Assembly: GCF_001457475.1 (NCBI RefSeq) | Contig: NZ_LN831029.1 | Span: forward strand, 4,154,001-4,218,000 | Source of the DNA: Achromobacter xylosoxidans | GTDB taxonomy: Bacteria > Pseudomonadota > Gammaproteobacteria > Burkholderiales > Burkholderiaceae_B | Direction of reading: 5' to 3' | DNA: 64,000 nucleotides | The notes under the pieces: generated by a model | Database searches by the model: none | Told to the model about the DNA's origin: nothing | Seen by the model: the letters and a program-made list of their open reading frames with translations, nothing else | Shown here: piece by piece, positions 1-64,000 of the stretch | How positions within the stretch are numbered: the first letter of the stretch is position 1 | Layout of the letters: every line of letters begins with the position of its first letter | Program-made: the position numbers and the translations under genes

Positions 1-600
1 CACGAACAGCGCCGGGCCGGTCGAACGCGCCGGGTTGACCGAGGTGTTGGTGACCGGAATGCTGACCAGGTGGATCAGCGTCAACGCCAGGCCGATCGGA
101 ATCGCGGCGAAGCCGGCCGGCGCGCGCTTGGAGGTCGCGCCCAGGATCACGAACAGGAAACCGGCCGTCATCACGACTTCGGTGACCAGCGCGGCAGCCA
201 TCGAGTACTTGCCCGGCGAATAGGCGTCAAAGCCGTTGGCGGCGAAACGGCTGGCCTGCAGGTCGAAGCCCTGTTGGCCATTGGCGATCACCGCCAGCAC
301 CGCGGCCGCGGCAATGGCGCCCAGCACCTGCGCCACCACGTAGGGCAGGATCTCGCGGGCGGGGAAACGCCCGCCGGCAACCAGGCCGACCGTGACCGCG
401 GGATTGAAGTGCCCGCCCGAAATGTGGCCGACGGCGAACGCCATGGTCAGCACCGTCAGGCCGAACGCCAGCGCGACGCCGGCAAAGCCGATGCCCAGTT
501 GCGGAAACCCCGCCGCCAGCACCGCCGCGCCGCAGCCGCCCAGCACCAGCCAGAAGGTGCCGAAGAATTCCGCGCCGCAGCGCTTGGATAGTGGGTACAT
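1..600 (-). CDS. aqpZ: Aquaporin Z, 3' end cut by window edge
   Basis: Inner-membrane water channel of the MIP family. About 200 residues are visible, starting [20 protein letters not shown], and the frame stays open to base 1. Both family-defining NPA boxes are present: HFNPAVT after the second helix and NPARS near the cut end. The hydrophobic helices and the start match the usual AqpZ N-terminus. It lies downstream of the glycerol operon on the same strand, so it could in principle be read through from it; a GlpF-type glycerol facilitator is the alternative, but the residues look more like the water-selective AqpZ branch. Confidence 0.93.
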
Positions 601-742
601 GTTTCGCCCTCCGCGATTGAAAACGCGAAGGTAGCGCGGCGCGGGCGTTACGATTTCAAAGCAATGCAAATTCCGCGCGATTCTTGACGTTGCTTGACGA
701 TGTCGGCCGGTATCGGGCCGGCCGGCGTCGCGCGAGCCCCGC

Positions 743-1324
743 TCATCGCGGCGTTCTGGGGTCCACGCTCCACAACGCGACGTCGCTGGTCGACACCGCC
801 ACCGCGCCCTGGCGCAATGCGGCCGCCACGTCGGCCTGGTTGCAGACGAAGCCCGACGCCACGATCGGCGGCAGTGCCTTTAGGTCCTGCGGCGCCATGT
901 GGGCCAGCATCGGCGCCGGCATGATCTGCACCAGGTTGGGATCGCTCTGCTCCAGCGCCTTGACGCTGCGCGGCCAGGTGGAGCGGTCGGTCACGAACAC
1001 CTTCTGCATCGTCACCATGCCGGCGCGGTTGGCGCGCTGGATGGTGGCCACACGGGTCGACACCAGGCTCGCCACGCCGATGTCCGCCAGGTATTCGACG
1101 CCGCCCTTGTCCTGCGACAGGCCTTCGCAGCTGTCGATATTGACGATGACGTACTTGCCCGCCCGGTTCAGGGCGGAGATCACCGGCGCAAGCCGGCGCA
1201 GCTCGACATTGGCGACGATGCCGATCTCGGCCACGCTGCCGACGAAGGCGTTGACCTGCTCCGGTCCGTAGAGCGTGGCAATGACCGGATGCCGCGCCAG
1301 GCATGCGCCGAGTGACCTGTCCAT
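743..1324 (-). CDS. glpP: GlpP-type glycerol-3-phosphate-responsive antiterminator
   Basis: 193 aa, whole-length match in character to the GlpP family, TIM-barrel RNA-binding antiterminators that respond to glycerol-3-phosphate (known from Bacillus glpD control). Visible family features are the IATLYGPEQ start region, [12 protein letters not shown], the GVASLVSTR segment, VFVTDRSTW, and the phosphate-binding end [10 protein letters not shown]...IVASGFV. Last gene of the leftward glycerol operon, starting one base after the stop of the FAD oxidase. Its likely target is the structured leader upstream of the transporter (7572-7650). The regulatory role is inferred from the family and the operon context. 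Confidence 0.85.
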
Positions 1325-1325
1325 G

Positions 1326-2882
1326 TTATCGCCTGCCTTGATCGTAGGGGCCTTCGTCCGTCAGGCCGAGCTTGCCGGGGTTGAGGATATTGTGCGGATC
1401 CAGCGCCTGCTTGACGGCATGCAGCACGGCGAAGGCCGGCCCGAGCGATTCGCGCATGTAGGGCGAGCGCAGCAGGCCCACGCCATGGTGGTGGCTGAGC
1501 GCGGCATTGTATTTGATCAACACCGCGTTGGCCGCGTCCCAGGCGCGCCGATACCACTGTGCCCGCTCGTCGACCGCGACCTCGCCGCGCAGCGAAAAAT
1601 ACAGGCAGGCGCCATCGACGTAGGCATGCGACTGGTGCGCCGAACCGGCCAGCGTGCCGGGCACGGCATTGACCGCGGCAACCACCTCGTCGTAGATGGC
1701 GGACAGGTCGCTCCAGCGCCCCGCCATCTCCAGCGTGTCCGCCACGAAGCCGGGGCTGCGTTTGAAGCCTTCGGCGCTCTTGCCGGTCAGGTAGCGCGTA
1801 TCCAGCCAGCGCTCGAACACCTCATTGCCATCCAGCGCCACGCCGGATTCGCGGCAGACCTCTTCGCTGATGCCCATGACCGCGTCGACGATCGGGCGCG
1901 GCCCCTCGTCGGCCACCAGCAGCACGTTCAGGTCGGGCCGGTTGAACTGCACGCCGCTTTCCAGCGCGTCGTACAGTCGCAAGGCGGCGGGGTTGGCGCC
2001 GCGCTGCATGATCTGGCGGCAGGCATCCAGGCCGGCCGCGAAGGTCTCGAAGCCGTAGGCGATGGCGCGGCCGTAATCGGGCAGGCGATGCAGCTTCAGG
2101 CGGACCCGCACCACCACCCCCAGCGTGCCCTCGGAGCCGATGAACAGCTGCAGCAGGTCGGGGCCCAGCGCCGCGCGCGAATAACCGCCCACCGTGATCA
2201 GGCTGCCATCGGCCAGCACCACGTCCATGCCGAACACCATGTCCTCGATCTTGCCGTAGCGCGTGGACAGTTGTCCCGCGCCGCGGCATGCGACCCAGCC
2301 GCCGACGGTGCTGATGCCGAACGAGGACGGCCAATGGCCCATGGTCAGGCCATGCTCGCGCTGGATGGCCTGCTCGAACACGTCGCCGAACATACCCGCC
2401 TCGACCTCGACGATCTGGCTTTCGCGGTCAATCCCGATGAAGCGGTTCAACTGGCAGACGTCCAGCACGATGCCGCCGCGCAGCGGCAGCGCCGCCCCGG
2501 TGACGTTGCTGCGCCCCGCCGACACGGTGACGGGAATGGCGGCCGCGTGCGCGATGCGCATCACGGCCTGCACCTGCTCCACCGTCGACACCTTGACGAT
2601 CACCGCGTGCGGCGTGGCCGGGCGGCCGGCGGTCTCGGTCATCATCGAGCCGGCCCACCAATCGCGCGTCCAGGCCACGGCGTCGGCGGTGGTGGTCAAC
2701 ACCTCGTCGGCGGCCGCTCGCAGCGCCTCGACCTGCGCGGCCGATACGGACACGGGATCGCGTTGCAGGCCCGGCTCGGTGCCAGCCTGCGTCAGGCCCG
2801 CCGCGTAGGCCGGCGGCGTGTGCGCGCCCACTACGTAGTTGCCGCGGTTGTAGCCGCGCTTGATAGCTTCTTTACTGATCAC
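1326..2882 (-). CDS. FAD-binding oxidase, alkyl-DHAP synthase-like
   Basis: 518 aa. N-terminal FAD_binding_4 (PCMH/VAO) fold: the LPLRGGIVLDVCQLNRF and MGHWPSSFGISTVGGWVACRGAG segments are the usual FAD pyrophosphate-binding parts. The C-terminal FAD-linked oxidase cap ends with the family signature LDPHNILNPGKLGL, and an HHHGVGLLR motif lies just before it, as in alkyldihydroxyacetonephosphate synthase. The GTG start overlaps the glpD stop by 4 nt, indicating translational coupling. In this context it probably acts on a glycerol-3-phosphate or DHAP-related substrate; the exact substrate cannot be read from sequence. Other possibilities are a D-lactate or glycolate oxidase. Confidence 0.85.
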   Translation of the reverse strand: MISKEAIKRGYNRGNYVVGAHTPPAYAAGLTQAGTEPGLQRDPVSVSAAQVEALRAAADEVLTTTADAVAWTRDWWAGSMMTETAGRPATPHAVIVKVSTVEQVQAVMRIAHAAAIPVTVSAGRSNVTGAALPLRGGIVLDVCQLNRFIGIDRESQIVEVEAGMFGDVFEQAIQREHGLTMGHWPSSFGISTVGGWVACRGAGQLSTRYGKIEDMVFGMDVVLADGSLITVGGYSRAALGPDLLQLFIGSEGTLGVVVRVRLKLHRLPDYGRAIAYGFETFAAGLDACRQIMQRGANPAALRLYDALESGVQFNRPDLNVLLVADEGPRPIVDAVMGISEEVCRESGVALDGNEVFERWLDTRYLTGKSAEGFKRSPGFVADTLEMAGRWSDLSAIYDEVVAAVNAVPGTLAGSAHQSHAYVDGACLYFSLRGEVAVDERAQWYRRAWDAANAVLIKYNAALSHHHGVGLLRSPYMRESLGPAFAVLHAVKQALDPHNILNPGKLGLTDEGPYDQGRR

Positions 2883-4558
2883 GAGTCGTCTCCCATTAGT
2901 ACGGACTTTTCATGCTCGATGGCGGCGCGGTAGCTGCGCACCTGTTGCGCCACCGCGGCGTCGGACAGGCCCAGTTCGGCCTGCAGTATCTTGCCCACGC
3001 GTTCGGCGGCCTCGGCGGAGGCGTCGCGCGCCATCAGCCTTGCCCGCATGCGGCGCGAGAGCACGTCTTCGACCGTGGCCGCCAGCTCGTGGCGCACGGC
3101 GTACAGCGCCTCGGCCTCGGTGTACGGCAACCCCGGCACCAGCGGCGCCGCCAGCGCCGGCGTCTGCTGCATCAGGTCGCTGACGAAGCGCGCCTCGGTG
3201 CCATAGCGTTCGCCCAGGTGCGCGGACAGGCCGCCCGAGGCCACGATGGCCTGCGGGTCGTAGCCGGCCGCGCCCAGCAGGAAGGCGCTGGCCGTGACAC
3301 AGCGCGCCTTGCGCCCCAGCACCTTCTGCGCGGCGTCGATGGTCTGCTCGGCCATGTGGCGCGAGGTCGTCAGCTTGCCGCCGACGATGGTGACCAGGCC
3401 ATCGGCCGCGATCCGGATTTCGTGGTTGCGCTTGATCTCCAGCGTCTTGCCGCCCGGCGGCGCGACCAGCGGCCGGCAGCCGGCGATGCTGCCCACCACA
3501 TCCTCGGCGCGCAGGTCGGTCTTGAGCGCCGAACGCGCCCCTTCCAGCAGGAAATCGAGTTCGCGGCGGGTGCAATGGACATCGTCGAGGTCGCCCGCGT
3601 AGTCTTCGTCGGTGGTGCCCAGGTACGAGACATTGCCCCAGCGCGTGATGGTGGCGCGGCGGCTGCGGCCCGGCACCGGGATCGTCACCGTGCAGTCGTT
3701 GCGCACCTTCAGCCAGGGCACGGCCACGTGCACGCCCTTGGCGGGGCGGATGTGCAAGGCCTGGGGATCGCCCTTGCGGCTGCCGTTCCAGTCGCGCAGC
3801 CAGACGCCGGTGGCCATGATCACCACGTTGGCGCGCACGCGGATCTCGGCCTGCCCGGCCTGCACGATGGCGCCGTCGACCTTGCCATGCGTGTCGCGCG
3901 TGACTTCAATGGCCCGGGCGTGGTTCAGCACCGCCGCGCCGTGGAACGCCGCGGTGCGCGCCACCGCCAGCGTCAGGCGCGCGTCATCGACCCGCGCGTC
4001 GAAATACAGGAAGCCGCCAAGCAGGCCGTCCTGCTTGAAGGTGGGGCAATGCGACAGCACTTCCTCGGGGGTCAGCTTCTGGTGCAGGATGCCCTCGCGC
4101 CAGCCGCCGGCCAAGTCGTAGGTCCAGAGCAGGCTCTCGAACGCCTTGGCCAGCCGCTTGTCGAAGACGCCGTCGCGTTCCAGCAGCGGAAACAGGAACG
4201 GCAGGCGCTGCACCAGGTGGCGGGCGTTGCGCCGCAGTCGCTGGCGTTCGTGCAGGGAATGGCGCACCAGGCCCAGGTTGCCCTGCTCGATGTAGCGCAG
4301 TCCGCCATGCACCATCTTGGACGACTTGGACGAGGTGCCCGAGGCGAAGTCGTCTTTTTCGACCAGCGCGACGCGGTAGCCGCGCAGGCTGGCGTCCAGC
4401 GCCGCGTAGGCGCCCGTGATGCCGCCGCCGACGATGAGCATGTCGAAGTGTTCGCCGCCCAGCCGGTCCGCCTGTTCCTGCCGCGCCAGCCGCAACGGTT
4501 CGCCGCGGGTCATGCCGGCCCGATCCTTCCTGGGCTTTCTCGATGGCAACCCGATCAT
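2879..4558 (-). CDS. glpD: Aerobic glycerol-3-phosphate dehydrogenase
   Basis: 559 aa, oxidises glycerol-3-phosphate to DHAP, passing electrons to quinone at the inner membrane. The N-terminal dinucleotide fold is DMLIVGGGITGAYAAL followed by VALVEKDDFASGTSSKSSKM, diagnostic of GlpD; the C-terminal DAO domain follows VTIVGGKLTTSRHMAEQ. I chose the ATG at 4558 because it overlaps the stop of the upstream kinase (ATGA). A second ATG at 4513 has a good AGGAAGG site about 11 nt upstream and would give a protein closer to standard length, so it is a real alternative. The open frame extends further upstream but only over the kinase gene. Confidence 0.93.
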   Translation of the reverse strand: MIGLPSRKPRKDRAGMTRGEPLRLARQEQADRLGGEHFDMLIVGGGITGAYAALDASLRGYRVALVEKDDFASGTSSKSSKMVHGGLRYIEQGNLGLVRHSLHERQRLRRNARHLVQRLPFLFPLLERDGVFDKRLAKAFESLLWTYDLAGGWREGILHQKLTPEEVLSHCPTFKQDGLLGGFLYFDARVDDARLTLAVARTAAFHGAAVLNHARAIEVTRDTHGKVDGAIVQAGQAEIRVRANVVIMATGVWLRDWNGSRKGDPQALHIRPAKGVHVAVPWLKVRNDCTVTIPVPGRSRRATITRWGNVSYLGTTDEDYAGDLDDVHCTRRELDFLLEGARSALKTDLRAEDVVGSIAGCRPLVAPPGGKTLEIKRNHEIRIAADGLVTIVGGKLTTSRHMAEQTIDAAQKVLGRKARCVTASAFLLGAAGYDPQAIVASGGLSAHLGERYGTEARFVSDLMQQTPALAAPLVPGLPYTEAEALYAVRHELAATVEDVLSRRMRARLMARDASAEAAERVGKILQAELGLSDAAVAQQVRSYRAAIEHEKSVLMGDDS

Positions 4559-6093
4559 GTCCGCAATGCCTCCTGCTTGTCCTGGGAATACAGGCCCGCG
4601 TGGGCCAGTTCGGATTCGACGCGCGAATGCCACAGCGCGCGGCGGCGGGCGCGGGCCTCGGCCGCCAGGGTGGGTTGGAATACCGCATCGGTGGCGGCGG
4701 TCTGGCGCGCGGCCTGCAACGATGGCCACAGCAGGCCCGACGCCCCCGCCAGGAACGCCGCGCCGCGCAGGCTGGCGCGATCGGCCTCCTGCATGCGGCG
4801 GATCGGTATCCCCAGCAGGTCCGCCTGGATGCGCAGCAACGGATCGCTGCTGGACAGGCCTCCGCCCACCACCAGTTCCGACACCTGCACGCCCGATACT
4901 TCCTCGTCCGCCTCGATGCAACTGGCCACCGAATGGGCGATGCCTTCCAGGATCGCGTAGGCCACTTCGGCCTGCGTGGTAGCCATGGAGATGCCGGTGA
5001 GCGAGGCGCGCGCGCCGGCCGCCATGCGCGGCACGCGCAACCCGGTCAAGGCCGGGATGAATGTCACGCCGCCCGCCGATTGCGCGGTGGCGGCCAGTTC
5101 ACTGATCTCCTGCGCGTTCCTGAACCACTTCAGCTTGTCGCAGACCCAGTTCAAGGCCGAACCGGTGGTGGCGACGAAGGTCTCGACCGCGAAGTGCGAC
5201 ACCTGGTCCTGGCGCCGCGCCGTCATCGTCAGCGAGCCTTCGTAGCGGCCGCTGTTGACGGGCGCCTCGGGGCCGATGATCAGGTCGACGAAACTGCCCG
5301 TGCCATGCACGCACATCGCCTGCCCGCGATCCAGGCAGCCCAGGCCCACCGCGCCCGCGTGCTGGTCGCCGGCCGACGCCCGTATCGGCACGGCAAGGCC
5401 CAGGAGGTCCGCGCGCGTCTGGCCGAAATCGTCGGCTTCCTGGCGCAAGGCCGGCAGCAGCTCGCGCGGAAACTCCAGCGCGTCGATCCAGTCCAGGTAG
5501 TAGCGGTGCCCGGACAAAACATAGGCGCCGGCCGAGGTGGCATTGGTGGGCGTCGTCACGCATTCGCGGCGGTCCGACATATGCCATAGCAGCCAGGTGT
5601 CGACGGTGCCGAACGCCAGCCGGCGCTCGCGCCAGGCCTGCGCCACGGCCGGTGAATCGCGCAGGTGGCGCGCCGCCCACAGATACGGCGAACGCACACC
5701 GGCCGGGCGGCCCACCTGCTCCAGCAGGCGCGGGTTCCAGGCGGGCGCCAGGCGATCGAGTTCATCGACATAGCGCGTGTCCTGCCACACCATGGCCGGC
5801 ACCAGCGCGCGGCCCGTGGCGGTATCCCACAGCACCGCGGTGGCGCGCTGCGTGGCCAATGCCAACGCCACGATGGCCTGGCCGTCGCGACGCGCCTGCG
5901 CGATCACCTTGCGGCACACCTGCAGCGTTCTTTCGAGAATCGCATCGGCATCCTGCTCGACCACGCCGGGGCGCGGCGTATCGACCTGCAGGGCCAGGTA
6001 TTCCTGGCCCGACACGTGACCGTCGCCCGACACCAGGGCGGCGCGTGTCCCCGAGGTGCCGGCGTCGATGGCCAGGATCACGTTGTTCGACAT
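4555..6093 (-). CDS. FGGY-family kinase, probable glycerol kinase
   Basis: 512 aa. The N-terminal ATP-binding motif ILAIDAGTSGTRAALV, the central SAGDQHAGAVGLGC and HGTGSFVDL segments, and the second FGGY signature ending in VVGGGLSSSDPLLRIQADLL are all present. Position between a transporter and glpD makes glycerol the likeliest substrate, but it differs from canonical GlpK in the GDQ region (GDQHA rather than GDQQA), so another polyol or sugar alcohol is possible. Start chosen at 6093 for the GGAGA site five bases upstream; an ATG at 6111 overlaps the transporter stop. Confidence 0.85.
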   Translation of the reverse strand: MSNNVILAIDAGTSGTRAALVSGDGHVSGQEYLALQVDTPRPGVVEQDADAILERTLQVCRKVIAQARRDGQAIVALALATQRATAVLWDTATGRALVPAMVWQDTRYVDELDRLAPAWNPRLLEQVGRPAGVRSPYLWAARHLRDSPAVAQAWRERRLAFGTVDTWLLWHMSDRRECVTTPTNATSAGAYVLSGHRYYLDWIDALEFPRELLPALRQEADDFGQTRADLLGLAVPIRASAGDQHAGAVGLGCLDRGQAMCVHGTGSFVDLIIGPEAPVNSGRYEGSLTMTARRQDQVSHFAVETFVATTGSALNWVCDKLKWFRNAQEISELAATAQSAGGVTFIPALTGLRVPRMAAGARASLTGISMATTQAEVAYAILEGIAHSVASCIEADEEVSGVQVSELVVGGGLSSSDPLLRIQADLLGIPIRRMQEADRASLRGAAFLAGASGLLWPSLQAARQTAATDAVFQPTLAAEARARRRALWHSRVESELAHAGLYSQDKQEALRT

Positions 6094-6107
6094 GTTGTCT
6101 CCGTGCG

Positions 6108-7565
6108 TCATCTTGCGGTTTTCCCCAGCGCCGGGTCGAGCGCGGGCAGGTTCTCGTCCCCCTTGAACTGCGGCGCGCCGGCTTCGTTGTCCGGATTGAT
6201 GCCGCTGCGGGTGGGATCCCATTTGATGGCAAAGCAGATGATGCTGGCCGCCAGCGGGACGGCAGACAGGATCAGGAAGGTCTTCTCCAGGCCATAGCTT
6301 TCGCGGAACAGCGGGAACACCAGCAGGCCGACCGCCGCGCCGATCGAGCCGAGCGCGCCGATGACCCCGTTGGCGCCAGCCCGCAATTCACCGCGGAACG
6401 ACAGCGACGACAGGCTCTTGCCGTTGGCGCCCGGACCGCCGGAATGGAACAGGATGAACAGCGACGGCACCGCCACCGCCAGCCACAACGGCATCTTGCC
6501 GTGGAAGGTGCCCAGGATCAGCAGCATCAGGAAGACGGCCGCAAAGCCGAACGCCGAGGCGCGCCGCAGGCCCAGCTTGCGACCGATGTAGGGCGACATG
6601 AAGCCGCCGAAGATGCCGAAGATGTTGAACACCAGCGCGCCCACCGTGGCGTAGACGAAGTCCTTGCCGAACAGTGCCGCGCTGATGAGCGGCAGGTACC
6701 AGCCCACCGCGAAATACTGGATGGACTGGCCGATCTGCACCGTGGCCGCCAGTATCGTGCGCGGCAGGTACACGCCGCGGAAGATCAGCAGCACATTGGC
6801 CAGGCCGCGCCGCGCCTGGTTGACCACCGGCACGCGCTCGTGCGGCGGCGCCGCCGTGAACGGCTGGCCGTAGATGCGGGTCATCGCCACGGCCGCCTCG
6901 TCGACGCGCTCCTTGCGCGCCAGCCAGATCGGGCTTTCGACCATGTAGCGCAGTTGCAGCACCAGGATGGCCAGCGCGAACACCGCGGTGGCCGCGACCG
7001 AATAGCGCCAGATCGCGTCGCCCACTTCCCATGAATGGAACAGCAGCGCCAGCAGCAGATTGGAGCAGACCGCCGTGTACCACATGCCCTGCCAGGTGTT
7101 CAGGCGGCTCTTGAGCCTGACGGGCGTGAATTCCGCCAGCACCGCCATCGCGATGGCGAAGTCGATGCCGTAGGCCGCGCCCACGAAGAAACGGCCCGCC
7201 AGGATGACGTCGAACGACGGCGCGAACACCACCAGCAGCGCGCCGATCAGCGCCAGCAGCTTGGCCGTGATGAGAGGCCGCATGCGGCCCCAGCGATCCG
7301 CCATCCAGCCGCCGATGGGATTGAAGGCGATGGCCACCCAGGACGCGAAGGACGTCATCAACGCGACCTGGCCCGCGCTCAGGCCAAGGTCGCGCGTCAT
7401 GGGCCCCAGGCCCGCGCTGAGCGCGGAATTGGCGAATGCATCCAGGAACAATCCGCCCAGGGCGAGCCACCATATCAGGCCGGCCCGGCCGACGATGCCC
7501 GGACATGAATCGATATACGCGATGACATCGTCGATGCCACGCAGCTTGACGGGTAATGATTGCAC
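6108..7565 (-). CDS. MFS transporter, sugar-porter type
   Basis: 485 aa with about 12 hydrophobic segments. The MFS loop 2-3 signature is GGWMADRWGRMRP, followed by the RFFVGAAYGIDFA helix and a long central loop rich in charged residues. First gene of the glycerol operon, so it probably imports glycerol, glycerol-3-phosphate or a glycerol-derived compound; it resembles sugar/metabolite-proton symporters more than GlpT. The GTG start (7565) has AAGAGGAG about 7 nt upstream, and that ribosome binding site lies in a potential hairpin (see leader entry). Confidence 0.85.
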   Translation of the reverse strand: MQSLPVKLRGIDDVIAYIDSCPGIVGRAGLIWWLALGGLFLDAFANSALSAGLGPMTRDLGLSAGQVALMTSFASWVAIAFNPIGGWMADRWGRMRPLITAKLLALIGALLVVFAPSFDVILAGRFFVGAAYGIDFAIAMAVLAEFTPVRLKSRLNTWQGMWYTAVCSNLLLALLFHSWEVGDAIWRYSVAATAVFALAILVLQLRYMVESPIWLARKERVDEAAVAMTRIYGQPFTAAPPHERVPVVNQARRGLANVLLIFRGVYLPRTILAATVQIGQSIQYFAVGWYLPLISAALFGKDFVYATVGALVFNIFGIFGGFMSPYIGRKLGLRRASAFGFAAVFLMLLILGTFHGKMPLWLAVAVPSLFILFHSGGPGANGKSLSSLSFRGELRAGANGVIGALGSIGAAVGLLVFPLFRESYGLEKTFLILSAVPLAASIICFAIKWDPTRSGINPDNEAGAPQFKGDENLPALDPALGKTAR

Positions 7566-7571
7566 GGCGGT

Positions 7572-7650
7572 CTCCTCTTGGAATTATTTCTGTAAGAGGT
7601 CGACGCAGCGTGCGCGCGATAAAAGACCATCTTACAGATGGTCTTTTATC
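7572..7650 (-). promoter_or_regulatory. Structured leader of the glycerol operon
   Basis: Reading leftward, a perfect inverted repeat at 7618-7650 (14-nt arms, 5-nt loop) is followed by a segment at 7589-7601 (GACCTCTTACAGA) that is complementary, with one bulge, to the 3' part of that palindrome. The same segment contains CCTCTT (comp. 7594-7599), which can pair with AAGAGG (comp. 7574-7579), the Shine-Dalgarno of the transporter. The leader can therefore form mutually exclusive structures. The operon encodes a GlpP-type RNA-binding antiterminator, which fits an RNA switch. A GntR-type operator is the alternative reading of the palindrome. Confidence 0.6.
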
Positions 7651-7787
7651 TAGATCTGTGCGAGTGACTTTATGGACTATCCAGCATAGTGTCAACCGGG
7701 AAAACACCAAGCCGGGACTGGCGGTATGCTTGCGCTGCGCGCCGCTTCCAGCGCACCCGATCCGTTCACTTTCACCTTCGCGCCACC

Positions 7788-8177
7788 ATGATCCGACACG
7801 CCCTCGCGCTTTCCCTGATGCTGTCTCCCGCCCTGGTCCTGGGCGCCTCCACGCCGGACTACATGGGCCAGTACGACCGCTGCCTGCGCGATGCCGGCGT
7901 CACCAACAACGGCACCGTCGGCGCCTGCGCGGAAGGCGTCTCGGCGGCGGCCAAACGTGAAATCAACACGCTCTACGCCCGGATCCAGGCACGCCTGGCC
8001 ACCGACTACCCGGACGACGCCGCCAAGCTGGAACAGACCCAGAAGGCCTGGCTGGCGTACCGCAACGGCCATTGCGCGCTGGCCGGGGCGCATGTCGGTT
8101 CACCCATGTATGAGTATTGCCCGATGCTGCTGAACATCAGCCGCGCCGACGAACTGCGGGAATTGGCGGGCGACTGA
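7788..8177 (+). CDS. LprI-like secreted protein (DUF1311)
   Basis: 129 aa. Signal peptide MIRHALALSLMLSPALVLGAS, then a domain with conserved cysteines (C at YDRCLRDAG, VGACAEG, NGHCALAG, YEYCPML) and the QTQKAWLAYRNGHC core typical of lysozyme-inhibitor LprI N-terminal domains. Likely periplasmic. The ATG at 7788 follows a short leader; an in-frame ATG exists 99 nt upstream but would remove the signal peptide context. Monocistronic and divergent from the glycerol operon. Confidence 0.8.
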   Translation: MIRHALALSLMLSPALVLGASTPDYMGQYDRCLRDAGVTNNGTVGACAEGVSAAAKREINTLYARIQARLATDYPDDAAKLEQTQKAWLAYRNGHCALAGAHVGSPMYEYCPMLLNISRADELRELAGD

Positions 8178-8281
8178 GCCCGCGGCGCAACGCTCCAGCG
8201 CTTGCCGTGCCACGGCCACGTTGGTAACTTTGCCGTGCCCGGCCTCGCGTTCCCAATTTTTCGCATAGGACAGCGCCCACC

Positions 8282-8641
8282 ATGACCATCGTCGTATACG
8301 CCGCCAACGCCCGCGCCCTTTGGGAAACCATCCAGGCGGACATCGCCCCCATCGGCGCCCGCGCCACGACCAGCGGCAACAGTTGGCGCAAGGACGACAG
8401 CGGCCGAGCCACCAAGATCTATCGCGCCACGCCCACCGGCCAGCATGACGAACGCGCCTATTTCGTCGGCACCGTGCGCACCGGCCAGCTGATGCTGCTG
8501 GACCTGCTGCCCGGCAGCGAGGCGCTGAGCTGGCCGCTGTTCGGCGCCTTGCACGGCCACCTGTCGGGGATGCTGCTGGCGACCTATCCCGATGCCATCC
8601 TGTCATTGAACCTGTTCCCCAACCGACCCACCGACACTTGA
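8282..8641 (+). CDS. Hypothetical protein, 119 aa
   Basis: Not recognised. Soluble, no signal peptide or membrane segment. It starts MTIVVYAANARALWETI and is of ordinary chromosomal codon use. It sits 10 nt before the next gene on the same strand, suggesting a two-gene unit with the membrane protein. Confidence 0.7.
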   Translation: MTIVVYAANARALWETIQADIAPIGARATTSGNSWRKDDSGRATKIYRATPTGQHDERAYFVGTVRTGQLMLLDLLPGSEALSWPLFGALHGHLSGMLLATYPDAILSLNLFPNRPTDT

Positions 8642-8651
8642 AAGGCACGCC

Positions 8652-9164
8652 GTGCTGTTGTTATCCGTATGTGTGCTGGCCGCCGCGTCGCTGGGCGTGC
8701 TGACGTGGCGCATCGTGCGCCGGCCCGAAGGCAAGACGCGCGGCGACATTGCCCGCGCAGGCGCCGCTGGCGCCGCCCTGTTCGCCGCGCTGGGTCCCCC
8801 GGTAGGCACCCTGGTGTTCGCGCTGTTTCTGGCCACCGCCGCGATGAGCCTGGAATCGCTGTTCATGTCGGTCTTCCTGGTGCCCTGGTCGTACCTGTAC
8901 GGCGGCGTGCCCGCGCTGCTGTGCGGCCTGGTGACGGGCGCCTGCCGGCCCGCCGTCGTGACATGGCGCTCGTATTGCTGGCCGGGGCTGCTGGGCGGTC
9001 TCTATGCCTTCGTTTTCCTCGCGGGCTTCGCCGTGCGCGAGAACACGCTGTCCGAACTGGGCTTTCCGCTGTTCCTGGGCGGCGTGCCCGGACTGATAAG
9101 CGGCGTGGTCTGCGCTCGGGTGTTCTACGGCAAACCGCAAGCCACCGCCCCCGCGGCCGCTTGA
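8652..9164 (+). CDS. Hypothetical membrane protein, 170 aa
   Basis: GTG start ten bases after the preceding stop. Four or five hydrophobic segments (LLLSVCVLAAASLGVL; the AGAALFAALGPPVGTL and SLFMSVFLVPW regions; the PGLLGGLYAFVFLAGFAV region; PLFLGGVPGLISGVV) mark an inner-membrane protein. No family recognised. A rho-independent terminator follows at 9231. Confidence 0.7.
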   Translation: MLLLSVCVLAAASLGVLTWRIVRRPEGKTRGDIARAGAAGAALFAALGPPVGTLVFALFLATAAMSLESLFMSVFLVPWSYLYGGVPALLCGLVTGACRPAVVTWRSYCWPGLLGGLYAFVFLAGFAVRENTLSELGFPLFLGGVPGLISGVVCARVFYGKPQATAPAAA

Positions 9165-9230
9165 GCGCCGGCCCCGCCTTCGACCTCTCCGAAAGCGCCG
9201 CATGCGGCGCGCCGCCGATGGCGGCATCAA

Positions 9231-9254
9231 CGCCCGCCAGCCGGCGGGCGTTTT
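9231..9254 (+). terminator. Rho-independent terminator after membrane protein
   Basis: CGCCCGCC, a 4-nt loop, GGCGGGCG, then TTTT. Ends the 8282-9164 transcription unit. It also lies 12 bp beyond the end of the convergent lipoprotein gene. Confidence 0.75.
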
Positions 9255-9265
9255 CACCTCCCGGC

Positions 9266-9541
9266 TCAACCGCCGAAAGCGCGGCGCAACCGTTCCATTT
9301 CGGCCCGATTCAAGCGCTTGGCCTCGTCTTCGGCATAGTCACGCTCGCCCGCCTCGTATTTGCCTTCATAGATGCAGCTGCTGCGGCTGACCCGGCATTC
9401 CAGGCTGACCCGTGACGAGTCGGAGCCGGAACCGGGGGCAGCGGGCGAAGACCAGGGATTGATGGACGAGGAGGAACAGCCGGACAGGAGCGCGACAAGC
9501 AACAACAGGCCGCCGCGGCTAAGCATTTGAATCGACAACAT
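9266..9541 (-). CDS. Small lipoprotein, 91 aa
   Basis: Type II signal peptide with lipobox LLSGC after MLSRGGLLLLVA, then a low-complexity Ser/Pro linker and a charged C-terminus (AEDEAKRLNRAEMERLRRAFGG). Two cysteines (LECRVSRSSC) could form a disulfide. Start at 9541 is supported by GAGG upstream; a second ATG at 9526 would also leave a complete signal. Probably the last chromosomal gene before the prophage remnant. Confidence 0.75.
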   Translation of the reverse strand: MLSIQMLSRGGLLLLVALLSGCSSSSINPWSSPAAPGSGSDSSRVSLECRVSRSSCIYEGKYEAGERDYAEDEAKRLNRAEMERLRRAFGG

Positions 9542-9675
9542 TTATCCTCGCTCGACAAGAAAAGCTTCAGGGCTCTTTATAACAAGCAGGGGACCGGCGG
9601 TACAGGCGCGGGCCGGCGTGGGGCTCTGGCCCTCAATATGGGGATTCAAGATCGGCAGATAGCCCGCCAAATGAA

Positions 9676-9777
9676 AAACCCCGGAACACAGCGGATGTCT
9701 CGGGGTTTGGGGGACACTACTGCCGGCGTATCGCCGGATCAGTGCCTGAATGGGGTTGGCGCGAAGGAGGGGACTCG
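9676..9777. repeat. Left att-like segment of prophage remnant
   Basis: A hairpin (AAACCCCG...CGGGGTTT), a second small palindrome (CCGGCGTATCGCCGG) and a core GCGAAGGAGGGGACTCG at 9761-9777. The whole ~100-bp block is a diverged copy of 18147-18245, with the same order of elements and the same 17-bp core. The core is the 3' end of a tRNA gene, the usual target of tyrosine integrases, so this is probably the left attachment site or the scar of an older tandem insertion. Between 9542 and 9676 I see no gene. Confidence 0.6.
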
Positions 9778-9810
9778 GAAATCCATTATCTATGCGGGTT
9801 CCAAGACAAA

Positions 9811-10626
9811 ATGGGGCCAATATGGGGCCAATATGGGGCCGATAGGTTGCTCGGCGTGAGCTGCGTCATTCCAACACCCGTAGTTGCTGCTCGCTCTGCA
9901 GAAATCCTAGACTTGATACAGTACGGGTCCACGTTAAGCAATAGATTTGACATGCGCTTTATCGAGCTCGATCGGCATTTTTCCGGCGGATCGGTCTGCA
10001 CACATTTGGTGAGCGCAATTGAACATCGCATCGGCCAGCTTGGACGAACCATAGACCAACTGACGATAACGTCAGTCACGGCTAGCGGATCAGACGATGC
10101 CTACCTGTCAATTGAGAAGGCCGCTCGGGCATTGGGCAAAAGCGCCAGCGGCTCATGGATAGGATATCACGCGCGCGTGTATTGGAAAAATTTCGACGTT
10201 CCGCCGCCGTCGGTCCACTTCAGCATCGAACAAGGGTTGCGCGAGAACCCCTTTAACCCCGCTCATGCGAACTGGGTCCAATACGAGTCGGCCGAGGTGC
10301 GCGCCGCGATCCTTGGTGACGACGGAGAGGCCACACTGCAACGTGCCCGAACAACTTCGGAGCAGCTCACGCAGGCTTTCGACAAAGCCAAGAATGAAGT
10401 GTTGGCAGTCATCGCAACCCTGCAGGGAATGCACAGCACGCCGTTGGTAGAAGGCATCGGCGAGGATGTGGACAAACTCACAGTGTCTTCACTTCTAGAA
10501 ATCGTCGATAGCCATTCGCCTCGGAGAAGGTATGTGACGAGCGATACACTAGCGATGAATCATGGCACGGTCGCTCCCGCACCTGTTCCTTCATCGGTCG
10601 ATAGTCCACGACGTCGCCCTCGGTGA
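9811..10626 (+). CDS. Hypothetical protein in prophage remnant
   Basis: About 271 aa, not recognised, no membrane segment. The start is uncertain: the frame is open from 9742 through the tRNA-derived core, and a GTG at 9856 is another candidate. Three near-perfect 11-nt direct repeats (ATGGGGCCAAT) lie at 9810-9842 across the proposed start. Lower GC than the chromosome, in keeping with transferred DNA. Its 3' end overlaps the convergent ORF at 10478-10735. Confidence 0.5.
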   Translation: MGPIWGQYGADRLLGVSCVIPTPVVAARSAEILDLIQYGSTLSNRFDMRFIELDRHFSGGSVCTHLVSAIEHRIGQLGRTIDQLTITSVTASGSDDAYLSIEKAARALGKSASGSWIGYHARVYWKNFDVPPPSVHFSIEQGLRENPFNPAHANWVQYESAEVRAAILGDDGEATLQRARTTSEQLTQAFDKAKNEVLAVIATLQGMHSTPLVEGIGEDVDKLTVSSLLEIVDSHSPRRRYVTSDTLAMNHGTVAPAPVPSSVDSPRRRPR

Positions 10627-10735
10627 CTTGTAGCGCGTCCGCCGCCTCCCATATTCCATAGGGCGCAGCATCGGCCTTGGACTGTTCATCCACCTTGGCT
10701 CGAGGGCAGTAGGTCCACACGCGAGTCGAGTGCAT
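10478..10735 (-). CDS. Hypothetical small protein, 85 aa
   Basis: Starts MHSTRVWTYCPRAKVDE with AAGGGAAA upstream. The last 50 codons are antisense to the end of the gene at 9811-10626, so only one of the two may be real over that overlap. No family recognised. Confidence 0.35.
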   Translation of the reverse strand: MHSTRVWTYCPRAKVDEQSKADAAPYGIWEAADALQVTEGDVVDYRPMKEQVRERPCHDSSLVYRSSHTFSEANGYRRFLEVKTL

Positions 10736-10843
10736 AGGTTTCCCTTTCCCATAAAAATTCAGCTGGGCGCTCGGTCCCGACGCGAATCGCCGTGACTTTT
10801 GACCCCCTACCTCGCGCCAATCCTCGCTACCAGCGGAAACACC

Positions 10844-10876
10844 AACAAAAAGGCCCGGCATGATTTGCCGGGCCTT
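10844..10876 (-). terminator. Terminator for the 243-aa gene
   Basis: On the minus strand AAGGCCCGGCA, a short loop, TGCCGGGCCTT, then TTTGTT. Lies 36 bp beyond the stop of the gene at 10912. Confidence 0.75.
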
Positions 10877-10911
10877 GAATTGGCAGACGTCGGTGAGTTC
10901 ACGACGTCGCG

Positions 10912-11643
10912 CTAGCGAAGATCGTATCTGCGAGTGAATGTCATCCCCTTCGCCCATCCACCGTCGAAGTTGAGCGGCAAACGCCTCTTCCACTCCGGCT
11001 CGTGCTGGTTGACCTTTTGTGCACCCTTTGCAGGCATCACAGCCACGGACTTCCGGTCCATGCCCATCTTTTCGCCCCAGGAGTACTGCAACGCCAACAT
11101 AGCGTTCGCCACCGGAGCGTCACCGGCGTGCTGCTCAATCCAGCTGGGCAATCGGACGACGCAGACTGTATTCATCATCTTTACATACTGATAACCGAAC
11201 AACTGATAGAGCTCGTCTCCGCGTTCATTCATCAGAGAGAAAAACTGAGGCACATAGGCGTTGAGCGCACTGTAAATTTCTCCAACGAATTCTCGAAGCT
11301 CTGCATACTCTTCCCCTTCGTAGGTCTTGTAATCTTCCGCGTACCCGATTTCCACAGCGTCGCGACTCAGCCTCACGAGCGACTCGCCGAATCGTGGCGG
11401 AACTTCCAGGGTGTCCCATTTGTCGTTCATAGACCTTACCCATGCATCAAAAGACATTTTGATCTCGAACATCAGCCTGCGCGACTCGATATCTTGTGTA
11501 ATTCTCATCTGGGTCTTGAGCGCACTAATCTGGCCGAGGCCCACAGCAGCAAGAGCCGCCAAGATCGGCCCCCCAGCGACAAAATAGAGGGCCTCTAGCC
11601 ACGGCTTAGCGTCGCACAACAGGGCAGCTGTAGCGCATTCCAT
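10912..11643 (-). CDS. Membrane-anchored hypothetical protein, 243 aa
   Basis: One N-terminal membrane segment (LYFVAGGPILAALAAVGLG), then about 200 cytoplasmic residues, predicted mostly helical, with SRRLMFEIKMSFDAWVRSM and several acidic stretches. The ATG at 11643 is preferred to an upstream TTG. It has its own terminator. The N-terminal anchor plus helical domain layout recurs in other accessory genes of the window (16004, 58760, 62483). No known domain recognised. Confidence 0.6.
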   Translation of the reverse strand: MECATAALLCDAKPWLEALYFVAGGPILAALAAVGLGQISALKTQMRITQDIESRRLMFEIKMSFDAWVRSMNDKWDTLEVPPRFGESLVRLSRDAVEIGYAEDYKTYEGEEYAELREFVGEIYSALNAYVPQFFSLMNERGDELYQLFGYQYVKMMNTVCVVRLPSWIEQHAGDAPVANAMLALQYSWGEKMGMDRKSVAVMPAKGAQKVNQHEPEWKRRLPLNFDGGWAKGMTFTRRYDLR

Positions 11644-11731
11644 ACTCAACTCTGCAGGGTTTGAAACACCAAATGTAACATCTCACGACGCTCAAATTCC
11701 ACCGTTCGCCCGAACTAACGGCTGACCAATT

Positions 11732-12094
11732 TCAGCGCTGCGCCGCCTGCGGCAAAAATGTCGGCTGATCTATATATTTCCTACCCCGCTCGGATCTTCT
11801 CGTGCAGACGTCTGCGCCCCTACCGCCTACCGCACTCGCCGCCGGTTGCCGAACGCGCCATCCTCTCGCAGTCTTGCGCGAGTGACATGCCCAGCACAGG
11901 GGTCGCCAGTTGCTCCGATCCCAAAAGAGAGAACGCGCCTCGACGATTCGCCCCGACTCGCCGCACGCCAGCGCTTCCGCCATCCGGTCGACCCAGCTGG
12001 TGCCGTCGGGAGACCTGCCGCGGCGCTCCGACCCCTCGGGATTCTCGATCGAGATATCCATGCCAGCGATGCGCGTGCGCCCGACCTTGTAGTT
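11732..12094 (-). pseudogene. Fused fragments: phage structural piece and HNH end
   Basis: Within one open frame, a segment GNYKVGRTRIAGMDISIENPEGSERRG resembling the N-terminus of phage proteins found near portal/head genes (known pattern ID-ISIENPKGS-RRG) is joined to DRSNWRPLCWACHSRKTARGW, the C-terminal half of an HNH nuclease. Neither part is complete and neither belongs to the terminase they follow, so this looks like a deletion scar joining three genes. Confidence 0.6.
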
Positions 12095-12855
12095 GCCGGC
12101 AGTTGGCCAGGATCGCATCGGCCTACTCGCGGGTGTAGTGCTCGGCATCGTAGATGCCCATGAACACCACGCGGTGCCGGCGTGCTTGTCGATCAGGAAC
12201 CGCTTGACCGTCGCCGACATGCCCATCAGAGGCGTGAAGGTCAGGTACACCGGGCCCAACGTCGTGTTGGTCCGGGTGACAGCCTCCATGTAGATGTCGT
12301 GCGGCGGCTCCTCATCCAGCCAGACGAAATCCAGGGTTTCGGCCTGGAACTTCTCCCCGCCCTGCTCGTAGGTGCGAAAGCCCAGCACGCTCGCCGGCCT
12401 GAACGTCGCCGCCACCGCCATGGCGCACCACGATCATGGACACCGCGCCCGGCACGCCGGCCAGCGGCGCCACCTCCTTGATGGCGTCGCCAGGGATGGC
12501 GCCGGTCCCGCGTTCGCTAGTCGACGCCAGGCCGGCCCAACAGCAGGCGCTGCATGCCGTCGCGCGTCAGCGCCGACGACACCGAGGCCGCCCAGCCCGC
12601 CGCGGGTTTCTGGAAAACCTTGCCTTCCCACCATTCCGGGTAGCGCCCGGTCAGGTGCATCGCCGTCTCGTAGGCGCCCGGGAACGTCTTGCCCAGCTGG
12701 TTGCCGGCAGAAAAAAGGCGCTCGCCGTATGCGGCGCCTTGTGCGTGGAACTCCCTCTGTTTCTCGTACGGCCGGTGGTACTTCAACCGGTTGCGCTTGG
12801 CGCGCTAGGCACGCTCCTGCAGCGCCCTGGCCAGCATCACGCGCGGATTGGACAT
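12095..12855 (-). pseudogene. Terminase large subunit, broken
   Basis: Starts ATGTCC at 12855 overlapping the terS stop (TGATG). After ALQERA there is an in-frame TAG (12805-12807), then NRLKYHRPYEKQREFHAQGA and a Walker A-like LFSAGNQLGKTFPGAYE. The frame then shifts near 12530 (GAIPGDAIKEVAPLAG), returns at 12421 as FVWLDEEPPHDIYMEAVTR (Walker B region, DEEPP), and shifts again near 12180 (VVFMGIYDAEHY). Several independent lesions: the gene is dead. It resembles terminases of transposable or podovirus-like phages rather than the lambda-type terminase of the second prophage. Confidence 0.8.
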
Positions 12856-13576
12856 CAGTGCATCGTGGGCCCGGCGCCAGCGCCGCCCACGCGCAGTTGG
12901 GCAAGAACCATTTCCACCGGGATGCCTTCGGCCTGGGCGATTTCCTGGGCAGCCTGCGCGATAGCGGCGTCCAGTTCGGCGTCTGACTTCTTGTCCAGGT
13001 CGCCCAGTCGCAGCTCCTTGCGCTCCACGAACATGCCCCAGGTGGCGCGCGATCAGTTCCAGGTTCGGCGTCTTAGGCGCCAGCTTGAGGATGAGGTCGC
13101 CGCCCTTGTCGTAGGTCCAACCGATCACGCAGCGGCGCACGCGCTCGGGCAGCAGCCGCAGATCCTTCGGGCTGGTGATATCGCGCAGTACGCCATTCTC
13201 GTCCGTCACCACCAGGTCCGCCCCGTCGTAGAAGCCCATGTCCACCCATTTCTCGAGGACGCGCTGGGCGGTGACTTCCAGTTTCGCCGACAGCTTGTCG
13301 CGCAGTGCCTGCACCACCGCCGCGACGTTAGCCTAGTTCAACAAGCGCGACGCGCCGCTGATGGCCGCAGCACCGCGGGCCCGGTAGGCCGCCTCGAAGG
13401 CCTTGGTCGGGTTCAGGAAGCCGCCCGCTGCGAACTCGTCCACAAACCGGCGCTGCTGGGGCGTCAGCGGGCTGTCCGCAGACACCACGCGGCGGGCGGC
13501 GTTCGACACGCGTGCGTTTGGAGCGCGCGGGCGACTTCCGCGCCGGCTTGGGCGCATGAGACTTGAGTTTTGGCAT
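12855..13576 (-). pseudogene. Terminase small subunit, broken
   Basis: Begins MPKLKSHAPKPARKSPARSK at 13576, shifts frame into LTPQQRRFVDEFAAGGFLN (the Terminase_2 N-terminal helix), is stopped near 13334, continues as LSAKLEVTAQRVLEKWVDMG and KDLRLLPERVRRCVIGW, and shifts once more near 13040 into a C-terminal stretch ending VGGAGAGPTMH. At least three lesions, while the protein sequence between them is still easily recognised, so decay is recent. Confidence 0.8.
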
Positions 13577-13643
13577 AGGGCGAATGTAACAGAGTGCAAT
13601 ACAATGCCCTGACTTGTGGAAGGTGCACTCTGAGGATGAGGAG

Positions 13644-14381
13644 ATGGAGTTGGAGGACGTTGCTGAAAAAGCTCGACGCAATTTGATGGCCGTTGCCTCA
13701 GGCATCCTCGCTGTATGGGCGCTCGGAATCCCTCTGGACGGCAAATTGGTTGGCGCTGTCGATCTAAGCGCGGTCGAGCCGTGGCGGGCATGGATCGCGG
13801 CGCTTATGGTATTGACCTACTTTGCCCTTCGATATCACTTCGCCCCAACCGGGCACGAAGCTGCGGAGAACGTAGAGCTTCGCAAAGAGTGGGGAGATCG
13901 CCGGCGCAGATCTTACCGGGCCAATCGCGATCAACTGCTTAAGCTCACACTTGCCATTAACTCGGCCGATGGGCTTCCTAAATCGAAAGGGTCCAAGCTT
14001 GTATTTCGCTTTCCGAGTAGGCCCGAGGGTGAGAACCTGACACTCTTGGAATCCGGCCCATGCTCATGGAATGGCCGTCACGGGAAGTACTCCTCGCGAT
14101 GGGTCCAAATACTGCAAACCAGCACCGAGCCGGGGATGGCTACCGTTGCAGCAACGCGCTTCGTTGGGGAGATGCAAAAAACTGAAGTGGCAATACGCCC
14201 ATGGGTCTACTTCCTGCTGCACATGAGAGCCTGGAAACGTGCATATCAGCCTTCTTGGAACTTGCTTGAATTGACTGTGCCATGGCTCTTGACGGCAGGC
14301 GCATTCCTCGTATGCTTGTGGCGCATCGGGACGAGCTTCTATTACTCGTTCCCTTTTGTCCGTCAGTTGCTCCCGGCATGA
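13644..14381 (+). CDS. Membrane protein beside terS, 245 aa
   Basis: Two closely spaced membrane segments near the N-terminus (LMAVASGILAVWALGIPL and WIAALMVLTYFALRYHF), a charged cytoplasmic middle, and a third segment near the C-terminus (LTVPWLLTAGAFLVCLW). The N-terminal pattern ARRNLMAVAS...W.A..V..Y..LRYHF is shared with the 229-aa protein at 44834, which also sits close upstream of a terminase gene in the other prophage. Start 13644 has GAGGAG upstream. Function unknown; superinfection exclusion is a guess from position and topology. Confidence 0.65.
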   Translation: MELEDVAEKARRNLMAVASGILAVWALGIPLDGKLVGAVDLSAVEPWRAWIAALMVLTYFALRYHFAPTGHEAAENVELRKEWGDRRRRSYRANRDQLLKLTLAINSADGLPKSKGSKLVFRFPSRPEGENLTLLESGPCSWNGRHGKYSSRWVQILQTSTEPGMATVAATRFVGEMQKTEVAIRPWVYFLLHMRAWKRAYQPSWNLLELTVPWLLTAGAFLVCLWRIGTSFYYSFPFVRQLLPA

Positions 14382-14410
14382 AAAAACCCCGCTCGGTTTC
14401 CCGGCGGGGT
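14381..14410 (-). terminator. Terminator between convergent genes
   Basis: Minus strand: GACCCCGCCGG, loop, CCGAGCGGGGT, then TTTTTT. Serves the HNH gene side; the plus-strand gene ends exactly at its T-run. Confidence 0.75.
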
Positions 14411-14473
14411 CTTAAGACGCACTGTTACCCAGTGACAGAATGGGGCCGATTTTGCGGATTGCTCACTTTTTTG

Positions 14474-15187
14474 TCAAGCATCGTGAGAAAGGTCCGGGTC
14501 GAACTTGTTGGACTTGCTCCGGTTCAAGACCGCGGGCACGATCCGCAGATTGGCTTCGCAATGAAGCCCACACACCAGCGGGTTGACCAACGGCACGACG
14601 TGATCGACGTCGTGCGGAATGCCGGTTTCGAGTTCGATTCGATCCCGTTCGTCATAGATCATCCTGATCTTTTTGCGATCTGCCCACGCCGGCGTCGCGA
14701 GCCGCATCAGCAGTCGTCTCCGTTCCTTCGGCTCTGAGCATTCCTGAATTGCCCTCGCCCAATGCCCGACCTTTTCTGGATTCTTCCATGGGTTGTCGTT
14801 GGCCACTCGCTCAATCCGAGACTCCAGCCAGTTTTGATAGTCCCGGTGCCACGATAAGCGGGTGTAGCGCGTTTCAAACTCCTCAGGCGAAAGCAGTACC
14901 TCCTCCAAGAAGTCCGACACGGGCTCGCCAGTCGTTGCCTCATACCATGCCCTAAAGGCTCGACCCCGCAGGGCTGCGAGGATAGTCTCCAGATTTTCAA
15001 TGTTCTCGCGCGATAGCCTCTCTGCACGCGCATCATGGCTCGTATCCCGCCGATCCTGATTTTTGTAGGCCCTGAGTTCATAGGCCATTCGCTGTTCTTC
15101 GCGCTCTATTTTTCGTCGACGCGCGCGTTCTTTTTTCTCCTCCGCTTTTGACGGAAGCGGGCGGACAATCCACGGGTTGAATGTCAT
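14474..15187 (-). CDS. HNH endonuclease-like protein
   Basis: 237 aa. The C-terminus carries an HNH core: DVDHVVPLVNPLVCGLHCEANLRIVP then NRSKSNKF, with the DH, the central N and the final N in place. The N-terminal half is strongly charged (KAEEKKERARRRKIEREEQR), probably a coiled coil. Phage HNH proteins of this kind assist packaging or are homing nucleases. Appears intact although neighbouring terminase genes are broken. ATG at 15187 used; an upstream TTG is in frame. Confidence 0.75.
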   Translation of the reverse strand: MTFNPWIVRPLPSKAEEKKERARRRKIEREEQRMAYELRAYKNQDRRDTSHDARAERLSRENIENLETILAALRGRAFRAWYEATTGEPVSDFLEEVLLSPEEFETRYTRLSWHRDYQNWLESRIERVANDNPWKNPEKVGHWARAIQECSEPKERRRLLMRLATPAWADRKKIRMIYDERDRIELETGIPHDVDHVVPLVNPLVCGLHCEANLRIVPAVLNRSKSNKFDPDLSHDA

Positions 15188-15232
15188 AAGCAACCAAGAT
15201 CTTGGGGAGCTGGCAAAACGCTATCTCAGATC

Positions 15233-15358
15233 CTATTCGCCGACAAGGCCCGCACCGCGCAGCAGGGATTCAGCTAGGTCCATGGCGCGGGCTTCCTCGC
15301 CCTTCTTCCCCTCCTCGACCACGCCGGCGCCCTCGCGCACTACGCGCGAACCGCGCAT
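15233..15358 (-). CDS. Hypothetical 41-aa protein
   Basis: Start overlaps the stop of the next upstream gene (TGATG), indicating coupling. Highly charged sequence (RVVREGAGVVEEGKKGEEARAM), no recognised family. Confidence 0.5.
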   Translation of the reverse strand: MRGSRVVREGAGVVEEGKKGEEARAMDLAESLLRGAGLVGE

Positions 15359-15585
15359 CAGGCTCCCTCGCTGCGCAGGTCGCGCAGCCATTCGATGCGC
15401 GCCTCGGCCCTGGCCGCCGGCGCGGGTTGGTAGGTGGCGCAGCTGCGGCGCCACAACGGGCTGACGAAGCTGCCGGGACGGTCGGTCACGAGCGCGCAGC
15501 GGCCCAGGCCTTGCGCGGCCATGGCGGTGTGCGGGTGGCGCAGCGTGAAGCGCTCGCAGTAGACGCACTGAACGGCCGCGTTCAC
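15358..15585 (-). CDS. Cys-containing small phage protein, 75 aa
   Basis: GTG start at 15585, five bases from the preceding stop. Contains CVYCERFTLR, a later GLGRC and a RRSC, a pattern found in small phage zinc-binding proteins that accompany replication genes. Function unknown. Confidence 0.6.
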   Translation of the reverse strand: MNAAVQCVYCERFTLRHPHTAMAAQGLGRCALVTDRPGSFVSPLWRRSCATYQPAPAARAEARIEWLRDLRSEGA

Positions 15586-15589
15586 AGGC

Positions 15590-15935
15590 TCACCCCGTAG
15601 TCGGCGCGCAGCCGCGCTTTGTCGTCGTCGGTCAGGCCGGCACGCGCGATCACTCGGTCCTTGAACTGCCAGAACGGCTCGGCACCCACACAACCATGCC
15701 GTCCTCGTCGAAGCGGCAAAACCCCACTTCGCAGGCGCTTCGAAGCCCCTTCATAGCCCCTTCCAAGGACAGGCCGGTGTCGACCGTGATGTGGGACGAG
15801 TTCAGGTAGTACAGGCCCAGCATCGTGGCGTGCTGGCAGTCATCAAGTACATGGCCACGATGACGACCTCGGGCCCTTCCTTCTTCAAGGCTCGGCCTGT
15901 GCGTCCGCTCTAGAACTGCGGACCCACTTTTGAGT
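15590..15935 (-). pseudogene. Phage replication-type gene, C-terminal remnant
   Basis: Segments in different frames: HATMLGLYYLNSSHITVDTG, SLEGAMKGLRSACEVGFCRF, then DEDGMVVWV, a frameshift near 15690, and EPFWQFKDRVIARAGLTDDD. The order resembles phage helix-turn-helix replication proteins that read LYYLP..YIA.DTG.SLEGA.KGL....FC.FDE...VWV. The 5' part is missing or scrambled and I cannot find an intact frame. Confidence 0.55.
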
Positions 15936-16003
15936 AATCACGCATTGCACACACTCCTGCTGTACGATTTTCTCCCCGATACTACTAGCCACTTAAAAAC
16001 AAA

Positions 16004-16567
16004 ATGTCTTCCGAGAGAATTCGTACGGCGCTTACTTACTTCGCCCTGATCTTCGGCGTGATCGCCGTGACGTTCTTTTTTTCGATTGGCTTCACCACTT
16101 TTTTCGAATCCGATTTCACTCCCAAGAACAGCGGAGAGCTGGCCTCCTGGGCACAAGCCGCCGGCTCTGTAGTAGCGATTTTTATGGCGTATCGCATGGG
16201 AGCAGATCAGGCGCGAGTGGCCAGGATAAGCGCTCAAAAAGAGGACCGAGCGTTGCGCGAAATACGACAGTCGATCGCCGCGCAGCTCAGAAAGGCAATA
16301 AACCATGTGACAGAACTGATTGGGGCCGCACAGAAAGGTGAACTTCTCATCAAAAAAATGGACGCGGAATACCAATCCGTACGAGCGCCCCATGAGGAGC
16401 GACCAGCATCTTTGAAGGAAATTCAGACGAACATCAATGCGTCGCTCAAGAAAGTTCACTTCCCCAGGCCCTTCCAATTCGGCGGTGTGCGCCGATGGAA
16501 GGCCGAAGAGGTGGATGACTGGATCGAGTGCCAGCGCAAAGCGCCAGATGGCCGGCGCGCACGATAA
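16004..16567 (+). CDS. Two-helix membrane protein with W-Q-GS motif
   Basis: 187 aa. First membrane segment YFALIFGVIAVTFFFSIGF, then LASWAQAAGSVVAIFMAYRM, a second hydrophobic stretch, followed by a long charged helix beginning QARVARISAQKEDRALREI. The motif W-x-Q-x-x-G-S-x-x-A-I recurs at the same place in proteins at 58760 and 62483. Lies opposite to the flanking remnant genes, like a moron. Function unknown. Confidence 0.65.
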   Translation: MSSERIRTALTYFALIFGVIAVTFFFSIGFTTFFESDFTPKNSGELASWAQAAGSVVAIFMAYRMGADQARVARISAQKEDRALREIRQSIAAQLRKAINHVTELIGAAQKGELLIKKMDAEYQSVRAPHEERPASLKEIQTNINASLKKVHFPRPFQFGGVRRWKAEEVDDWIECQRKAPDGRRAR

Positions 16568-16589
16568 CCATGGGCCGTGACGGCTCTAT

Positions 16590-17072
16590 CTAAGTCGGCA
16601 GGCTTTTCCATACGGCCATGGCCATACCGAAAAGCGAGCCGAATATCCCAAACCAAAACATGGCGCCCTCTCGGCGCCGTTTTTTTGCATCCAATATCGC
16701 GCTGCGCACCGCTAAAAAGCCCCTCGGAGTTAGATACCAAGCTTCCGAGTAGTTATCGTGCACGTCTACTTGCCCATAGAATTCTCCCACCTCTTGCGGG
16801 GGAATTTCTGCACCGATCCGTCGCGCTTCACGGATGAGATATTCCGATTGCAGAACCGCGGTACTCGTCTCTAGTCTGTCGATGTCCGAGATAATGGCCC
16901 AAGCTCGATCAACAGCGCCCTTTTCATCCTGATGGGGCAGGCTGGCATTCAGCTTTTCCAGCTGTGCTTGGTGGACCACGCCAGCCCACCAGAACTTGAA
17001 CTGCTTTCGTCGCCGATTTGCCCAAGCCGTTATTAGAATCCTTACAACCTCAACAGGTCCCATAGTGATCAT
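16590..17072 (-). CDS. Hypothetical protein with C-terminal anchor, 160 aa
   Basis: ATG at 17072 overlaps the integrase stop (ATGA); a second ATG at 17063 has AGGA eight bases upstream. Helical body with VDRAWAIISDIDRLETSTAVL, and a C-terminal membrane segment GAMFWFGIFGSLFGMAMAVW, so probably tail-anchored. Not recognised. Confidence 0.6.
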   Translation of the reverse strand: MITMGPVEVVRILITAWANRRRKQFKFWWAGVVHQAQLEKLNASLPHQDEKGAVDRAWAIISDIDRLETSTAVLQSEYLIREARRIGAEIPPQEVGEFYGQVDVHDNYSEAWYLTPRGFLAVRSAILDAKKRRREGAMFWFGIFGSLFGMAMAVWKSLPT

Positions 17073-18063
17073 CCTAGTTTCTTAGCAATATCAGTAGCGC
17101 TTTCGCGGTAATAGATCATCAGGCTGCGCGGGTCCCGGTGGCCCACCATCCGCGCCAGCTCCAAAATGCTCAGCTTCTTGGCCAGCCGCGTCAGCGCGGT
17201 CGCGCGGGCGTCATGGACCGTGGCGCCCTCCACCTGTGCCAGCGTCTTGGCATGGCGGAAGTAGACATCGCGCAGCGCGCCGGTCAGGGTGAACATGCGT
17301 ACCTTGTCCACGCTATTGAGCGCCTTGAAAATGGACACCGCGCGCTTCGACAGCGGCACGGCGCGTCGGTCGCCGTTCTTGGTCTGGTCCAACTGGGCTA
17401 CCTGCTTCTTCAGGTCAACCTGGGCCCGCTCCAGGGACAGCAGCTCGCCGGACCGCATCGCCATCTCCAGCGGCAAGAGGAACGCCACCGCGGTCTGGTG
17501 GCGCTTGTCTTCGACGGGTTTTCCCTCTTCCCACCCCAGTGCCAGCACGATCCGGTCTATTTCTTCCTGGGTATAAATGCGCTCACGGTGGCGCCCCTTG
17601 GACGGCATGGTCAGCGCCAGCGAAGCGTCATCTTGACGTTGTGCCATTCCTTCCTGGCGTAGCCCCAGGCCACGCGCAGGAGGGCGATATCGCGCCGGCA
17701 GGATGTGGGCTGCACCTGGCCCAGCCGTTTGTCGCGCCAGGCCGCCAGATCCACCGTGGTGACGGCGTGGATAGGTTTGGCGCACAGTTCCGGCTCGTCC
17801 TTCAGGAAGCGGTCGATCCGCACGCGTTCCCAGCGGTGCCCCTTGTTCTTGGGCGAAACCTCGTCGCGGAACCGCTCCAGGACCTGGGCCAACGTCCTGA
17901 CGACGATACCGCCCACGGCAGTTGTAGCCAGCTCCGTTTCCCTGCTGGCAGCCCATTCCTGGGCCTCCCGCTTGGTGGCAAACGTCTTGCTCTCCCTGGT
18001 GCCGCCCTTGCTGACCTCGGTGCGACATGTGTCCCCGCGCTTGCGGAAAGTACCCAATTTCAT
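17069..18063 (-). pseudogene. int: Tyrosine integrase with 1-nt frameshift
   Basis: Begins MKLGTFRKRGDTCRTEV with an AP2-like arm-binding start and a SAM-like core-binding domain up to EWHNVK, then leaves frame. Restoring one base at the AAGATG junction (comp. ~17631) reads EWHNVKDDASLALTMPSKGR and joins the catalytic domain in the next frame. Catalytic residues are all there: R in AMRSGELL, H-x-x-R in VHDARATAL, H in VGHRDP and the nucleophile Y in MIYYRES. Lies next to the right att core, as expected for the integrase of the remnant. A sequencing error is the alternative to true loss. Confidence 0.85.
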
Positions 18064-18146
18064 CCCCTTTGGCGTAAATCCTGGCGTGGATTTGGCGTAG
18101 CAAAGTAGGCGATTTAATGGGCGGATGTCAAAGCTGTTGGCAAAAG

Positions 18147-18245
18147 AAAACCCCCGAGGCACTCGAATCCTCGGGGGTTGTATGACATTGTTGGCGTAAC
18201 GCCAAAACAGTGTCAGGCAATACGTGGTGCGAAGGAGGGGACTCG
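18147..18245. repeat. Right att-like segment of prophage remnant
   Basis: Hairpin with GAACCCCC/TCGGGGGTT arms, palindrome TTGGCGTAACGCCAA, and core GCGAAGGAGGGGACTCG at 18229-18245; same order as 9676-9777. Directly upstream of the integrase start. Confidence 0.65.
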
Positions 18246-18257
18246 AACCCCTACACA
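18225..18257 (-). other. tRNA 3'-end fragment
   Basis: Minus strand reads GGGGTTCGAGTCCCC, a complete T-arm (comp. 18237-18251), then TCCTTCGCACCA, an acceptor end with CCA. No matching 5' acceptor strand (GCGAAGG) is found within 100 bp to the right, so this is only the 3' end carried by integration. The parent is probably a leucine tRNA, going by acceptor sequence; that is uncertain. Confidence 0.7.
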
Positions 18258-18310
18258 ATCCAGTGTTCATGCGGCTTTGCGGCCTCATGTTGTCCGTAAG
18301 TTGTCATTCA

Positions 18311-18343
18311 GGCGGGAGGGCCATGAGCCCTTCCGCCTTTTTT
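18311..18343 (+). terminator. Strong rho-independent terminator
   Basis: GGCGGGAGGGC, CATGA loop, GCCCTTCCGCC, TTTTTT. Insulates the SRAP gene from the left junction. Confidence 0.8.
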
Positions 18344-18401
18344 CGTTTGGGACCCGAGCGCCGAACCTATACTGGACCTTCCCCCTGGTCAGGAGCGCGT
18401 C

Positions 18402-19094
18402 ATGTGTGGTCGCATCGTCCAGAAGTCCGGCCCGCTCGATTACGTCGAGCGCATCTTTCCCAACCCTCGCCGCGTCTTCGATGACCCCGCCGGCCCGCTC
18501 TACAACATCCCGCCGGGCGCACGCCCCCTGGCAATGCATCGCCTGGCCGGTGACTTCCAACTGGAGCGCCTGCACTGGGGCTGGCGCCCGCACAACTCGA
18601 AGTACTTCATGTCGAGCGCGCGGCTGGACAAGATCCTCGCCGGCGCCTGGCCCTGGAAGATGCTCACCGCACGCGGCCGCATCCTGGTGCCGGCGAATGG
18701 CTGGTACGAATGGAAGCCCCTGGCCGATGGGCCGAAGCCGCCCAAGCAGCCCTACTACATCCACGCCACCGACAACGCGCCCCTGTTCTTTGCAGCCCTG
18801 AGCAACTGGCGCCCCGGAGCGGACAAGGACGAGGCCCACGGCTTCGCACTCGTCACGAACGACTCCCTGGGCGGCATGATCGACGTTCACGACCGGCGGC
18901 CTGTAGCGCTGCCGCCCGACCTCGCCATCCACTGGATGGACCCGGAATTTCCCACCGCGCAGGCGCTTGCGCTGCTGGAGCATGGCCTACCGGAGACGGC
19001 CTTCACCTGGCACCCAGTGCGCCAGGAAGTTGGAAACTCAAAATACCAGCTTCCCGATGCAATCGACCCGGTGCCGCCTATGCTGCGGGCTTGA
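18402..19094 (+). CDS. SRAP-domain protein (SOS-associated, YedK/HMCES type)
   Basis: 230 aa. SRAP proteins crosslink through Cys2 to abasic sites in single-stranded DNA. Catalytic residues are present: MCGR start, YNIPPG (Asn), NGWYEW (Glu) and IDVHDRRP (His). Full family length. Located at the left end of the second prophage, beside a LexA-like box at 19333, so it may help the phage during DNA damage. Its 3' end overlaps the convergent 64-aa gene by 17 bp. Confidence 0.92.
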   Translation: MCGRIVQKSGPLDYVERIFPNPRRVFDDPAGPLYNIPPGARPLAMHRLAGDFQLERLHWGWRPHNSKYFMSSARLDKILAGAWPWKMLTARGRILVPANGWYEWKPLADGPKPPKQPYYIHATDNAPLFFAALSNWRPGADKDEAHGFALVTNDSLGGMIDVHDRRPVALPPDLAIHWMDPEFPTAQALALLEHGLPETAFTWHPVRQEVGNSKYQLPDAIDPVPPMLRA

Positions 19095-19272
19095 CCTTCT
19101 CATAGAGAGTGATCGCGGCGGCTAGGGACGGCTCCATGCCGTGGCGTGTGCCGTTCGCGGCCCACACCTCATATTGCCAGCGGTTCTGTGCGAACACCCG
19201 GCAGATGGTCCACCCGCCAGGCCCTGCCCAGTAGTACTCGTCCCTCTGCTGCCAGTCTGCCGCATCGGCCAT
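19078..19272 (-). CDS. Hypothetical 64-aa phage protein
   Basis: Small soluble protein rich in Trp/Tyr (YYWAGPGGWTICRVF, WQYEVWAANG), ending in an ITLYEKVK helix. Its start is 60 bp from a LexA-like operator on the same strand, so it may be SOS-induced. No family recognised. Confidence 0.6.
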   Translation of the reverse strand: MADAADWQQRDEYYWAGPGGWTICRVFAQNRWQYEVWAANGTRHGMEPSLAAAITLYEKVKPAA

Positions 19273-19332
19273 GTTCCGTCCCCTATCGGCCGAAATCGGG
19301 GCCGAATTGCGCGAATTCTAGGACTGTTTAAA

Positions 19333-19348
19333 CTGGATGTCCATACAG
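19333..19348 (-). promoter_or_regulatory. LexA-like operator
   Basis: Minus strand CTGTATGGACATCCAG, which fits the CTGT-N8-ACAG consensus of proteobacterial LexA except for one base. It lies upstream of the 64-aa gene and close to the SOS-type SRAP gene. A possible -35 (TTGCAC, comp. 19366-19371) lies upstream. Confidence 0.5.
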
Positions 19349-19458
19349 TATTTTTGAGCAAGACCGTGCAATTTCAGTGCAGCGTCCTCCGGACGCACCA
19401 CCTTGGCGAACGTCGCCGCGATAACGATCCAGGCCAGCCCGTCGTGGGCACGGTCCAC

Positions 19459-19704
19459 ATGTACACCATGCCCCATCAGGGGCTAAATCGCCATGTACCC
19501 CGCCTGACCATGGAGAGCTTGGCCAAGTTCGGCGCCCGAATTCCAAGCGCGATCCCTGACCTGCTTGACCCGGTGTTGCTGACCTTTGGATCGGACCGGG
19601 GCATGATGGTCTGTGGCTTCGAAGAAATCGCCGGCGTGCGCTACTACCAGGGGTGGTGGATGCAGTGGGTAACGCCATCTAAAGCACCCGACGATGTGTG
19701 TTAA
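19459..19704 (+). CDS. Hypothetical protein, 81 aa
   Basis: Sequence from MESLAKFGARIPS onward looks natural, with FEEIAGVRYYQGWWMQWV near the end. The start is uncertain (19459 or the later ATG at 19510). No family recognised. Confidence 0.4.
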   Translation: MYTMPHQGLNRHVPRLTMESLAKFGARIPSAIPDLLDPVLLTFGSDRGMMVCGFEEIAGVRYYQGWWMQWVTPSKAPDDVC

Positions 19705-19735
19705 AAAGCGGGCAAGCACACTTTGGGAATGCGGC

Positions 19736-20095
19736 GTGATTCGAATACTCATGGTCGTTGCCGTGTCGATGGCGGTTTCTGGCTGCGCCCCTTCAAAAAC
19801 CCTGACTCAGCTGCGTTCCTCTCCAGGCGAGACGTACACAAGCTCTACACCAGTTGACGCAGTGACGCGGTGTATGCGCGCTTTGCCAACTGATATGTTG
19901 GAAGTCACAACTTACCCTGGTTCCGATACAGTTGAGTTCATGATCGGCTCGCCCCGAGACATGGTTTACCTTGCAATGGCGACCAAGAATGGCGCAGGCT
20001 CCGATATAGCCATTCACACGTACGGTCGGACCCTTTGGGCCATGCCCGAATCGGAATTTCGGGCAAGCGTCAAGCGCTGCGCCCCTGAACGTTGA
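19736..20095 (+). CDS. Phage-encoded lipoprotein, 119 aa
   Basis: GTG start, lipoprotein signal ILMVVAVSMAVSGC followed by a serine-rich linker and a compact domain with TRCMRALPTDMLEV and a final RC. Opposite in strand to the lysis genes next to it. Probably a lysogenic-conversion lipoprotein; function unknown. Confidence 0.65.
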   Translation: MIRILMVVAVSMAVSGCAPSKTLTQLRSSPGETYTSSTPVDAVTRCMRALPTDMLEVTTYPGSDTVEFMIGSPRDMVYLAMATKNGAGSDIAIHTYGRTLWAMPESEFRASVKRCAPER

Positions 20096-20098
20096 CAG

Positions 20099-20326
20099 CT
20101 ACCTTCCGCTCGCTGCGCAGAGTCGTTTCCAAGTTTCGTTGCTCTTCAGTATCTGGCGTCGAATCTCCGGGGGGGTCTCATCAACCCGCACAGCCGAGTC
20201 GAAATAGATCGGCCGCGCATGGTCGCAATACTCAACGCCCACCCTGGCCGGGGCGGCGCACCCAGCCAGACTTGAGGCGATCAGAAACTGCATCATCGTC
20301 CATACGGGCAACGTCACCCTCCACAT
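20099..20326 (-). CDS. Rz1-like outer-membrane spanin
   Basis: 75 aa with lipobox SLAGC after MMQFLIAS, then a short proline-containing mature peptide. Its 5' part is nested in another frame inside the Rz gene and it extends past the Rz stop, the lambda Rz/Rz1 layout. Together with Rz it would bridge and fuse the two membranes at the end of lysis. Start at 20326 or 20296. Confidence 0.75.
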   Translation of the reverse strand: MWRVTLPVWTMMQFLIASSLAGCAAPARVGVEYCDHARPIYFDSAVRVDETPPEIRRQILKSNETWKRLCAASGR

Positions 20327-20498
20327 TGCGCACCTCCTGGCGAGCTTTCGCCGCCTGTTCGTTGATCCTCTCGTTGCGCTCCTGGCGCTCATCCGCACGG
20401 CCAGCGCTGCGCCCGCGCAGGTAGACCAGCGCCACCGCGGCTACAGCCGCCAGCGCGGCGACCAGATAGCCCCATATCCGTTGTACGAATGCGGGCAT
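20232..20498 (-). CDS. Rz-like inner-membrane spanin
   Basis: 88 aa. One membrane segment (IWGYLVAALAAVAAVALVYL) then a charged coiled coil (AGRADERQERNERINEQAAK). Starts three bases after the endolysin stop. Size and layout fit i-spanins. Confidence 0.8.
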   Translation of the reverse strand: MPAFVQRIWGYLVAALAAVAAVALVYLRGRSAGRADERQERNERINEQAAKARQEVRNVEGDVARMDDDAVSDRLKSGWVRRPGQGGR

Positions 20499-20500
20499 GG

Positions 20501-20992
20501 TCAGATCTCCACGGCGGCCATGGCCTGGGCATACAGCGCCGGCCAGGTCTTCGGATGCGGCTTCCCGGGCCGCCAGGTGCGCAGGTACTGCGCCCATCCT
20601 GTGTCAACATCGCCGATAGCGGGCAGCGCCTTCGGGTCGGTCCACAGCAGCAGCCGCGCCACGCCGGCGGCCAGCACGTCGTCATACTCCAGCGCGGCGT
20701 AGATCGCATCTGGGTCGCAGACTACGCTGCGGGCCTTGCAGAGCGCCGCCAAGTGGCTCTTGCTCGCCGCGTGCAGGAACACGCCCCACACGCCGCCGCG
20801 GCTGGCGCGCGTGCCCTTCTCGAATTGCCAGAAGCCCCGCGCCGGCCCGCCGATCTGCTGGCGGTGCGTAAATCGACTTTCCTGCAGGCCGATTGCCAGC
20901 AACATGACGCGCGCCTCGGCCGTGTCCATGCGCGCCGGCAGCAGCGCCAGCCCAGGGCGGATGCCCGTATCGATAATCTTCTTCAGGTCCAT
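20501..20992 (-). CDS. Phage endolysin, lysozyme-like
   Basis: 163 aa peptidoglycan hydrolase. The LLAIGLQESRFTHRQQIGGPA segment with a catalytic Glu, then RGFWQFEKGTRASRGG, has the look of a lysozyme-like/transglycosylase fold. No signal peptide, so it depends on the holin just upstream. Third-to-last gene of the late operon. Confidence 0.75.
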   Translation of the reverse strand: MDLKKIIDTGIRPGLALLPARMDTAEARVMLLAIGLQESRFTHRQQIGGPARGFWQFEKGTRASRGGVWGVFLHAASKSHLAALCKARSVVCDPDAIYAALEYDDVLAAGVARLLLWTDPKALPAIGDVDTGWAQYLRTWRPGKPHPKTWPALYAQAMAAVEI

Positions 20993-20995
20993 GGT

Positions 20996-21466
20996 TCAGC
21001 CCTCCCCGCCCGACCGCAGCCCCAGCAGCTTGGCCCGTGCCTCGGCAAACCATTCCAAAAGTCCCTTTTTCCGCATGCTCGCCATCCAGCGCATGTAGGC
21101 GCCCAGCACCCACCACGCCGGCAAGCCGGCAAGCAGCATGCTCGGCCCCAGGACATAGAACTTCGCCAACAGCGCATCGTCGGATCCGGCGCCATGGTGG
21201 GCCAACCAAGTCATGGCATCCATCAGGCCTGGCTTCCACGCGATAACTGCGCCGGCCAGGGCCGGCCCAAACATGAACGAACACGCGACCGTGCAGACGG
21301 TGCGAACGGTGAACTCCCGCGCGGTGCGAGGCGGCATGATCAGCAGCCCGAGCATTGCAGCCACGGCGGCGGGAATGCCGTAAGCCATTGCGACCTTCAA
21401 GGCCGCCAAGCCACCCAAACCGGTGGAACTCGGTTCCATTTGCATACTCCCTTGTTGGGTTCGCAT
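20996..21466 (-). CDS. Holin with two start codons
   Basis: 156 aa with three hydrophobic segments (VAMAYGIPAAVAAMLGLLI, the VCSVACSFMFG-type region near residue 60, and the LGPSMLLAGLPAWWVLGAYM region). Two starts have their own ribosome binding sites: 21466 (GGGAGG) giving MRTQQGS..., and 21445 (AAGGGAG) giving MQMEPSS.... The longer form adds an arginine at the N-terminus, like the lambda S107/S105 antiholin/holin pair. Sits directly before the endolysin. Confidence 0.7.
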   Translation of the reverse strand: MRTQQGSMQMEPSSTGLGGLAALKVAMAYGIPAAVAAMLGLLIMPPRTAREFTVRTVCTVACSFMFGPALAGAVIAWKPGLMDAMTWLAHHGAGSDDALLAKFYVLGPSMLLAGLPAWWVLGAYMRWMASMRKKGLLEWFAEARAKLLGLRSGGEG

Positions 21467-21489
21467 TGCTGCCTCCCGTTGTGTGGACG

Positions 21490-21512
21490 AAAAAAAACCC
21501 GCCGAAGCGGGT
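21490..21512 (-). terminator. Terminator after tail genes
   Basis: Minus strand ACCCGC TTCG GCGGGT followed by a T-run of seven. Separates tail genes from the lysis cassette, which probably receives read-through by antitermination. Confidence 0.8.
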
Positions 21513-21527
21513 AAGAGAAAACCTAAA

Positions 21528-22256
21528 TCAAAGGCCGGTCACGTCGATGATGGTTGAACTGAATTGCGTCCGGCGGATATCCGGCCAGTTTGACGGTGTC
21601 GCACTCGGACCATAGTCCTCGACACATATCGTCTGGCCGATCGTACCGCCGTCCTGTTTGGCCATCTGCCACATGCGAAACTGCATGAACTGCACGCCAG
21701 GACCGACGCCTATTGGCACCTCGGTCTGGCTATTGCACATGTTCCCCTGGATGATGGCCGGCGTAATCCCAGGATAGACCCGCAGCACAAAGTTCGGAGG
21801 AAGCCCCGAGCTTGTAGACGGGATATCGTTTGCCGTTCCGCTCCAGAAATCGGCCGTCCGCATGTAATCGATCCTGGAATCGAACGTCTTCACCCCTGAT
21901 GCGTTCTTGACGATCATTCCGTATCGCTCCCCGCTCGGGACTGACGCCTCGATGGGCTCGTCGAACACATACCACCAGATGGTGACCGGGGTGCCTCCAG
22001 GCTGATAGCCCAGGAAGTTCAACGACATGCCACTGCCGCTAGGCGACATACCGTAGAGTGTGGCGGCGCCATTGGATCGAAAGGCCACAACCCCGGTGTT
22101 GCGCGCCGTGTAAGCGTTGGCCTGCCGGAAATTGACGTGGAACCAACCTTCAGACGCAGTGATTACGCCCTTATCACGCAAGGCGAAATTCTTGTACGTG
22201 CTGTCAATCTGGATTTCATTCGAACCGTTCCGCGCCCTGAAACCATAATCCGCCAT
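21528..22256 (-). CDS. Tail-tip associated hypothetical protein, 242 aa
   Basis: Follows the J-type protein and overlaps the preceding 98-aa gene by one base. Rich in beta-type sequence (NEIQIDSTYKNFALRDKG, WFHVNFRQANAYT). Similar small genes after J in other siphophages encode accessory host-contact proteins; no recognised domain here. Confidence 0.65.
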   Translation of the reverse strand: MADYGFRARNGSNEIQIDSTYKNFALRDKGVITASEGWFHVNFRQANAYTARNTGVVAFRSNGAATLYGMSPSGSGMSLNFLGYQPGGTPVTIWWYVFDEPIEASVPSGERYGMIVKNASGVKTFDSRIDYMRTADFWSGTANDIPSTSSGLPPNFVLRVYPGITPAIIQGNMCNSQTEVPIGVGPGVQFMQFRMWQMAKQDGGTIGQTICVEDYGPSATPSNWPDIRRTQFSSTIIDVTGL

Positions 22257-22552
22257 TACCCTAGAACTCCATATGTAACCCGAGCGCTCGCCCTATAGGC
22301 AGCGGGCATATCGAAAGTCCAGCTCAGGGTAGTACCGACGATGGAGATGATCGGGACCATGGTGAAGCCGATGCTCGTCCCTGCCACCGCCGACAGTTGA
22401 TAGACCGGCGCGCGGCCGGCGAACTCCGGCACGCTGATCGAGCCATCCGAAAGCCCCGTGACCAGCTCGCCGATCCGCCGAGGCAGGCGCGTTGTGAACT
22501 GGACCTGACTCAGCCCGCCAGCGGTCTTTGTTCGTAGTCCATAGGTAGCCAT
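22256..22552 (-). CDS. Hypothetical tail protein, 98 aa
   Basis: Start overlaps the J stop (TAATG) and the stop overlaps the next gene by one base. MATYGLRTKTAGGLSQVQF resembles the N-terminus of the following 242-aa protein (MADYGFRARNGSNEIQI), so the two may be related tail-tip parts. Confidence 0.65.
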   Translation of the reverse strand: MATYGLRTKTAGGLSQVQFTTRLPRRIGELVTGLSDGSISVPEFAGRAPVYQLSAVAGTSIGFTMVPIISIVGTTLSWTFDMPAAYRASARVTYGVLG

Positions 22553-25500
22553 TACGGTAGATACCCCAACGTCACGCGGTCCACGCCATTCGGATCGAAC
22601 ACCACCACGTTTTGCCCATTGATCCGAAGGCGCCCCCCGCCAGGTAGCGCGCTGTTCATTTCCAGCACGCCGCCTTTGTCGATACGCCACCCCGACACGC
22701 CCGGCACGTAGTCGTTCGACTGGATGTAATTGCCGATCATGGCGTTGGTGATCCAGCCGTTGCCGATAAAGGCCTGGTTGATGAACGTCTGCCCGTTCTG
22801 GATCACAAACGGCGTGGTGACAACGCCGTTGATCAGGTTGATGAGCGCCAGACGGTCGGCCAAGAAAAGAACCTGCGTCTGCATGCCCTCGGGCGTGTTT
22901 TCGACACCGACACCCATGCCGGCGCTGTAATACTTGCCGTCCACGGTCACGCCGGCCTTGATGCTCACCATCGCATTGAGGCCGTCTTTCACCTGCTTGA
23001 TCTCGGTCGCCGCCCCGCCCCCGGATTCAATTTCGGTGATCAAGTCCTGCCCAAGCATGGATTTCTCGATCTTGCCGCCGATCTGCTCCAGGATTGGCGT
23101 TGCGTCCGTACTGGCCTGGCCGCGAATACCAAGGCCGCTTTCCGAGGGATACCAAGCACCCGCCACGCCGTTCTTGTCGACCAGCCGCGCCCAGAACCAC
23201 AGTTCCTTGCCCGCCAGCAGGCCCAGCAGCGTGTGCGTGTTCTGCGGGTAGGCGAAGACGCCCAGCGGGATGGCCGAATCGAAGCTGGAATTCTGCGAGT
23301 AGTAGATTTCCGTGCGCTCGATGATCGACGGCCCAGGCGGCAGTCCCCAGTCCAGCTGGATGGCGAACAGCAGCCCGGTGGCCACCAGGCTGGTCACCAC
23401 CGGCGGCGGCCCGACAATGCCGTCCAGCTGCGTCAGCGTAGACGTGGTCCAGATCGACGCAACGCCAAGCGAGTTCAAAGCTCGCACGCGGAATGTGTAG
23501 CCACCGGCGTAGATGTTCGGCACCTCCACCCGCGTGTAGCCCGTGCGCGGCAGGTTGATCCAGTCCGAGTTGTCCCGGCGCCACTGCACCTCATAGGCCA
23601 CTGCGCTATCGGCCGCCTTCCATTCGAAAACGGCGGTGTGATTCGCAATGCCCTGGCTAACGATGTAATAGGCGCTGATCTTCGGCTCCGTAGGCGGCGA
23701 CTGCACGCCAGGCGGCACCACCGAAATCGGAGGGCGGTCCAGCCGCGTGCCGAAGTCCACGTTGTTGAACTTTCCCGGCTCGTGCTGGATGGCCGAGATA
23801 TCGGCCAGCACGCCGTCCTTGCGCTTGATGCTCAGGACGCGGAACGTCTGCGCCGACAGCGCTTCGGATTCCAGCGTCCATACGCATTCCGGCTCGGGCA
23901 CCTCGGAAAATGGTATCTGGACGTCGATATGCATGGCCGTTCCGGGCAGGCCAATCATGTCCGCCGTCAGCTTCGTGGAGTCGTAGCTGTAGACGCCGCT
24001 GTCCAGCGTCAACGGCTCTCCCATGGCCGACGACACCACGCGCGTTTCGGACTTTCCGCTGGGCAGGTTCACGGTCAAGCGGTCACCCGGCCGGATGCCC
24101 AGCTCGGCGTCGACCACGATTCGGCTCGCCGTCGCTTCCCTGATGCGCCCGCCGATACGCCGGCCGGCCAGATGCTGGTCCGCAACGCGGATGATGCTGC
24201 CAGGGCGGACCTGGCATTGCTCCAGGCCGACGCTGAAGGTGACGCCGCGGGTCTCCAGATTGGAGGTCAGCAAAAGCCACTTTCCAACCCGGTTCGCCTG
24301 GCCGCGCGACGTGCATCCAAAGGCGGTAACCTCCAGCTGCTTGATGCCGTAGCGCGCGATGCCTTCGCGGTTCTCGACGTACTCGACCTTCTGGCGCCCC
24401 ATATCCGTCAGATCGCACCAGGACACCAGCGCGACCGTGTAGCGCGTGTTCAGCGCCGACCCGGTGTAGGAAAACCGGCCATCAATGACGTTGGCTGACG
24501 AGTAGGTATAGACCGGATCACCCGGCATGTCGGCCACGGCGATCACCGAAGAATTCGCCCAGTACGCCATGCCGCGAAACACCGATGCGAGATCCTGGAT
24601 CACCCGGTACGCGTCGGCCGTCGTCTGAAGGTAGACATTGCAGGTGAAGCGCGGTTCCTTCCCTCCGAAACCATCGTCCACCAGTTCGTCGCAGTAGCGC
24701 CCGATCTGGTACAGGCCCCACTTGTCCAGCCAGCCGGCCGGAACCCGCTCGCCTAGGCCGTAGCGGTCGTTGCCGACCAGGTCGAAGAACACCCAGGCCG
24801 GGTTATCGGTCCACGCCGTCTTGAACGTGCCGTCCCAGGTTCCGATATAGGTGCGCGTCTCCGGGTCGTAGTTACTCGGCACCCGGATGATGCGCCCCTT
24901 CATGTCGTAGGCGCGCGTGGGCACGCTTTGAAACTGCGCCGCGTCGATCTTGATCCCGACGACAGCGGACATGGGATAGCGCAGCTTGGCGTCGATCACT
25001 TCGGTCACGGCGTCGACGATGGTGCGATCCGCGATCGTGTTGCTGTTCGCGTTAGCCGTCAGGCGCCGAACGCGAACGCTCCACCCCTGCTGCGCACCGG
25101 CAGGCAGGTCAATGCGATGCGAGCGCGCGTAGCGCTGCGTGGTCTTGCCATCAAACGCGCTGGCCAGCACCTGCTGGTAGGCAGCACCATCACGGCTCAC
25201 GTCAATTGCGTACTCGACCCGGTAGCCGTTGATGTCGCCGTTCGAAGTGTCGGCGCGGCTCAAGCCCTCGACGGCCAGCGTCACCCGTACAGCGGACAAC
25301 TGGCGATTGGTGAACAGGCGGACCCAGGGCTGCGTGGCCTTCAGTTCGGTGTTGACGCTGATGGTGTTCTCGGACGCCGGGAAGCCAGGCAACGGGTCTT
25401 GCCATTGCGTGCCAGTCCGGAAGTCGATCGACACGTTGGAAAAGTTCAGCGAGCCGTCGGCGTTCGCAACGGGCGTGCCATTCAGGTATACGTCGCGCAG

Positions 25501-25725
25501 CGCGCCACCAAGGCCATGCACAGGGCCGTAGATCTCGCCTTCGCTCAACAAATCGATGACGCGGGCATAGGCGATGCTATGCAGGCTATCCGGGGCTTCG
25601 CTGGGGCCTCGGCCACCACCGCCACCCTTGCCGCCCTTATGGCCGACGACAGGCGCGACTTCACCCAGACGACGCCCATAAAAAAAGGCACCCGAAGGTG
25701 CCTTTCTGCGCTGCCTCATTTTCAT
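22552..25725 (-). CDS. Host-specificity tail-tip protein J
   Basis: 1057 aa, full lambda-J length. The N-terminal core SEAPDSLHSIAYARVIDLLSEG is the family signature; the middle has two fibronectin-type III-like repeats (YEVQWRRDNSDWINLPRTGY; the TEIYYSQNSSF region), and the C-terminal third is the receptor-binding part (residues ~830-1057). Start at 25725 overlaps the I stop (ATGA). The codons for KAPSGAFF at the N-terminus form a perfect terminator hairpin, and there is no later ATG/GTG before the conserved core. Confidence 0.93.
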   Translation of the reverse strand: MKMRQRRKAPSGAFFYGRRLGEVAPVVGHKGGKGGGGGRGPSEAPDSLHSIAYARVIDLLSEGEIYGPVHGLGGALRDVYLNGTPVANADGSLNFSNVSIDFRTGTQWQDPLPGFPASENTISVNTELKATQPWVRLFTNRQLSAVRVTLAVEGLSRADTSNGDINGYRVEYAIDVSRDGAAYQQVLASAFDGKTTQRYARSHRIDLPAGAQQGWSVRVRRLTANANSNTIADRTIVDAVTEVIDAKLRYPMSAVVGIKIDAAQFQSVPTRAYDMKGRIIRVPSNYDPETRTYIGTWDGTFKTAWTDNPAWVFFDLVGNDRYGLGERVPAGWLDKWGLYQIGRYCDELVDDGFGGKEPRFTCNVYLQTTADAYRVIQDLASVFRGMAYWANSSVIAVADMPGDPVYTYSSANVIDGRFSYTGSALNTRYTVALVSWCDLTDMGRQKVEYVENREGIARYGIKQLEVTAFGCTSRGQANRVGKWLLLTSNLETRGVTFSVGLEQCQVRPGSIIRVADQHLAGRRIGGRIREATASRIVVDAELGIRPGDRLTVNLPSGKSETRVVSSAMGEPLTLDSGVYSYDSTKLTADMIGLPGTAMHIDVQIPFSEVPEPECVWTLESEALSAQTFRVLSIKRKDGVLADISAIQHEPGKFNNVDFGTRLDRPPISVVPPGVQSPPTEPKISAYYIVSQGIANHTAVFEWKAADSAVAYEVQWRRDNSDWINLPRTGYTRVEVPNIYAGGYTFRVRALNSLGVASIWTTSTLTQLDGIVGPPPVVTSLVATGLLFAIQLDWGLPPGPSIIERTEIYYSQNSSFDSAIPLGVFAYPQNTHTLLGLLAGKELWFWARLVDKNGVAGAWYPSESGLGIRGQASTDATPILEQIGGKIEKSMLGQDLITEIESGGGAATEIKQVKDGLNAMVSIKAGVTVDGKYYSAGMGVGVENTPEGMQTQVLFLADRLALINLINGVVTTPFVIQNGQTFINQAFIGNGWITNAMIGNYIQSNDYVPGVSGWRIDKGGVLEMNSALPGGGRLRINGQNVVVFDPNGVDRVTLGYLP
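25679..25705 (-). terminator. Intragenic terminator-like hairpin in J
   Basis: Minus strand AAAGGCACC TTCG GGTGCC TTTTTTTAT, seven to sixteen codons into J. A stable UUCG tetraloop stem plus T-run is a standard intrinsic terminator, here inside a coding region. Confidence 0.6.
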
Positions 25726-26330
25726 GCCTGATCCTCAGAGAATATTCCGGCCGAGACCGTCGCGCTGCCGATAATCATGCGTCCGTACAACACCGGCACC
25801 GGGTTGCCCTGGGCCGACGTGTTCACCGGTCCATTGAAGTTGTAGGAGGCGCCGTTTTCGGGCCGATCTGCGGCACTTAGCGCTCGCTGTTGGGGCGAGA
25901 GCATTTGCACCACACCACCCAACGCCAACGACACCCCCATCGAGAACATCGCAGTCGTGCCTATCGCCCCCTGCGCACCCAATGCCACCCACCCCATAGG
26001 GTTCCAAACTGCCAGCGCGATAAGCGCGGCTCCCAGGACGGTCTGGAACAACCCGCCGCGCTTGCCACCGGCAGGCATTGGCGCGATGCGGATATCGGCG
26101 TCCCCGACCGGATGCGAAAGCTGGTCCTCCGTCAGGTTCCGCTTTCCGACGAAGCAGGCGTAGGCCACGCCCTGCCCTGCGCTTGCCGCCATCTCAGCCT
26201 CAAGGCCAGGCAACAACACGCAGAGCGCGCGGACGGCCTCCGCGGTGCTGTTGACCGCCAGCCTATGCACCCGGCCGAATCGCGCGCCCAGGCCCCCGTA
26301 CAGGCGCACCGTGCGTAGTATTTCGTTCAT
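25722..26330 (-). CDS. Tail assembly protein I
   Basis: 202 aa, lambda gpI/TipI type. Ubiquitin-like N-terminal part (TVRLYGGLGARFGRVHRLAV), then a hydrophobic glycine-rich segment (TVLGAALIALAVWNPMGW; the SMGVSLALGGVV region), and the usual C-terminus PVPVLYGRMIIGS. Needed for tail-tip assembly. Lies between K and J as in lambda. Confidence 0.88.
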   Translation of the reverse strand: MNEILRTVRLYGGLGARFGRVHRLAVNSTAEAVRALCVLLPGLEAEMAASAGQGVAYACFVGKRNLTEDQLSHPVGDADIRIAPMPAGGKRGGLFQTVLGAALIALAVWNPMGWVALGAQGAIGTTAMFSMGVSLALGGVVQMLSPQQRALSAADRPENGASYNFNGPVNTSAQGNPVPVLYGRMIIGSATVSAGIFSEDQA

Positions 26331-26333
26331 GCT

Positions 26334-27107
26334 TCACCCTTGATATCGCAGGACCAGGCGCGTTGCTTCGCGCCAATATCCGCCATACACCACCCGCTCA
26401 GACTGGCGCCCGTACAGGTGGTGCAGCATCGCGTCCGGAACCGAGAACAGGCCCGGCGCCTCTTTAAGCCCTTCGGCGCCCAGGAACACGCCGGCGTGGT
26501 TGGCGCGGTTGGATCGGACCTGCATCAGGATCACGTCGCCTGGCGCCATGTCCTCGCCAGCCTGCAGCGGCCGGAATCCCGCCTCGGCGTAGTGGTCCAT
26601 GTACAGGTCGCCTTCGCGGCCTGGCTCCCACCAGCCGTCATCGCGCTGGAAGTCCAGCAGCTCGATACCGCGCTCGCGCTTGTACCAATCCCGCACCAGG
26701 CTGTAGCAGTCCAGCACGCCATGCGCGAACTGACGGCCCAGCAACGGGGCCTGGAAGCCCACCGGCGTAAAGCCCCGCACCTCGCCCGCCACCACGGCGC
26801 CGTCGTCATCCCTGGCCACGGCCACGATGAACCAGGGAAGCCCCGTAGCCTCGCAGGCCACACGGTCCGCCTCGCTCGGCGCCGGCGTCTCGTCGGGATG
26901 CGAATGCACGATTGCCACGATCCGGCCTGTGTCTTCGGCCGCAGCGTAGTCGTCGGCCGCCAGCACGAAATGGTCGGCGCTGGCCGCCGTATTCCGGCAC
27001 GGTACATACACCTCCCTGCGCGCCGCCATCACCACCAGCCCGCAGCACTCGCGCGGGTACTCGGCCACCGCATGGGCGCGGATGGCCTCCATCGTCTTCT
27101 TGCGCAT
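26334..27107 (-). CDS. Tail protein K: JAMM plus NlpC/P60
   Basis: 257 aa. N-terminal JAMM/MPN domain with the metal motif HSHPDETPAPSEAD (H-x-H-x10-D) and upstream catalytic Glu in PRECCG; C-terminal NlpC/P60 cell-wall hydrolase with the catalytic Cys in GVLDCYSLVRDWY and His in SNRANHAGVFLG. Same fusion as lambda K, probably used to process tail-tip protein or peptidoglycan during entry. Confidence 0.92.
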   Translation of the reverse strand: MRKKTMEAIRAHAVAEYPRECCGLVVMAARREVYVPCRNTAASADHFVLAADDYAAAEDTGRIVAIVHSHPDETPAPSEADRVACEATGLPWFIVAVARDDDGAVVAGEVRGFTPVGFQAPLLGRQFAHGVLDCYSLVRDWYKRERGIELLDFQRDDGWWEPGREGDLYMDHYAEAGFRPLQAGEDMAPGDVILMQVRSNRANHAGVFLGAEGLKEAPGLFSVPDAMLHHLYGRQSERVVYGGYWREATRLVLRYQG

Positions 27108-27109
27108 GT

Positions 27110-27838
27110 CTATCCCCTGATCAGGTCGGCCGAGGGGAACCCGCCGAAGTTGATGACCTCGTATTCACCGAATCGCTTCTTGCAGTCGGACATGAGGCCC
27201 GAGCAGCGATCGCGCGCCGGGTCCGTGACCGGGTTGCCGGCCAAGTCAAACATGCGGCTTCCGGTGTAGCCGCAATACGGGCCGCGGTAGCCGCCCTTGC
27301 GCAGCCAGCTACACACGCCGGCGAGAATCGGCCGGCTGGGCAATTGCTGCCCGTCGAAGTCCAGCGCACTCGACAGTTGGAATTCCACCACCTCGGCGGT
27401 TTCTGCCGTCTTCTGCTGCACAATCCAGACCTCGGCCGGCAACTCTTCGGCGGGGTTCGCCGTGGGGTTGCCTTCCGGGAAATTCTTGGCATCGAGATAG
27501 CTGCCCAGTGTGCGCCGCACCCGCACCCAGGCGCCCACCAGGTCATCCAGCGCGATGCACAGCGACGAAATGACGCCGGCGATCGGCTTGCCCTCGGCGT
27601 CCGCGCCGATATTTCCGACAGACAGCGTGGGCGTGGGCTGCTGGCCGTCGCCCACCTGCTCGAAGCCTTCCGCCGTGATCGCCCACGGGTCGTACTGGTT
27701 GCCCTGCCACCAGATAGGGCCGACCTGCGTATAGCCATGGAAGCGCTGAAGCGTCCCGCCGATCGGCGTGGCGTCCAGCTCGTAGAGTTCGACCAGGTCG
27801 CCGACCTCAAGCTTTTGCACATCTGCATAGATCCGCAT
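27110..27838 (-). CDS. Minor tail protein L
   Basis: 242 aa, lambda gpL type. C-terminal cysteines GVCSWLRKGGYRGPYCGYTG and RDRCSGLMSDCKKRFG bind an iron-sulfur cluster in lambda L; all four are present. I start it at MRIYADVQKL (27838); the open frame runs to 28207 but only over the next gene. Confidence 0.9.
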   Translation of the reverse strand: MRIYADVQKLEVGDLVELYELDATPIGGTLQRFHGYTQVGPIWWQGNQYDPWAITAEGFEQVGDGQQPTPTLSVGNIGADAEGKPIAGVISSLCIALDDLVGAWVRVRRTLGSYLDAKNFPEGNPTANPAEELPAEVWIVQQKTAETAEVVEFQLSSALDFDGQQLPSRPILAGVCSWLRKGGYRGPYCGYTGSRMFDLAGNPVTDPARDRCSGLMSDCKKRFGEYEVINFGGFPSADLIRG

Positions 27839-27846
27839 TCTGCCCC

Positions 27847-28257
27847 CTATGCCTTCAACGTGGCCGCCAAGCCGAACAGGTCCAGGCGCTGGGCCAGCGT
27901 AAGCCCAAGTACGTCGGCCGCCGCGTGCAGCATGGCGCTGCCCCATTCGAACGCCTGCAACTCGTCCCAGGCACGCCGGTAGTACGCCGGCGTGGCCGGA
28001 TCGTTCAGCAGTTCTTCGAAGGCGTCGAACAGCGTCCAGTCCGGCCGCCCCTCCTTCGGATATGGCGTGAGGCGCATTGCCTCGCGGCCCTGGTAGCGCG
28101 ACACAGGTGGTGGAAACGCGGGCCGCTCGACCCAAGTTCCATCCTCCGCAGCAATGTGATGATCGCCTGGCCGCTCGCCATCCATCAATATCCAACCGGG
28201 CGGGCAATCTCCGCCTACCCGTTGGTGGCTCTCGCCAATTTCGGCGTAAATTTTCAT
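27847..28257 (-). CDS. Tail-fibre assembly protein (Tfa-like)
   Basis: 136 aa. Starts MKIYAEIGESHQRV, overlapping the fibre stop (ATGA); contains CPPGWILMDGERPGDHHIAAEDGTW, the usual layout of fibre chaperones. The second half, AMLHAAADVLGLTLAQRLDL, is helical. Functions with the fibre encoded just upstream. Confidence 0.7.
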   Translation of the reverse strand: MKIYAEIGESHQRVGGDCPPGWILMDGERPGDHHIAAEDGTWVERPAFPPPVSRYQGREAMRLTPYPKEGRPDWTLFDAFEELLNDPATPAYYRRAWDELQAFEWGSAMLHAAADVLGLTLAQRLDLFGLAATLKA

Positions 28258-29765
28258 CCCTTCACCCTCCAGACTAAAACCCGGCATTTGTTGGGGGAAA
28301 CAAGCGATCCCTGCGTAGGCGTTCCGGCTAGGTTTGGCAATGGATCGACGCCGCTAGCTCCGGTCCGCACAAGAATGGCGCCGTTGCTAAGTTGCCCCGC
28401 CCTGGTTCCGAAGGCTCGGTTACCGCCGGAACTATCGGTGTACCAGCCTGTTTCCGCCCATCCGTCCGTGTAAAGCAGCTCGGCGCGGCAAAGCAGATTG
28501 AACCCGAGGAAAGGCGCGGGCGGCGTCAGAACATAGGTGGAATTCGCGGCAACCGAAGCAGGGTTGGCGGCCGTACCGCCGTTGGGGTAGAGAATGGTGA
28601 ACGCGAGTTGGCCATTCAGCGTTTGGAAAGCGGAATTCAACGCCGCATAGTCGCTGGCCAGCTGCGCAGCGTCAGCGCTCCCCGGGTTGGTGACGGCGCC
28701 GAACGCGTGGATAGTCCAAACGCCAGATACGTTGATCGGACGGGTTTCAGCGGCAGTCCTGGGCGTGCCGTTTGTCCCGTCCGAAGTCGGCGTCCCGACA
28801 CCACCATCGGCGAACGCATAACTTCCGGCGTTCGACTGGATAGCTTGAATTGAGGAACCCCCGCCATAGGCCGCACCCGGGTTTCTTGCGGCGTGAAAGT
28901 GGCCCTGCATCGCGTCCCTCGTGATAATGCCGTTGGCAACTGCACCGTCACCTCGCTGAAAAAGGGCTCCGAGAGAACCAGCGGCCTTCCCATTGAAATC
29001 CGGCACCCGGATAGTGGAAGATCCATCGCCGGTGGTGTAACTGCCGCGTTTGAGCGGATCGGCCAGCCAGTCGGCTTCGGGCACCACCGGCACCGTGCCG
29101 GCCGCCACCATGGCGGCAAGGTCGTGGAAGGTGGCGCGGCTGATGGTCTGCCCATCGGCGGGGATCTGCCCTGCCGGGATGGACGAGCGCAGCGGCCACC
29201 ATGCCACCGAACCGACCGGCGGGCCGGTAGGGATCGGAGGCAGCTGGGCGGCGGGCACCTTCCCACCCGTGTCCAACGACGCCACGCCCCCCGGTTGCCC
29301 CTTCTGCGACAGCGGGATGGAGTCCTCGGCGGCGGGCAGGTTGACGGCCGGCACCTTGCCATCCGCCCCCAGGGGCGCCACACCGCCCGCCGTTCCCACA
29401 GGCAGGTTCGCCACTGGCACTTTTGTGCCAGCGTCCAGCGGCGCCACGCCCTCGGCGGCTCCCTTCTCTTCCACCGGGATATAGTCCGCCAGTTCCGGCA
29501 GGTGCGTGGCCGGCACCTTGCCGGAGGCGTCCAGAGGCGCCACGCCCCCGGCCATGCCCTTCTGGGCGGCGGGAATCGCGGCGTCGGCCGTGGTCTTGGC
29601 TTCGGTGGCAGTCTGTGCCGCGTTCGCCGCGGTCAACTCCACCGCGTCGACGCCGGCCTGCACCTTGGTGAAGTTGGCGTTGACTTTGGCCATTCCGTTG
29701 CGCAACGGGTCACCCGTGCCATCATTGTCCTGCTGGCCAATGGGGATTTGTTCAAGTTCTTGCAT
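28254..29765 (-). CDS. Tail fibre with tail-collar domain
   Basis: 503 aa. The N-terminus MQELEQIPIGQQDNDGTGDP is typical for fibre attachment domains. Residues ~60-175 hold four near repeats of the form GGVAPLDxxGKVPxxxLP. A tail-collar domain follows (GSVAWWPLRSSIPAGQIPADG, IRVPDFNGKAAGSL), then a receptor-binding end. Placed between M and L instead of after J, an unusual position in lambda-type tails. Confidence 0.85.
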   Translation of the reverse strand: MQELEQIPIGQQDNDGTGDPLRNGMAKVNANFTKVQAGVDAVELTAANAAQTATEAKTTADAAIPAAQKGMAGGVAPLDASGKVPATHLPELADYIPVEEKGAAEGVAPLDAGTKVPVANLPVGTAGGVAPLGADGKVPAVNLPAAEDSIPLSQKGQPGGVASLDTGGKVPAAQLPPIPTGPPVGSVAWWPLRSSIPAGQIPADGQTISRATFHDLAAMVAAGTVPVVPEADWLADPLKRGSYTTGDGSSTIRVPDFNGKAAGSLGALFQRGDGAVANGIITRDAMQGHFHAARNPGAAYGGGSSIQAIQSNAGSYAFADGGVGTPTSDGTNGTPRTAAETRPINVSGVWTIHAFGAVTNPGSADAAQLASDYAALNSAFQTLNGQLAFTILYPNGGTAANPASVAANSTYVLTPPAPFLGFNLLCRAELLYTDGWAETGWYTDSSGGNRAFGTRAGQLSNGAILVRTGASGVDPLPNLAGTPTQGSLVSPNKCRVLVWRVKG

Positions 29766-29770
29766 AGTCT

Positions 29771-30112
29771 CTACGGCACATGCCGCTGTGTGAATGTCAC
29801 CGAGATCGTGTACCAACCGCCTCCCATCGCCACCAATTGATAGTCGCCGGCGCGGTACGATGTTTGGGTTCCCAGCGGCGCGGTCCACAGGAAGGCCCGC
29901 GAGGCGCCGTGGCGATCGAGAAAATCCTTGATCGGCCGGATTTCTGACTCGCTGCCAAAGAACGACAGCGGCCAAGACTCGGTGCGATTGTTTATTCCAT
30001 CCCCGACGACCTGTTCATAGCCGTCGCCAAACTGGGCCCGGAGAACCCTGAACTTCACTTCCGCCTGCGGATTTCGCCTGGGACTCCACTGAAAAACCTC
30101 CAAATTGCTCAT
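29771..30112 (-). CDS. Minor tail protein M
   Basis: 113 aa. EVKFRVLRAQFGDGYEQVVGDG and GASRAFLWTAPLGTQ are the family core of gpM. Start overlaps the tape measure stop (ATGA). Confidence 0.88.
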   Translation of the reverse strand: MSNLEVFQWSPRRNPQAEVKFRVLRAQFGDGYEQVVGDGINNRTESWPLSFFGSESEIRPIKDFLDRHGASRAFLWTAPLGTQTSYRAGDYQLVAMGGGWYTISVTFTQRHVP

Positions 30113-33108
30113 TGCCCCTTCCTTCCATAGCGCTCGTTCCAAGACGCCCCGCCTGGGCGGTAAGACTTCGCGATAAGAACCTGGCACCGCGAATCGACGA
30201 ATTCGCCCAGTTCACGCCCGAATTGCTCCAGCCCCTGGGGTGCTTCCGTCCTGCTGGTTCCGTCCTGTTGCATATAGATGTTGACCTGCACGGGAGCCGC
30301 TGCTTGCGAGGGCTGCGCCATGCCTAGGGCCTGCACCCCGAGACGTCCGTCCGGACCTCGCCGCAAGGGCATGATGGCTTCGGGACCCGCCTCGGCGAAC
30401 ACCCCGGCTCCTTTCGCGAACTGGAACACCTGGGGCGTATGGAAGACGCCATTCGAAAAAGCCGAGAGACTCGGCGACTCGTAGACATTGCCCTTGGCGT
30501 TGGCGGTCCAGCCATTCGACGCGATCAGCGATCCGATTCCGTCACCACCCGACGCCTGGACTTGACTTGCTGCCGCTTCAGTCCCGGCTGCAGCTCCAGA
30601 TGCAGCACCGAACAAGGAGCCGACGACGCTGGTGAAAATCCCCATCGTCGCCTGACGCGCCGCGATGCGTGCCAAGTCAGAAAGGACACTCTTCGCAAAA
30701 TCTGCGAAATTCGCCTTGCCACTGACCACGAAGGAGGCCACAGCGTCCGACATGCCCTGAAACAGACTGGAAAACACCTGCTGCGATTGCGCCATGACGT
30801 TGGCAGACGCGTCAGACCAGTCGTTCAGCGCGCGAATGGCTCCGTTCTTCCAATCGCCTTGAAGCGCTACCCGTTCCTCCATGTAGCCGCGCTCGCGCTC
30901 GATCTGTGCCTGCATTGCGGCGTCGATCTGAGCAATGCCCTGCAGATATTGATCAGACTCCAGCGCACCGCCGCCGCCTTCGCGCAGCATCTTGTCGGTG
31001 AAGCCGTCGCGGATCCGCCGAAACCTGTCTTGCGCTTGGTTGATAGCATCCACCAGCGCTCGATCGTTGCTGCCCAGGGTCAGCGCGTTGTTCTGCCGGC
31101 TTTCCTGTAGAGCGCGGGTTTCGCTGTAATTGGCGATATCGAGCTGCGTAGCGCGTAGGGCACCCCGGATCTTGGCCTGGTACTTCTCGATGTCGGTCGC
31201 TTCTTGCTGCTGCGACCTCGCGATCTGGGCCTCGAGTTCCTGCACCCGGCCGGCGTAGCGCTCGCGTTCGGCAATCTGCTTCTTGCCGCCGGCGATATCC
31301 GCTTGTTTGCGGGCGATGTCCAGCTCGTCGCTGAGGGCTGCCCGTTGGGCCGCCGCCCGTCGCCGAATGAATGCCTCTTCGGACAACAGGCCGGCCGCCC
31401 TTTGGCCTTCCAGCGCGGCCGTTTCAGCGCGCAAGGCCTCCTCACGCAGGCGCGCCTGGGCTTGCATCGCTGCCAGCTGGCCAGACAGTGAATTCTGCCC
31501 GGCGCTGACGGCGTCCTTGTCCTGGAACTTCTTGCGGGTCTCTGCTTCGCGTTCCCGGATGGCTTTGGACGATATCCGGTCATCCTCGGGATTGACGGCA
31601 CGAATGGCCGCCTCCAGGCGCGCGTTTTTCTCCAGCGCCTCGGTCAGCTGCCGAACCTTGTTGGTTTGCTTGTCGTAAGCATCCAGGCTCTTGGCCGCCT
31701 CGATAGCCGCCGCGTTCGCCGCGGCATTGAGCCCCTTGACCTGCGCAACGGCATCCGCCAGGCCCTTCTGATCCAGCGCGTCGCCCAGGGCACCCTCGGC
31801 ATTTCTCACGCGCGCACGGCCAGCCTCATTCAATCCGGCCGGCCCTGCATCACGCTGGCGCATCAGCGCAATGTTCTCGCGCAGCGTGGCGATACGCGCT
31901 TCCAGCGGGTCCTGCTCCTGCCCCACCCGCTTCATTGACTCCCAGGCGCCGTCGACGGCGCCCTTCACGTCCCGCCACGCACGTTCGAGCACGCCCAGTT
32001 TTTCCGGCGCTTCAGTGCCCAGATAGTCGTGCAGGGCCCGCGAGGTCTCCTGCATGGCACCTTCGCGGTTGCCTGTCTCCTCCAGCGTACGGATGTAGTC
32101 CCACTGAGCCAGGCTCATGAAGTTGAGCGAGCGGTTATGCTCCTCTGCCCACTTCGTCACCCCTTCGGGCATCTTGGCGAAATCCTTGGAGATTTCGTCC
32201 ATGGCCTGGCCCGATGCCTTTTGGAAGGCAACCATCGAGCTTGACATCATCTGGATGGTGTCGGCCGAAATCTGCCCCGTCGCGACCAGCGCCTCGACTG
32301 CCTGCTGCGCCCTGCCGCGGCTTCCATTCTCACCAGCTGCGGCGGCGGCCATACTGCGGATCTTCTCCGCCGTTACCCCCGCATAGTTGCCCGTCAGCTG
32401 AATAGTCCGATTCAGGCGTGAGGCGTCCTCGCTTCCCTGATAGGCGGCTATACCGAAGGCCACAGCCGCGCCAGCGGCCAGGGTATAAGGGTTGATCAGC
32501 CCAAGAAGCGTGCTTCCCAGCGCCTTCGCGGCCGGCACAACGCCGCCGAACATGTCCTTTAGCTGGCCGCCCTGCTGCAGCAGGACGGTCATGGGCTGTT
32601 GCCCACCCTGCAAGGACACCACGATGTCGGTCAGCTGCGCCGGTACACCCCGCATGGCGGCTGCGGTCTGTGCGGCGCTATTGCCGTACCTATCCAGCGC
32701 GCGGCCGGACGAGCCCAACGCAACTTCCTGTTCGCGCAGCTTGGCAATCAAGGGGGCAGCACGGGCGGATACGCCAAGCTCGGCCGCCTGCAGCTCGAGC
32801 AATTCGGACCTCGTCTTGCCAATCGCCTGTACCTGGCGCTCGAGGCCCTGGACGAACCTATCAGACGTCTGCACGAACGCCTGGCTACCCGCCGCAGAGG
32901 CGTTAACGGCTTGGCCCATCTGCCCCGCGGATGCGCCCATCCGCGCAGAGGCCGCGCTCGCTCGGCCCAAATTGGCCTCGGCCGTGGCGGCAAATTCCGC
33001 CGTCGCGGCACCGGACGCCGAAAATCCGCGTAGAAGGTCAGCTTCGTTCGCGGTCAGCGTGACGCCTAGAACCTTGTCATTCATTGAATTCTGCCGCTGA
33101 AAGTTCAA
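30109..33108 (-). CDS. Tape measure protein (H)
   Basis: 999 aa. Sets tail length; injected with DNA. Long helical protein with N-terminal segment ending LTDIVVSLQGGQQPMTVLLQQGGQ, characteristic of lambda H-type proteins, a hydrophobic region (LLGLINPYTLAAGAAVAFGIA), and coiled coils at residues ~480-650. The C-terminal domain ends with GVFAEAGPEAIMPLRRGPDG, as in H homologues. A TTG start (33108) with GGA upstream is used; ATG 33084 is the alternative. Confidence 0.9.
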   Translation of the reverse strand: MNFQRQNSMNDKVLGVTLTANEADLLRGFSASGAATAEFAATAEANLGRASAASARMGASAGQMGQAVNASAAGSQAFVQTSDRFVQGLERQVQAIGKTRSELLELQAAELGVSARAAPLIAKLREQEVALGSSGRALDRYGNSAAQTAAAMRGVPAQLTDIVVSLQGGQQPMTVLLQQGGQLKDMFGGVVPAAKALGSTLLGLINPYTLAAGAAVAFGIAAYQGSEDASRLNRTIQLTGNYAGVTAEKIRSMAAAAAGENGSRGRAQQAVEALVATGQISADTIQMMSSSMVAFQKASGQAMDEISKDFAKMPEGVTKWAEEHNRSLNFMSLAQWDYIRTLEETGNREGAMQETSRALHDYLGTEAPEKLGVLERAWRDVKGAVDGAWESMKRVGQEQDPLEARIATLRENIALMRQRDAGPAGLNEAGRARVRNAEGALGDALDQKGLADAVAQVKGLNAAANAAAIEAAKSLDAYDKQTNKVRQLTEALEKNARLEAAIRAVNPEDDRISSKAIREREAETRKKFQDKDAVSAGQNSLSGQLAAMQAQARLREEALRAETAALEGQRAAGLLSEEAFIRRRAAAQRAALSDELDIARKQADIAGGKKQIAERERYAGRVQELEAQIARSQQQEATDIEKYQAKIRGALRATQLDIANYSETRALQESRQNNALTLGSNDRALVDAINQAQDRFRRIRDGFTDKMLREGGGGALESDQYLQGIAQIDAAMQAQIERERGYMEERVALQGDWKNGAIRALNDWSDASANVMAQSQQVFSSLFQGMSDAVASFVVSGKANFADFAKSVLSDLARIAARQATMGIFTSVVGSLFGAASGAAAGTEAAASQVQASGGDGIGSLIASNGWTANAKGNVYESPSLSAFSNGVFHTPQVFQFAKGAGVFAEAGPEAIMPLRRGPDGRLGVQALGMAQPSQAAAPVQVNIYMQQDGTSRTEAPQGLEQFGRELGEFVDSRCQVLIAKSYRPGGASWNERYGRKGQ

Positions 33109-33117
33109 ATTTCCGGC

Positions 33118-33474
33118 CTACGCCTGCCCCAAAAAGACCTCCAAGGCGGCGCGCTCCATCGCGCGGATATCCAAAAACGCCTCCCTCAGGTCCGCCCCCG
33201 GAGGCATTAGGACCTCCAGCGTTGCGCGAATCTCGGTCGCCGAAATGCCAGTACGCAGTGGAGGCCCCATTGCGGGGGCCACCCAAGTCCAGCATGTTTC
33301 AAGCTCCAGAAATGCCCTGACCGTCTCCCAGTTCTCCTCGAACACCTCGAAGGGCTCGTCGGCCGCCCTGGCTCCTGCCGCGTCCAGAACGTCCGCAGGC
33401 GCACCAGCCAAAGCCAAGGCCGCCAGCACTGCGTCATCGGGGTCGAACGCGGCTTGTGCGCGCCGACCGCCCAT
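33118..33474 (-). CDS. T-type frame of tail chaperone (DUF1799)
   Basis: 118 aa from the first ATG, but probably translated mainly as the C-terminal part of a G-T fusion through a -1 frameshift at 33501-33507: the open frame continues upstream from MGGRRAQ through LLEAARYWA to the slippery site with no stop. DUF1799 is known as the gpT equivalent. Contains CWTWVAPAMGPPLRTGIS. Confidence 0.85.
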   Translation of the reverse strand: MGGRRAQAAFDPDDAVLAALALAGAPADVLDAAGARAADEPFEVFEENWETVRAFLELETCWTWVAPAMGPPLRTGISATEIRATLEVLMPPGADLREAFLDIRAMERAALEVFLGQA

Positions 33475-33494
33475 CGCCCAGTACCGCGCGGCCT

Positions 33495-33914
33495 CTAGGA
33501 GTTTTTTTCCCGCACCTGCTGATGGGCCCGCCAGAAGCCTTGGAACAGCGGCGCGACCAGTTCAGGCCAATCCTTGAGGACCTGGTCCAGCGCCTTGACC
33601 GAGAACGGCACGGCGTCACCCTGGCCGTCGCGCACACCCAGCCAGCCGGTCATCCTGTCCTTGATGAACTCGACGTCCGAGGCGTACTCCCACTTTTCGG
33701 GCGCCTTCTGGCCTTTGGCCACAGGCAGCAGCGGCTGACCGACGCGCTCACGGTAGGCATTGGTCATCGCGTCGTGCAGCGCGTTGATCTGATCCAGCGG
33801 GCTGCGCTTGTATTGCGCAATGAAGTCGATTTCGACAGGTGCGCCGCTTTCGCCGTGGACGACAACCTTGATATCGCACGCCGCAAGGGCGCGCTTGGTA
33901 ACCACAAAAGCCAT
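33495..33914 (-). CDS. Tail assembly chaperone G
   Basis: 139 aa. Sits between tail tube and tape measure like lambda G; ends QQVREKNS. Folding helper for the tape measure. Its last codons carry the slippery heptamer A AAA AAC in frame, so a fraction of ribosomes should make a longer G-T product. Confidence 0.85.
   Translation of the reverse strand: MAFVVTKRALAACDIKVVVHGESGAPVEIDFIAQYKRSPLDQINALHDAMTNAYRERVGQPLLPVAKGQKAPEKWEYASDVEFIKDRMTGWLGVRDGQGDAVPFSVKALDQVLKDWPELVAPLFQGFWRAHQQVREKNS
33501..33507 (-). promoter_or_regulatory. -1 programmed frameshift site (A AAA AAC)
   Basis: Zero-frame codons GAA AAA AAC TCC TAG; slipping back one base gives GAA AAA AAA CTC CTA GAG and enters the T frame, which is open to 33118. 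Canonical X XXY YYZ arrangement. Confidence 0.85.
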
Positions 33915-33929
33915 GGAAAGCTCCGGAAT

Positions 33930-33956
33930 AGAAAGCGCCCGGTCGGGCCGGGCGCA
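33930..33956 (-). terminator. Hairpin between V and G
   Basis: Minus strand GCGCCCGG CCCGA CCGGGCGC followed by TTTC. Weak T-run, so probably an attenuator that lowers G/T relative to the abundant tail tube protein. Confidence 0.55.
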
Positions 33957-33986
33957 GATAGTTGGAGGGCTCGACCGCGAGGCGGG

Positions 33987-34922
33987 TTAGCGAACGATGA
34001 TTTCCAGTTCGTCGTTGCCGTCCGGTCCCGGGTTCACATTCATGTCCAGGCCGAGCATTGCCACGTTGTCCTGGTCCGAATAGGCCGGGTTGGTCAGCTG
34101 CGCGGTGGGTGCCTTGATCTCGACGATGTTGCCAGCAGCCGTGCCATGCTGAATCGCCAGCGCCTTACCTTCGCCGGACAGCACGATCGCCGGCCAATCC
34201 AGCTGGGCGATGCGCGGCAGCTCGAGGGAAATCTTGCCGGTCGGCTGGCGGTCGGTGATCTCGGCCCCTTCGCAGCCGATCAGCGAACGCCAGACCAGCT
34301 GGTTGGCGATATCGAAGGTCAGCGACTGCAAGCAACCGGAATAGCTGCCCAGGGACCAGGCCGGCGTGTTGGCCTTGTTGACCCCCTTCGGGATTTGGAA
34401 AGCGCTGTAATCCACGTCGGTGGGGTTGGTGCCGTCAGTGATGGGCAGATAGACGCCCATAAAACGAAAGCGCATGAACGGGATGCCCTTGGCGGTCAGG
34501 TCGAAAGACACCGTGCCGCGCGCATCCAGGATCTTGTGGAAGACACCGTCCAGGTAATAGTGCAGCGCGATGCGCTCGAAATTTTCGGACACCGGCAGGT
34601 AGCGCACGTCCGTTCCGGTCGTGACCGTCTCGGCGAAGCCACAAGCGCGCAGCAGCGGCCCCCAAGCCGGCGCCTTACCAGCCGTACCCGACCCGGCCAG
34701 CTCGACCTCGCCTTCAATCTGGGCGTACTGGGTGGTCGCCACTTGACCCGCGTTGCCCATGTAGGGCCGCAGCAGCGCGCGTTCGACGAATTCGGCCGAC
34801 AGGGGCGTGGCGGTCACGTTGCGCAGCAGGATCGCGTTGGCGGCCCCGGTGGGAACCGGGTCGACCCCTTCCGCCGTCTGGATCTTAGCCAGCAACAGCG
34901 TCTTTCGGATGGATTTGGCCAT
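33987..34922 (-). CDS. Major tail tube protein (V)
   Basis: 311 aa. IRKTLLLAKIQTAEGVDPVP at the start and the ERALLRPYMGNAG segment are typical of siphovirus tube proteins; most abundant tail subunit. Followed by a hairpin that separates it from the chaperones. Confidence 0.88.
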   Translation of the reverse strand: MAKSIRKTLLLAKIQTAEGVDPVPTGAANAILLRNVTATPLSAEFVERALLRPYMGNAGQVATTQYAQIEGEVELAGSGTAGKAPAWGPLLRACGFAETVTTGTDVRYLPVSENFERIALHYYLDGVFHKILDARGTVSFDLTAKGIPFMRFRFMGVYLPITDGTNPTDVDYSAFQIPKGVNKANTPAWSLGSYSGCLQSLTFDIANQLVWRSLIGCEGAEITDRQPTGKISLELPRIAQLDWPAIVLSGEGKALAIQHGTAAGNIVEIKAPTAQLTNPAYSDQDNVAMLGLDMNVNPGPDGNDELEIIVR

Positions 34923-34954
34923 TATTGGCTCCGTAAGTATCTGAATTCAAGTGA

Positions 34955-35158
34955 TCAGCTGGCGCCACCGCAGTCACACGGCGACGTCCGCTCGACAAGC
35001 ACGCGCTCGCCCGTGGTGGGATCGCGCACGTAGCTGCCGCCCTGTCCGTGGAACTTGTCAGGCGCCGCCGCAGCCGGGCTGATCGCTGCGGAAGGGGTGC
35101 CGACTGTCTCGGTATCGGCATCGGTCTCCGGCGCGCCGGCCGCTTTCATTGCGGACAT
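34955..35158 (-). CDS. Small phage protein, 67 aa
   Basis: Low-complexity Ala/Pro/Asp N-terminal half, then a short conserved end (KFHGQGGSYVRDPTTGERV) finishing SPCDCGGAS. Placed between U- and V-type genes in this group of phages. Function unknown. Confidence 0.65.
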   Translation of the reverse strand: MSAMKAAGAPETDADTETVGTPSAAISPAAAAPDKFHGQGGSYVRDPTTGERVLVERTSPCDCGGAS

Positions 35159-35184
35159 ACTGTTCTCCTTCGAGTGCTGGGGCG

Positions 35185-35607
35185 TTACGCGCCCAGCGAA
35201 TGCTCATCGGTCTGATAGGTGATGCGGTAGCGCTTGGTGACCACCTGCCGACGAAGATCGCCATTGGCGTACTTGGGCTCGTCCGTGCCGAACTCTACGA
35301 TCGACACCATGTTGGGCCCGGAATACCCCATCACGATCGGCTGCGCTGCTTCGAACACCTCCTCGGCCAATTGGAGGTGATCGTCGCCGCATGTATGAAC
35401 GATCAGATGGATTTCACGAACTCGAGTGACACGCGGCGACAACAGCTCCTGGATCGACTCGGCCCCCAACTGCACCGAGACGACCTTCGGGTCCTCGCGC
35501 GAGATCGCGCGCATGGGGGAATTCTCAACAGCTGCCGGAAAGTCTCCGGACGCCCCCGCGAGGGCCAAGCGAAGGTCCTCCACGTAACGTTGCGCCAGCG
35601 AGGTCAT
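35185..35607 (-). CDS. Tail terminator-type protein (U-like)
   Basis: 140 aa. Position before the tail tube gene and size match lambda U, which caps the tail. MTSLAQRYVEDLRLAL start overlaps the upstream stop (ATGA). A ligand-type assignment rests on order more than motifs. Confidence 0.65.
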   Translation of the reverse strand: MTSLAQRYVEDLRLALAGASGDFPAAVENSPMRAISREDPKVVSVQLGAESIQELLSPRVTRVREIHLIVHTCGDDHLQLAEEVFEAAQPIVMGYSGPNMVSIVEFGTDEPKYANGDLRRQVVTKRYRITYQTDEHSLGA

Positions 35608-35906
35608 GGCAAAAGCTCCAACAAAGCGCGGGTCCAGTACCCATCCCCACGCACGGTGGGTTCCTGCCGAACTCGGTAGAGCTTCCCCCCAATCCATAGG
35701 CGGGTGTGGTACTTCAAGCCGGGGGCCGACGCCGTCGTGAATTCGATCTCGTAATCGGTGGAGTGGACCAAATTCGCCTCGTCGATCACATCGGGCCGGT
35801 CAAACCGGACCATGAAATCGACGGCGGGGACAACGCCGTCCAGGCTGGCAAGCTCGCGCATCCCGGCCTGGTCGAACGCTTCATCAAAGATCGCGTTGTC
35901 CCACAT
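35604..35906 (-). CDS. Head-tail connector protein (FII-like)
   Basis: 100 aa, starting MWDNAIFDEAFDQAG, after the capsid gene and before the U-like gene, the place of lambda FII. Contains TRLWIGGKLYRVRQEPTVRG. The longer open frame to 36176 is only the shadow of the capsid gene. Confidence 0.7.
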   Translation of the reverse strand: MWDNAIFDEAFDQAGMRELASLDGVVPAVDFMVRFDRPDVIDEANLVHSTDYEIEFTTASAPGLKYHTRLWIGGKLYRVRQEPTVRGDGYWTRALLELLP

Positions 35907-35911
35907 GGTGC

Positions 35912-36916
35912 TTACGACGCCTTCAGCCGGATGACGGCGTTCGGCCGCGTGTTGATCGTCAGCGGGTTGGACTGCACCTTCAGGTCGACGCCCATGCCGT
36001 GCTGGAGAATCTCCTGCGAGGCATAGAACGGCAGGCCCGGGGTGTTGACAACGTCGATGTGGTTGGCCGGCGCGAAGCGGGTCTGGAACAGATCTTCGGT
36101 GACGATCGGCACCAGGTAGCCCTCGTTCGGATCGAGGAAGGTCACGGCACCGACTTTGCCGTAGTACTCCTTCCACTCGACGTCTTCGAAGATGAAGCCC
36201 TTGCGCATGTCGGCGCGCAGGAATTCGCCGTCCTTCCAGCGGTCGAACGCCTTCTCGACGGAATCGTGGCCGGTAAACGCGTCGTACAGGGCGCGCCCCA
36301 TAATGCCGAGCCAGCCCTTGATCTGGACGGCGCCGGCGAGCGCGTCTTCGGCCTGGCGCTTGGCGTCGAGCACCTTCTGACGCACCTTGGTGGTGGCTGT
36401 ACCCAGCGCCAGGTTCACCGTCTTCTGCGTGTAGCCGAATCGGTCGTACAGATCGAGCAGCACGCGCTGGCCGTCGGCATCGAAGATCTTGCCGGTGACA
36501 GCACCCAGGCGATGGTAGGCGAGCGTAGCGTTGATCCTCGAGCGCAGCTTCACGGTGCGCTTGTTGACGATGCCCTGCATCACCTCCAGCTCGCTCTCGG
36601 TGCCGAACGCGCGCACGCCCTGGATCTCGTCGGCATAGATCGTGTCACGCAGCGGCAGGTGCAGCGTGTTGAACGGGATCAGGTCGCGGCGGTCCTTCTC
36701 GGTGGTCTGGCCAGGCGAGCCGCGGGGAGAGTCCGGCACCAGGGCGAGCTTGCCATTTTCGCGCTCGATCGAGACCGTCAGCGTCGAAACGCCGTCCTCG
36801 TCGAACATGCTGTCCAGAGTGGAGGGCACGGCCTGGCCTTCGGGCTGGACGTTGAGGGCGGCCGTCAGGGACGCCAGGGAGAACGCGTTGTCGCGGAAGA
36901 TATCGATGTGTGCCAT
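35912..36916 (-). CDS. Major capsid protein (E)
   Basis: 334 aa, lambda gpE family. Typical N-terminus DIFRDNAFSLASLTAALN and the RRDLIPFNTLHLPLRDTIYADE region; full length. Builds the icosahedral head with decoration protein D encoded just upstream. Confidence 0.93.
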   Translation of the reverse strand: MAHIDIFRDNAFSLASLTAALNVQPEGQAVPSTLDSMFDEDGVSTLTVSIERENGKLALVPDSPRGSPGQTTEKDRRDLIPFNTLHLPLRDTIYADEIQGVRAFGTESELEVMQGIVNKRTVKLRSRINATLAYHRLGAVTGKIFDADGQRVLLDLYDRFGYTQKTVNLALGTATTKVRQKVLDAKRQAEDALAGAVQIKGWLGIMGRALYDAFTGHDSVEKAFDRWKDGEFLRADMRKGFIFEDVEWKEYYGKVGAVTFLDPNEGYLVPIVTEDLFQTRFAPANHIDVVNTPGLPFYASQEILQHGMGVDLKVQSNPLTINTRPNAVIRLKAS

Positions 36917-36940
36917 GTTGGAGGCTCCTGAAAATGACGA

Positions 36941-36960
36941 TGGCCCGCCTAAGCGGGCCA
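36941..36960 (-). terminator. Hairpin between D and E
   Basis: TGGCCCGC with a 4-nt loop and GCGGGCCA, perfect. The T-run is displaced (TCGTCATTTT), so it may act as an mRNA-processing or attenuating stem for capsid expression. Confidence 0.45.
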
Positions 36961-36996
36961 TACTTTGGTCCTTGAACGGGGTTCCGACGGCGCGAA

Positions 36997-37347
36997 TTAG
37001 TCGCGGACGATCAGGAAGGTCGGGGCGAAATCGGCGCGGGCTTCGGCGTCCAGGCCGGTCAGGGACGCTGCCGCGACTTCCGCGAGGCGGACGATGGCAG
37101 TCGCCGGCTGGAGGTCCGTCGAGATGTCCGCCGCGCCGTACAGCACCGCAGCGGCCTTTTCCGTGCCATCGGCGCCGGCGGGGTTATACGCCGCGTATTG
37201 CTTGGTGGCAGTGATCTGCCCCAGCACCTGGCCGGACGGGTAGCCGGTCGCCGTGGCGGCCAAGATGATTTTCTCGCGGGAGATCTCGCCGGCGCCCTCG
37301 GACAAGAGGAATTCGGCGGTACGGGCTTTTTCGTGCAGGATGTTCAT
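36997..37347 (-). CDS. Head decoration protein (D)
   Basis: 116 aa. HEKARTAEFLLSEGAGEISRE at the start is the family signature, with ATGYPSGQVLGQIT next. Stabilises expanded capsids. Confidence 0.9.
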   Translation of the reverse strand: MNILHEKARTAEFLLSEGAGEISREKIILAATATGYPSGQVLGQITATKQYAAYNPAGADGTEKAAAVLYGAADISTDLQPATAIVRLAEVAAASLTGLDAEARADFAPTFLIVRD

Positions 37348-37374
37348 ACGTTCTCCAGGGTGGTTGAGTGCTGC

Positions 37375-38481
37375 TTAGGACGCGCGGCGGCGTGCCGCAG
37401 CACGAGCCTCGTAGAAGTTGGTGACCGAAAGCGCCGGGGCCGCCCTGGCCGGGTTAGCGTCCGGCCGCTGCCTGTTGTCGACGGTTTGCTCGGAAGCCGA
37501 GGCCAGAGCGTCGAACAGCCTTGCCCGGGCCTGGTCCACCGAAAGACCTGCCGCGACAAATTCGGGTGCTTTGTCGGCCATCTTGGCGGCCAGGCAGACG
37601 CCGGCGATCTCGGCCGCCTGGACGATTCGCTCGTCCGCCCCCTCTTTGCTTGCGAGGCCGCAGGAAAGTAGTACGCCCTCCGCGAGATGGGCCACACCGG
37701 CAGTCCGGCAGGCGGCGTATACGTGGCCGACAAGGGCCGTGGCCTGGGCCGCATTGGCTTGAGGCTCGGCGGCGGGCGCCAGCGGCGGCGCATCCGTCGT
37801 CGTGGCAGGCGGCGGAGCGGGGTCGCAGGGCGACTCGGCCTCGAGCGCATCCAGCATCGCGGACACCTCCGCCGGCAGATTCTTATGCTTTCGGAGCACC
37901 TCAGCGGCCAGATCGGAAGACATCTGGAGGCGCACAGGATCTTCGATAAGATCGCAGAATCCCAGGGCCTGCGCCTCCAACGCCGACATCCACGTGGTCG
38001 CGTCCATCATTTCCACGATCTTGTCGGCGTCCTGCCCGCTCTTGCGCGAATAGGCTGCGACAACGCCGTCGCGGACCCGATCCATCATGTCCGCGGTCGA
38101 GCGCAGGTCCTCGGCCGTTCCGCCAGCGATGGTCCAGGCGTTGTGGATCATCAGTTGAGCGTTCTCCGGCATGATCAGCTGATCGCCCGCCATTGCGATC
38201 AGGGACGCCGCCGATGCCGCGAATCCGTCAACCCGAGTCGTCACCCGGCCGGCATAGCGCCGCAGCGCGTTATAGATCGCGAGCGCGTCGAAGACGTCGC
38301 CCCCAGGGCTGTTGAGCGACACCACGATATCGGCGCCGCCGGCCGCCGCCGCGTCCAACTCTGCCACGAAGGCCTCGGCAGTTGTCCCCCAGAAGCTGAT
38401 TTCGTCGTAGATTCGGATTTCGACCACCGGCTTTTCGGCCTGCGCCTTTGCAGTGATCGTGTACCAGAGCTTCTTTGCCAT
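37375..38481 (-). CDS. ClpP-type head protease with scaffold tail (C)
   Basis: 368 aa. S14/S49-like protease: VSLNSPGGDVFDALAIYNAL oxyanion region, catalytic Ser in FAASAASLIAMAG, His in LMIHNAW. The Ala/Pro-rich C-terminal 150 residues take the place of the lambda Nu3 scaffold. Follows the portal gene and precedes D. Confidence 0.9.
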   Translation of the reverse strand: MAKKLWYTITAKAQAEKPVVEIRIYDEISFWGTTAEAFVAELDAAAAGGADIVVSLNSPGGDVFDALAIYNALRRYAGRVTTRVDGFAASAASLIAMAGDQLIMPENAQLMIHNAWTIAGGTAEDLRSTADMMDRVRDGVVAAYSRKSGQDADKIVEMMDATTWMSALEAQALGFCDLIEDPVRLQMSSDLAAEVLRKHKNLPAEVSAMLDALEAESPCDPAPPPATTTDAPPLAPAAEPQANAAQATALVGHVYAACRTAGVAHLAEGVLLSCGLASKEGADERIVQAAEIAGVCLAAKMADKAPEFVAAGLSVDQARARLFDALASASEQTVDNRQRPDANPARAAPALSVTNFYEARAAARRRAS

Positions 38482-38509
38482 GATGGCTCCATAGTTGAAA
38501 TTGCTGCTG

Positions 38510-40009
38510 CTATTCCGCATCGGCCGGTGAAAGAGCCTTGCCGGCAGATGTAGACCGCCGCGGATCGCTGTCGAACACCGCCCGCGCGGCGTCCGCCGCC
38601 AAGTTGTCCGCTTCGATGTCGGCGGCGACCTGATCAGGGTCATCACCCTGGGCCAAGATCACCGCCGAGCGGCTTGTGAAGCCAGATCGCACCTGCATTT
38701 TCTTGGCCTCAATGTCCTGCACCGGATGGAAGTACGGCCAGCCCTGCGGAACCCAGAGGACGCGCAGCCACTCGCGGCGACGCCGGTGGTAATCCGGCAT
38801 CGGAATGGTGCCGGCCAGCGCCAGCGCATCGATCCATGCCGCCCATACCGGTCGGCAAAATTGATGAATAAGGCAGTGCCACTGGTATTGCTCGATCAGA
38901 CGGTGGAACTCGTTCACCAGCACCCGCAGCGCCCGATCGCTGATGTTGCGCAGGTCTCCTGTCGCCAGCTCATAGGGAATCCCGACAGAGGCGAAAGCCG
39001 CCATCAGTTGATGCCGCATGAAGCTGTCATAGTTGTTGTCGGCCCCGGGCGGCGTCGAGAACGTCACCTGCTCGCCGGGCGCCAGCTCCTGCATCGTGCC
39101 CGGCTCCATGGACACCAACGGGATTCCGTCGTCATCCTCGACATAGTCTTCCTGGTCGCCCGTCAACGGATTGGTCGGATCTTCATCAGGATCCGGCCTG
39201 GTGATGAAGCCGGCGAACAGGTTGGACACCTCCTGGCGGTACATCACCGCGTCATCCAGGTTGTCGATCGACTTCAGACGCAGCAGCACCGTTGCAAGGG
39301 CCGGCACCCCACGAACTTGGCCAGGCCGCTGCATCTGGTATGCGTGGATTACCTGGTCCGCCGGCACTGACACAATCTCCTGCGCAGGGCTGGACCGCCC
39401 GAACTCGCCGGGGTGACGCCGCCACATGTGAACGGCTGCCCGCCGGCCGATGGGATCGAATTCGATGCCATTGACCACCTCGCCGCCATTGGGCAGTGAG
39501 TACGTGCGTTCCACCGGAACCTGGTCGCCCTCAATCAGTTGCAGCTGCAGCGGGACCACCAGGCCGTCCGAAGGACGCCGCCGACGAAACCGACAGAAGA
39601 TTTCCCCCGCAGTGAAGATGGATCGGTCCGCCAGCGACTGCATGCCGTAGAAATCTAGGCGCCCGTCGGCATCCGCCTCTATACACCAGTCCGCCCACAG
39701 CTCTTTCAAGAGCCTGCGCACCGACTTGTCGGGGTGCTGCGGGTAGGGCTGAATGCCCGTACCCACCGCGTTGCTGTCCCACTTGCGCTCGGCGGTAGAC
39801 GCCCACGGATCATTGCGGACCGCGTCCCTGGCCCGTCGCCGCTGCAGGGGCAGTCCCTGCGTTGCAGCAGAGTTCGGGCCGGCCGCCGACGGATTCCAGT
39901 TCTTCGCGCGGCTGCCGGTCGCGCTGCCGCTCTCGTAGCTGGAACTCATCTGTGCATTCAGACGCCGCGGCACCAGAAGGCCGGACCGGCGGTGCTTGGC
40001 GTAGCTCAT
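38510..40009 (-). CDS. Portal protein (B)
   Basis: 499 aa, phage lambda portal family: RDAVRNDPWASTAERKWDSN near the N-terminus and IPYELATGDLRNISDRALRV in the stem/clip region. Forms the dodecameric DNA gate. Four-base overlap with W. Confidence 0.93.
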   Translation of the reverse strand: MSYAKHRRSGLLVPRRLNAQMSSSYESGSATGSRAKNWNPSAAGPNSAATQGLPLQRRRARDAVRNDPWASTAERKWDSNAVGTGIQPYPQHPDKSVRRLLKELWADWCIEADADGRLDFYGMQSLADRSIFTAGEIFCRFRRRRPSDGLVVPLQLQLIEGDQVPVERTYSLPNGGEVVNGIEFDPIGRRAAVHMWRRHPGEFGRSSPAQEIVSVPADQVIHAYQMQRPGQVRGVPALATVLLRLKSIDNLDDAVMYRQEVSNLFAGFITRPDPDEDPTNPLTGDQEDYVEDDDGIPLVSMEPGTMQELAPGEQVTFSTPPGADNNYDSFMRHQLMAAFASVGIPYELATGDLRNISDRALRVLVNEFHRLIEQYQWHCLIHQFCRPVWAAWIDALALAGTIPMPDYHRRRREWLRVLWVPQGWPYFHPVQDIEAKKMQVRSGFTSRSAVILAQGDDPDQVAADIEADNLAADAARAVFDSDPRRSTSAGKALSPADAE

Positions 40010-40212
40010 CGAATTCCCTTTCCGGCGCTGCGTAGTCGAAACTGTCGCGGGCGCCGCTTGCCCTTGTTGATTTCTGCGGATACGTGCGCTCGCGCTCGCA
40101 TGAGTTCGTCGATGCTGCGAAAGCGCACGCGCTTGCCGTCGTACTGGACCTCAAGCTGGCTGCCCGCGATCGCACGGTCCAGCTTTTCGAGGTCGGCTTG
40201 GGTGTACGCCAT
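40006..40212 (-). CDS. Head-tail joining protein W
   Basis: 68 aa, gpW family: YTQADLEKLDRAIAGSQLEV and VRFRSIDELMRARAHVSAEI. Plugs the portal after packaging. Confidence 0.9.
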   Translation of the reverse strand: MAYTQADLEKLDRAIAGSQLEVQYDGKRVRFRSIDELMRARAHVSAEINKGKRRPRQFRLRSAGKGIR

Positions 40213-40257
40213 TTTTTCGCCCTGTTCTATGGCCGAGGTTATGCCCGCAGCACCTCT

Positions 40258-42333
40258 CTACCTGCGGGCCTTCAAATAGCTGGAGGAAGACGATCGGCGC
40301 CGGGCCGGCCGAGGCGGCGCCCGGGGCTTGGCGGCCGCCGCCTCGGCCGGGACCGCTGGTGACGGTCGCCTGCCGCGCGCGGCTGGCGGCGGCGCGTCAT
40401 CCGCCTCCACCGAATCGGCAGGCGGCGGCAACGCGTCCAACTTGGCCGCCATCGCATCCCACCACGCCTCTGTTTTGCGGGTCAGGCCAAGATGCTCCGC
40501 GACCCAAAGCGCATACACAGCGCAGTCCCAGGTTTCCACCCGCTTGCGAATCGCCGTCCAAAGCGTGCGAACACCCGTAGCCGTCTTGCGAGCAACCCGC
40601 ACTTCGCCAGAGAACTGGCGAAACCACTCGTCGGACAGGTCCGCGGACAGGTGAACGTATCCGGGCCCGGGAGATTCGATCGCCAGCCGGCTATGTAACA
40701 AGTCTTTCGCGCGGTTGGTTCCCACATGCCACAGGATTACGCCCTTCTTTACGCGCTTGCCGCGCCAGTCGATGTCGACCTGGCCAGCGCCATCCTTGAT
40801 CGCCTTCTCACCGAATGGGCGCCCGCGCACCGCGTACACGCGCCGCGCCTTATTGCGGCGGGCGAAGTCGTATACGGCATTCGAATAGTGCCCCCCGGAG
40901 TCGATCGCGGTCGCGTAGATACTCATCTGCTGGCCGCCCTCGTGCTGGAACCGGCGCTCAAACAGGTATTCCGCCACGCTGTTCCAGACCTCGTCCTCCG
41001 CAGGGTTGCCGTGGAAAATCTGGTGATCGACAGTCCACATTTCGCAGCCACGGCCGAAGCCCCAAACTGCCACCTCGACGCGATTGCCCTGCGTGTCGCA
41101 GCCGGCCAGCAGCAACGTGCATCCCAGCGGAACCACATTCTCGGCTTGGCCTGGCAAGCGGTACGCCTCAATTTCGGCGCGCCGCTTCAACTCGTCGGCC
41201 TCAATCTTCTCGATTTCGCCTTCCCAGGCTTGGCCCAGGGTGGTATTCCAGAAGGTCTTCAGCGGCTCATCGTCGCCCTGCTCGGCTTTCGCATACGCGT
41301 CCAGGAACTCCCGGACGATCTTCGCCCAACTGACCATTGGGCTATAGGCGGTCCAGACGTGGAAGGCGACCCGCTTGTGCGCCGGGATAACGTCGCCCGC
41401 AGCGTCGCGGAAAACTCCATCTCGGTCGATAGTCGTTCCATCGGACCCGTACCAGAACCCATCCTCGGCCGCGGCCAGATACTCGCCCTGGGCGATCAGC
41501 GTGCCGCAGTGCGGACACAGATGCCGCACCGTCTCGGGGTCATCGTTCAGCCATTTGAAGCCGTGGGGCTCGTCCTTACCGCCCCAGGTGAGCGCGTGAT
41601 GCTCGTCGCAGTGCGGGCAACGGATGTGGTAGTCATACCGCGCATCCGCGCCAGCCGCCCGCTTTTCCATGAGGCATGTCTCTTTAAGCTTGGGCGTCGA
41701 GCCGATCACCATCTTGGGAAACGTCGCGCCCTCCAGGCGCTTGGCGGCCAATTGGCCCGGGTCCCCTTCCCCATCAATGTTGGAGTCGAACGAACTGAAT
41801 TCGTCAAGGATTGCCACACTGACCGACAAGCGACGATAGTTGTCTCCAGCCCGGCCGCCCCGCAGGTGCAACGCACTCCCGATGAATTTCTTCACCAGCA
41901 GCGTGTTGTCCTTGTGGCGCGCCAGCCGGGTCGGAAAGATCGGATGCATGACTTCTACGTCACGCAGCATGGGCTCTAGTTCGGTCTTGACGAACTCGTC
42001 CCGCGCGCTGTCGGTCGGCTGCCAGAGTGCCTGATTGCGACGCCGATGCTCGGCGAAATACCCGACCGCGGCGAGCACGATCTTGGTGTAGCCGACCCGG
42101 GCCGACTTGATGACATCTACTTCGTGTAGGTCATCGCTACCGATACACGCAAGAATCGCGCGCTGAAAGGGCCACGCCTCCCAGTTCTGCTCGACGTAAG
42201 ATGACTCGGCGGACAGGTAGAAATGTCGCTCCGCCCATTCCCGAAGCGTCATCGGCTCCGGGGCGCCAAAGGATGCGAGCCCGCGACGAAGCGCGCGGGC
42301 AACTCCCGCGCGGTTGTCTTCTACGAGCATCAT
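40258..42333 (-). CDS. Terminase large subunit (A)
   Basis: 691 aa, lambda gpA type. ATPase: VIKSARVGYTKIVLAAVGYF (Walker A-like) and VAILDEFSSFDSNIDGEG (Walker B). A zinc-type CPHC...CPHC pair follows (residues ~235-275). C-terminal nuclease with ATAIDSGGHYSNAVYDFA. Cuts cos sites and packages DNA. Overlaps Nu1 by 4 nt. Confidence 0.93.
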   Translation of the reverse strand: MMLVEDNRAGVARALRRGLASFGAPEPMTLREWAERHFYLSAESSYVEQNWEAWPFQRAILACIGSDDLHEVDVIKSARVGYTKIVLAAVGYFAEHRRRNQALWQPTDSARDEFVKTELEPMLRDVEVMHPIFPTRLARHKDNTLLVKKFIGSALHLRGGRAGDNYRRLSVSVAILDEFSSFDSNIDGEGDPGQLAAKRLEGATFPKMVIGSTPKLKETCLMEKRAAGADARYDYHIRCPHCDEHHALTWGGKDEPHGFKWLNDDPETVRHLCPHCGTLIAQGEYLAAAEDGFWYGSDGTTIDRDGVFRDAAGDVIPAHKRVAFHVWTAYSPMVSWAKIVREFLDAYAKAEQGDDEPLKTFWNTTLGQAWEGEIEKIEADELKRRAEIEAYRLPGQAENVVPLGCTLLLAGCDTQGNRVEVAVWGFGRGCEMWTVDHQIFHGNPAEDEVWNSVAEYLFERRFQHEGGQQMSIYATAIDSGGHYSNAVYDFARRNKARRVYAVRGRPFGEKAIKDGAGQVDIDWRGKRVKKGVILWHVGTNRAKDLLHSRLAIESPGPGYVHLSADLSDEWFRQFSGEVRVARKTATGVRTLWTAIRKRVETWDCAVYALWVAEHLGLTRKTEAWWDAMAAKLDALPPPADSVEADDAPPPAARGRRPSPAVPAEAAAAKPRAPPRPARRRSSSSSYLKARR

Positions 42334-42827
42334 TCACCCTCGTTATCATCTTCCGATTCAATATCCTCCAAGGACAGGGCGGCCACGGCGTTGCGCGCCT
42401 TGGCCAGCTCGCGGCGAACAATCGTCAGATCCGCGTCGGTCAGGTTCGGCAGGCGGCGCTTGAGAATGCCGGGAATCGCATCGAACGTGGCCGCCACCTT
42501 CGTCCCGGCGCGCACCAGCACTTCCTCGAGCACCGAGACCGGCGCAAGTTCGCCGCGACGCTCGGCGTTTTCCATTTCCACCTTGTCAGCCTGAGCAGCG
42601 TTCAAGCGCGCCTTTTCCTCAGCGGGATCCAACCCCTTCGATTCGGGGTCCCGGTTGCGCCCGGCGGCAGCGTCCCGAAGATTTCCGCAGTACGCCAACA
42701 GCCAGTTTCCCAGCGTGTCGCCACTGGTGAGCACCCCACGCATCAGCAAACCGCTAATAACGGGCTGAGTGACCCCGACCAGCTGCGCGAACCTTGCTTG
42801 CGTAGTTTTCTTGTCCAGGTCAATCAT
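42330..42827 (-). CDS. Terminase small subunit (Nu1-like)
   Basis: 165 aa. An N-terminal winged helix (KKTTQARFAQLVGVTQPVIS) binds the cos region; C-terminal helices contact the large subunit. ATG at 42827 overlaps the preceding stop. Confidence 0.85.
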   Translation of the reverse strand: MIDLDKKTTQARFAQLVGVTQPVISGLLMRGVLTSGDTLGNWLLAYCGNLRDAAAGRNRDPESKGLDPAEEKARLNAAQADKVEMENAERRGELAPVSVLEEVLVRAGTKVAATFDAIPGILKRRLPNLTDADLTIVRRELAKARNAVAALSLEDIESEDDNEGE

Positions 42828-43609
42828 CTTGCAGTCGCCAATGCAGCGTCCAGGGCGGTCGAATACTCCACATCGAAGCGCTCGCCATACACGGCGGCGG
42901 CTGTCTCGTAAAACGGCAGGCGAGGCGTGTACTGGGGCTGCTCTACCGCCAGCAGGACTGGCGCCACATCGGCCCCGTGCGTACCTTTCTTGCGCCAAAT
43001 GCCGGCGGGTAGGACCTGGCGCCGCTGGCCGCTCATCGACCCCTTACCCCGCGAAATGAAGTACTGGACCCCGTTGATGCGCCGGTAGCCTTCACGCGAG
43101 GTGCCGACGTTCGCCGTTCGCGCGCGGCTTCGAGCCGTGGCGTTCGCGCGATAGCCTTGCTCTCCAAACGCCTCGAAGTAGGACAGAAGCCGAACAATCT
43201 GCCCGCGGGACATGTTGCCGTAGGCGTCCAGTTCAGCAGCTGCAGCCGGGACAGTAAACATGCCCGCCGGCAGGCCTGCGCGCTGCAACGCCCTTTCCGA
43301 CCGCTTCAGCCTACGTCCACCGCCAAGCACCTGCGGCGCCAGGTAGCGATCGGCCGAAGTGCCCTTGCCGGCTCCATCACGATATGCAATGGTTGCGACG
43401 AGGTTCCCTTTGCTCGCGCGTACCACACGCAGCGCATTCAAGGTGTATGGCGTAGGCCGGTCAAACACCTGCTGGGTTTGCTGGACCAGGGCTTGCCGCA
43501 CCGCATCTGCGGTCCGGTTCAGCGCGACCGAAGTGGCATACGGCAGCTGGCGCCGCATCGCAGCGTAGTAATCGACGCCGTCGCGCAGCTTCGAAGTGAA
43601 CTTCAGCAT
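42824..43609 (-). CDS. Z-like minor tail or morphogenesis protein
   Basis: 261 aa, starting MLKFTSKLRDGVDYYAAMRR. PYATSVALNRTADAVRQALV then QQVFDRPTPYTLNALRVVRA resembles the beginning of lambda gpZ-type proteins (small amide-helix after AINRxA). Lambda Z lies between FII and U, where no such gene exists here, so it may have moved ahead of the terminase. Assignment is tentative. Confidence 0.5.
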   Translation of the reverse strand: MLKFTSKLRDGVDYYAAMRRQLPYATSVALNRTADAVRQALVQQTQQVFDRPTPYTLNALRVVRASKGNLVATIAYRDGAGKGTSADRYLAPQVLGGGRRLKRSERALQRAGLPAGMFTVPAAAAELDAYGNMSRGQIVRLLSYFEAFGEQGYRANATARSRARTANVGTSREGYRRINGVQYFISRGKGSMSGQRRQVLPAGIWRKKGTHGADVAPVLLAVEQPQYTPRLPFYETAAAVYGERFDVEYSTALDAALATAR

Positions 43610-43855
43610 GACACCCTCCCGCCCATATAACCCCCTCCCGCTGGGCGGAGGGGGGCAGCATGCAGCGCCAGCCGGCCGCAAGTCCTTGAAATACCGGGAT
43701 ATCCGGCCGAAATTATTATTACCCCCCTACGGACGCCCCGTGACTAGCGAGCGTCCGGGGTTCGAATTACCCTTAAGGCGTCGACTTCCCTGGGGACCCC
43801 GCCCTGATTGGGGTAGCATTTGCGCGAAATCGCATGGAATCGTATAAAGGCTCGT
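43610..43855. other. Non-coding region, possible cos site
   Basis: 246 bp without a credible gene, between the late operon and divergent accessory genes. Contains a C-rich/G-rich inverted stretch (CCCCTCCCGC...GCGGAGGGGG at 43631-43656) and a second one at 43732-43761. Lambda-type terminase genes normally begin next to cos, so this is the best place to look for it, but I see no decisive signature. Confidence 0.35.
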
Positions 43856-44188
43856 ATGAAACCCCTCATCCCCAAGTCCCCGCGCCGCACCCTTAAGGCA
43901 GAGCCGATCGTCTCCAAGACGGTAGACACCGCCAGCGTCAAAAAGGTGAACGGGCGCTCGGTGGGACAGCGACCTTCTGATCAAGCGGACGAGGCCTTGG
44001 CGGCCCGCGTGCGCGCGAGCTACCAGCGAGCAGTCTCCTCATCGTCGGTAGCCCCAGCCTCCGGCGGAGGTTGGGTCATCAAAAGCTCCGCAAGTACAGG
44101 CGTGATTCGCGTCAATCCCGACCAGCTCAAGGAAGCGGCCAAACGGGCACTTTCCGGGCTTTACTACACCACCAAAAAGAAAAAATAA
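43856..44188 (+). CDS. Hypothetical basic protein, 110 aa
   Basis: MKPLIPKSPRRTLKAEP start with AAAGG upstream; ends in KKKKK. No membrane segment; basic, so possibly nucleic-acid binding. First of three accessory plus-strand genes ahead of the terminase genes. Confidence 0.55.
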   Translation: MKPLIPKSPRRTLKAEPIVSKTVDTASVKKVNGRSVGQRPSDQADEALAARVRASYQRAVSSSSVAPASGGGWVIKSSASTGVIRVNPDQLKEAAKRALSGLYYTTKKKK

Positions 44189-44189
44189 G

Positions 44190-44774
44190 ATGTTCGACGT
44201 TCAGCCCGCGTTGCCGCCGGGGACAGCAGGCGCATCGGAGGCACCCCGCGCGCACGACAGGATTTACAGCCTCCTTTTGGAAAGCGAGGACGACTTGGTC
44301 GGACTTATCGCATATTCGCTTTATAAGAGAAACAAGGTCGCTTACATTGAATCGTTCATTCAGGACCACGGCCGCGCCCCGGACGAACAACAGCTAGCTG
44401 AGGTGCGCAGGAGCTTTTCGCTTCCGGCCTCCCGCGAGGGCCTTAGAGCAGAGGCCGAGAAAGTGCTGGCGACGTTTACGGGAGGCATTCTGAGCCAGGC
44501 GCTCGAGGATGCCGAAGCGAACTACCAAGACAAGATAAAAGAGCAGGCTCAGAACCATTCCGATGAGTTGATAAGAAAACTCTCTGAAGCCCAGCCCTAT
44601 TGGAAAACCGTGCGTCAAAATATCTGGGCGAATATCGCCACTGTGATTCTAGGCGTATTGCTCGTGATTGTTGTCTGGGGTGCGAAATACGGTCCTAAAG
44701 AGCTAATTGAGACCATTTTCGACGTCAAAGTGGTCGCAAACTTGCCCCGCGGCGACGCGGCGCAACCCAAGTAA
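44190..44774 (+). CDS. Membrane-anchored coiled-coil protein, 194 aa
   Basis: Cytoplasmic helical body with a conserved-looking core (DLVGLIAYSLYKRNKVAYIE) and a coiled coil (EDAEANYQDKIKEQAQNHSD), then one C-terminal-half membrane segment (IWANIATVILGVLLVIVVWG). The YSLYK-R-K pattern occurs in small membrane proteins of other mobile elements. Starts one base after the preceding gene. Function unknown. Confidence 0.65.
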   Translation: MFDVQPALPPGTAGASEAPRAHDRIYSLLLESEDDLVGLIAYSLYKRNKVAYIESFIQDHGRAPDEQQLAEVRRSFSLPASREGLRAEAEKVLATFTGGILSQALEDAEANYQDKIKEQAQNHSDELIRKLSEAQPYWKTVRQNIWANIATVILGVLLVIVVWGAKYGPKELIETIFDVKVVANLPRGDAAQPK

Positions 44775-44833
44775 CTTCATTTACGCCATAACAGCCCCCC
44801 GCTCTCGAGGCGACGCGGGTCAATCTATTTCGT

Positions 44834-45523
44834 ATGGACGACACCGAAGACAAACTTCGCCGCAATCTCGTTGCGGTCTCCGCGGCTGTTCTTGCAGCCT
44901 CTTTTCTGGATTACCGGCTCCCAGCCATCGCATCTCTGTGCGGACTCGGCGCTGTCGACGCAGCTCATACCCCACGCGTTTGGTTGGCATGCGTGTTTTT
45001 TATCCTATATCTACTAGGGCGATACCACTTCAGCGAGGCGCGCATCCGCTCTCGCGCGGCTTGGCGGGAGGACCACCAACGTCGCGTACAGACGTACGCC
45101 AAGCTCTACCCTCGCCGTCGAGAATTAAAGATCCGCAATCAGCGTCAACGCGAAAGGGAGCAGAAACTTCTTCGAGAAAAGGCCGCCAAGAGTGAAGCGA
45201 CTCAAGGAACGGGGCTGCGGCGCTTTAGCATGCGGGACGTGGGCGTTCCTAATCTAGCTATTGTCGGAAGAACGTTGTTCTATCGCGCGGAATGGTCGGA
45301 CGATGAGCCTGGAGAATTCGAGCATCGCTACGGCAACGACGACTTCAACGAAGAATATGCCGAAATGAGCAACATCACGCTGAATTCTCTGCAATTCGTA
45401 AGTCTGTGGGGACGAAGCACGTTGCACAATTTGATCTTTAGCCACGGTGCTTTTGAGGTGCTGGCGCCTTACGTTCTCGCAGCACTTGCCATCGGCGGCG
45501 CCATGTACAAGTACATGACTTAA
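44834..45523 (+). CDS. Membrane protein near terS, 229 aa
   Basis: Two close N-terminal membrane segments, a basic coiled middle (RELKIRNQRQREREQKLLRE), and a last segment (LAPYVLAALAIGGAMY). The N-terminus LRRNLVAVSAAVLAASF...YLLGRYHFSEA parallels the 245-aa protein at 13644 in the other prophage. Followed by a terminator. Confidence 0.65.
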   Translation: MDDTEDKLRRNLVAVSAAVLAASFLDYRLPAIASLCGLGAVDAAHTPRVWLACVFFILYLLGRYHFSEARIRSRAAWREDHQRRVQTYAKLYPRRRELKIRNQRQREREQKLLREKAAKSEATQGTGLRRFSMRDVGVPNLAIVGRTLFYRAEWSDDEPGEFEHRYGNDDFNEEYAEMSNITLNSLQFVSLWGRSTLHNLIFSHGAFEVLAPYVLAALAIGGAMYKYMT

Positions 45524-45527
45524 ATAG

Positions 45528-45556
45528 AAAGCCCACAGCGTTAGCATGTGGGCTTT
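45528..45556. terminator. Bidirectional terminator
   Basis: AAAGCCCACA, 9-nt loop, TGTGGGCTTT. Separates accessory plus-strand genes from the end of the early minus-strand operon. Confidence 0.8.
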
Positions 45557-45622
45557 AGTTTGCTACGGGCGTAGTTGTGGCGGATTGAATTGTCGCGTAT
45601 CCGGTCGCACTCTGCACCTACC

Positions 45623-45865
45623 TCATGTCGCACTGTTCCAGCGATACGAGGCAGAATTGCGAACGCCGGGCCGCGATGGTCGACGCATCACGGATCCCAT
45701 ATTGATCAATTCCTGGACCACTCGTAGCACGCCCTGGCGCACTGCGTTGCGCTCGCGCGTGGTCAATTCCCGCCCCCCTGTTGCATGTCGCACCAGTTCG
45801 ATCATGCGAAAGTCGCGGCCCGGACACGCCGCCATAAGTTCAATGACCTCTTTACCAAACTTCAC
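45623..45865 (-). CDS. Hypothetical 80-aa protein, end of early operon
   Basis: GTG start overlapping the preceding gene by 14 nt. FRMIELVRHATGGRELTTRE and the VLRVVQELINMGSVMRR helix suggest a small winged-helix fold. Could be a late regulator; unproven. Confidence 0.55.
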   Translation of the reverse strand: MKFGKEVIELMAACPGRDFRMIELVRHATGGRELTTRERNAVRQGVLRVVQELINMGSVMRRPSRPGVRNSASYRWNSAT

Positions 45866-46214
45866 GTTGCACCTTGTCTTTGAAGAAGCCCAGGCACTGC
45901 TTGTACTGGGCGTGGGTTAGATATAGTCCGGTAATCCTGCTAATCCAGTCTCGGGCCCGCTCCGCCCGCGTCGCTGACTCCAAGCCCGCGAAGCGCTCGT
46001 GCCGCTGGGGATACTCCGCGATGATGATCATGGCCTCATGCCGCGGCAGCGCCTTGTGCAAGCCGTCGACGGCCACGGCCTGGTCGATCAGGATGGGGCG
46101 GAATTCATCCTCTTCCGGGATGAACTGGGCCATGTTGCCCACGGTCGGGCCGGACCAGCACCAGCGCGCCCAGTTCCACAAGAGGTCGTCTGCCGACAAT
46201 CCGGTGGGTCGCAT
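45852..46214 (-). CDS. Hypothetical, possible Q-type antiterminator
   Basis: 120 aa beginning MRPTGLSADDLLWNWARWCW; contains ARDWISRITGLYLTHAQYKQ, reminiscent of a DNA-binding helix pair. Located at the end of the early right operon, where lambda Q lies, and overlaps the resolvase stop (TGATG). Assignment by position only. Confidence 0.5.
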   Translation of the reverse strand: MRPTGLSADDLLWNWARWCWSGPTVGNMAQFIPEEDEFRPILIDQAVAVDGLHKALPRHEAMIIIAEYPQRHERFAGLESATRAERARDWISRITGLYLTHAQYKQCLGFFKDKVQREVW

Positions 46215-46636
46215 CAGTAGATGCCCGGAGAAAAAGTGACTTTCGAAGGCAGCTTTTCCCGCATCCATTGCATCGCTGCAGCCCAGTCCAGCGTGACCGT
46301 GTAGCGCCCCCGCACGGGGAAGGTGCGCGGGTTCACGTCGTGGGCGTCCAACATCACTAGGTCGCCCGCCATGCCGGTGCGCTTGTAGACCAGCATGGGA
46401 ATGCGGGTTTCGCCAGCCTGCGCCTGGGCCTGGCGCCACCAGGCGGGCAAGCAAAGCGTGTTCGCGTGCTTGCATTCCACGCTGATTCGTTCGAACGCCG
46501 GATCATCGGCCACCACGTCGCTGTCGCCTTCGTGGTTTCGGACCCGGCGGCGCCAACGCGTACCCGTGGCCTCGGTCAGCATGTTGGAGATACGGCGCTC
46601 GTAGGCTGCGCCCTTGTTGCGAGACAGCGCGCTCAT
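46214..46636 (-). CDS. Holliday-junction resolvase-like nuclease
   Basis: 140 aa, PDDEXK-type: NKGAAYERRISNML with the early Glu, then SDVVADDP...ISVECKHANTLCLPAWWRQA giving the D...E-x-K site. Phage resolvases in this place of the early operon debranch replicated DNA before packaging. Confidence 0.75.
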   Translation of the reverse strand: MSALSRNKGAAYERRISNMLTEATGTRWRRRVRNHEGDSDVVADDPAFERISVECKHANTLCLPAWWRQAQAQAGETRIPMLVYKRTGMAGDLVMLDAHDVNPRTFPVRGRYTVTLDWAAAMQWMREKLPSKVTFSPGIY

Positions 46637-47391
46637 GCCAGCGCCCCCAGGCCCGCACCCAAGCGCAGCGCGTTGTGCGCCATCGCCACGACGCCCGGGG
46701 AGTAGCGCCGGCCCTTCGGGTTCTGCGTCTCGGCGATGATGCGCTTCCAGCCACGCAACGGATCCCGCCCAGATTGGTCCATGATCCCCGTCGCGCCGAT
46801 CTTGCGCATCTGCTCTTCTGCCTGGGCGCGGCTGGCTGCCGTCACGGGCGGAGCAGGCAAGGCCTTGGCGACAATGGGGACGGGCTTCCACTCGCCACGG
46901 GCCAGCACCTCGTTCAACGTCCGATCCCACCGCGCTTTCATCGTGGCGTATGAGCAATGCTGCATGTCGTGCGCCCCCACTTCCACCGCCGCCCAGAAAA
47001 TCGCCGGGTGCGGCCAATGGCCCTGTTCGCCGTTGTGGCGAGCGACCATTCCCGCTGCCGCCTTGTGGAAAGCCACCTCGGGCTCCAGATCCGGTCGGCA
47101 GGCCCGGATGAACTCCCCGACGCTGGGCGGCCATTCGGGCGACATGCGGCGACACGTCCGCAGCCCTTCAGCCACATCCTGCGGTGTCAAGCGCTCCTCA
47201 TCGAACGCTTCCGCCCAGGCATCTTTCCAGTTCTCGATGCTCTGCATGTCTGGGAAGTCTTTCAACCAGCGCCCACCGTAGGTGCCCGAAAGCCGATTCC
47301 ACAGATGGTCGATCAGGGAAATGCCGTCCAGCTTCGCCATCGGCACGGCCCACATGGACCGGTTAGCCGTCGATTGTGCGACCGTCGTCAT
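46633..47391 (-). CDS. Replication protein P-like
   Basis: 252 aa. LIDHLWNRLSGTYGGRWLKD and IENWKDAWAEAFDEERLTPQ are the family core; follows the O-like gene with overlap. Likely loads host DnaB at the phage origin. Confidence 0.75.
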   Translation of the reverse strand: MTTVAQSTANRSMWAVPMAKLDGISLIDHLWNRLSGTYGGRWLKDFPDMQSIENWKDAWAEAFDEERLTPQDVAEGLRTCRRMSPEWPPSVGEFIRACRPDLEPEVAFHKAAAGMVARHNGEQGHWPHPAIFWAAVEVGAHDMQHCSYATMKARWDRTLNEVLARGEWKPVPIVAKALPAPPVTAASRAQAEEQMRKIGATGIMDQSGRDPLRGWKRIIAETQNPKGRRYSPGVVAMAHNALRLGAGLGALA

Positions 47392-48208
47392 AGTCGTTTG
47401 CTCCTGAGGTGCGATTGCGGTTTACGTGTGCGGTGGGGTTGAACTTGCTGGGCCGGGGCGAAGCTCCGACTACGACTCCATTCGGCGCAAACAGCCCTTG
47501 CCAGCTTTTTCCGATGGCGTGGGCGATGACGCTCTCTGGCGTGTGCCCGTGTTGGCGGAAGCCCGCCAAGTCCTTGACCTGCTGCTTGGCGGCCTCTTCG
47601 GTCAACGGCTTGCGGATCTGTACCCGGTGACGCACCCAGCGCCCCCACAGCTCCGCATCGAGCCAGTCCGGCAACTCCAGGCTCATCGGATCAAACCCCG
47701 GCGGGCGCTTGCGCGCGCCTTTGACGGTTCTTGATGGTTCTGACGGTTCTATGACGGTTATATGCGGGTGCAACCCGTTGCACCCTTTCGTGTCGCCGTT
47801 TGCACCCTTTAGGTCGTCAGTTGCACCCTTTGTGTCGTGGTTTGCACCCTTTTCGGCTTCTTCGACGGGTGCAAAATCTGCACCGTTTTCTTGGTTGGGC
47901 GCGGCCGATTTGAGGGATGCAAAATCTGCACCCTTTATCCAAGCCTCGGAAATCCGGTACTCACGGCGCATATTGCGCCCCCCATTGCCCGCGTTGACCA
48001 GGATCAGCCAGCCGGCCTTCTCCATGCCGCGCAGCTGGTATTGCACCGCCCGCACCGACTGACGCGTCTTCTCAGCCAGGGACGCGACCGAGGGGTAGAT
48101 CCCAGTCCCGTCGTCGCTGGAATGGTCCGCGAGCGCAAGCGCAAGGATCATTTCCCCGCCACCGTTCGGATACCGGTCAAACACCATCCCCATGACTTTC
48201 ACGCTCAT
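47363..48208 (-). CDS. Replication initiator O-like, contains origin
   Basis: 281 aa. N-terminal winged helix (DDGTGIYPSVASLAEKTRQS; AVQYQLRGMEKAGWLILVNAGN) binds DNA; the central linker KGANHDTKGATDDLKGANGD is repetitive because its DNA consists of iterons; the C-terminal part (SLELPDWLDAELWGRWVRHR) contacts P. As in lambda, the replication origin lies inside the gene. Confidence 0.82.
   Translation of the reverse strand: MSVKVMGMVFDRYPNGGGEMILALALADHSSDDGTGIYPSVASLAEKTRQSVRAVQYQLRGMEKAGWLILVNAGNGGRNMRREYRISEAWIKGADFASLKSAAPNQENGADFAPVEEAEKGANHDTKGATDDLKGANGDTKGCNGLHPHITVIEPSEPSRTVKGARKRPPGFDPMSLELPDWLDAELWGRWVRHRVQIRKPLTEEAAKQQVKDLAGFRQHGHTPESVIAHAIGKSWQGLFAPNGVVVGASPRPSKFNPTAHVNRNRTSGANDYDDGRTIDG
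47778..47936. repeat. Iterons of the phage replication origin
   Basis: Four copies of TTGCACCCTTT at 47778, 47800, 47821 and 47842 (spacing 21-22 bp, two helical turns), plus two diverged copies at 47878 and 47926, each part of a TGCAAAATCTGCACC palindromic unit. Inside the O-like gene; the expected binding sites for its N-terminal domain. Confidence 0.8.
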
Positions 48209-48687
48209 GGCGACTCTCCATACAAAAATTGATACCCAATCTCGGCCTCGATGGGCCACAGGCCAAGCACGATCAGCGACAGGCGCGTCCGCTCGAATCC
48301 CGCTTCCCACAAGGCCACCTTTTCGTCGTAACTCGCGCCAGTGGTGTTCTGGTCGATATAGGCGTGGCACGCGACGCAGCCCCAGGCGGTGGCCCAGTCG
48401 TGCGCCTTCAGCCAACCGGCCTTGCCGTGGCGCGCCTGGTTCGAATGGCAGGCGACTGTGGTCTGCGTGCCACCAATGCAAACGTCCGGGATCTGGAGCT
48501 TGCAGGGCTTGCCCTTGGCCAGATTCAGCAAGGCCCGGTTGCGGTACATCGTCTTGGTGGCACGCGGCGTGCTGCGACGGGCCGGCATACGCTTTCCGCG
48601 CGACTTCAGGGCCGCGCCTTGGCGCATGGGCGCGCCACGCTTCATGGGCGTCTTCTGGCGCAATGGCGCCTTGCGGCTCAACGACAT
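48205..48687 (-). CDS. YbcO-type nuclease (DUF1364)
   Basis: 160 aa. KGKPCKLQIPDVCIGGTQTT with CACHSN-like residues (VACHSNQARHGKAGWLKAHD) and GCVACHAYIDQ: the Cys/His set of the HNH-type YbcO nuclease. The N-terminal 50 residues are very basic. Found among ninR-type genes in lambdoid phages. Confidence 0.8.
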   Translation of the reverse strand: MSLSRKAPLRQKTPMKRGAPMRQGAALKSRGKRMPARRSTPRATKTMYRNRALLNLAKGKPCKLQIPDVCIGGTQTTVACHSNQARHGKAGWLKAHDWATAWGCVACHAYIDQNTTGASYDEKVALWEAGFERTRLSLIVLGLWPIEAEIGYQFLYGESP

Positions 48688-48983
48688 GCCGCCCCCTGCT
48701 GCTTTTTGACGCGGTGCCAATGGGAAAAGCGCCAGCCGTTCGAATGGCGCTTGACCAGGCCGGCGCGTACCGCGTCGAACAGGAACGCGTCGACCGCGGC
48801 AATCGCGGCGTCCTCTCGCGTGGTGCGCGGCCAGGGGTCGACGGCGACCAACGCCGGCAGCACCAGGGCGCGCAATGCGGTCAAGTCAATCTCGCTGCGC
48901 GTGTCGATAATGGCCTGCCGCACCGCTTCGACCGTAGCCGGCGGCACGCGGTAGCCCTTGAACATGTGCAACGTGTCACGCAT
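48678..48983 (-). CDS. Hypothetical early protein, 101 aa
   Basis: Helical, VRQAIIDTRSEIDLTALRAL, with a basic Trp-containing end (SNGWRFSHWHRVKKQQG). Overlaps genes on both sides. No family recognised. Confidence 0.6.
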   Translation of the reverse strand: MRDTLHMFKGYRVPPATVEAVRQAIIDTRSEIDLTALRALVLPALVAVDPWPRTTREDAAIAAVDAFLFDAVRAGLVKRHSNGWRFSHWHRVKKQQGAACR

Positions 48984-49281
48984 ACACGCCGCTCCACTTC
49001 AGGAACGGCTTTCGCACCGCCTCATGGAACAATGTCGCGGCCCTGGCGTTGTGGTCCAGCTGGGCGCGACTCTCGATCCCGCAGGCGTTGCGCACGAACT
49101 GCGCCGCGTGCTGGTTGTCGCTCACGCCCTGCGGGGCGACGCCGATGCGGGACACAACCCACTCCTGAAACTTCGCGTTGCCGCACATCATGGCCGCCAC
49201 GCGAGACAGCGCCGCCCCCTTGCCAGCCGCAGGCGCGCGCCTCGCACGCACCGGGCGCCCCGAATCTCCGCGCGTCAGCAT
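48976..49281 (-). CDS. Hypothetical early protein, 101 aa
   Basis: Basic N-terminus, then CGNAKFQEWVVSRIGVAPQG and SRAQLDHNARAATLFHEAVR; the second half looks like a compact helical domain found in early phage proteins. Function unknown. Confidence 0.6.
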   Translation of the reverse strand: MLTRGDSGRPVRARRAPAAGKGAALSRVAAMMCGNAKFQEWVVSRIGVAPQGVSDNQHAAQFVRNACGIESRAQLDHNARAATLFHEAVRKPFLKWSGVYA

Positions 49282-49802
49282 CCCGCCCTCGCCTTGTCGC
49301 CTGCGGCGCGCACTACGTTCCGCTCAAGGCGCTGGGCCTTCTCCACAATCTTGCGGCACTCGATCACGATGGCGGAGGCGTCTTCCTCACAGATATCACC
49401 ATCCAACAGCGCCTCAATCGCCACTGCCGACAGTTCCCCGTTGAGGTGGGACATTTCCATGACTTTCTGGCGCGCCGCGTCGACCTCGTTCGGGTGCTGG
49501 GGCGCCGGCGGCAGAATGTTGGCGGACACACCGTGCCGCAGGTTCAGCGCCAGCAGCCAATCCCGCGCGTAGGCCTCCCCGCCCTGCTTCTCCATCATCC
49601 ACTCGGTGGCGAGTTCGAACAGGTCCAGAGACATGGATTGGCCCTTCACCTTGCGCAGCTTCTGGCGCAGGGTTTCTGCGTGCATCGACACGCCGCGGCG
49701 GTTGGTCATGAACGCCGCCAACTCTTCAACGCCACCGGGCGTCTTCTGAACGCTGATGTACAGCGCGTCATGCGGGTCAATCTGGGTATAACGATGGGTC
49801 AT
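49275..49802 (-). CDS. CII-type regulator (CP76 family)
   Basis: 175 aa. HDALYISVQKTPGGVEELAA, then SMHAETLRQKLRKVKGQSMS and LELATEWMM-like helix, matching the P2/CP-76 CII-type regulators rather than lambda CII. First long gene of the early right operon; expected to promote lysogeny or control the switch. Confidence 0.7.
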   Translation of the reverse strand: MTHRYTQIDPHDALYISVQKTPGGVEELAAFMTNRRGVSMHAETLRQKLRKVKGQSMSLDLFELATEWMMEKQGGEAYARDWLLALNLRHGVSANILPPAPQHPNEVDAARQKVMEMSHLNGELSAVAIEALLDGDICEEDASAIVIECRKIVEKAQRLERNVVRAAGDKARAGC

Positions 49803-49886
49803 CAGGTCTTACCTTGAAATCCAGGTGCGATCAGGGTTTCGGGGTAGCGCCCCCCGCCCTACGATGTGCGACATGAAGAACAGACT

Positions 49887-49982
49887 TCAAATGTCCAGCG
49901 GCCCAATCTGGACCTTGTCGCTTTGCTTGGCCGGCAACACCGGCTGCGGTGCCGGCTGGGCCGGCGTCGTCTCGCTACACAT
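49887..49982 (-). CDS. Small protein, 31 aa
   Basis: MCSETTPAQPAPQPVLPAKQ start with a strong AGGAGGGAG just upstream, ending QIGPLDI. Proline-rich. Upstream of the CII-type gene on the same strand. Confidence 0.45.
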   Translation of the reverse strand: MCSETTPAQPAPQPVLPAKQSDKVQIGPLDI

Positions 49983-50068
49983 GCGCTCCCTCCTGAAAAT
50001 GGGTGGTCAGCCCCTTAGAATCGGAGGTTCCACTCAACCGATTCGCCCCGATCCGGAGGGGGCTGACC

Positions 50069-50356
50069 ATGGAAAATGGCTCTACAAGCGACGCACGAAT
50101 GGCCCTTGGGATGGCCAGTGCGCTGTCGATGGCGGTACTAGCGATGGCCCTCACCCACCCTCAGCCGGATCTCTTGAAGGCGGAACTATCTCGGGTGTTC
50201 TCGGCGATGGCGGAGCCTGGTTCACCCCTGGATCGCTCTCCCGAACTGAAGGAAGGCTGGTACTCCGTAGTGAGGAAGCTCCAGCAAGCTCTTGGAGGCT
50301 TCCCGGTGATGTCGGAAATCGACGCTTCTGCAGAATCCGACCGACAGCCGCGGTGA
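50069..50356 (+). CDS. Hypothetical small protein, 95 aa
   Basis: GGAGGGGG precedes the ATG. One hydrophobic helix (MALGMASALSMAVLAMAL) then a soluble part. Antisense to the expected cro-cII transcript. Unknown. Confidence 0.55.
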   Translation: MENGSTSDARMALGMASALSMAVLAMALTHPQPDLLKAELSRVFSAMAEPGSPLDRSPELKEGWYSVVRKLQQALGGFPVMSEIDASAESDRQPR

Positions 50357-50444
50357 CAGTCGCGTCAAGCTCCGCCCCTAGATCTACGGGTGGAGCAGCG
50401 CCTGGCCCTCTTGCACAACTCTCTTCCAATCTGAGGTGATTTCC

Positions 50445-50924
50445 ATGGACTTTTCCCTCATCAGCAGTGCAGTCACCGCTATCAATGGCGCCATCGATCT
50501 CGGAAAGGGTGCGCTGTCCATCAGGGACGAGGCCAAGGCGATGGACATAGTCCGGGCCATGAACGAAAAGCTGCTCGATGCCCAGCAGCGTTTGTTCGAA
50601 CTCGGCGCTGCCATCAACGCGCTGCAACATGAGAACTTCCAGGCCACACAGGAACTGCGAGAAGTTAGAGAAGCCCTCGCAGAACGCGGCCGCTACACGC
50701 TTGTCGCCATCAGTGACGGCCAATTCGCTTATCGGGTGAATCCCACCCCAGCACTTGGCGGGACCGGCGACCCAGGACTCTCGGAGCCGGATCACTACGT
50801 CTGTCAGAAGTGCTTCGACGGGCCGGGAAAGGACAAGGTCGTCCTGCAACGCAGAGGGATGCTGGGCGGTGGTCGTTACCTCGAGTGCCCCGGTTGCAAG
50901 GTGACCTTTGCGTGGCCCCAATGA
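50445..50924 (+). CDS. Coiled-coil zinc-ribbon protein, 159 aa
   Basis: N-terminal helix bundle (AINGAIDLGKGALSIRDEAK), coiled coil (NEKLLDAQQRLFELGAAINA) and a C-terminal zinc ribbon with CQKC and CPGC. GAGGTG ribosome binding site. Typical phage/host accessory protein; convergent with cro. Confidence 0.7.
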   Translation: MDFSLISSAVTAINGAIDLGKGALSIRDEAKAMDIVRAMNEKLLDAQQRLFELGAAINALQHENFQATQELREVREALAERGRYTLVAISDGQFAYRVNPTPALGGTGDPGLSEPDHYVCQKCFDGPGKDKVVLQRRGMLGGGRYLECPGCKVTFAWPQ

Positions 50925-50935
50925 CGCATTCGGCA

Positions 50936-51166
50936 TCACGCCACCTCCTGTTGGTCCGCTCCCCCAGGAAGACCGCGGTAGACGTTGTCAAAGGTGAGAT
51001 CCAGGCCTAGAGTCTTGGCGTACTCAATAAGTCGCTCTGCCACTTCGGGCGGGATCGTCTGGCCTCGCTCATAGTGGTAGATGTTCCCCTGGGTCATTCC
51101 CAAACCAGCAGCTAGTGCCGCTTGGGTCAATCCAAGCCTTTGGCGGATGATAGAAATTGGTCGCAT
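50936..51166 (-). CDS. Cro-like repressor
   Basis: 76 aa helix-turn-helix: IIRQRLGLTQAALAAGLGMT then GNIYHYERGQTIPPEVAERL. Divergent from the CI-type gene across an operator region. Confidence 0.85.
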   Translation of the reverse strand: MRPISIIRQRLGLTQAALAAGLGMTQGNIYHYERGQTIPPEVAERLIEYAKTLGLDLTFDNVYRGLPGGADQQEVA

Positions 51167-51172
51167 ACATCA

Positions 51173-51243
51173 AATAGTGCCACTAGTTCAAGGCCCTAGT
51201 CAATAGCGCCACTCGTTGCACACTTTAATAGCGTAGCTATTCT
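51173..51243. promoter_or_regulatory. Right operator (OR): three 15-bp sites, PR and PRM
   Basis: Sites AATAGTGCCACTAGT (51173-51187), AATAGCGCCACTCGT (51202-51216) and AATAGCGTAGCTATT (51227-51241). PRM: TTGCAC (51216-51221), 16-nt spacer, TATTCT (51238-51243), so transcription should begin at about 51250, the A of the CI ATG. PR on the minus strand: TTGACT (comp. 51198-51203) and ACTATT (comp. 51173-51178), spacing 19. Confidence 0.75.
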
Positions 51244-51249
51244 CTGCCC

Positions 51250-51969
51250 ATGACTCGTTCGACACCCCGCAAAGCCAAGATCCTCCCCGTCCATCGGGAG
51301 GAAGCGGCTGCATTGAAGACGATCTATCAGGATCGAGTCAAAGTATCGCAGGCTGCCTTCGGAGCCGATTCGGGAGTCGGAACGCAGGGAGCCGTGTGGC
51401 AGTTCCTTAACGCCGCCACTCCACTGAACGCGGAAAAGGCCGTCGCCTTTGCCACTGCCTTGAACGTTCCAGTAAGGAGCTTCAGCCCCCGGCTGGCTGA
51501 CGAAATCGAGGGGCTGGCGGTAGGCGTCGACTTAGCACCAGCAGACCCAGGCTCTATCCATGCATCTGTGCGGATGGTTGACGCCAAGGCATCCGCCGGC
51601 AGAGGCGCATTAGTTCTTACCGCGGAGTCGGGGAAGGACCTGATGTTTCGGAGGGACTGGCTCCTAAAGAACGCCTCAAAGCCGAGCGACGTCTTGGCCT
51701 TCCGAGTCGACGGCGACAGCATGGTTGACCTGCACATCGTCCATGGCGCCGTGGTGTTGGCAAACCGCAACAAGCGCGAGCCGGTCAACCGAAAACTCTT
51801 CATCGTATGGTGCGATGGAGAGCTGTACGTCAAGCAGTTGATCAAATCAGGCGACAAATGGTTCGCACGGTCGCATAACAAGGACAAGGCCAGCGAGTAT
51901 CCAGACATACCCTTAAATGGCAGGGACCGAATCGAAGGGCGAGTCTTCTGGTGCGGGTTCGAACTGTGA
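51250..51969 (+). CDS. CI-type repressor, S24 peptidase
   Basis: 239 aa. N-terminal HTH (VSQAAFGADSGVGTQGAVWQ) and a C-terminal LexA-like domain with catalytic Ser in RVDGDSMVD and Lys in FIVWCDGELYVKQLI...region. Cleavage site probably near DAKASAGRG (Ala-Gly region at residue ~115). No Shine-Dalgarno, and the promoter start falls on the ATG, so the mRNA is probably leaderless, as lambda cI. Confidence 0.9.
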   Translation: MTRSTPRKAKILPVHREEAAALKTIYQDRVKVSQAAFGADSGVGTQGAVWQFLNAATPLNAEKAVAFATALNVPVRSFSPRLADEIEGLAVGVDLAPADPGSIHASVRMVDAKASAGRGALVLTAESGKDLMFRRDWLLKNASKPSDVLAFRVDGDSMVDLHIVHGAVVLANRNKREPVNRKLFIVWCDGELYVKQLIKSGDKWFARSHNKDKASEYPDIPLNGRDRIEGRVFWCGFEL

Positions 51970-52202
51970 CTTCCATTCGTCTGGGCCAAGCTGCGGGATG
52001 ATGAGGCGGGGCAGCGGGTGAAGGGGCTGTGACATCACTCCCCCAACGCTCCTAGCCATGTACCTGGTTCTTCCGGTCGCGGCCGGCCGTTGGGGTGCGT
52101 GTTGGCGGGGTATGTGGATTGGGCTGGACACGGGCGACAGAGGTTGACCTTCCGCGGCTGGATCAGGACAATCGGAGACAGCCACGGACGGCGAGGACCA
52201 CC

Positions 52203-53009
52203 ATGAAGTCGAGCAAATTCAAGATCACGATGAAAGGGGAAGAAGCTGGCGACAGCCTTCGCCTCAGTGATCTTATCGACCAATTGAATGCCCTCAAGCA
52301 GACGCTCAATCAAATCGACATGTCTGTTTCGGGCAGCAAGGCCCCTTCCCTGTACTACCGTGTAACGAAAATCACGATGAATAGCCCGGCAACCTTTGAG
52401 CTGGAGGCGGTTTCTAAGACTAGCGGCCCCTCTTACGCTCGCCGGGTTGTCTCGCGGCTAGACAGGGATATCCGAAAGGTGATCTCTGGAAAGCGCCCGA
52501 CGGACGCAAGCCTAGATTTGATGGAGTCTTATGGCTCCCTATCGGGTCCGCTCCGCAAACACGTCGCTGAGGTCATTCTCCAGTTCGACAATGGCCAGCC
52601 AATAGACTTGCCTCGAAATCTGAACGTCAGAGTTGATGAAATACTCGGGCCTGATCAAGTCGAAGAGGGGTCTGTAGTCGGCAGTTTGGACGTGATCGAT
52701 GTACACAACCAACGTAACTACTTCAAGGTGTACCCGATAGTTGGGCCGCGCAGTGTCAAATGTTTTTTCCCTAGTGGAATGTTGGCGGAAGCACTCGCAG
52801 GGATTAACCGCTCCGTCCGCATTTCCGGGGAACTTCACTTCAAAAAAGCTGAAAAGCACCCGCACCTGATCAAGGTCCGCAGCATCGAGGTGCTCCCCGA
52901 AAGATCTGAGGTCCCCTCTCTGTCCAGCCTGCGCGGGCTCGCGCCCGGCGCGTGCGACGGTATGAAGTCAGAGGACTACGTAAACAAGGTCAGAAATGGC
53001 GACTGGTAA
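52203..53009 (+). CDS. Hypothetical partner of PIN nuclease, 268 aa
   Basis: Not recognised. Mixed alpha/beta protein: SSKFKITMKGEEAGDSLRLS, then LIDQLNALKQTLNQIDMSVS, a central ATFELEAVSKTSGPSYARRV, and a C-terminal domain with SGELHFKKAEKHPHLIKVRS. Overlaps the PIN gene by 14 nt. Oriented like cI, so expressed in the lysogen. By position it may be an antitoxin or a sensor for the nuclease, but it is far bigger than standard VapB antitoxins and lacks a DNA-binding motif. The 230 bp before it hold no clear gene. Confidence 0.75.
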   Translation: MKSSKFKITMKGEEAGDSLRLSDLIDQLNALKQTLNQIDMSVSGSKAPSLYYRVTKITMNSPATFELEAVSKTSGPSYARRVVSRLDRDIRKVISGKRPTDASLDLMESYGSLSGPLRKHVAEVILQFDNGQPIDLPRNLNVRVDEILGPDQVEEGSVVGSLDVIDVHNQRNYFKVYPIVGPRSVKCFFPSGMLAEALAGINRSVRISGELHFKKAEKHPHLIKVRSIEVLPERSEVPSLSSLRGLAPGACDGMKSEDYVNKVRNGDW

Positions 53010-53547
53010 ACCGCGCTTCTATTGGGATACGGCGCCGCTGATCGCATGGATCACCGGCGAGAAGCGGGAAGATCCCGCAGAAATGGCAGGGTTGGCTGAA
53101 GTCCTCGATATGGTTGATCGAGGACGAGCCATAGTCATGATTTCCGTACTTTGGCGAGCTGAAATTCTCGACCTCAGACTGACGGCTGCTCAGAAAAAGC
53201 AGTTGGAGTTGGCCTTCGAAGGGCGATCAATCGTCGAACTGGAGGCGGGCAGCAAAGTTATGGCGCTCGCTGGCGAAATACGCAATTTCCACAAAGCAGC
53301 AGCGAAGAAGGGCGTCCTACAAAATGTCAGGGTTCCAGACGCCATCCATCTGGCAACGGCTGTCCATTATGAGGCTACTGAATTCCATACGTTCGATGGC
53401 GCTCGGCAAGGCGGTAACTCTGGCGGTCTAATCACTCTGGACGGTAACGTTGCTGGCCATCGACTGAAGATTTGCGCTCCCAAGGCGGAACAGCTTCAGT
53501 TTCAGTTTGCCGCCGCCGGGAACGAAGACTCCGATACAGAGGACTGA
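52996..53547 (+). CDS. PIN-domain nuclease
   Basis: 183 aa, VapC-like fold: first acid in RFYWDTAPLIAWI (D11), a second Glu in VLWRAEILDLRL, third in VPDAIHLATAVHYEAT and fourth in FHTFDGA. All four acidic positions are present, so it should be active on RNA. C-terminus is acidic. Overlaps the 268-aa gene; followed by a terminator. Confidence 0.85.
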   Translation: MATGKPRFYWDTAPLIAWITGEKREDPAEMAGLAEVLDMVDRGRAIVMISVLWRAEILDLRLTAAQKKQLELAFEGRSIVELEAGSKVMALAGEIRNFHKAAAKKGVLQNVRVPDAIHLATAVHYEATEFHTFDGARQGGNSGGLITLDGNVAGHRLKICAPKAEQLQFQFAAAGNEDSDTED

Positions 53548-53569
53548 GCAACCATCAGCCCTATCCCAG

Positions 53570-53590
53570 CCACCTCCGGGTGGATTTTTT
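53570..53590 (+). terminator. Terminator after PIN operon
   Basis: CCACC TCCG GGTGG followed by ATTTTTT. Confidence 0.8.
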
Positions 53591-53672
53591 GTTGCCCGAA
53601 GCCTGACTATCTCCAATTGATCATGACTATCCATGTACTAGGTGAACGGTAGCCTGGCTACAGGAGCATCAC

Positions 53673-53738
53673 ATGACCCGCATCATGATCTGGCTCTTAG
53701 TAGTGCTAGTGGCCCTCTGGGCCACGCCAGCCTACTGA
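53673..53738 (+). CDS. Hydrophobic 21-aa peptide
   Basis: MTRIMIWLLVVLVALWATPAY with AGGAG six bases upstream and a terminator directly after it: a compact, self-contained gene. A single membrane helix, the look of small toxic or regulatory membrane peptides. Function unknown. Confidence 0.6.
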   Translation: MTRIMIWLLVVLVALWATPAY

Positions 53739-53750
53739 GCGCCTTCCCCT

Positions 53751-53773
53751 AGCCCGCCCAGAGCGGGCTTTCT
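53751..53773 (+). terminator. Terminator after 21-aa peptide
   Basis: AGCCCGC CCAGA GCGGGCT TTCTC; perfect 7-bp stem. Confidence 0.65.
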
Positions 53774-53785
53774 CACGGCAGAATA

Positions 53786-53828
53786 AATAGCGGCACTATT
53801 GACAATAAAAATAACTAGTGGCACTATT
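53786..53828 (+). promoter_or_regulatory. Left operator (OL) and PL promoter
   Basis: AATAGCGGCACTATT (53786-53800) and ACTAGTGGCACTATT (53814-53828), clear copies of the sites beside cI. A consensus -35 TTGACA at 53799-53804 and ACTATT 18 bases on define a rightward promoter covered by both sites, the lambda PL arrangement. Confidence 0.75.
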
Positions 53829-53903
53829 CATTCGACAGCTGCACAGCCACTCGCAGAACGGCCTAGGCGGAAGCCAGCTTAGTAGAGGGTCAGCAGCCAG
53901 TTC

Positions 53904-53952
53904 CGCTCCTTAACAACCTGCCGCCGATGTTGCTCGCCCCACCTGTGGGGCG
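53904..53952 (+). promoter_or_regulatory. nut-like antitermination site
   Basis: CGCTCCTTAACA (53904-53915) matches the boxA consensus CGCTCTTTAACA at 11 of 12 bases. A perfect hairpin CGCCCCAC/GTGGGGCG follows at 53935-53952. It lies ~75 bp from PL, the expected place. No N-like gene was recognised. Confidence 0.6.
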
Positions 53953-54131
53953 TTCCCCGGCTCAATCGCACCTACGGGCATGGCCGTAGCTCTGCGCGGT
54001 GTCCCTACCGTATCCAGCCCGACATAGCGCGGTACACGGTCAACAGGGTGAGGCGTAGACGGCCAAGAGCAAAAACGGTCACGCCGGATGGAATGCCGGC
54101 AACCCGATTCCGCTGAAAAGCGGGTTTCGGC

Positions 54132-54166
54132 CAGCGCTGCGGGTCAGCGCTTACCGAAGCCACCCA
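54132..54166 (+). repeat. Hairpin element, copy 1
   Basis: AGCGCTG CGGGT CAGCGCT (54133-54151) followed by TACCGAAGCCACC. A close copy is at 55491-55529 and a more distant one at 58080-58150. The 237 bp between the nut-like site and 54190 otherwise holds only small inverted repeats (CCGGATGGAATGCCGG, AACCCG/CGGGTT). Confidence 0.5.
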
Positions 54167-54189
54167 GCGCTTAGGACTGGCCCATTGCC

Positions 54190-54594
54190 CTACGGACGCG
54201 GGGACTCATCCGTCGACAATTGCCATATGGAGCTGCCTGCTCGGCCAAGCTCGACGGAATATTTCTCGCACAACGAACGGACGGAAGCCTCGTCAAGCTC
54301 CTGACCTGTAAAGGAAATCGAACCGCCGCAGGTCAGGAACAGGTACAGCGCAGCCAGCTCTTCCAATCTCGATGATTCGGACTGCACATTGAATATTGCG
54401 CCATCTGCCTCGTTAACCTGGATCTCCACGCAGGGATCTTCGCTCTCACGATCTTTCACGTAGAGGTAGGTCCACGAGCGGCTGCTCACGGGAAACGAAT
54501 CACCGTCGGTATCGACATCCCGCCCAGGGCCATAAAGCAAGTCCAGAAAACACCTGAAGTCGGGTCGATCCCCGACAACGGTCACTGTGTACAT
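54190..54594 (-). CDS. Hypothetical protein, 134 aa
   Basis: Starts MYTVTVVGDRPDFRCFLDLL; includes LEELAALYLFLTCGGSISFT and acidic stretches. No membrane segment or known domain. Opposite to PL transcription, so it has its own promoter. Confidence 0.6.
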   Translation of the reverse strand: MYTVTVVGDRPDFRCFLDLLYGPGRDVDTDGDSFPVSSRSWTYLYVKDRESEDPCVEIQVNEADGAIFNVQSESSRLEELAALYLFLTCGGSISFTGQELDEASVRSLCEKYSVELGRAGSSIWQLSTDESPRP

Positions 54595-54744
54595 GCGTTC
54601 CTCACGATCTAGCTTGTTTGCCCGCGTAGTGTGGAAAATGGGCAGTCATCATTGCCAGCGAATGTCATCGCTAATTGAATAACTGCGCCCTATGGTGCCC
54701 TCTACCTCCACTCATACGCGCTCCAGTGCGCCATTGTTTCATTC

Positions 54745-55158
54745 TCAACTGCCCGGCTCACGCCTCACGGCGTATTGGCGCTGAACCCGCCGCGTGCCCA
54801 GCGCCAGCGTAGTGCCGACAATGGCACCGACGGATAGCCCGTGAAATAGCACAACCACGCCATAGAGCCTTGCAAATGCAAGGCCCACTAGGCCGCCACA
54901 GACCAACCCGCTGATTATCAGCCGCGGGAGCGTGTTCACGGCCTTCCCAGTCCAATAAACCCATAGTCCGAAGACAACGACGGCCAGAGGGAGATAAATG
55001 AAAGCGGTGACAAATGTCATGAAAAGCGCAGAAAGCCATGGCTCCGTACCCGGCTGCTTGTCCCAATACCACATCAGCGAGTAGCCCACCCAGACGATAT
55101 AGCTGGAAAACGGAGCCAGCAAAAAGACAAGTATCGCTCTAGCGAAGTCAGTAGACAT
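54745..55158 (-). CDS. Membrane protein, 137 aa
   Basis: Four hydrophobic segments: AILVFLLAPFSSYIVWVGYS, LSALFMTFVTAFIYLPLAVV, LPRLIISGLVCGGLVGLAFA, and the LFHGLSVGAIVGTTLAL region. Basic tail. Lysogenic conversion or exclusion is possible; no family recognised. Confidence 0.65.
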   Translation of the reverse strand: MSTDFARAILVFLLAPFSSYIVWVGYSLMWYWDKQPGTEPWLSALFMTFVTAFIYLPLAVVVFGLWVYWTGKAVNTLPRLIISGLVCGGLVGLAFARLYGVVVLFHGLSVGAIVGTTLALGTRRVQRQYAVRREPGS

Positions 55159-55353
55159 ATCGGTCTCCTTGGCGTATCGCTCAATCTTTCCGGGCCAGCT
55201 TAGGTTAAATCAGAAACGCAGGCCGGGCACATTCGAGATCCACCAGCCACATGTCGACCCTCAAGAAAGTCGGCCCAGATATCAGTTCCAGCTCATGCCC
55301 CGCGTGCGAGGTATCGGCAGGCGCTGTTGCCTGATCCCCTTGGAGACTTCCCC

Positions 55354-55428
55354 ATGCTCGCCGCCTTCATACGGTTCCTGGAAGAACTGATCGACGTTGC
55401 CAACTTCGGCCGCGACCTCAGCAAGTAG
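55354..55428 (+). CDS. 24-aa peptide, copy 1
   Basis: MLAAFIRFLEELIDVANFGR then DLSK, with TTGGAG upstream. Nineteen or more of 24 residues match the peptide at 57948 (differences conservative: L/F, F/L, V/I, L/F). Conservation of protein rather than only DNA, plus a ribosome binding site in both, supports translation. Predicted amphipathic helix. Confidence 0.7.
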   Translation: MLAAFIRFLEELIDVANFGRDLSK

Positions 55429-55490
55429 CACCGAAAGCCATGCCCAGCACGTCGGAGCGGCGCCGGGAAGCCGGCCAGTGTGGATTTCGT

Positions 55491-55529
55491 CCAGAGCTGC
55501 GGGTTAGCGCTTACCGAAGCATCACCACC
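55491..55529 (+). repeat. Hairpin element, copy 2
   Basis: GAGCTGCGGGTTAGCGCTTACCGAAGCATCACCACC, related to 54132-54166. Follows the 24-aa gene as a unit. Confidence 0.5.
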
Positions 55530-55539
55530 CGACCAATCT

Positions 55540-55803
55540 CTACGGCTCACCCGTAAAGTGAGTCTGCAATTGGCCTCTCAACTGCCTAAGGGCCGCTCGT
55601 CGTGCGCGGTCTTCCGGCTCAATATGTGGATGCGGATTGATGGCTACGGTCCGTTGGAACCCCTCGAAGCCTTCAGGCAATTGCTCTAGTTCCTTCTCCA
55701 CCCAAGCCAATAGGCGGGCCTGCTCATCGGGCCGACTGCCCACCAAGAATCTAAGCGCGTCGGTGTAGGCGCGGATATAAGAGTCTGCGTCATGAATGTT
55801 CAT
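55540..55803 (-). CDS. Hypothetical protein, 87 aa
   Basis: Starts MNIHDADSYIRAYTDALRFL; helical, LLAWVEKELEQLPEGFEGFQ and DRARRAALRQLRGQLQTHFT. No family recognised. Opposite to the peptide genes. Confidence 0.6.
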   Translation of the reverse strand: MNIHDADSYIRAYTDALRFLVGSRPDEQARLLAWVEKELEQLPEGFEGFQRTVAINPHPHIEPEDRARRAALRQLRGQLQTHFTGEP

Positions 55804-56021
55804 CGCTCCTCCCGGTGAATGAGTCAAGCGCAAACCCTATCACCCACCAAAAGGTCATGAAAACACCATCCTGGCCCAGTGCCTAAGCACTAGACGGCAG
55901 TGTTGGAATTGCGCCCGATGTGACCTTTAGAAACGCTGCCTCGCCATTCGGTGGGAACGCCAGATGCTGAGTCCCGCCAGCCTGCCGCACTCGCGGGACG
56001 GCGGACCGACTGGAGATCACA

Positions 56022-56543
56022 ATGGAACGAGATAACTCGCAAGCGAACGAACACTTGTTGGACTGGCTCAGAGACGCGCACGCCATGGAGGAGCAAGCGG
56101 AAACCATGCTGAACAGCATGCTTTCGCGCATCGAGAGCTACCCAGACCTTCGCCAACGCATCCAGCAACACGTTGAAGAGACACGCGAACAGCAGCGTCT
56201 GGTGCGCCAGTGCATTGAGCGCCGCGGTGGCGATACATCGCTGCTCAAAGACTTGACGGGCAAGGCCATGGCGACTTTTCAAGGATTCGCCGGCGTATTT
56301 GCCTCTGATGAAGTAGTCAAAGGCGCGATGTTCAGCTTCGCCTTCGAAAACCTGGAGATTGCGGCCTACAGCCAGCTCAAGGAAGCGGCCGAATTCGTCG
56401 GTGACACCGAGACCGCGGCAGTCTGCGAACGCATTCTGGCCGAAGAACGGGCCATGGCCCAGTGGCTCGAACACAATTCTCCCGCCCTGGTGCGACATTT
56501 TCTGGCCCGCGCCAATGATCCAGACGCATTGGCAAAGCGCTAA
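56022..56543 (+). CDS. DUF892 ferritin-like protein (YciF type)
   Basis: 173 aa four-helix ferritin-like protein: LLDWLRDAHAMEEQAETMLN with the first Glu/His ligands, VEETREQQRLVRQCIERRGG, GAMFSFAFENLEIAAYSQLK and ILAEERAMAQWLEHNSPALV. YciF homologues are stress proteins encoded with a manganese catalase (yciGFE-katN in Salmonella); here a catalase gene is 400 bp away. Confidence 0.85.
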   Translation: MERDNSQANEHLLDWLRDAHAMEEQAETMLNSMLSRIESYPDLRQRIQQHVEETREQQRLVRQCIERRGGDTSLLKDLTGKAMATFQGFAGVFASDEVVKGAMFSFAFENLEIAAYSQLKEAAEFVGDTETAAVCERILAEERAMAQWLEHNSPALVRHFLARANDPDALAKR

Positions 56544-56569
56544 TTTTCACCCCACCGATGGAGGCCAGC

Positions 56570-56749
56570 ATGCCGTCCCCCGTGCCGATGCCTAGCGATC
56601 TAAACCCTGGCGATGAGGCCGCCCCTGGGACGCCCGGCACGGGCGACGTACCATGTCCCGCGTGTCAGGGCAGCGGCAATATCGATCGGAAACCCTGCCC
56701 TAACTGTGGCGGAACCGGCAAGGTCGTGCGGGGTATCGGCGGCGCATGA
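56570..56749 (+). CDS. DnaJ-type zinc-finger peptide, 59 aa
   Basis: Two CxxCxGxG repeats: CPACQGSGNI and CPNCGGTGKV. GGAGG precedes the ATG at 56570. Single zinc site of the DnaJ cysteine-rich type; a small stand-alone version whose role is unknown. Confidence 0.7.
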   Translation: MPSPVPMPSDLNPGDEAAPGTPGTGDVPCPACQGSGNIDRKPCPNCGGTGKVVRGIGGA

Positions 56750-56789
56750 CGACCTGGACTACCAGGGCGGAAACATCAGGAGTAGCCCG

Positions 56790-56861
56790 ATGAGTAGAAG
56801 GGCCACCAATAGCCACATCATGAATTTTCTGTTTTTCATGGCGAACTCCAAGAGTCGCTAG
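56790..56861 (+). CDS. 23-aa peptide
   Basis: MSRRATNSHIMNFLFFMANS then KSR, AGGAG seven bases upstream. Short hydrophobic centre flanked by basic residues. Confidence 0.45.
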   Translation: MSRRATNSHIMNFLFFMANSKSR

Positions 56862-56945
56862 GCGGATCATGGCGCAGGCGCCGTACCCTTCCAGCTTCGC
56901 AGCTTGGGGCACCGCGCCTGCCGTGCGCAGCAGTGACAGATCTAA

Positions 56946-57836
56946 TTATTCCTCGCGGCGATCCGTCACCACGCTGCCGTCGCCAAGTTCGGTCCCGGTC
57001 ACCGGGTCGGCAGCAGGATCCGACGCGGTACGGGCGACCATGGCTTGCAACGCCAACGTTTCATCCTCGGTAAGACCTACCGATGCCAGGCCGTCTCCGT
57101 CGATCGCGCATTGCGCATCGCGCTCAGAAACGTAGGTGAAGTTCTCGTCGCTGTTCCACGATCCACGCATATCGCCCTCGCCCTGCGACATATTGAAGTA
57201 GACGTTCGCAAAGCTGGGGTCGCCTGGCAGCTTTCCGGGCGGGAAATTCGGTTCCATCGAATACAGCGCCTTCTCGAAAGAACGCTGATGCGACACTTCA
57301 CGCGTCATGAGAAAGCCCAGCGCTTCTTTGACGCCCGGATCGTCAGTGGCGTTGATAAGCCGTTCATAGATGATCTTGGCCCGCGCCTCGGCGGCGATGT
57401 TCGAACGCAGATCCGCAGAAGGGTCGCCGATGGTATCGATATAGCCGGCATTCCACAGCTGGCCGCCGGAGTTGACTAGGGCCGGCCCGCCGCCGAACAA
57501 CACCTGCGTCACGTGCGAATCATTGCCCGGCCCGTTCAGGCGGCGATAGATCTCGGCTTCGGATTCGGTAGCCTCGGCCAGTACGCCCTTCGCGCCCTTG
57601 TTGAGCATGGCCACCAACGTACCGATAACTTCCAGGTGGCTCAGTTCCTCGGTCGCGATATCAAGCAGCATGTCTTTTCGTCCCGGGTCGTCCTCCGCCA
57701 GCGCCTGAGTGAAGTAACGACAGGCAGCTGCCAATTCCCCTTGAGGCCCCCCGAACTGCTCCAACAGGTTGGCCAGCCCTGGGTTGGTCTGCGCGACGCG
57801 CACGGTGTACTGCAAGCGTTTGTTGTGAGCAAACAT
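56946..57836 (-). CDS. Manganese catalase
   Basis: 296 aa, normal family length. Di-Mn ligands visible: IATEELSHLEVIGTLVA (ExxH), SNIAAEARAKIIYERLI and MTREVSHQRSFEKALY (ExxH). Breaks down hydrogen peroxide in the cytoplasm, without haem. ATG at 57836 with GGGAG seven bases upstream. The C-terminal 60 residues, after GSWNSDENFTYV, are variable. Divergent from the second 24-aa gene. Related in role to KatN of the yciGFE-katN group. Confidence 0.93.
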   Translation of the reverse strand: MFAHNKRLQYTVRVAQTNPGLANLLEQFGGPQGELAAACRYFTQALAEDDPGRKDMLLDIATEELSHLEVIGTLVAMLNKGAKGVLAEATESEAEIYRRLNGPGNDSHVTQVLFGGGPALVNSGGQLWNAGYIDTIGDPSADLRSNIAAEARAKIIYERLINATDDPGVKEALGFLMTREVSHQRSFEKALYSMEPNFPPGKLPGDPSFANVYFNMSQGEGDMRGSWNSDENFTYVSERDAQCAIDGDGLASVGLTEDETLALQAMVARTASDPAADPVTGTELGDGSVVTDRREE

Positions 57837-57947
57837 GGTCATCTCCCGATTTCCCGTCCTCCATTGGCCGGGTCGGAACGCTGGAAGCAATTGCCGTGCC
57901 GCAACGTAAGACTTGCCCCCTTTCTTAACAACATATGGAGCCCGACC

Positions 57948-58022
57948 ATGTTCGCCGCGCTTATCCGCTTCCTGGAAGAATTGATCGATATTGCCAACTT
58001 CGGCCGCGACTTCAGCAAGTAA
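57948..58022 (+). CDS. 24-aa peptide, copy 2
   Basis: MFAALIRFLEELIDIANFGR then DFSK, GGAG upstream. Paralogue of 55354-55428. The ~35 bp after the stop are also similar (CACCG-AAGCC-TGCCC-GCACG-CGG-GCGGC). Confidence 0.7.
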   Translation: MFAALIRFLEELIDIANFGRDFSK

Positions 58023-58052
58023 CACCGCAAGCCTTGCCCTGCACGCCGGGGC

Positions 58053-58141
58053 GGCTTCGGAGAGCGGGCCGCACCGCCACGTCACCGGCGCTGAAAGTGA
58101 CTTTCTGAAGTTACTGGGCCTCTGACCCGCTCCCCGAAGCC
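58053..58141 (+). other. Structured element after the second peptide gene
   Basis: GGCTTCGGAGAGCGGG (58053-58068) pairs with CCCGCTCCCCGAAGCC (58126-58141), 15 of 16 bases; nested inside is AGTGACTT/AAGTTACT (58096-58115). Likely folds as RNA in the left transcript. It ends in CGAAGCCTCACCACC, the tail of the hairpin elements at 54132 and 55491. Confidence 0.55.
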
Positions 58142-58169
58142 TCACCACCGCGCATCCGCGCAAATCCCC

Positions 58170-58298
58170 ATGACCTACATCGAAACCCTCGCCTGGGGCC
58201 TGGGCCTGTTCGCGTTCGCGCGGCTGGTGCTGGCGCCCCTCGGCGACTACCTCTCACGCCGCTACGTCGCGGCCGATCCCTGGAGCGCCACCCAATGA
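58170..58298 (+). CDS. Small membrane protein, 42 aa
   Basis: One membrane helix (IETLAWGLGLFAFARLVLAP), then LSRRYVAADP. Stop overlaps the next start (ATGA). Part of the left operon. Confidence 0.6.
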   Translation: MTYIETLAWGLGLFAFARLVLAPLGDYLSRRYVAADPWSATQ

Positions 58299-58528
58299 AT
58301 ACGATCAGCGCAAGCGCGCCCCCGGCACGCATCCGCCCCCTGCGCATCGCCGCCAAGGCCGCCCGCACGCTGGGCGACTTCGTCGCACGCCGTGACCACG
58401 CCGGCAAAGGCAACTGGAGCCGGGATGCGGATATCCCTTGGTGGGCGTGGCCTGCCGCCGCCGGCCTGGCCGCGTTCTTCTTCTTTGGCCCGCAGGCGCT
58501 GGGCTGGATCCTGCGTAGCGTCTTATGA
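58295..58528 (+). CDS. Small membrane protein, 77 aa
   Basis: Basic N-terminus (PLRIAAKAARTLGDFVARRD) and C-terminal membrane helix (WPAAAGLAAFFFFGPQALGW). Overlaps both neighbours by 4 nt. Confidence 0.65.
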   Translation: MNTISASAPPARIRPLRIAAKAARTLGDFVARRDHAGKGNWSRDADIPWWAWPAAAGLAAFFFFGPQALGWILRSVL

Positions 58529-58782
58529 ACGGAATTGACTTCATCCTGCGCGACCGCGCTGGGTGGATTCCGCCCGTGCCCTTGCCTCGCCGCCGGCTAC
58601 GCTGGGAAGACCCCAAGGCCGAGCCTATACAGCCCGAGGAAATCGCATTTATCCAGGGCGCGCGCGGGCGACTGACCACTTACAACCTGGCCGAATGCTA
58701 CGGCGTGTCGCCGCAGACCATCTGCAACATATGGCGAAAAGGCAAAGTCGCGAAACCAGCTATTGCAGACGGGCCAAGGTGA
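58525..58782 (+). CDS. Helix-turn-helix protein, 85 aa
   Basis: C-terminal HTH: GRLTTYNLAECYGVSPQTIC then NIWRKGKV. Probable left-operon regulator or DNA-binding accessory protein. Convergent with the gene at 58760, overlapping 23 bp. Confidence 0.7.
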   Translation: MNGIDFILRDRAGWIPPVPLPRRRLRWEDPKAEPIQPEEIAFIQGARGRLTTYNLAECYGVSPQTICNIWRKGKVAKPAIADGPR

Positions 58783-59434
58783 CTGGCGAATTTGTGCCGT
58801 CGTACTTTGCTGTCAGCCGCCTTATCTCCTCCACGTCGCGGCGTGCCCTATCTCGATACTCTAGAACGGCATCCGCGGCGCTTTTCAACCGGCGCACACT
58901 TTCCGCCTCCGTAGCCGCGCGATCGCCCGCAGTGTCCTCCAAGATTTGAACTACGTGGGCGGCGCAATTACGGATGTTCAGCACGGGCAGACCGATATAC
59001 GCCTGCGGCACCTGATGGAGAGGAATCTCGCTTAGGGCTGACACAGCAACTTTGAGCGGGGCGACGCGTGTTTTCGAATATCCAGTCATTTGATTCGGCA
59101 TGATCTCACCGCTCAAATGAACAGCCGTCTTGTCAAGAGTCGCAAACAACTGCTCGACAAAAACCGCAACTGCCTGAAGCTGCTCTTTCCGGGCTTCCGC
59201 ACCCGACTTCTGTTCCGCATCGCGCCGCTCTTGCTCCACGCGCTGCGCCTCACGGACCTGCCCGCGGGCAATCCACCCGGCACCCGCAATAGCTGCCACT
59301 GAGCCAAATGCCTGCATCCAGGCGGCCCAGTCCTCGGATTTTTCCGGGTAATGCAATGCAAAGGCTACGCACAGGCCGATAACGCCCAGCGCCGTCAAAG
59401 CTTCACCGCACGAAACAGACTTTCGCTCTTCCAT
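58760..59434 (-). CDS. Two-helix membrane protein with W-Q-GS motif, 224 aa
   Basis: First segment EALTALGVIGLCVAFALHYP, then WAAWMQAFGSVAAIAGAGWI, then a long charged helix (VREAQRVEQERRDAEQKSGA) and a helical C-terminal domain. AAGGAG eight bases before the ATG at 59434. Same architecture and motif as 16004 and 62483. Lies against the direction of the left operon. Confidence 0.7.
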   Translation of the reverse strand: MEERKSVSCGEALTALGVIGLCVAFALHYPEKSEDWAAWMQAFGSVAAIAGAGWIARGQVREAQRVEQERRDAEQKSGAEARKEQLQAVAVFVEQLFATLDKTAVHLSGEIMPNQMTGYSKTRVAPLKVAVSALSEIPLHQVPQAYIGLPVLNIRNCAAHVVQILEDTAGDRAATEAESVRRLKSAADAVLEYRDRARRDVEEIRRLTAKYDGTNSPVTLARLQ

Positions 59435-59542
59435 GATGCGTCTCCTTTGGCTGCGCATCGTATCCCAACCCTCCCAAGGTGTCAGCCGCCCCGCCAGGCA
59501 GGCCAGCCCGCTTTTGTCCACTCACATCAATCTGAACAGACC

Positions 59543-60337
59543 ATGGCAAAAAAATCGAAAGACGTTTATGGCGCTGAAGGCCAAAGCAACCTGCTCAACT
59601 TCGACCCCGCCAAACTGACCCTCGTCACCGACGAAAACAGCCCGCTCTACGACGCGCGTGTACATCTGCCTGTGGACGAAGCGCTCGCCCGCAATATCGA
59701 CTACCAGGGCGTGCTGGAACCCATCGCCGTATCCAAGAACCCCGAGACAGGCGAAACCGAGGTGGTATTCGGGCGCCAGCGCGTCAAGGCGGCCCGACTC
59801 GCCAACGAATGGCGGCGCCACCGCGGCGAGCCCGAGAGACAGATTCCGGCTGTTGTGTACGCCGGCAAGCGGCAATCGGCTCTGGACGCCATCGCCAGCG
59901 AGAACGAGGCCCGCACAGCCGACAGTCCGCTCGGCCGCGCCGAGAAGATGCGCCGGCACCTTGCCCTCGGGAGAGGCGAAGACCAGATCGCTGTGATCTA
60001 CAACTGCTCCGTCGCTACGGTGCGCGACACGCTCGCACTGCTGGACAGCCCCAAGGTCGTGCAGAACGCCGTCGAGGCGGGCCAGATCACCCTCACGCAC
60101 GCCAAGGCACTTGCCAAGCTGCCTGTCGCCGAGCAACGCACGAAGGTCGCCGAGCTGGTCCAGGCCGGCCAGGGCGTCAAGGCGCACGAACGCAGCCGCA
60201 AGCAGGCCGCCGTCATGGGCGAGCGCCCCCGCGTGAAATCCCGGAAGCAGATCCAGGCCGCCTTGGAAGCCTCCCAGGGTGACTACGCCGCCGCCCTGCG
60301 CTGGGTGCTGGGCGAAGAGGAAGGGGCTGCAGCGTGA
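59543..60337 (+). CDS. ParB-like protein
   Basis: 264 aa. N-terminal ParB/Srx domain: DYQGVLEPIAVSKNPETGET then VVFGRQRVKAARLANEW, the latter the GRQR phosphate-binding motif. Central HTH (GRGEDQIAVIYNCSVATVRD). Ends in a helical region. No ParA neighbour is seen in the window, so this is probably a stand-alone regulator of the left operon or a CTP-binding DNA clamp rather than a partition protein. Confidence 0.8.
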   Translation: MAKKSKDVYGAEGQSNLLNFDPAKLTLVTDENSPLYDARVHLPVDEALARNIDYQGVLEPIAVSKNPETGETEVVFGRQRVKAARLANEWRRHRGEPERQIPAVVYAGKRQSALDAIASENEARTADSPLGRAEKMRRHLALGRGEDQIAVIYNCSVATVRDTLALLDSPKVVQNAVEAGQITLTHAKALAKLPVAEQRTKVAELVQAGQGVKAHERSRKQAAVMGERPRVKSRKQIQAALEASQGDYAAALRWVLGEEEGAAA

Positions 60338-60540
60338 TCAAGCTCACCGACTCCAGAGGCGCCGCCGTCTACTTGGCCGCCGACGCCATCGCCAGCATTC
60401 AGCAAGCCGGTGCCAGCAGCGCCTGGCACGGCATCCGCGCTTACGTCCGCACCTTCTGCGGCAAGACCTACGAAGTGCAGCAGGACGCCAGCGAAATCAA
60501 CGCCGCGGTGGACGCGGCCCAGCAACGGAGCGAAGCATGA
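60334..60540 (+). CDS. Hypothetical protein, 68 aa
   Basis: GTG start overlapping the ParB stop by 4 nt. MIKLTDSRGAAVYLAADAIA looks like a small beta-barrel-type fold (FlbD-like: residues for 'I..L....V.I....I..I'). Function unknown. Confidence 0.6.
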   Translation: MIKLTDSRGAAVYLAADAIASIQQAGASSAWHGIRAYVRTFCGKTYEVQQDASEINAAVDAAQQRSEA

Positions 60541-61109
60541 ACACCCCCGCCCCCAAGACCAGCCCCGACGCCGCACTCGGCAACCTCATGGCCGCCGTCC
60601 TGAACGTGCCCGCAGCCCCCGAACAGCCCGCGGTGCCCGACGACACCCTCGCCCGCACAGGCAACACCGCCGACCACCAGGCCGGCTGGTTCGCAGGCAT
60701 GGAACAGGGTCAGGCCAACGCCAAGGACAATGCGGCGATCCACACCCGAGCGCAGGAATACGGCGCCCCGGCCGAGGTCGCGCAACGCATCGAACAGTAC
60801 ATCGGACGGTACGGGCGCGAAGATACCGCCACCCTGCTGCTGTACGAAGCGATGAACGCCTTGCGCCGCCATGCTCCCGCTGCTGGTGACGCGCGGGACG
60901 CGGCGGTTGGCGCAGCAATCGGGCGAGCATGCGCCGAGTTGCCTTTCGGCTACAGCATCGAACTGTCATTGGAAGGTGGCTACGGCGGCGCTCGTCTGAT
61001 CGACCCCGAGGACCGCGAAACCGAGCTTGAACAGGACGAACGCGACCTCGCGACAGAAATCAACGCTGGTATCGACGCCGCCATTGCAGCCCAGCAAGGG
61101 AGAAAGTAA
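60537..61109 (+). CDS. Hypothetical protein, 190 aa
   Basis: Start overlaps the preceding stop (ATGA). Soluble; HQAGWFAGMEQGQANAKDNA and EVAQRIEQYIGRYGREDTAT. An acidic end precedes AGIDAAIAAQQGRK. No family recognised. Confidence 0.6.
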   Translation: MNTPAPKTSPDAALGNLMAAVLNVPAAPEQPAVPDDTLARTGNTADHQAGWFAGMEQGQANAKDNAAIHTRAQEYGAPAEVAQRIEQYIGRYGREDTATLLLYEAMNALRRHAPAAGDARDAAVGAAIGRACAELPFGYSIELSLEGGYGGARLIDPEDRETELEQDERDLATEINAGIDAAIAAQQGRK

Positions 61110-61639
61110 TGCGCCAATTCCTCGCCACCCACTGGATGCTCCCCATGGCGATCCTCGTCTGGGCCGCCTTCGGCATCACCGCCGCAATCCAGCAGGAGCC
61201 GATTAAAGCCGCCCTCGGCCTCGGCGCCCTGGTCTGCGCCTGCGGCCTCACTTGGCACTCCTGGAAGGGCTACACGTCGAAATCACGCCCCCGTACCGCC
61301 CCCCTTCAGCCCGCCCCTGTCCAACGCGACAGCGACGGCTACTGGACACACCCGGCGCACCCGTCTTTCGATGAGGATCGAGCCGAGGAAGCTCGCGCAT
61401 GGTTCGATGCGCAGCAGCTGGAGTGCCGCGTCGCCTATCTCGAAAGCGAAGCCGAGGACCACCCGGCCGTAGTCGCGTACTGGGGCGATGCCGGCGATTC
61501 CAACATCAGCGCATGGGAACCGCCCCGCCCCGAGGGGGAAGGCTGGTTTGTCCTGTCCATCCATGACACCGAAGACTGGGGGCCGGTATGCGTCTGGGTC
61601 CGCAATGCAGCCCAGCAGGGCAAAGGCGGTGAGAAATGA
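61109..61639 (+). CDS. Membrane-anchored hypothetical, 176 aa
   Basis: Two N-terminal membrane segments (HWMLPMAILVWAAFGITAAI; ALGLGALVCACGLTW), then a soluble domain with CRVAYLESEAEDHPAVVAYW and an SIHDTEDWGPVCVWVR end. One-base overlap with the gene before. Confidence 0.6.
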   Translation: MRQFLATHWMLPMAILVWAAFGITAAIQQEPIKAALGLGALVCACGLTWHSWKGYTSKSRPRTAPLQPAPVQRDSDGYWTHPAHPSFDEDRAEEARAWFDAQQLECRVAYLESEAEDHPAVVAYWGDAGDSNISAWEPPRPEGEGWFVLSIHDTEDWGPVCVWVRNAAQQGKGGEK

Positions 61640-62016
61640 CAACCGGCATCGATATCCTCAACGAGTTCACGAAGGAAGAAATCATCGCCTTCGTGCGTGA
61701 AAAAGGGCTCTTCCTGCGCATCAATCGCCGAGACCTGCTTTTCATCCGCTGGAAGACCGCTAGCCAGAAGCTGATGGCTGACTACGACGCGGAGCTTGCC
61801 CGCTGGGATGCGGAAAAACCGGATCTCAAAAAGCGGGATGCCCTGGCCATCCAATGCAATGCCAGCAAAGACATCCACGAAAGGCTTCGTCTACTGCGCG
61901 AGATCGAACCATACGACAAGGCCCTGCAAGATCACATTTCGCGCACGCGGAAGCTGGACGCCAGGCAGAAGGCGGTTGACCGCATGTATCGCAACATCGA
62001 TAGGGAGGCAGCATGA
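61636..62016 (+). CDS. Hypothetical protein, 126 aa
   Basis: Highly helical and charged: FTKEEIIAFVREKGLFLRIN, then LRLLREIEPYDKALQDHISR. ATGA overlap. Unknown. Confidence 0.6.
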   Translation: MTTGIDILNEFTKEEIIAFVREKGLFLRINRRDLLFIRWKTASQKLMADYDAELARWDAEKPDLKKRDALAIQCNASKDIHERLRLLREIEPYDKALQDHISRTRKLDARQKAVDRMYRNIDREAA

Positions 62017-62228
62017 CCACGCCCACATCCGCATCCGTGCTGGTAACGCTGAAGGTCGAGGTGCATGTCGGCGCCTGGAACGAGGCCGCGACGTTCGCCA
62101 GCCTGCGTGAACAGGTAATCCGCGAGGCCAAGCAAAGTTTGCATATCGCCCTCCAGAAGCACAACGACATGACAGTGGTCGGCGAGCCCGTAGCCGTTCG
62201 CGTCATCCTCTCGGGAGACAGCAAATGA
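62013..62228 (+). CDS. Hypothetical protein, 71 aa
   Basis: Beta-alpha-beta looking (SVLVTLKVEVHVGAWNEAAT; VAVRVILSGDSK). ATGA overlap on both sides. Unknown. Confidence 0.6.
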   Translation: MTTPTSASVLVTLKVEVHVGAWNEAATFASLREQVIREAKQSLHIALQKHNDMTVVGEPVAVRVILSGDSK

Positions 62229-62452
62229 CCACCGAAGACGAACTGCTTGAACAGGTCAGCGACCTCTATGGGCAACTCGCCGAGCGCGACCCGGCCATGG
62301 CGTTGCAGGTAGCGACAGGCGCCTTTGTGTCGCTGTTGGTCTCGTATATGGAGGCGCGGGGCTTCGAAACGGACAAGAACGTCCATGTGGACGGCGGCAA
62401 CAACCGGGATATCACCGTACACGCGCCTAAGCGAGGCACAAAGCGACGATAG
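62225..62452 (+). CDS. Hypothetical protein, 75 aa
   Basis: Helical (QVSDLYGQLAERDPAMALQV), acidic first half and basic end (HAPKRGTKRR). Last of the overlapping chain. Confidence 0.6.
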   Translation: MTTEDELLEQVSDLYGQLAERDPAMALQVATGAFVSLLVSYMEARGFETDKNVHVDGGNNRDITVHAPKRGTKRR

Positions 62453-62482
62453 TAAACGCGGACGAATTGGCGATCCGGCAAA

Positions 62483-63181
62483 TCAATGTGCGGCTTTCCC
62501 GCTCCCCAGTTCGGCATGGAGCGTAGCAACATGTATGCGAATCTGGTCGGCTTGTGTGTAAACGTTTTGCCGTAGAGCGTCATTGGATACACGTACGATT
62601 GATAGCATGTGCTCTCTATCTTCCGGCTTGCGCGAAGCTTCCCACGTGTGTCGCGCTTGTTCTAACACATCCTTGATTTCGGGGTGCTTCCACGGTCCTG
62701 CGATCAGCTCGTCAACGTTATCGGCGAAGAATATTAGATGCTGTTGAAGGAGGAGAAAGGCCGTTACAACCGCTCCATTCGGCAATTGATGAGCGGGGAA
62801 TCCGCGTAACGCTCCAATGATCCCGTCAATGATGGGTCGTGCGTACGACGAAAGCAACGCTCGCTGCCAGTCGTCCCCGGAGTTTATGGCATTCAAGATC
62901 CTGTCGACGCGGTCCTTGGCTGCATCAACTACCGCCATTACCGCTCGCTGCTGGCGCTCTTCTGTCCAATCAAGGTTCTTTCGGACGGAGTCCAGAGTGG
63001 TCCTTGATTGCACCGATACCGCCCATACAGCACCGATGATCGCAAGTATCGAACCAATTCCCTGGACCCAATTAGCGAAGTTTCCGCTGGGAAACCACTG
63101 ATCCAGGAAGAAAGCGATCACAAAAGTAATGGCCGCGCCGCAGCCAACCGCGAAAATCCACTTGAAAACGCTCGTACCCAT
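62483..63181 (-). CDS. Two-helix membrane protein with W-Q-GS motif, 232 aa
   Basis: Segments FKWIFAVGCGAAITFVIAFF and NWVQGIGSILAIIGAVWAVS, then a helical domain (SVRKNLDWTEERQQRAVMAV; YARPIIDGIIGALRGFPAHQ). ATG at 63181 with AAGG upstream. Third member of the family with 16004 and 58760. Opposite to the left operon, with 63240-63812 behind it. Confidence 0.7.
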   Translation of the reverse strand: MGTSVFKWIFAVGCGAAITFVIAFFLDQWFPSGNFANWVQGIGSILAIIGAVWAVSVQSRTTLDSVRKNLDWTEERQQRAVMAVVDAAKDRVDRILNAINSGDDWQRALLSSYARPIIDGIIGALRGFPAHQLPNGAVVTAFLLLQQHLIFFADNVDELIAGPWKHPEIKDVLEQARHTWEASRKPEDREHMLSIVRVSNDALRQNVYTQADQIRIHVATLHAELGSGKAAH

Positions 63182-63239
63182 TTTTACCGCCTTTCGTCGA
63201 CTGAACTCCACCCGCAGGCTTTTAAGGCACTTCGGTCCA

Positions 63240-63812
63240 TCAGGTTCGTTGCGAAAAATAGGTGTAGGCAGCATATAGCCCTGCAATCAGCCCGGGAAGT
63301 GAACAGATTGCTGAAATGCGGGACGCTAGCAGCGCCTTTTTCGCAGTGTCGGCACTGTCCCGTGCTGCTTGTGCAGAGATCTCAGTAGCAGAGGCTGACA
63401 TCTCGCCAGCGTATGCCGACCGGCTTGCCGCCAACGCAGACTCCCAGCCGGCTTTGGCGGCGTCCTCGGTCGCGGCAGCCGCACGAACGGCAGCATCCGC
63501 CTGCTTCTCGCTCGCGACCGCGGCTCGCTCAGCAACCGACAACTGCGCCTTGTCCATGTCCTCTGCGTGCTTATGTCTCGCGGCGTCAGCTTCCTCCTTC
63601 TGCTCTAACCGCCTCAACTCCGATTGAGCCTTTTCAACTGAAAGCACCGCAATCGCTCTACGCACTGCCGCGATTGCTTCCGGGAACTCTTTCAGGTGCC
63701 CGGGACGCTTCTCGTTTTCCTCGAGTTCACCCTGAAGGACCTCAATACCGCGCTGGCGGCCGATATCGATCGCGGATTCGTAAGTCCAATTCGCCCGCTG
63801 GCGCTCCGCCAT
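63240..63812 (-). CDS. Coiled-coil protein with C-terminal anchor, 190 aa
   Basis: Long Ala-rich coiled coil (RRLEQKEEADAARHKHAEDM to the ISAQAARDSADTAKKALLAS region) and a final hydrophobic segment (ISAICSLPGLIAGLYAAYTY). AGAGGA upstream. Probably partner of the downstream 62483 gene; function unknown. Confidence 0.6.
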   Translation of the reverse strand: MAERQRANWTYESAIDIGRQRGIEVLQGELEENEKRPGHLKEFPEAIAAVRRAIAVLSVEKAQSELRRLEQKEEADAARHKHAEDMDKAQLSVAERAAVASEKQADAAVRAAAATEDAAKAGWESALAASRSAYAGEMSASATEISAQAARDSADTAKKALLASRISAICSLPGLIAGLYAAYTYFSQRT

Positions 63813-63892
63813 CTTTTCCTCTCATCTCAGTTTTTGTTGGCGGAATGTTACTCGACCGGGCACGCATTTTCATCTAACTAGCGAAGGCAGTC

Positions 63893-64000
63893 ATGCTTAC
63901 CCCTCAATTGAACCTTCAATTATCTGCAAAGCTCATCGTTGACATCTTCGCCGGAGGTGGCGGCTGGTCTACCGCCTATGAAATGGCGACCGGCCAGCAC
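63893..64000 (+). CDS. DNA cytosine methyltransferase, 5' end
   Basis: 36 residues visible: MLTPQLNLQLSAKLIVDIFA then GGGGWSTAYEMATGQH. The DIFAGGGGWS motif is the SAM-binding motif I of C5-cytosine methyltransferases. In prophages these protect phage DNA from host restriction. Continues past the window. Confidence 0.75.
   Translation, partial: MLTPQLNLQLSAKLIVDIFAGGGGWSTAYEMATGQH

Follow-up and report, generated by a model that had tools for sequence, protein, structure and literature searches.

Two members of a 24-residue peptide family in the early left arm of an Achromobacter prophage: a candidate CIII analogue beside a catalase cluster

Gene content of the prophage locus

The window (the whole 64,000-nt stretch of Achromobacter xylosoxidans DNA analysed) contains two genes for 24-residue peptides, copies a and b, each preceded by an SD-like site and lying in a 125-nt direct repeat (55352-55476 and 57946-58070). 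A search of the window's genome with the peptide recovered these two copies and no others. The first-pass annotation had described the genes as near-identical; both genes and the repeat are real, although the wording was slightly strong, the peptides sharing 20 of 24 residues and the repeats being 83% identical. The related hairpin that it placed near position 54132 was confirmed, the segment 54122-54160 matching 55482-55520 at 90% over 39 nt. This hairpin is the second stem of a two-stem-loop RNA element, here named R1, of which a weaker copy follows copy a. The 87-aa, YciF-type, zinc-finger, 23-aa and catalase genes reported between the copies were all located as ORFs or through Pfam matches (Table 1).

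The peptide genes run in the same direction as cI and int and lie in the cI-to-integrase arm of a lambda-like prophage. CI-type operator repeats and a structured leader precede them; p42-p77-p85-ParB-integrase follow. The -35 box of the presumed early left promoter pL (TTGACA, 53799-53804) was picked by eye, and a promoter scan did not flag the presumed pL. The matches of p85 to HTH domains were weak only. Related prophages hold a CII-like gene at the place corresponding to that in the window.

Table 1. Features of the prophage locus (window positions)
Feature	Position	Strand	Basis or remark
CII-like regulator (Phage_CP76 type)	49275..49802	-	PF06892, E 2.1e-5, 24.9 bits (cut-off 26)
Cro-like HTH protein	50936..51166	-	PF01381, E 7e-11; 'Cro' assigned by position
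Three operator-like 15-mers, presumed oR	51173-51187, 51202-51216, 51227-51241	.	pattern AATAGYGSCACTAKT
CI-type repressor (peptidase S24)	51250..51969	+	PF00717, E 5.5e-14; phrog_4
Two operator-like 15-mers, presumed oL, over presumed pL	53786..53828	+	same operator pattern
boxA-like GCTCCTTAACAA in presumed pL leader	53905..53916	+	23/100 shuffles also match; chance possible
Rfam Burkholderiales-2 RNA match	53923..53995	-	93.4 bits (gathering 67.9)
Two-stem-loop RNA element R1	54105..54164	+	4/18 pairs change on both sides; 1/500 shuffles
First cargo (ORFs 54190-54594, 54745-55158)	54190..55158	-	no Pfam family
24-aa peptide gene, copy a	55354-55428 (stop codon included)	+	peptide search, family membership
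Weak second R1 copy	55466..55523	+	30.3 bits, E 2.2e-4
Second cargo as a whole	55540..57836	.	five genes between copies a and b
87-aa ORF, second cargo		-	no Pfam family
DUF892/YciF-type	56022-56543	+	PF05974, E 4.5e-46
CxxCxGxG protein, 63 aa	56558-56749	+	below Pfam cut-off
Small hydrophobic ORF	56759-56851	-	
Mn catalase	56946-57836	-	PF05067, E 1.4e-80
24-aa peptide gene, copy b	57948-58022 (stop codon included)	+	peptide search, family membership
Folded element upstream of p42	58054..58140	+	18-sequence alignment; 3/24 pairs with changes on both sides
p42, p77, p85 (HTH-like), small conserved genes after the peptide	58170..58782	+	
ParB-like protein	59513..60337	+	phrog_1033, E 1.2e-49 (frame from 59351)

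A protein-coding family of 24-residue peptides

A search of 43 Achromobacter genomes found 26 copies of the peptide (E < 1e-5) in 18 of them; short partial matches at E 0.03-1 were not counted. A pattern-limited scan found it in at least 47 viral contigs, a lower bound. The 69 intact copies correspond to 53 distinct peptides, every one of 24 residues, and an SD-like site precedes 64 of the 69 copies. R7, D14 and F18 are invariant across the 53 peptides, and E10, E11, L12 and N17 nearly so. Synonymous divergence exceeds non-synonymous divergence (pS 0.47, pN 0.20), with pS > pN in 1863 of 1891 pairs of genes, these pairs being non-independent, while the identity of the flanks is about 0.3. The selection counts leave out four broken or truncated copies among the 27 of the genus (L015, L019, L028, L029) and one at a locus that ends before the stop codon (L228). 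Three further matches were removed before counting: L021 and L022 lie inside long frames, and the L020 match lacks a start codon, its frame continuing for 55 aa. The two window ORFs are thus members of a protein-coding 24-aa family of lambda-like Achromobacter prophages. The earlier suggestion that the peptide is conserved as a protein is borne out. This conservation, together with the recurrence of the copies, indicates that the peptide is probably functional.

Outside the genus, two divergent relatives occur in prophages from elsewhere in the family. The gene order is kept in another genus (L176), CI and integrase having been identified there by eye. When 399 genomes of the order were searched with a profile, 3 gave matches: the window's own and two others, in which the matches lie within long frames. 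A weak match outside the genus (L071/L178) was attributed to chance, since tblastn with 36 proteins of the window prophage found nothing there and its neighbours look metabolic. Searches by tblastn with the 24-aa peptide against plasmids and phages, and with a 25-aa form against phages, gave no match, which may reflect the very short query because viral contigs do contain the peptide. A PDB profile search returned 21 matches (best E 1.1), regarded as chance, and no description of the peptide was found in the titles and abstracts of the open-licence literature searched.

The gene neighbourhood also recurs. In 42 of the 47 viral contigs p42 and/or p77 lie 0.3-2.9 kb downstream of the peptide gene. 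A CII-like gene (Phage_CP76) is present in 40 of the 47 (above the cut-off in 30), always on the opposite strand, across cI and 2.8-8.2 kb from the peptide. Three prophages with p77 (G039, G030, G035) have the CII-like gene and no recognisable peptide. The co-occurrence was counted from contigs with the peptide and may just mirror phage lineage.

Structured leader, variable cargo slot and origin of the two copies

R1 consists of two adjacent stem-loops downstream of the presumed pL. Strong matches usually occur once per prophage, on the pL side; near cro and the CII-like gene of the window no match was found at E <= 1, that is, no pR copy. Bordetella phage IFTN4 has GCTCTTTAACAA at the place of the boxA-like site, and its leader is partly alike; R1 was not found in the stretch of this phage that was fetched (L164). 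Support for the fold upstream of p42 is weak because its covariation term is just +0.29.

The contents of the slot between R1 and the peptide gene differ from phage to phage: among 17 slots compared, one pair only was alike over almost its full length. Relatives of both ORFs of the first cargo occur in one viral contig (L189), and PADLOC, run on 10 cargo and neighbour proteins, gave matches limited to HNH and RT proteins. The catalase is present in 9 of the 43 genus genomes, close to the peptide in two of these, and within the fetched flanks of the peptide in 1 of 47 viral contigs. The catalase cluster thus looks like a rare passenger. The peptide belongs to the early left arm of the phage, and the view of it as a piece of a catalase-bearing mobile element was rejected. 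Nor does the locus show the marks of a composite transposon or integron cassette: Pfam identified no transposase or recombinase among the genes at 54-58.8 kb, and the repeats, 83% identical, are in direct orientation and coding.

Copies flanking cargo are not the rule. Two peptides were found in 3 of 24 genus loci and, by a motif scan of the fetched flanks, in 4 of the 47 viral contigs. Copy a resembles the G037 copy, from another phage, more (0.96) than it resembles copy b (0.86). Copy b is equally close to the G040 copy (0.86) and to copy a. It is therefore not evident that the pair arose when one copy was duplicated around inserted DNA, and simple local duplication is not favoured. The left part of the G037 copy (to about +100, with ties) matches copy a and its right part copy b. 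This mosaic favours the exchange by recombination that had been proposed for the repeats, although most copies are single and no general rule emerges. The cargo-plus-peptide unit looks as if it had entered by recombination between phages.

Possible role of the peptide and comparison with known systems

In phage lambda, CIII is a short peptide encoded in this position that inhibits FtsH, stabilises CII and aids the choice of dormancy. The peptide described here has a CIII-like placement: its gene sits in the pL arm, with cI on one side and int on the other, and a CII-type gene lies beyond cI. Our best inference, by analogy, is that it is a minimal, amphipathic CIII analogue, possibly acting on FtsH. 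The hydrophobic moment of 20 peptides was 0.64-0.82, a value equalled or exceeded by 0.2-21% of shuffles; fewer than 5% of shuffles reached it for 14 of the 20, the window copies being borderline (5.2% and 7.6%), whereas a divergent 25-aa MIKF form (26-29% of shuffles as high) is not amphipathic by this measure. No homology to CIII was detected with hhalign (probability 3-10% over 7-9 columns), and 6 to 56 of 400 shuffles equalled the peptide-CIII alignment score. The CIII family, PF02061, had no match above the cut-off in 48 records (two weak matches), and none at E <= 10 on 19 peptides, where the filters discard most weak matches. As described in an extract of PMC7708051, phage 186 CII is degraded by FtsH; the same extract gives the 186 lysogen yield as unchanged upon ftsH loss, which counts against a CIII-like reading.

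Under the CIII-like explanation, infection or induction would lead to production of the peptide from pL, with the boxA-like site and R1 in the leader RNA allowing polymerase through the often antiparallel cargo. It would fold as an amphipathic helix and, like CIII, protect an unstable CII-like activator from the membrane protease FtsH, favouring lysogeny. The catalase cluster would be passenger DNA in the slot that runs from the RNA element to the peptide gene, and module units of two different phages, joined in tandem by recombination, would account for the two non-identical peptides. Taken as a whole, this explanation has a little under an even chance of being right. The broader proposal, that betaproteobacterial lambdoid phages have reduced or reinvented CIII as a 24-residue protein guarding a 186-type CII, with a put-like one-sided antitermination RNA bounding a cargo slot, is possible and, on balance, doubtful.

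The same position in the pL arm would also suit the main rival, a membrane-active or host-takeover peptide (Kil-, modulin- or type I toxin-like) of early lytic growth, whose helix would hit the membrane or a division protein. Such a peptide would be small, as here, and hydrophobic-amphipathic, as may be the case here; kil adjoins cIII in the pL arms of lambda and P22 according to their annotations, and some prophages carry two different copies. PSMalpha is the sole Pfam hint for the peptide (2 of 19 members), but its best E is just 0.064, and the invariant and near-invariant residues suggest a specific partner; this role appears rather unlikely. A role as translated leader or regulatory ORF, with translation governing the folded RNA and p42-p77-p85, is improbable: a folded element and p42 do come next in many phages, but the distance to p42/p77 varies widely and conservation is at the amino-acid level. 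The repeats might count only as DNA, conserved as linkers through which phages swap cargo by homologous exchange; this would fit the G037 mosaic, the varied slots and the contigs with two peptides; the codon-shaped conservation over 53 different peptides (pN < pS) and the single copies in most cases make this very improbable.

An extract of PMC1838920 allows that CIII-like functions with other primary sequences may exist. One concrete candidate for such a function is this 24-residue family, which stands at the cIII position in prophages that have a 186-type CII. If the CIII-like reading is true, it would show how little sequence suffices for a lysogeny regulator. The peptide is small enough for synthesis, and ORFs so short are readily overlooked in annotation. 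The RNA element and the slot illustrate how such phages can carry passengers (catalase, retroelement).

The catalase cluster and the other cargo resemble prophage morons in occupying a variable slot, often antiparallel, but differ in that the R1 RNA and the peptide gene mark the two ends of their slot. The put RNA of phage HK022 mediates antitermination without a protein factor, via the beta' zinc-binding domain, and has a second copy on the pR transcript. An extract of PMC9378689 describes put as two adjacent stem-loops in the early leader. R1, likened to it by description, shares the paired stem-loops and follows the presumed pL, ahead of the early genes, but has no pR copy in the window. 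By description, lambda Kil is likewise a small peptide of the pL arm, and the phenol-soluble modulins are also short, and amphipathic, as the peptide may be, the PSMalpha match being weak. Lambda CIII (PF02061) is a small amphipathic peptide of the lambdoid pL arm, a 24-aa portion of which suffices for activity according to an extract of PMC1838920; it differs in having 54 aa, not a free-standing 24, in lacking detectable homology to the peptide and in the charge of its active stretch (+2, against +1 to -3, mostly negative, here), and the CII gene here belongs to the Phage_CP76 type and not to that of lambda. SpoVM, the product of a Bacillus sporulation gene unlike the phage gene studied here, is, as the same extract describes it, an FtsH inhibitor similar to CIII, and resembles the 24-residue peptide in being short and perhaps in being amphipathic.

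A lambda-like prophage around the peptide genes

The two 24-aa genes (copies a and b) are surrounded by a lambda-like prophage. An operator-like 15-bp motif was found three times in the interval from cro to cI and twice more further along; it gave 11 matches with up to three mismatches, ten of them being both strands of the same five sites, against a mean of 3.3 and a maximum of 8 in 100 shuffles. These sites are arranged as oR and oL are, so that a presumed pL reads toward the peptides. On the integrase arm, a long ORF (L031:12893-14908, window 63893-65908; L031 is the locus extended beyond the window) was taken by eye for a putative DNA cytosine methyltransferase.

Features of the prophage and its early region (window coordinates)
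Feature	Position	Strand	Remark
Tail fibre J, tape measure, portal, large terminase	22-42 kb	minus	
Replication genes			between structural genes and CII-like gene
CII-like protein, Phage_CP76 family	49275-49802		E 2.1e-5, slightly below cut-off
Cro-like protein	50936-51166	minus	
CI	51250-51969	plus	
Two operator-like sites	53786-53828		behind cI and PIN-domain gene
boxA-like GCTCCTTAACAA	53905-53916		behind presumed pL
Rfam Burkholderiales-2 RNA	53923-53995	minus	93.4 bits; in presumed pL leader, adjoins boxA-like site
Two-stem-loop element (R1)	54105-54164		
24-aa ORF, copy a	55354-55428		MLAAFIRFLEELIDVANFGRDLSK
Weaker R1 copy	55466-55523		after copy a
87-aa ORF, DUF892 (YciF-type), CxxCxGxG protein, small hydrophobic ORF, Mn catalase			between copies a and b
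24-aa ORF, copy b	57948-58022		MFAALIRFLEELIDIANFGRDFSK
Folded element	58054-58140	plus	~90 nt with long outer arms; lies shortly before p42
Integrase	68887-70128 (L031:17887-19128)		outside window
tRNA-Leu gene			immediately behind integrase

Conservation and surroundings of the peptide

One-sequence and profile searches detected 26 peptide copies (E < 1e-5) in 18 of the 43 genus genomes; a degenerate one (G042:C13) brings these to 27 copies at 24 loci, 23 intact. The peptide occurred in six Achromobacter records, including A. pulmonis, A. dolens, A. denitrificans and A. kerstersii, and a pattern-limited scan found it in at least 47 IMG/VR viral contigs. Family statistics were based on 69 intact copies (62 different CDS, 53 peptides), all with 24 residues and an ATG start and 64 with an SD-like site. 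R7, D14 and F18 were invariant among the 53 peptides, E10, L12 and N17 each differed in one, and E11 in two. Mean pS was 0.47 and mean pN 0.20 (the pairs are not independent), which bears out the protein-level conservation proposed in the first-pass annotation. Within the ORF, pairwise DNA identity was 0.68-0.83; it had dropped to about 0.3 by 24 nt or so before the ORF and 10 nt or so beyond the stop codon. The peptide is a real, conserved phage micro-protein; no earlier description of it was found in the literature searched here.

Three more prophages (L130, L142, L150) have a divergent 25-aa form (MIKFIEALLDILAPILSVLDRNGKL type) upstream of p77, and in two contigs (L204, L216) this form occurs together with the 24-aa one. 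Outside the genus, 22-aa relatives were found in prophages of G049 (L176) and G230 (L177), with a CI-like ORF on one side and p85 or a ParB-like ORF on the other (CI and ParB by eye). A tRNA-Gly(TCC) gene lies about 25 nt upstream of the L176 peptide gene (L176:7116-7189, minus) and another about 10 nt downstream of that of L177 (L177:9662-9735, plus). A third candidate, L178, was discarded, its neighbours being metabolic genes. Loci L135 and L044 have other short coding-looking tails (KFQGMLVQ or KFQGLLVQ ends, from DNA) upstream of the p42 element, possibly an alternative small protein at the peptide's place.

One or more of the small genes p42, p77 and p85, or of ParB, followed on the same strand at 18 of the 24 genus loci. 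Among the others, a tRNA-Arg gene lies within about 5 kb at L046, L048, L053 and L054 and a tRNA-His gene within 2 kb at L039, while L052 has no nearby tRNA gene; this is the picture that prophage remnants would give. In 42 of the 47 viral contigs, p42 and/or p77 lay 0.3-2.9 kb downstream; two of the other five (L228, L229) stop shortly after the peptide. The folded element before p42 was present in 18 aligned loci, with weak covariation support. PF06892 (Phage_CP76) was detected at E <= 0.01 in 40 of the 47 contigs (30 above cut-off), several contigs being fragments; all 40 matches lie 2.8-8.2 kb upstream of the peptide and are read in the other direction. Among 26 p77-bearing genomes, p77 is preceded by the 24-aa peptide in 16 (frameshifted in one) and by the 25-aa form in three; since seven have neither, the peptide is common, not obligatory, in p77 prophages. 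A CII-like gene is present in three of these seven (G039, G030, G035); tblastn found none in the other four.

Origin of the two copies and their cargo

The two 24-aa genes, each in one unit of a direct repeat (125 nt, 83% identical), and the genes between them are present as first annotated. A search of the whole genome, one contig of 6.8 Mb, found no third copy. Copy a is 0.96 identical to the G037 copy and 0.86 to copy b, which is itself 0.86 identical to the G040 copy. The G037 stretch tracks copy a until about +100 (+61 to +100 being ties) and copy b past there. This identity pattern, the G037 mosaic and the partial R1 behind copy a are most simply read as two R1-cargo-peptide units from different phages having been joined in tandem by recombination. 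G021 and G016 likewise have two peptides each (within-pair identity 0.68 and 0.72), the G016 pair 4.9 kb apart in a region poor in prophage markers; the R1 model search found no second R1 between either pair. Besides the peptide genes, very small hydrophobic ORFs occur at 53673-53738 (plus, 21 aa) and, between copies a and b, at 56759-56851 (minus, 30 aa).

The 17 slots examined, R1-to-peptide or peptide-to-peptide, span 0.4-4.9 kb, often with ORFs antiparallel to pL. Their contents differ among phages: only G016 and G031 showed near-complete sharing (1.1 kb), and six other pairs have 0.2-0.35 kb in common. Catalase was found in nine of the 43 genus genomes, with a peptide nearby in two of them, G000 and G040; in G040 it lies beyond a repressor-like ORF (by eye). 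Within the fetched flanks of the 47 viral contigs it occurred once, in L187, whose gene order is that of the window and which possibly comes from the window's own strain or from a sister of it. The catalase is incidental to the peptide. The G025 slot (L035:4232-7310) holds a reverse transcriptase, an Lcl_C-like target (below cut-off), a template repeat (6078-6203) and two variable repeats, with 8/8 and 10/10 core mismatches on template A, likely a diversity-generating retroelement.

Peptide and leader RNA compared with known phage systems

The CII of phage 186 presumably belongs to the Phage_CP76 family, which has CII/CP76 in its Pfam title. In size and place the peptide is what one would expect of a CIII analogue, and we rate the probability of a CIII-like function at a little under even; what is said on the prophage, the coding nature of the gene and its position is much firmer. 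According to PMC1838920, lambda CIII is a 54-aa FtsH inhibitor of which a 24-residue amphipathic part is enough. The peptide's hydrophobic moment was reached by <5% of shuffles in 14 of 20 peptides tested, and by 5.2% and 7.6% for the window copies. The main rival is a Kil-like or membrane-active peptide. No homology to CIII was found on comparison, PF02061 (lambda CIII) exceeded the cut-off in none of 48 records, and the net charge differs. CII-bearing prophages without the peptide count against a CIII-like function. PMC7708051 reports that 186 CII is degraded by FtsH and RseP; its finding that ftsH had no effect on 186 lysogeny also weighs against a CIII-like function.

In the leader, the boxA-like pattern was also matched in 23 of 100 shuffles. 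The Burkholderiales-2 stretch is common to nine Bordetella avium phages, and transcription may be from its plus strand. The hairpin first noted at 54132 is real, being the second stem of R1. In the R1 model, built from 15 loci, 97.2% of alignment cells were paired and 4 of 18 pairs changed on both sides, equalled by 1 of 500 shuffles. R1 gave 28 rows (27 places) in 23 of the 43 genus genomes, plus-strand matches ahead of the peptide gene in 37 of the 47 viral contigs (L191 weak), and matches in seven of 12 further stretches, including G049, of another genus. HK022 is described in PMC9378689 as having put at both early promoters, whereas the R1 model search found no copy on the pR side within the window. 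Like put as presented there, R1 consists of two stem-loops in an early leader, and by this analogy it may act in antitermination.
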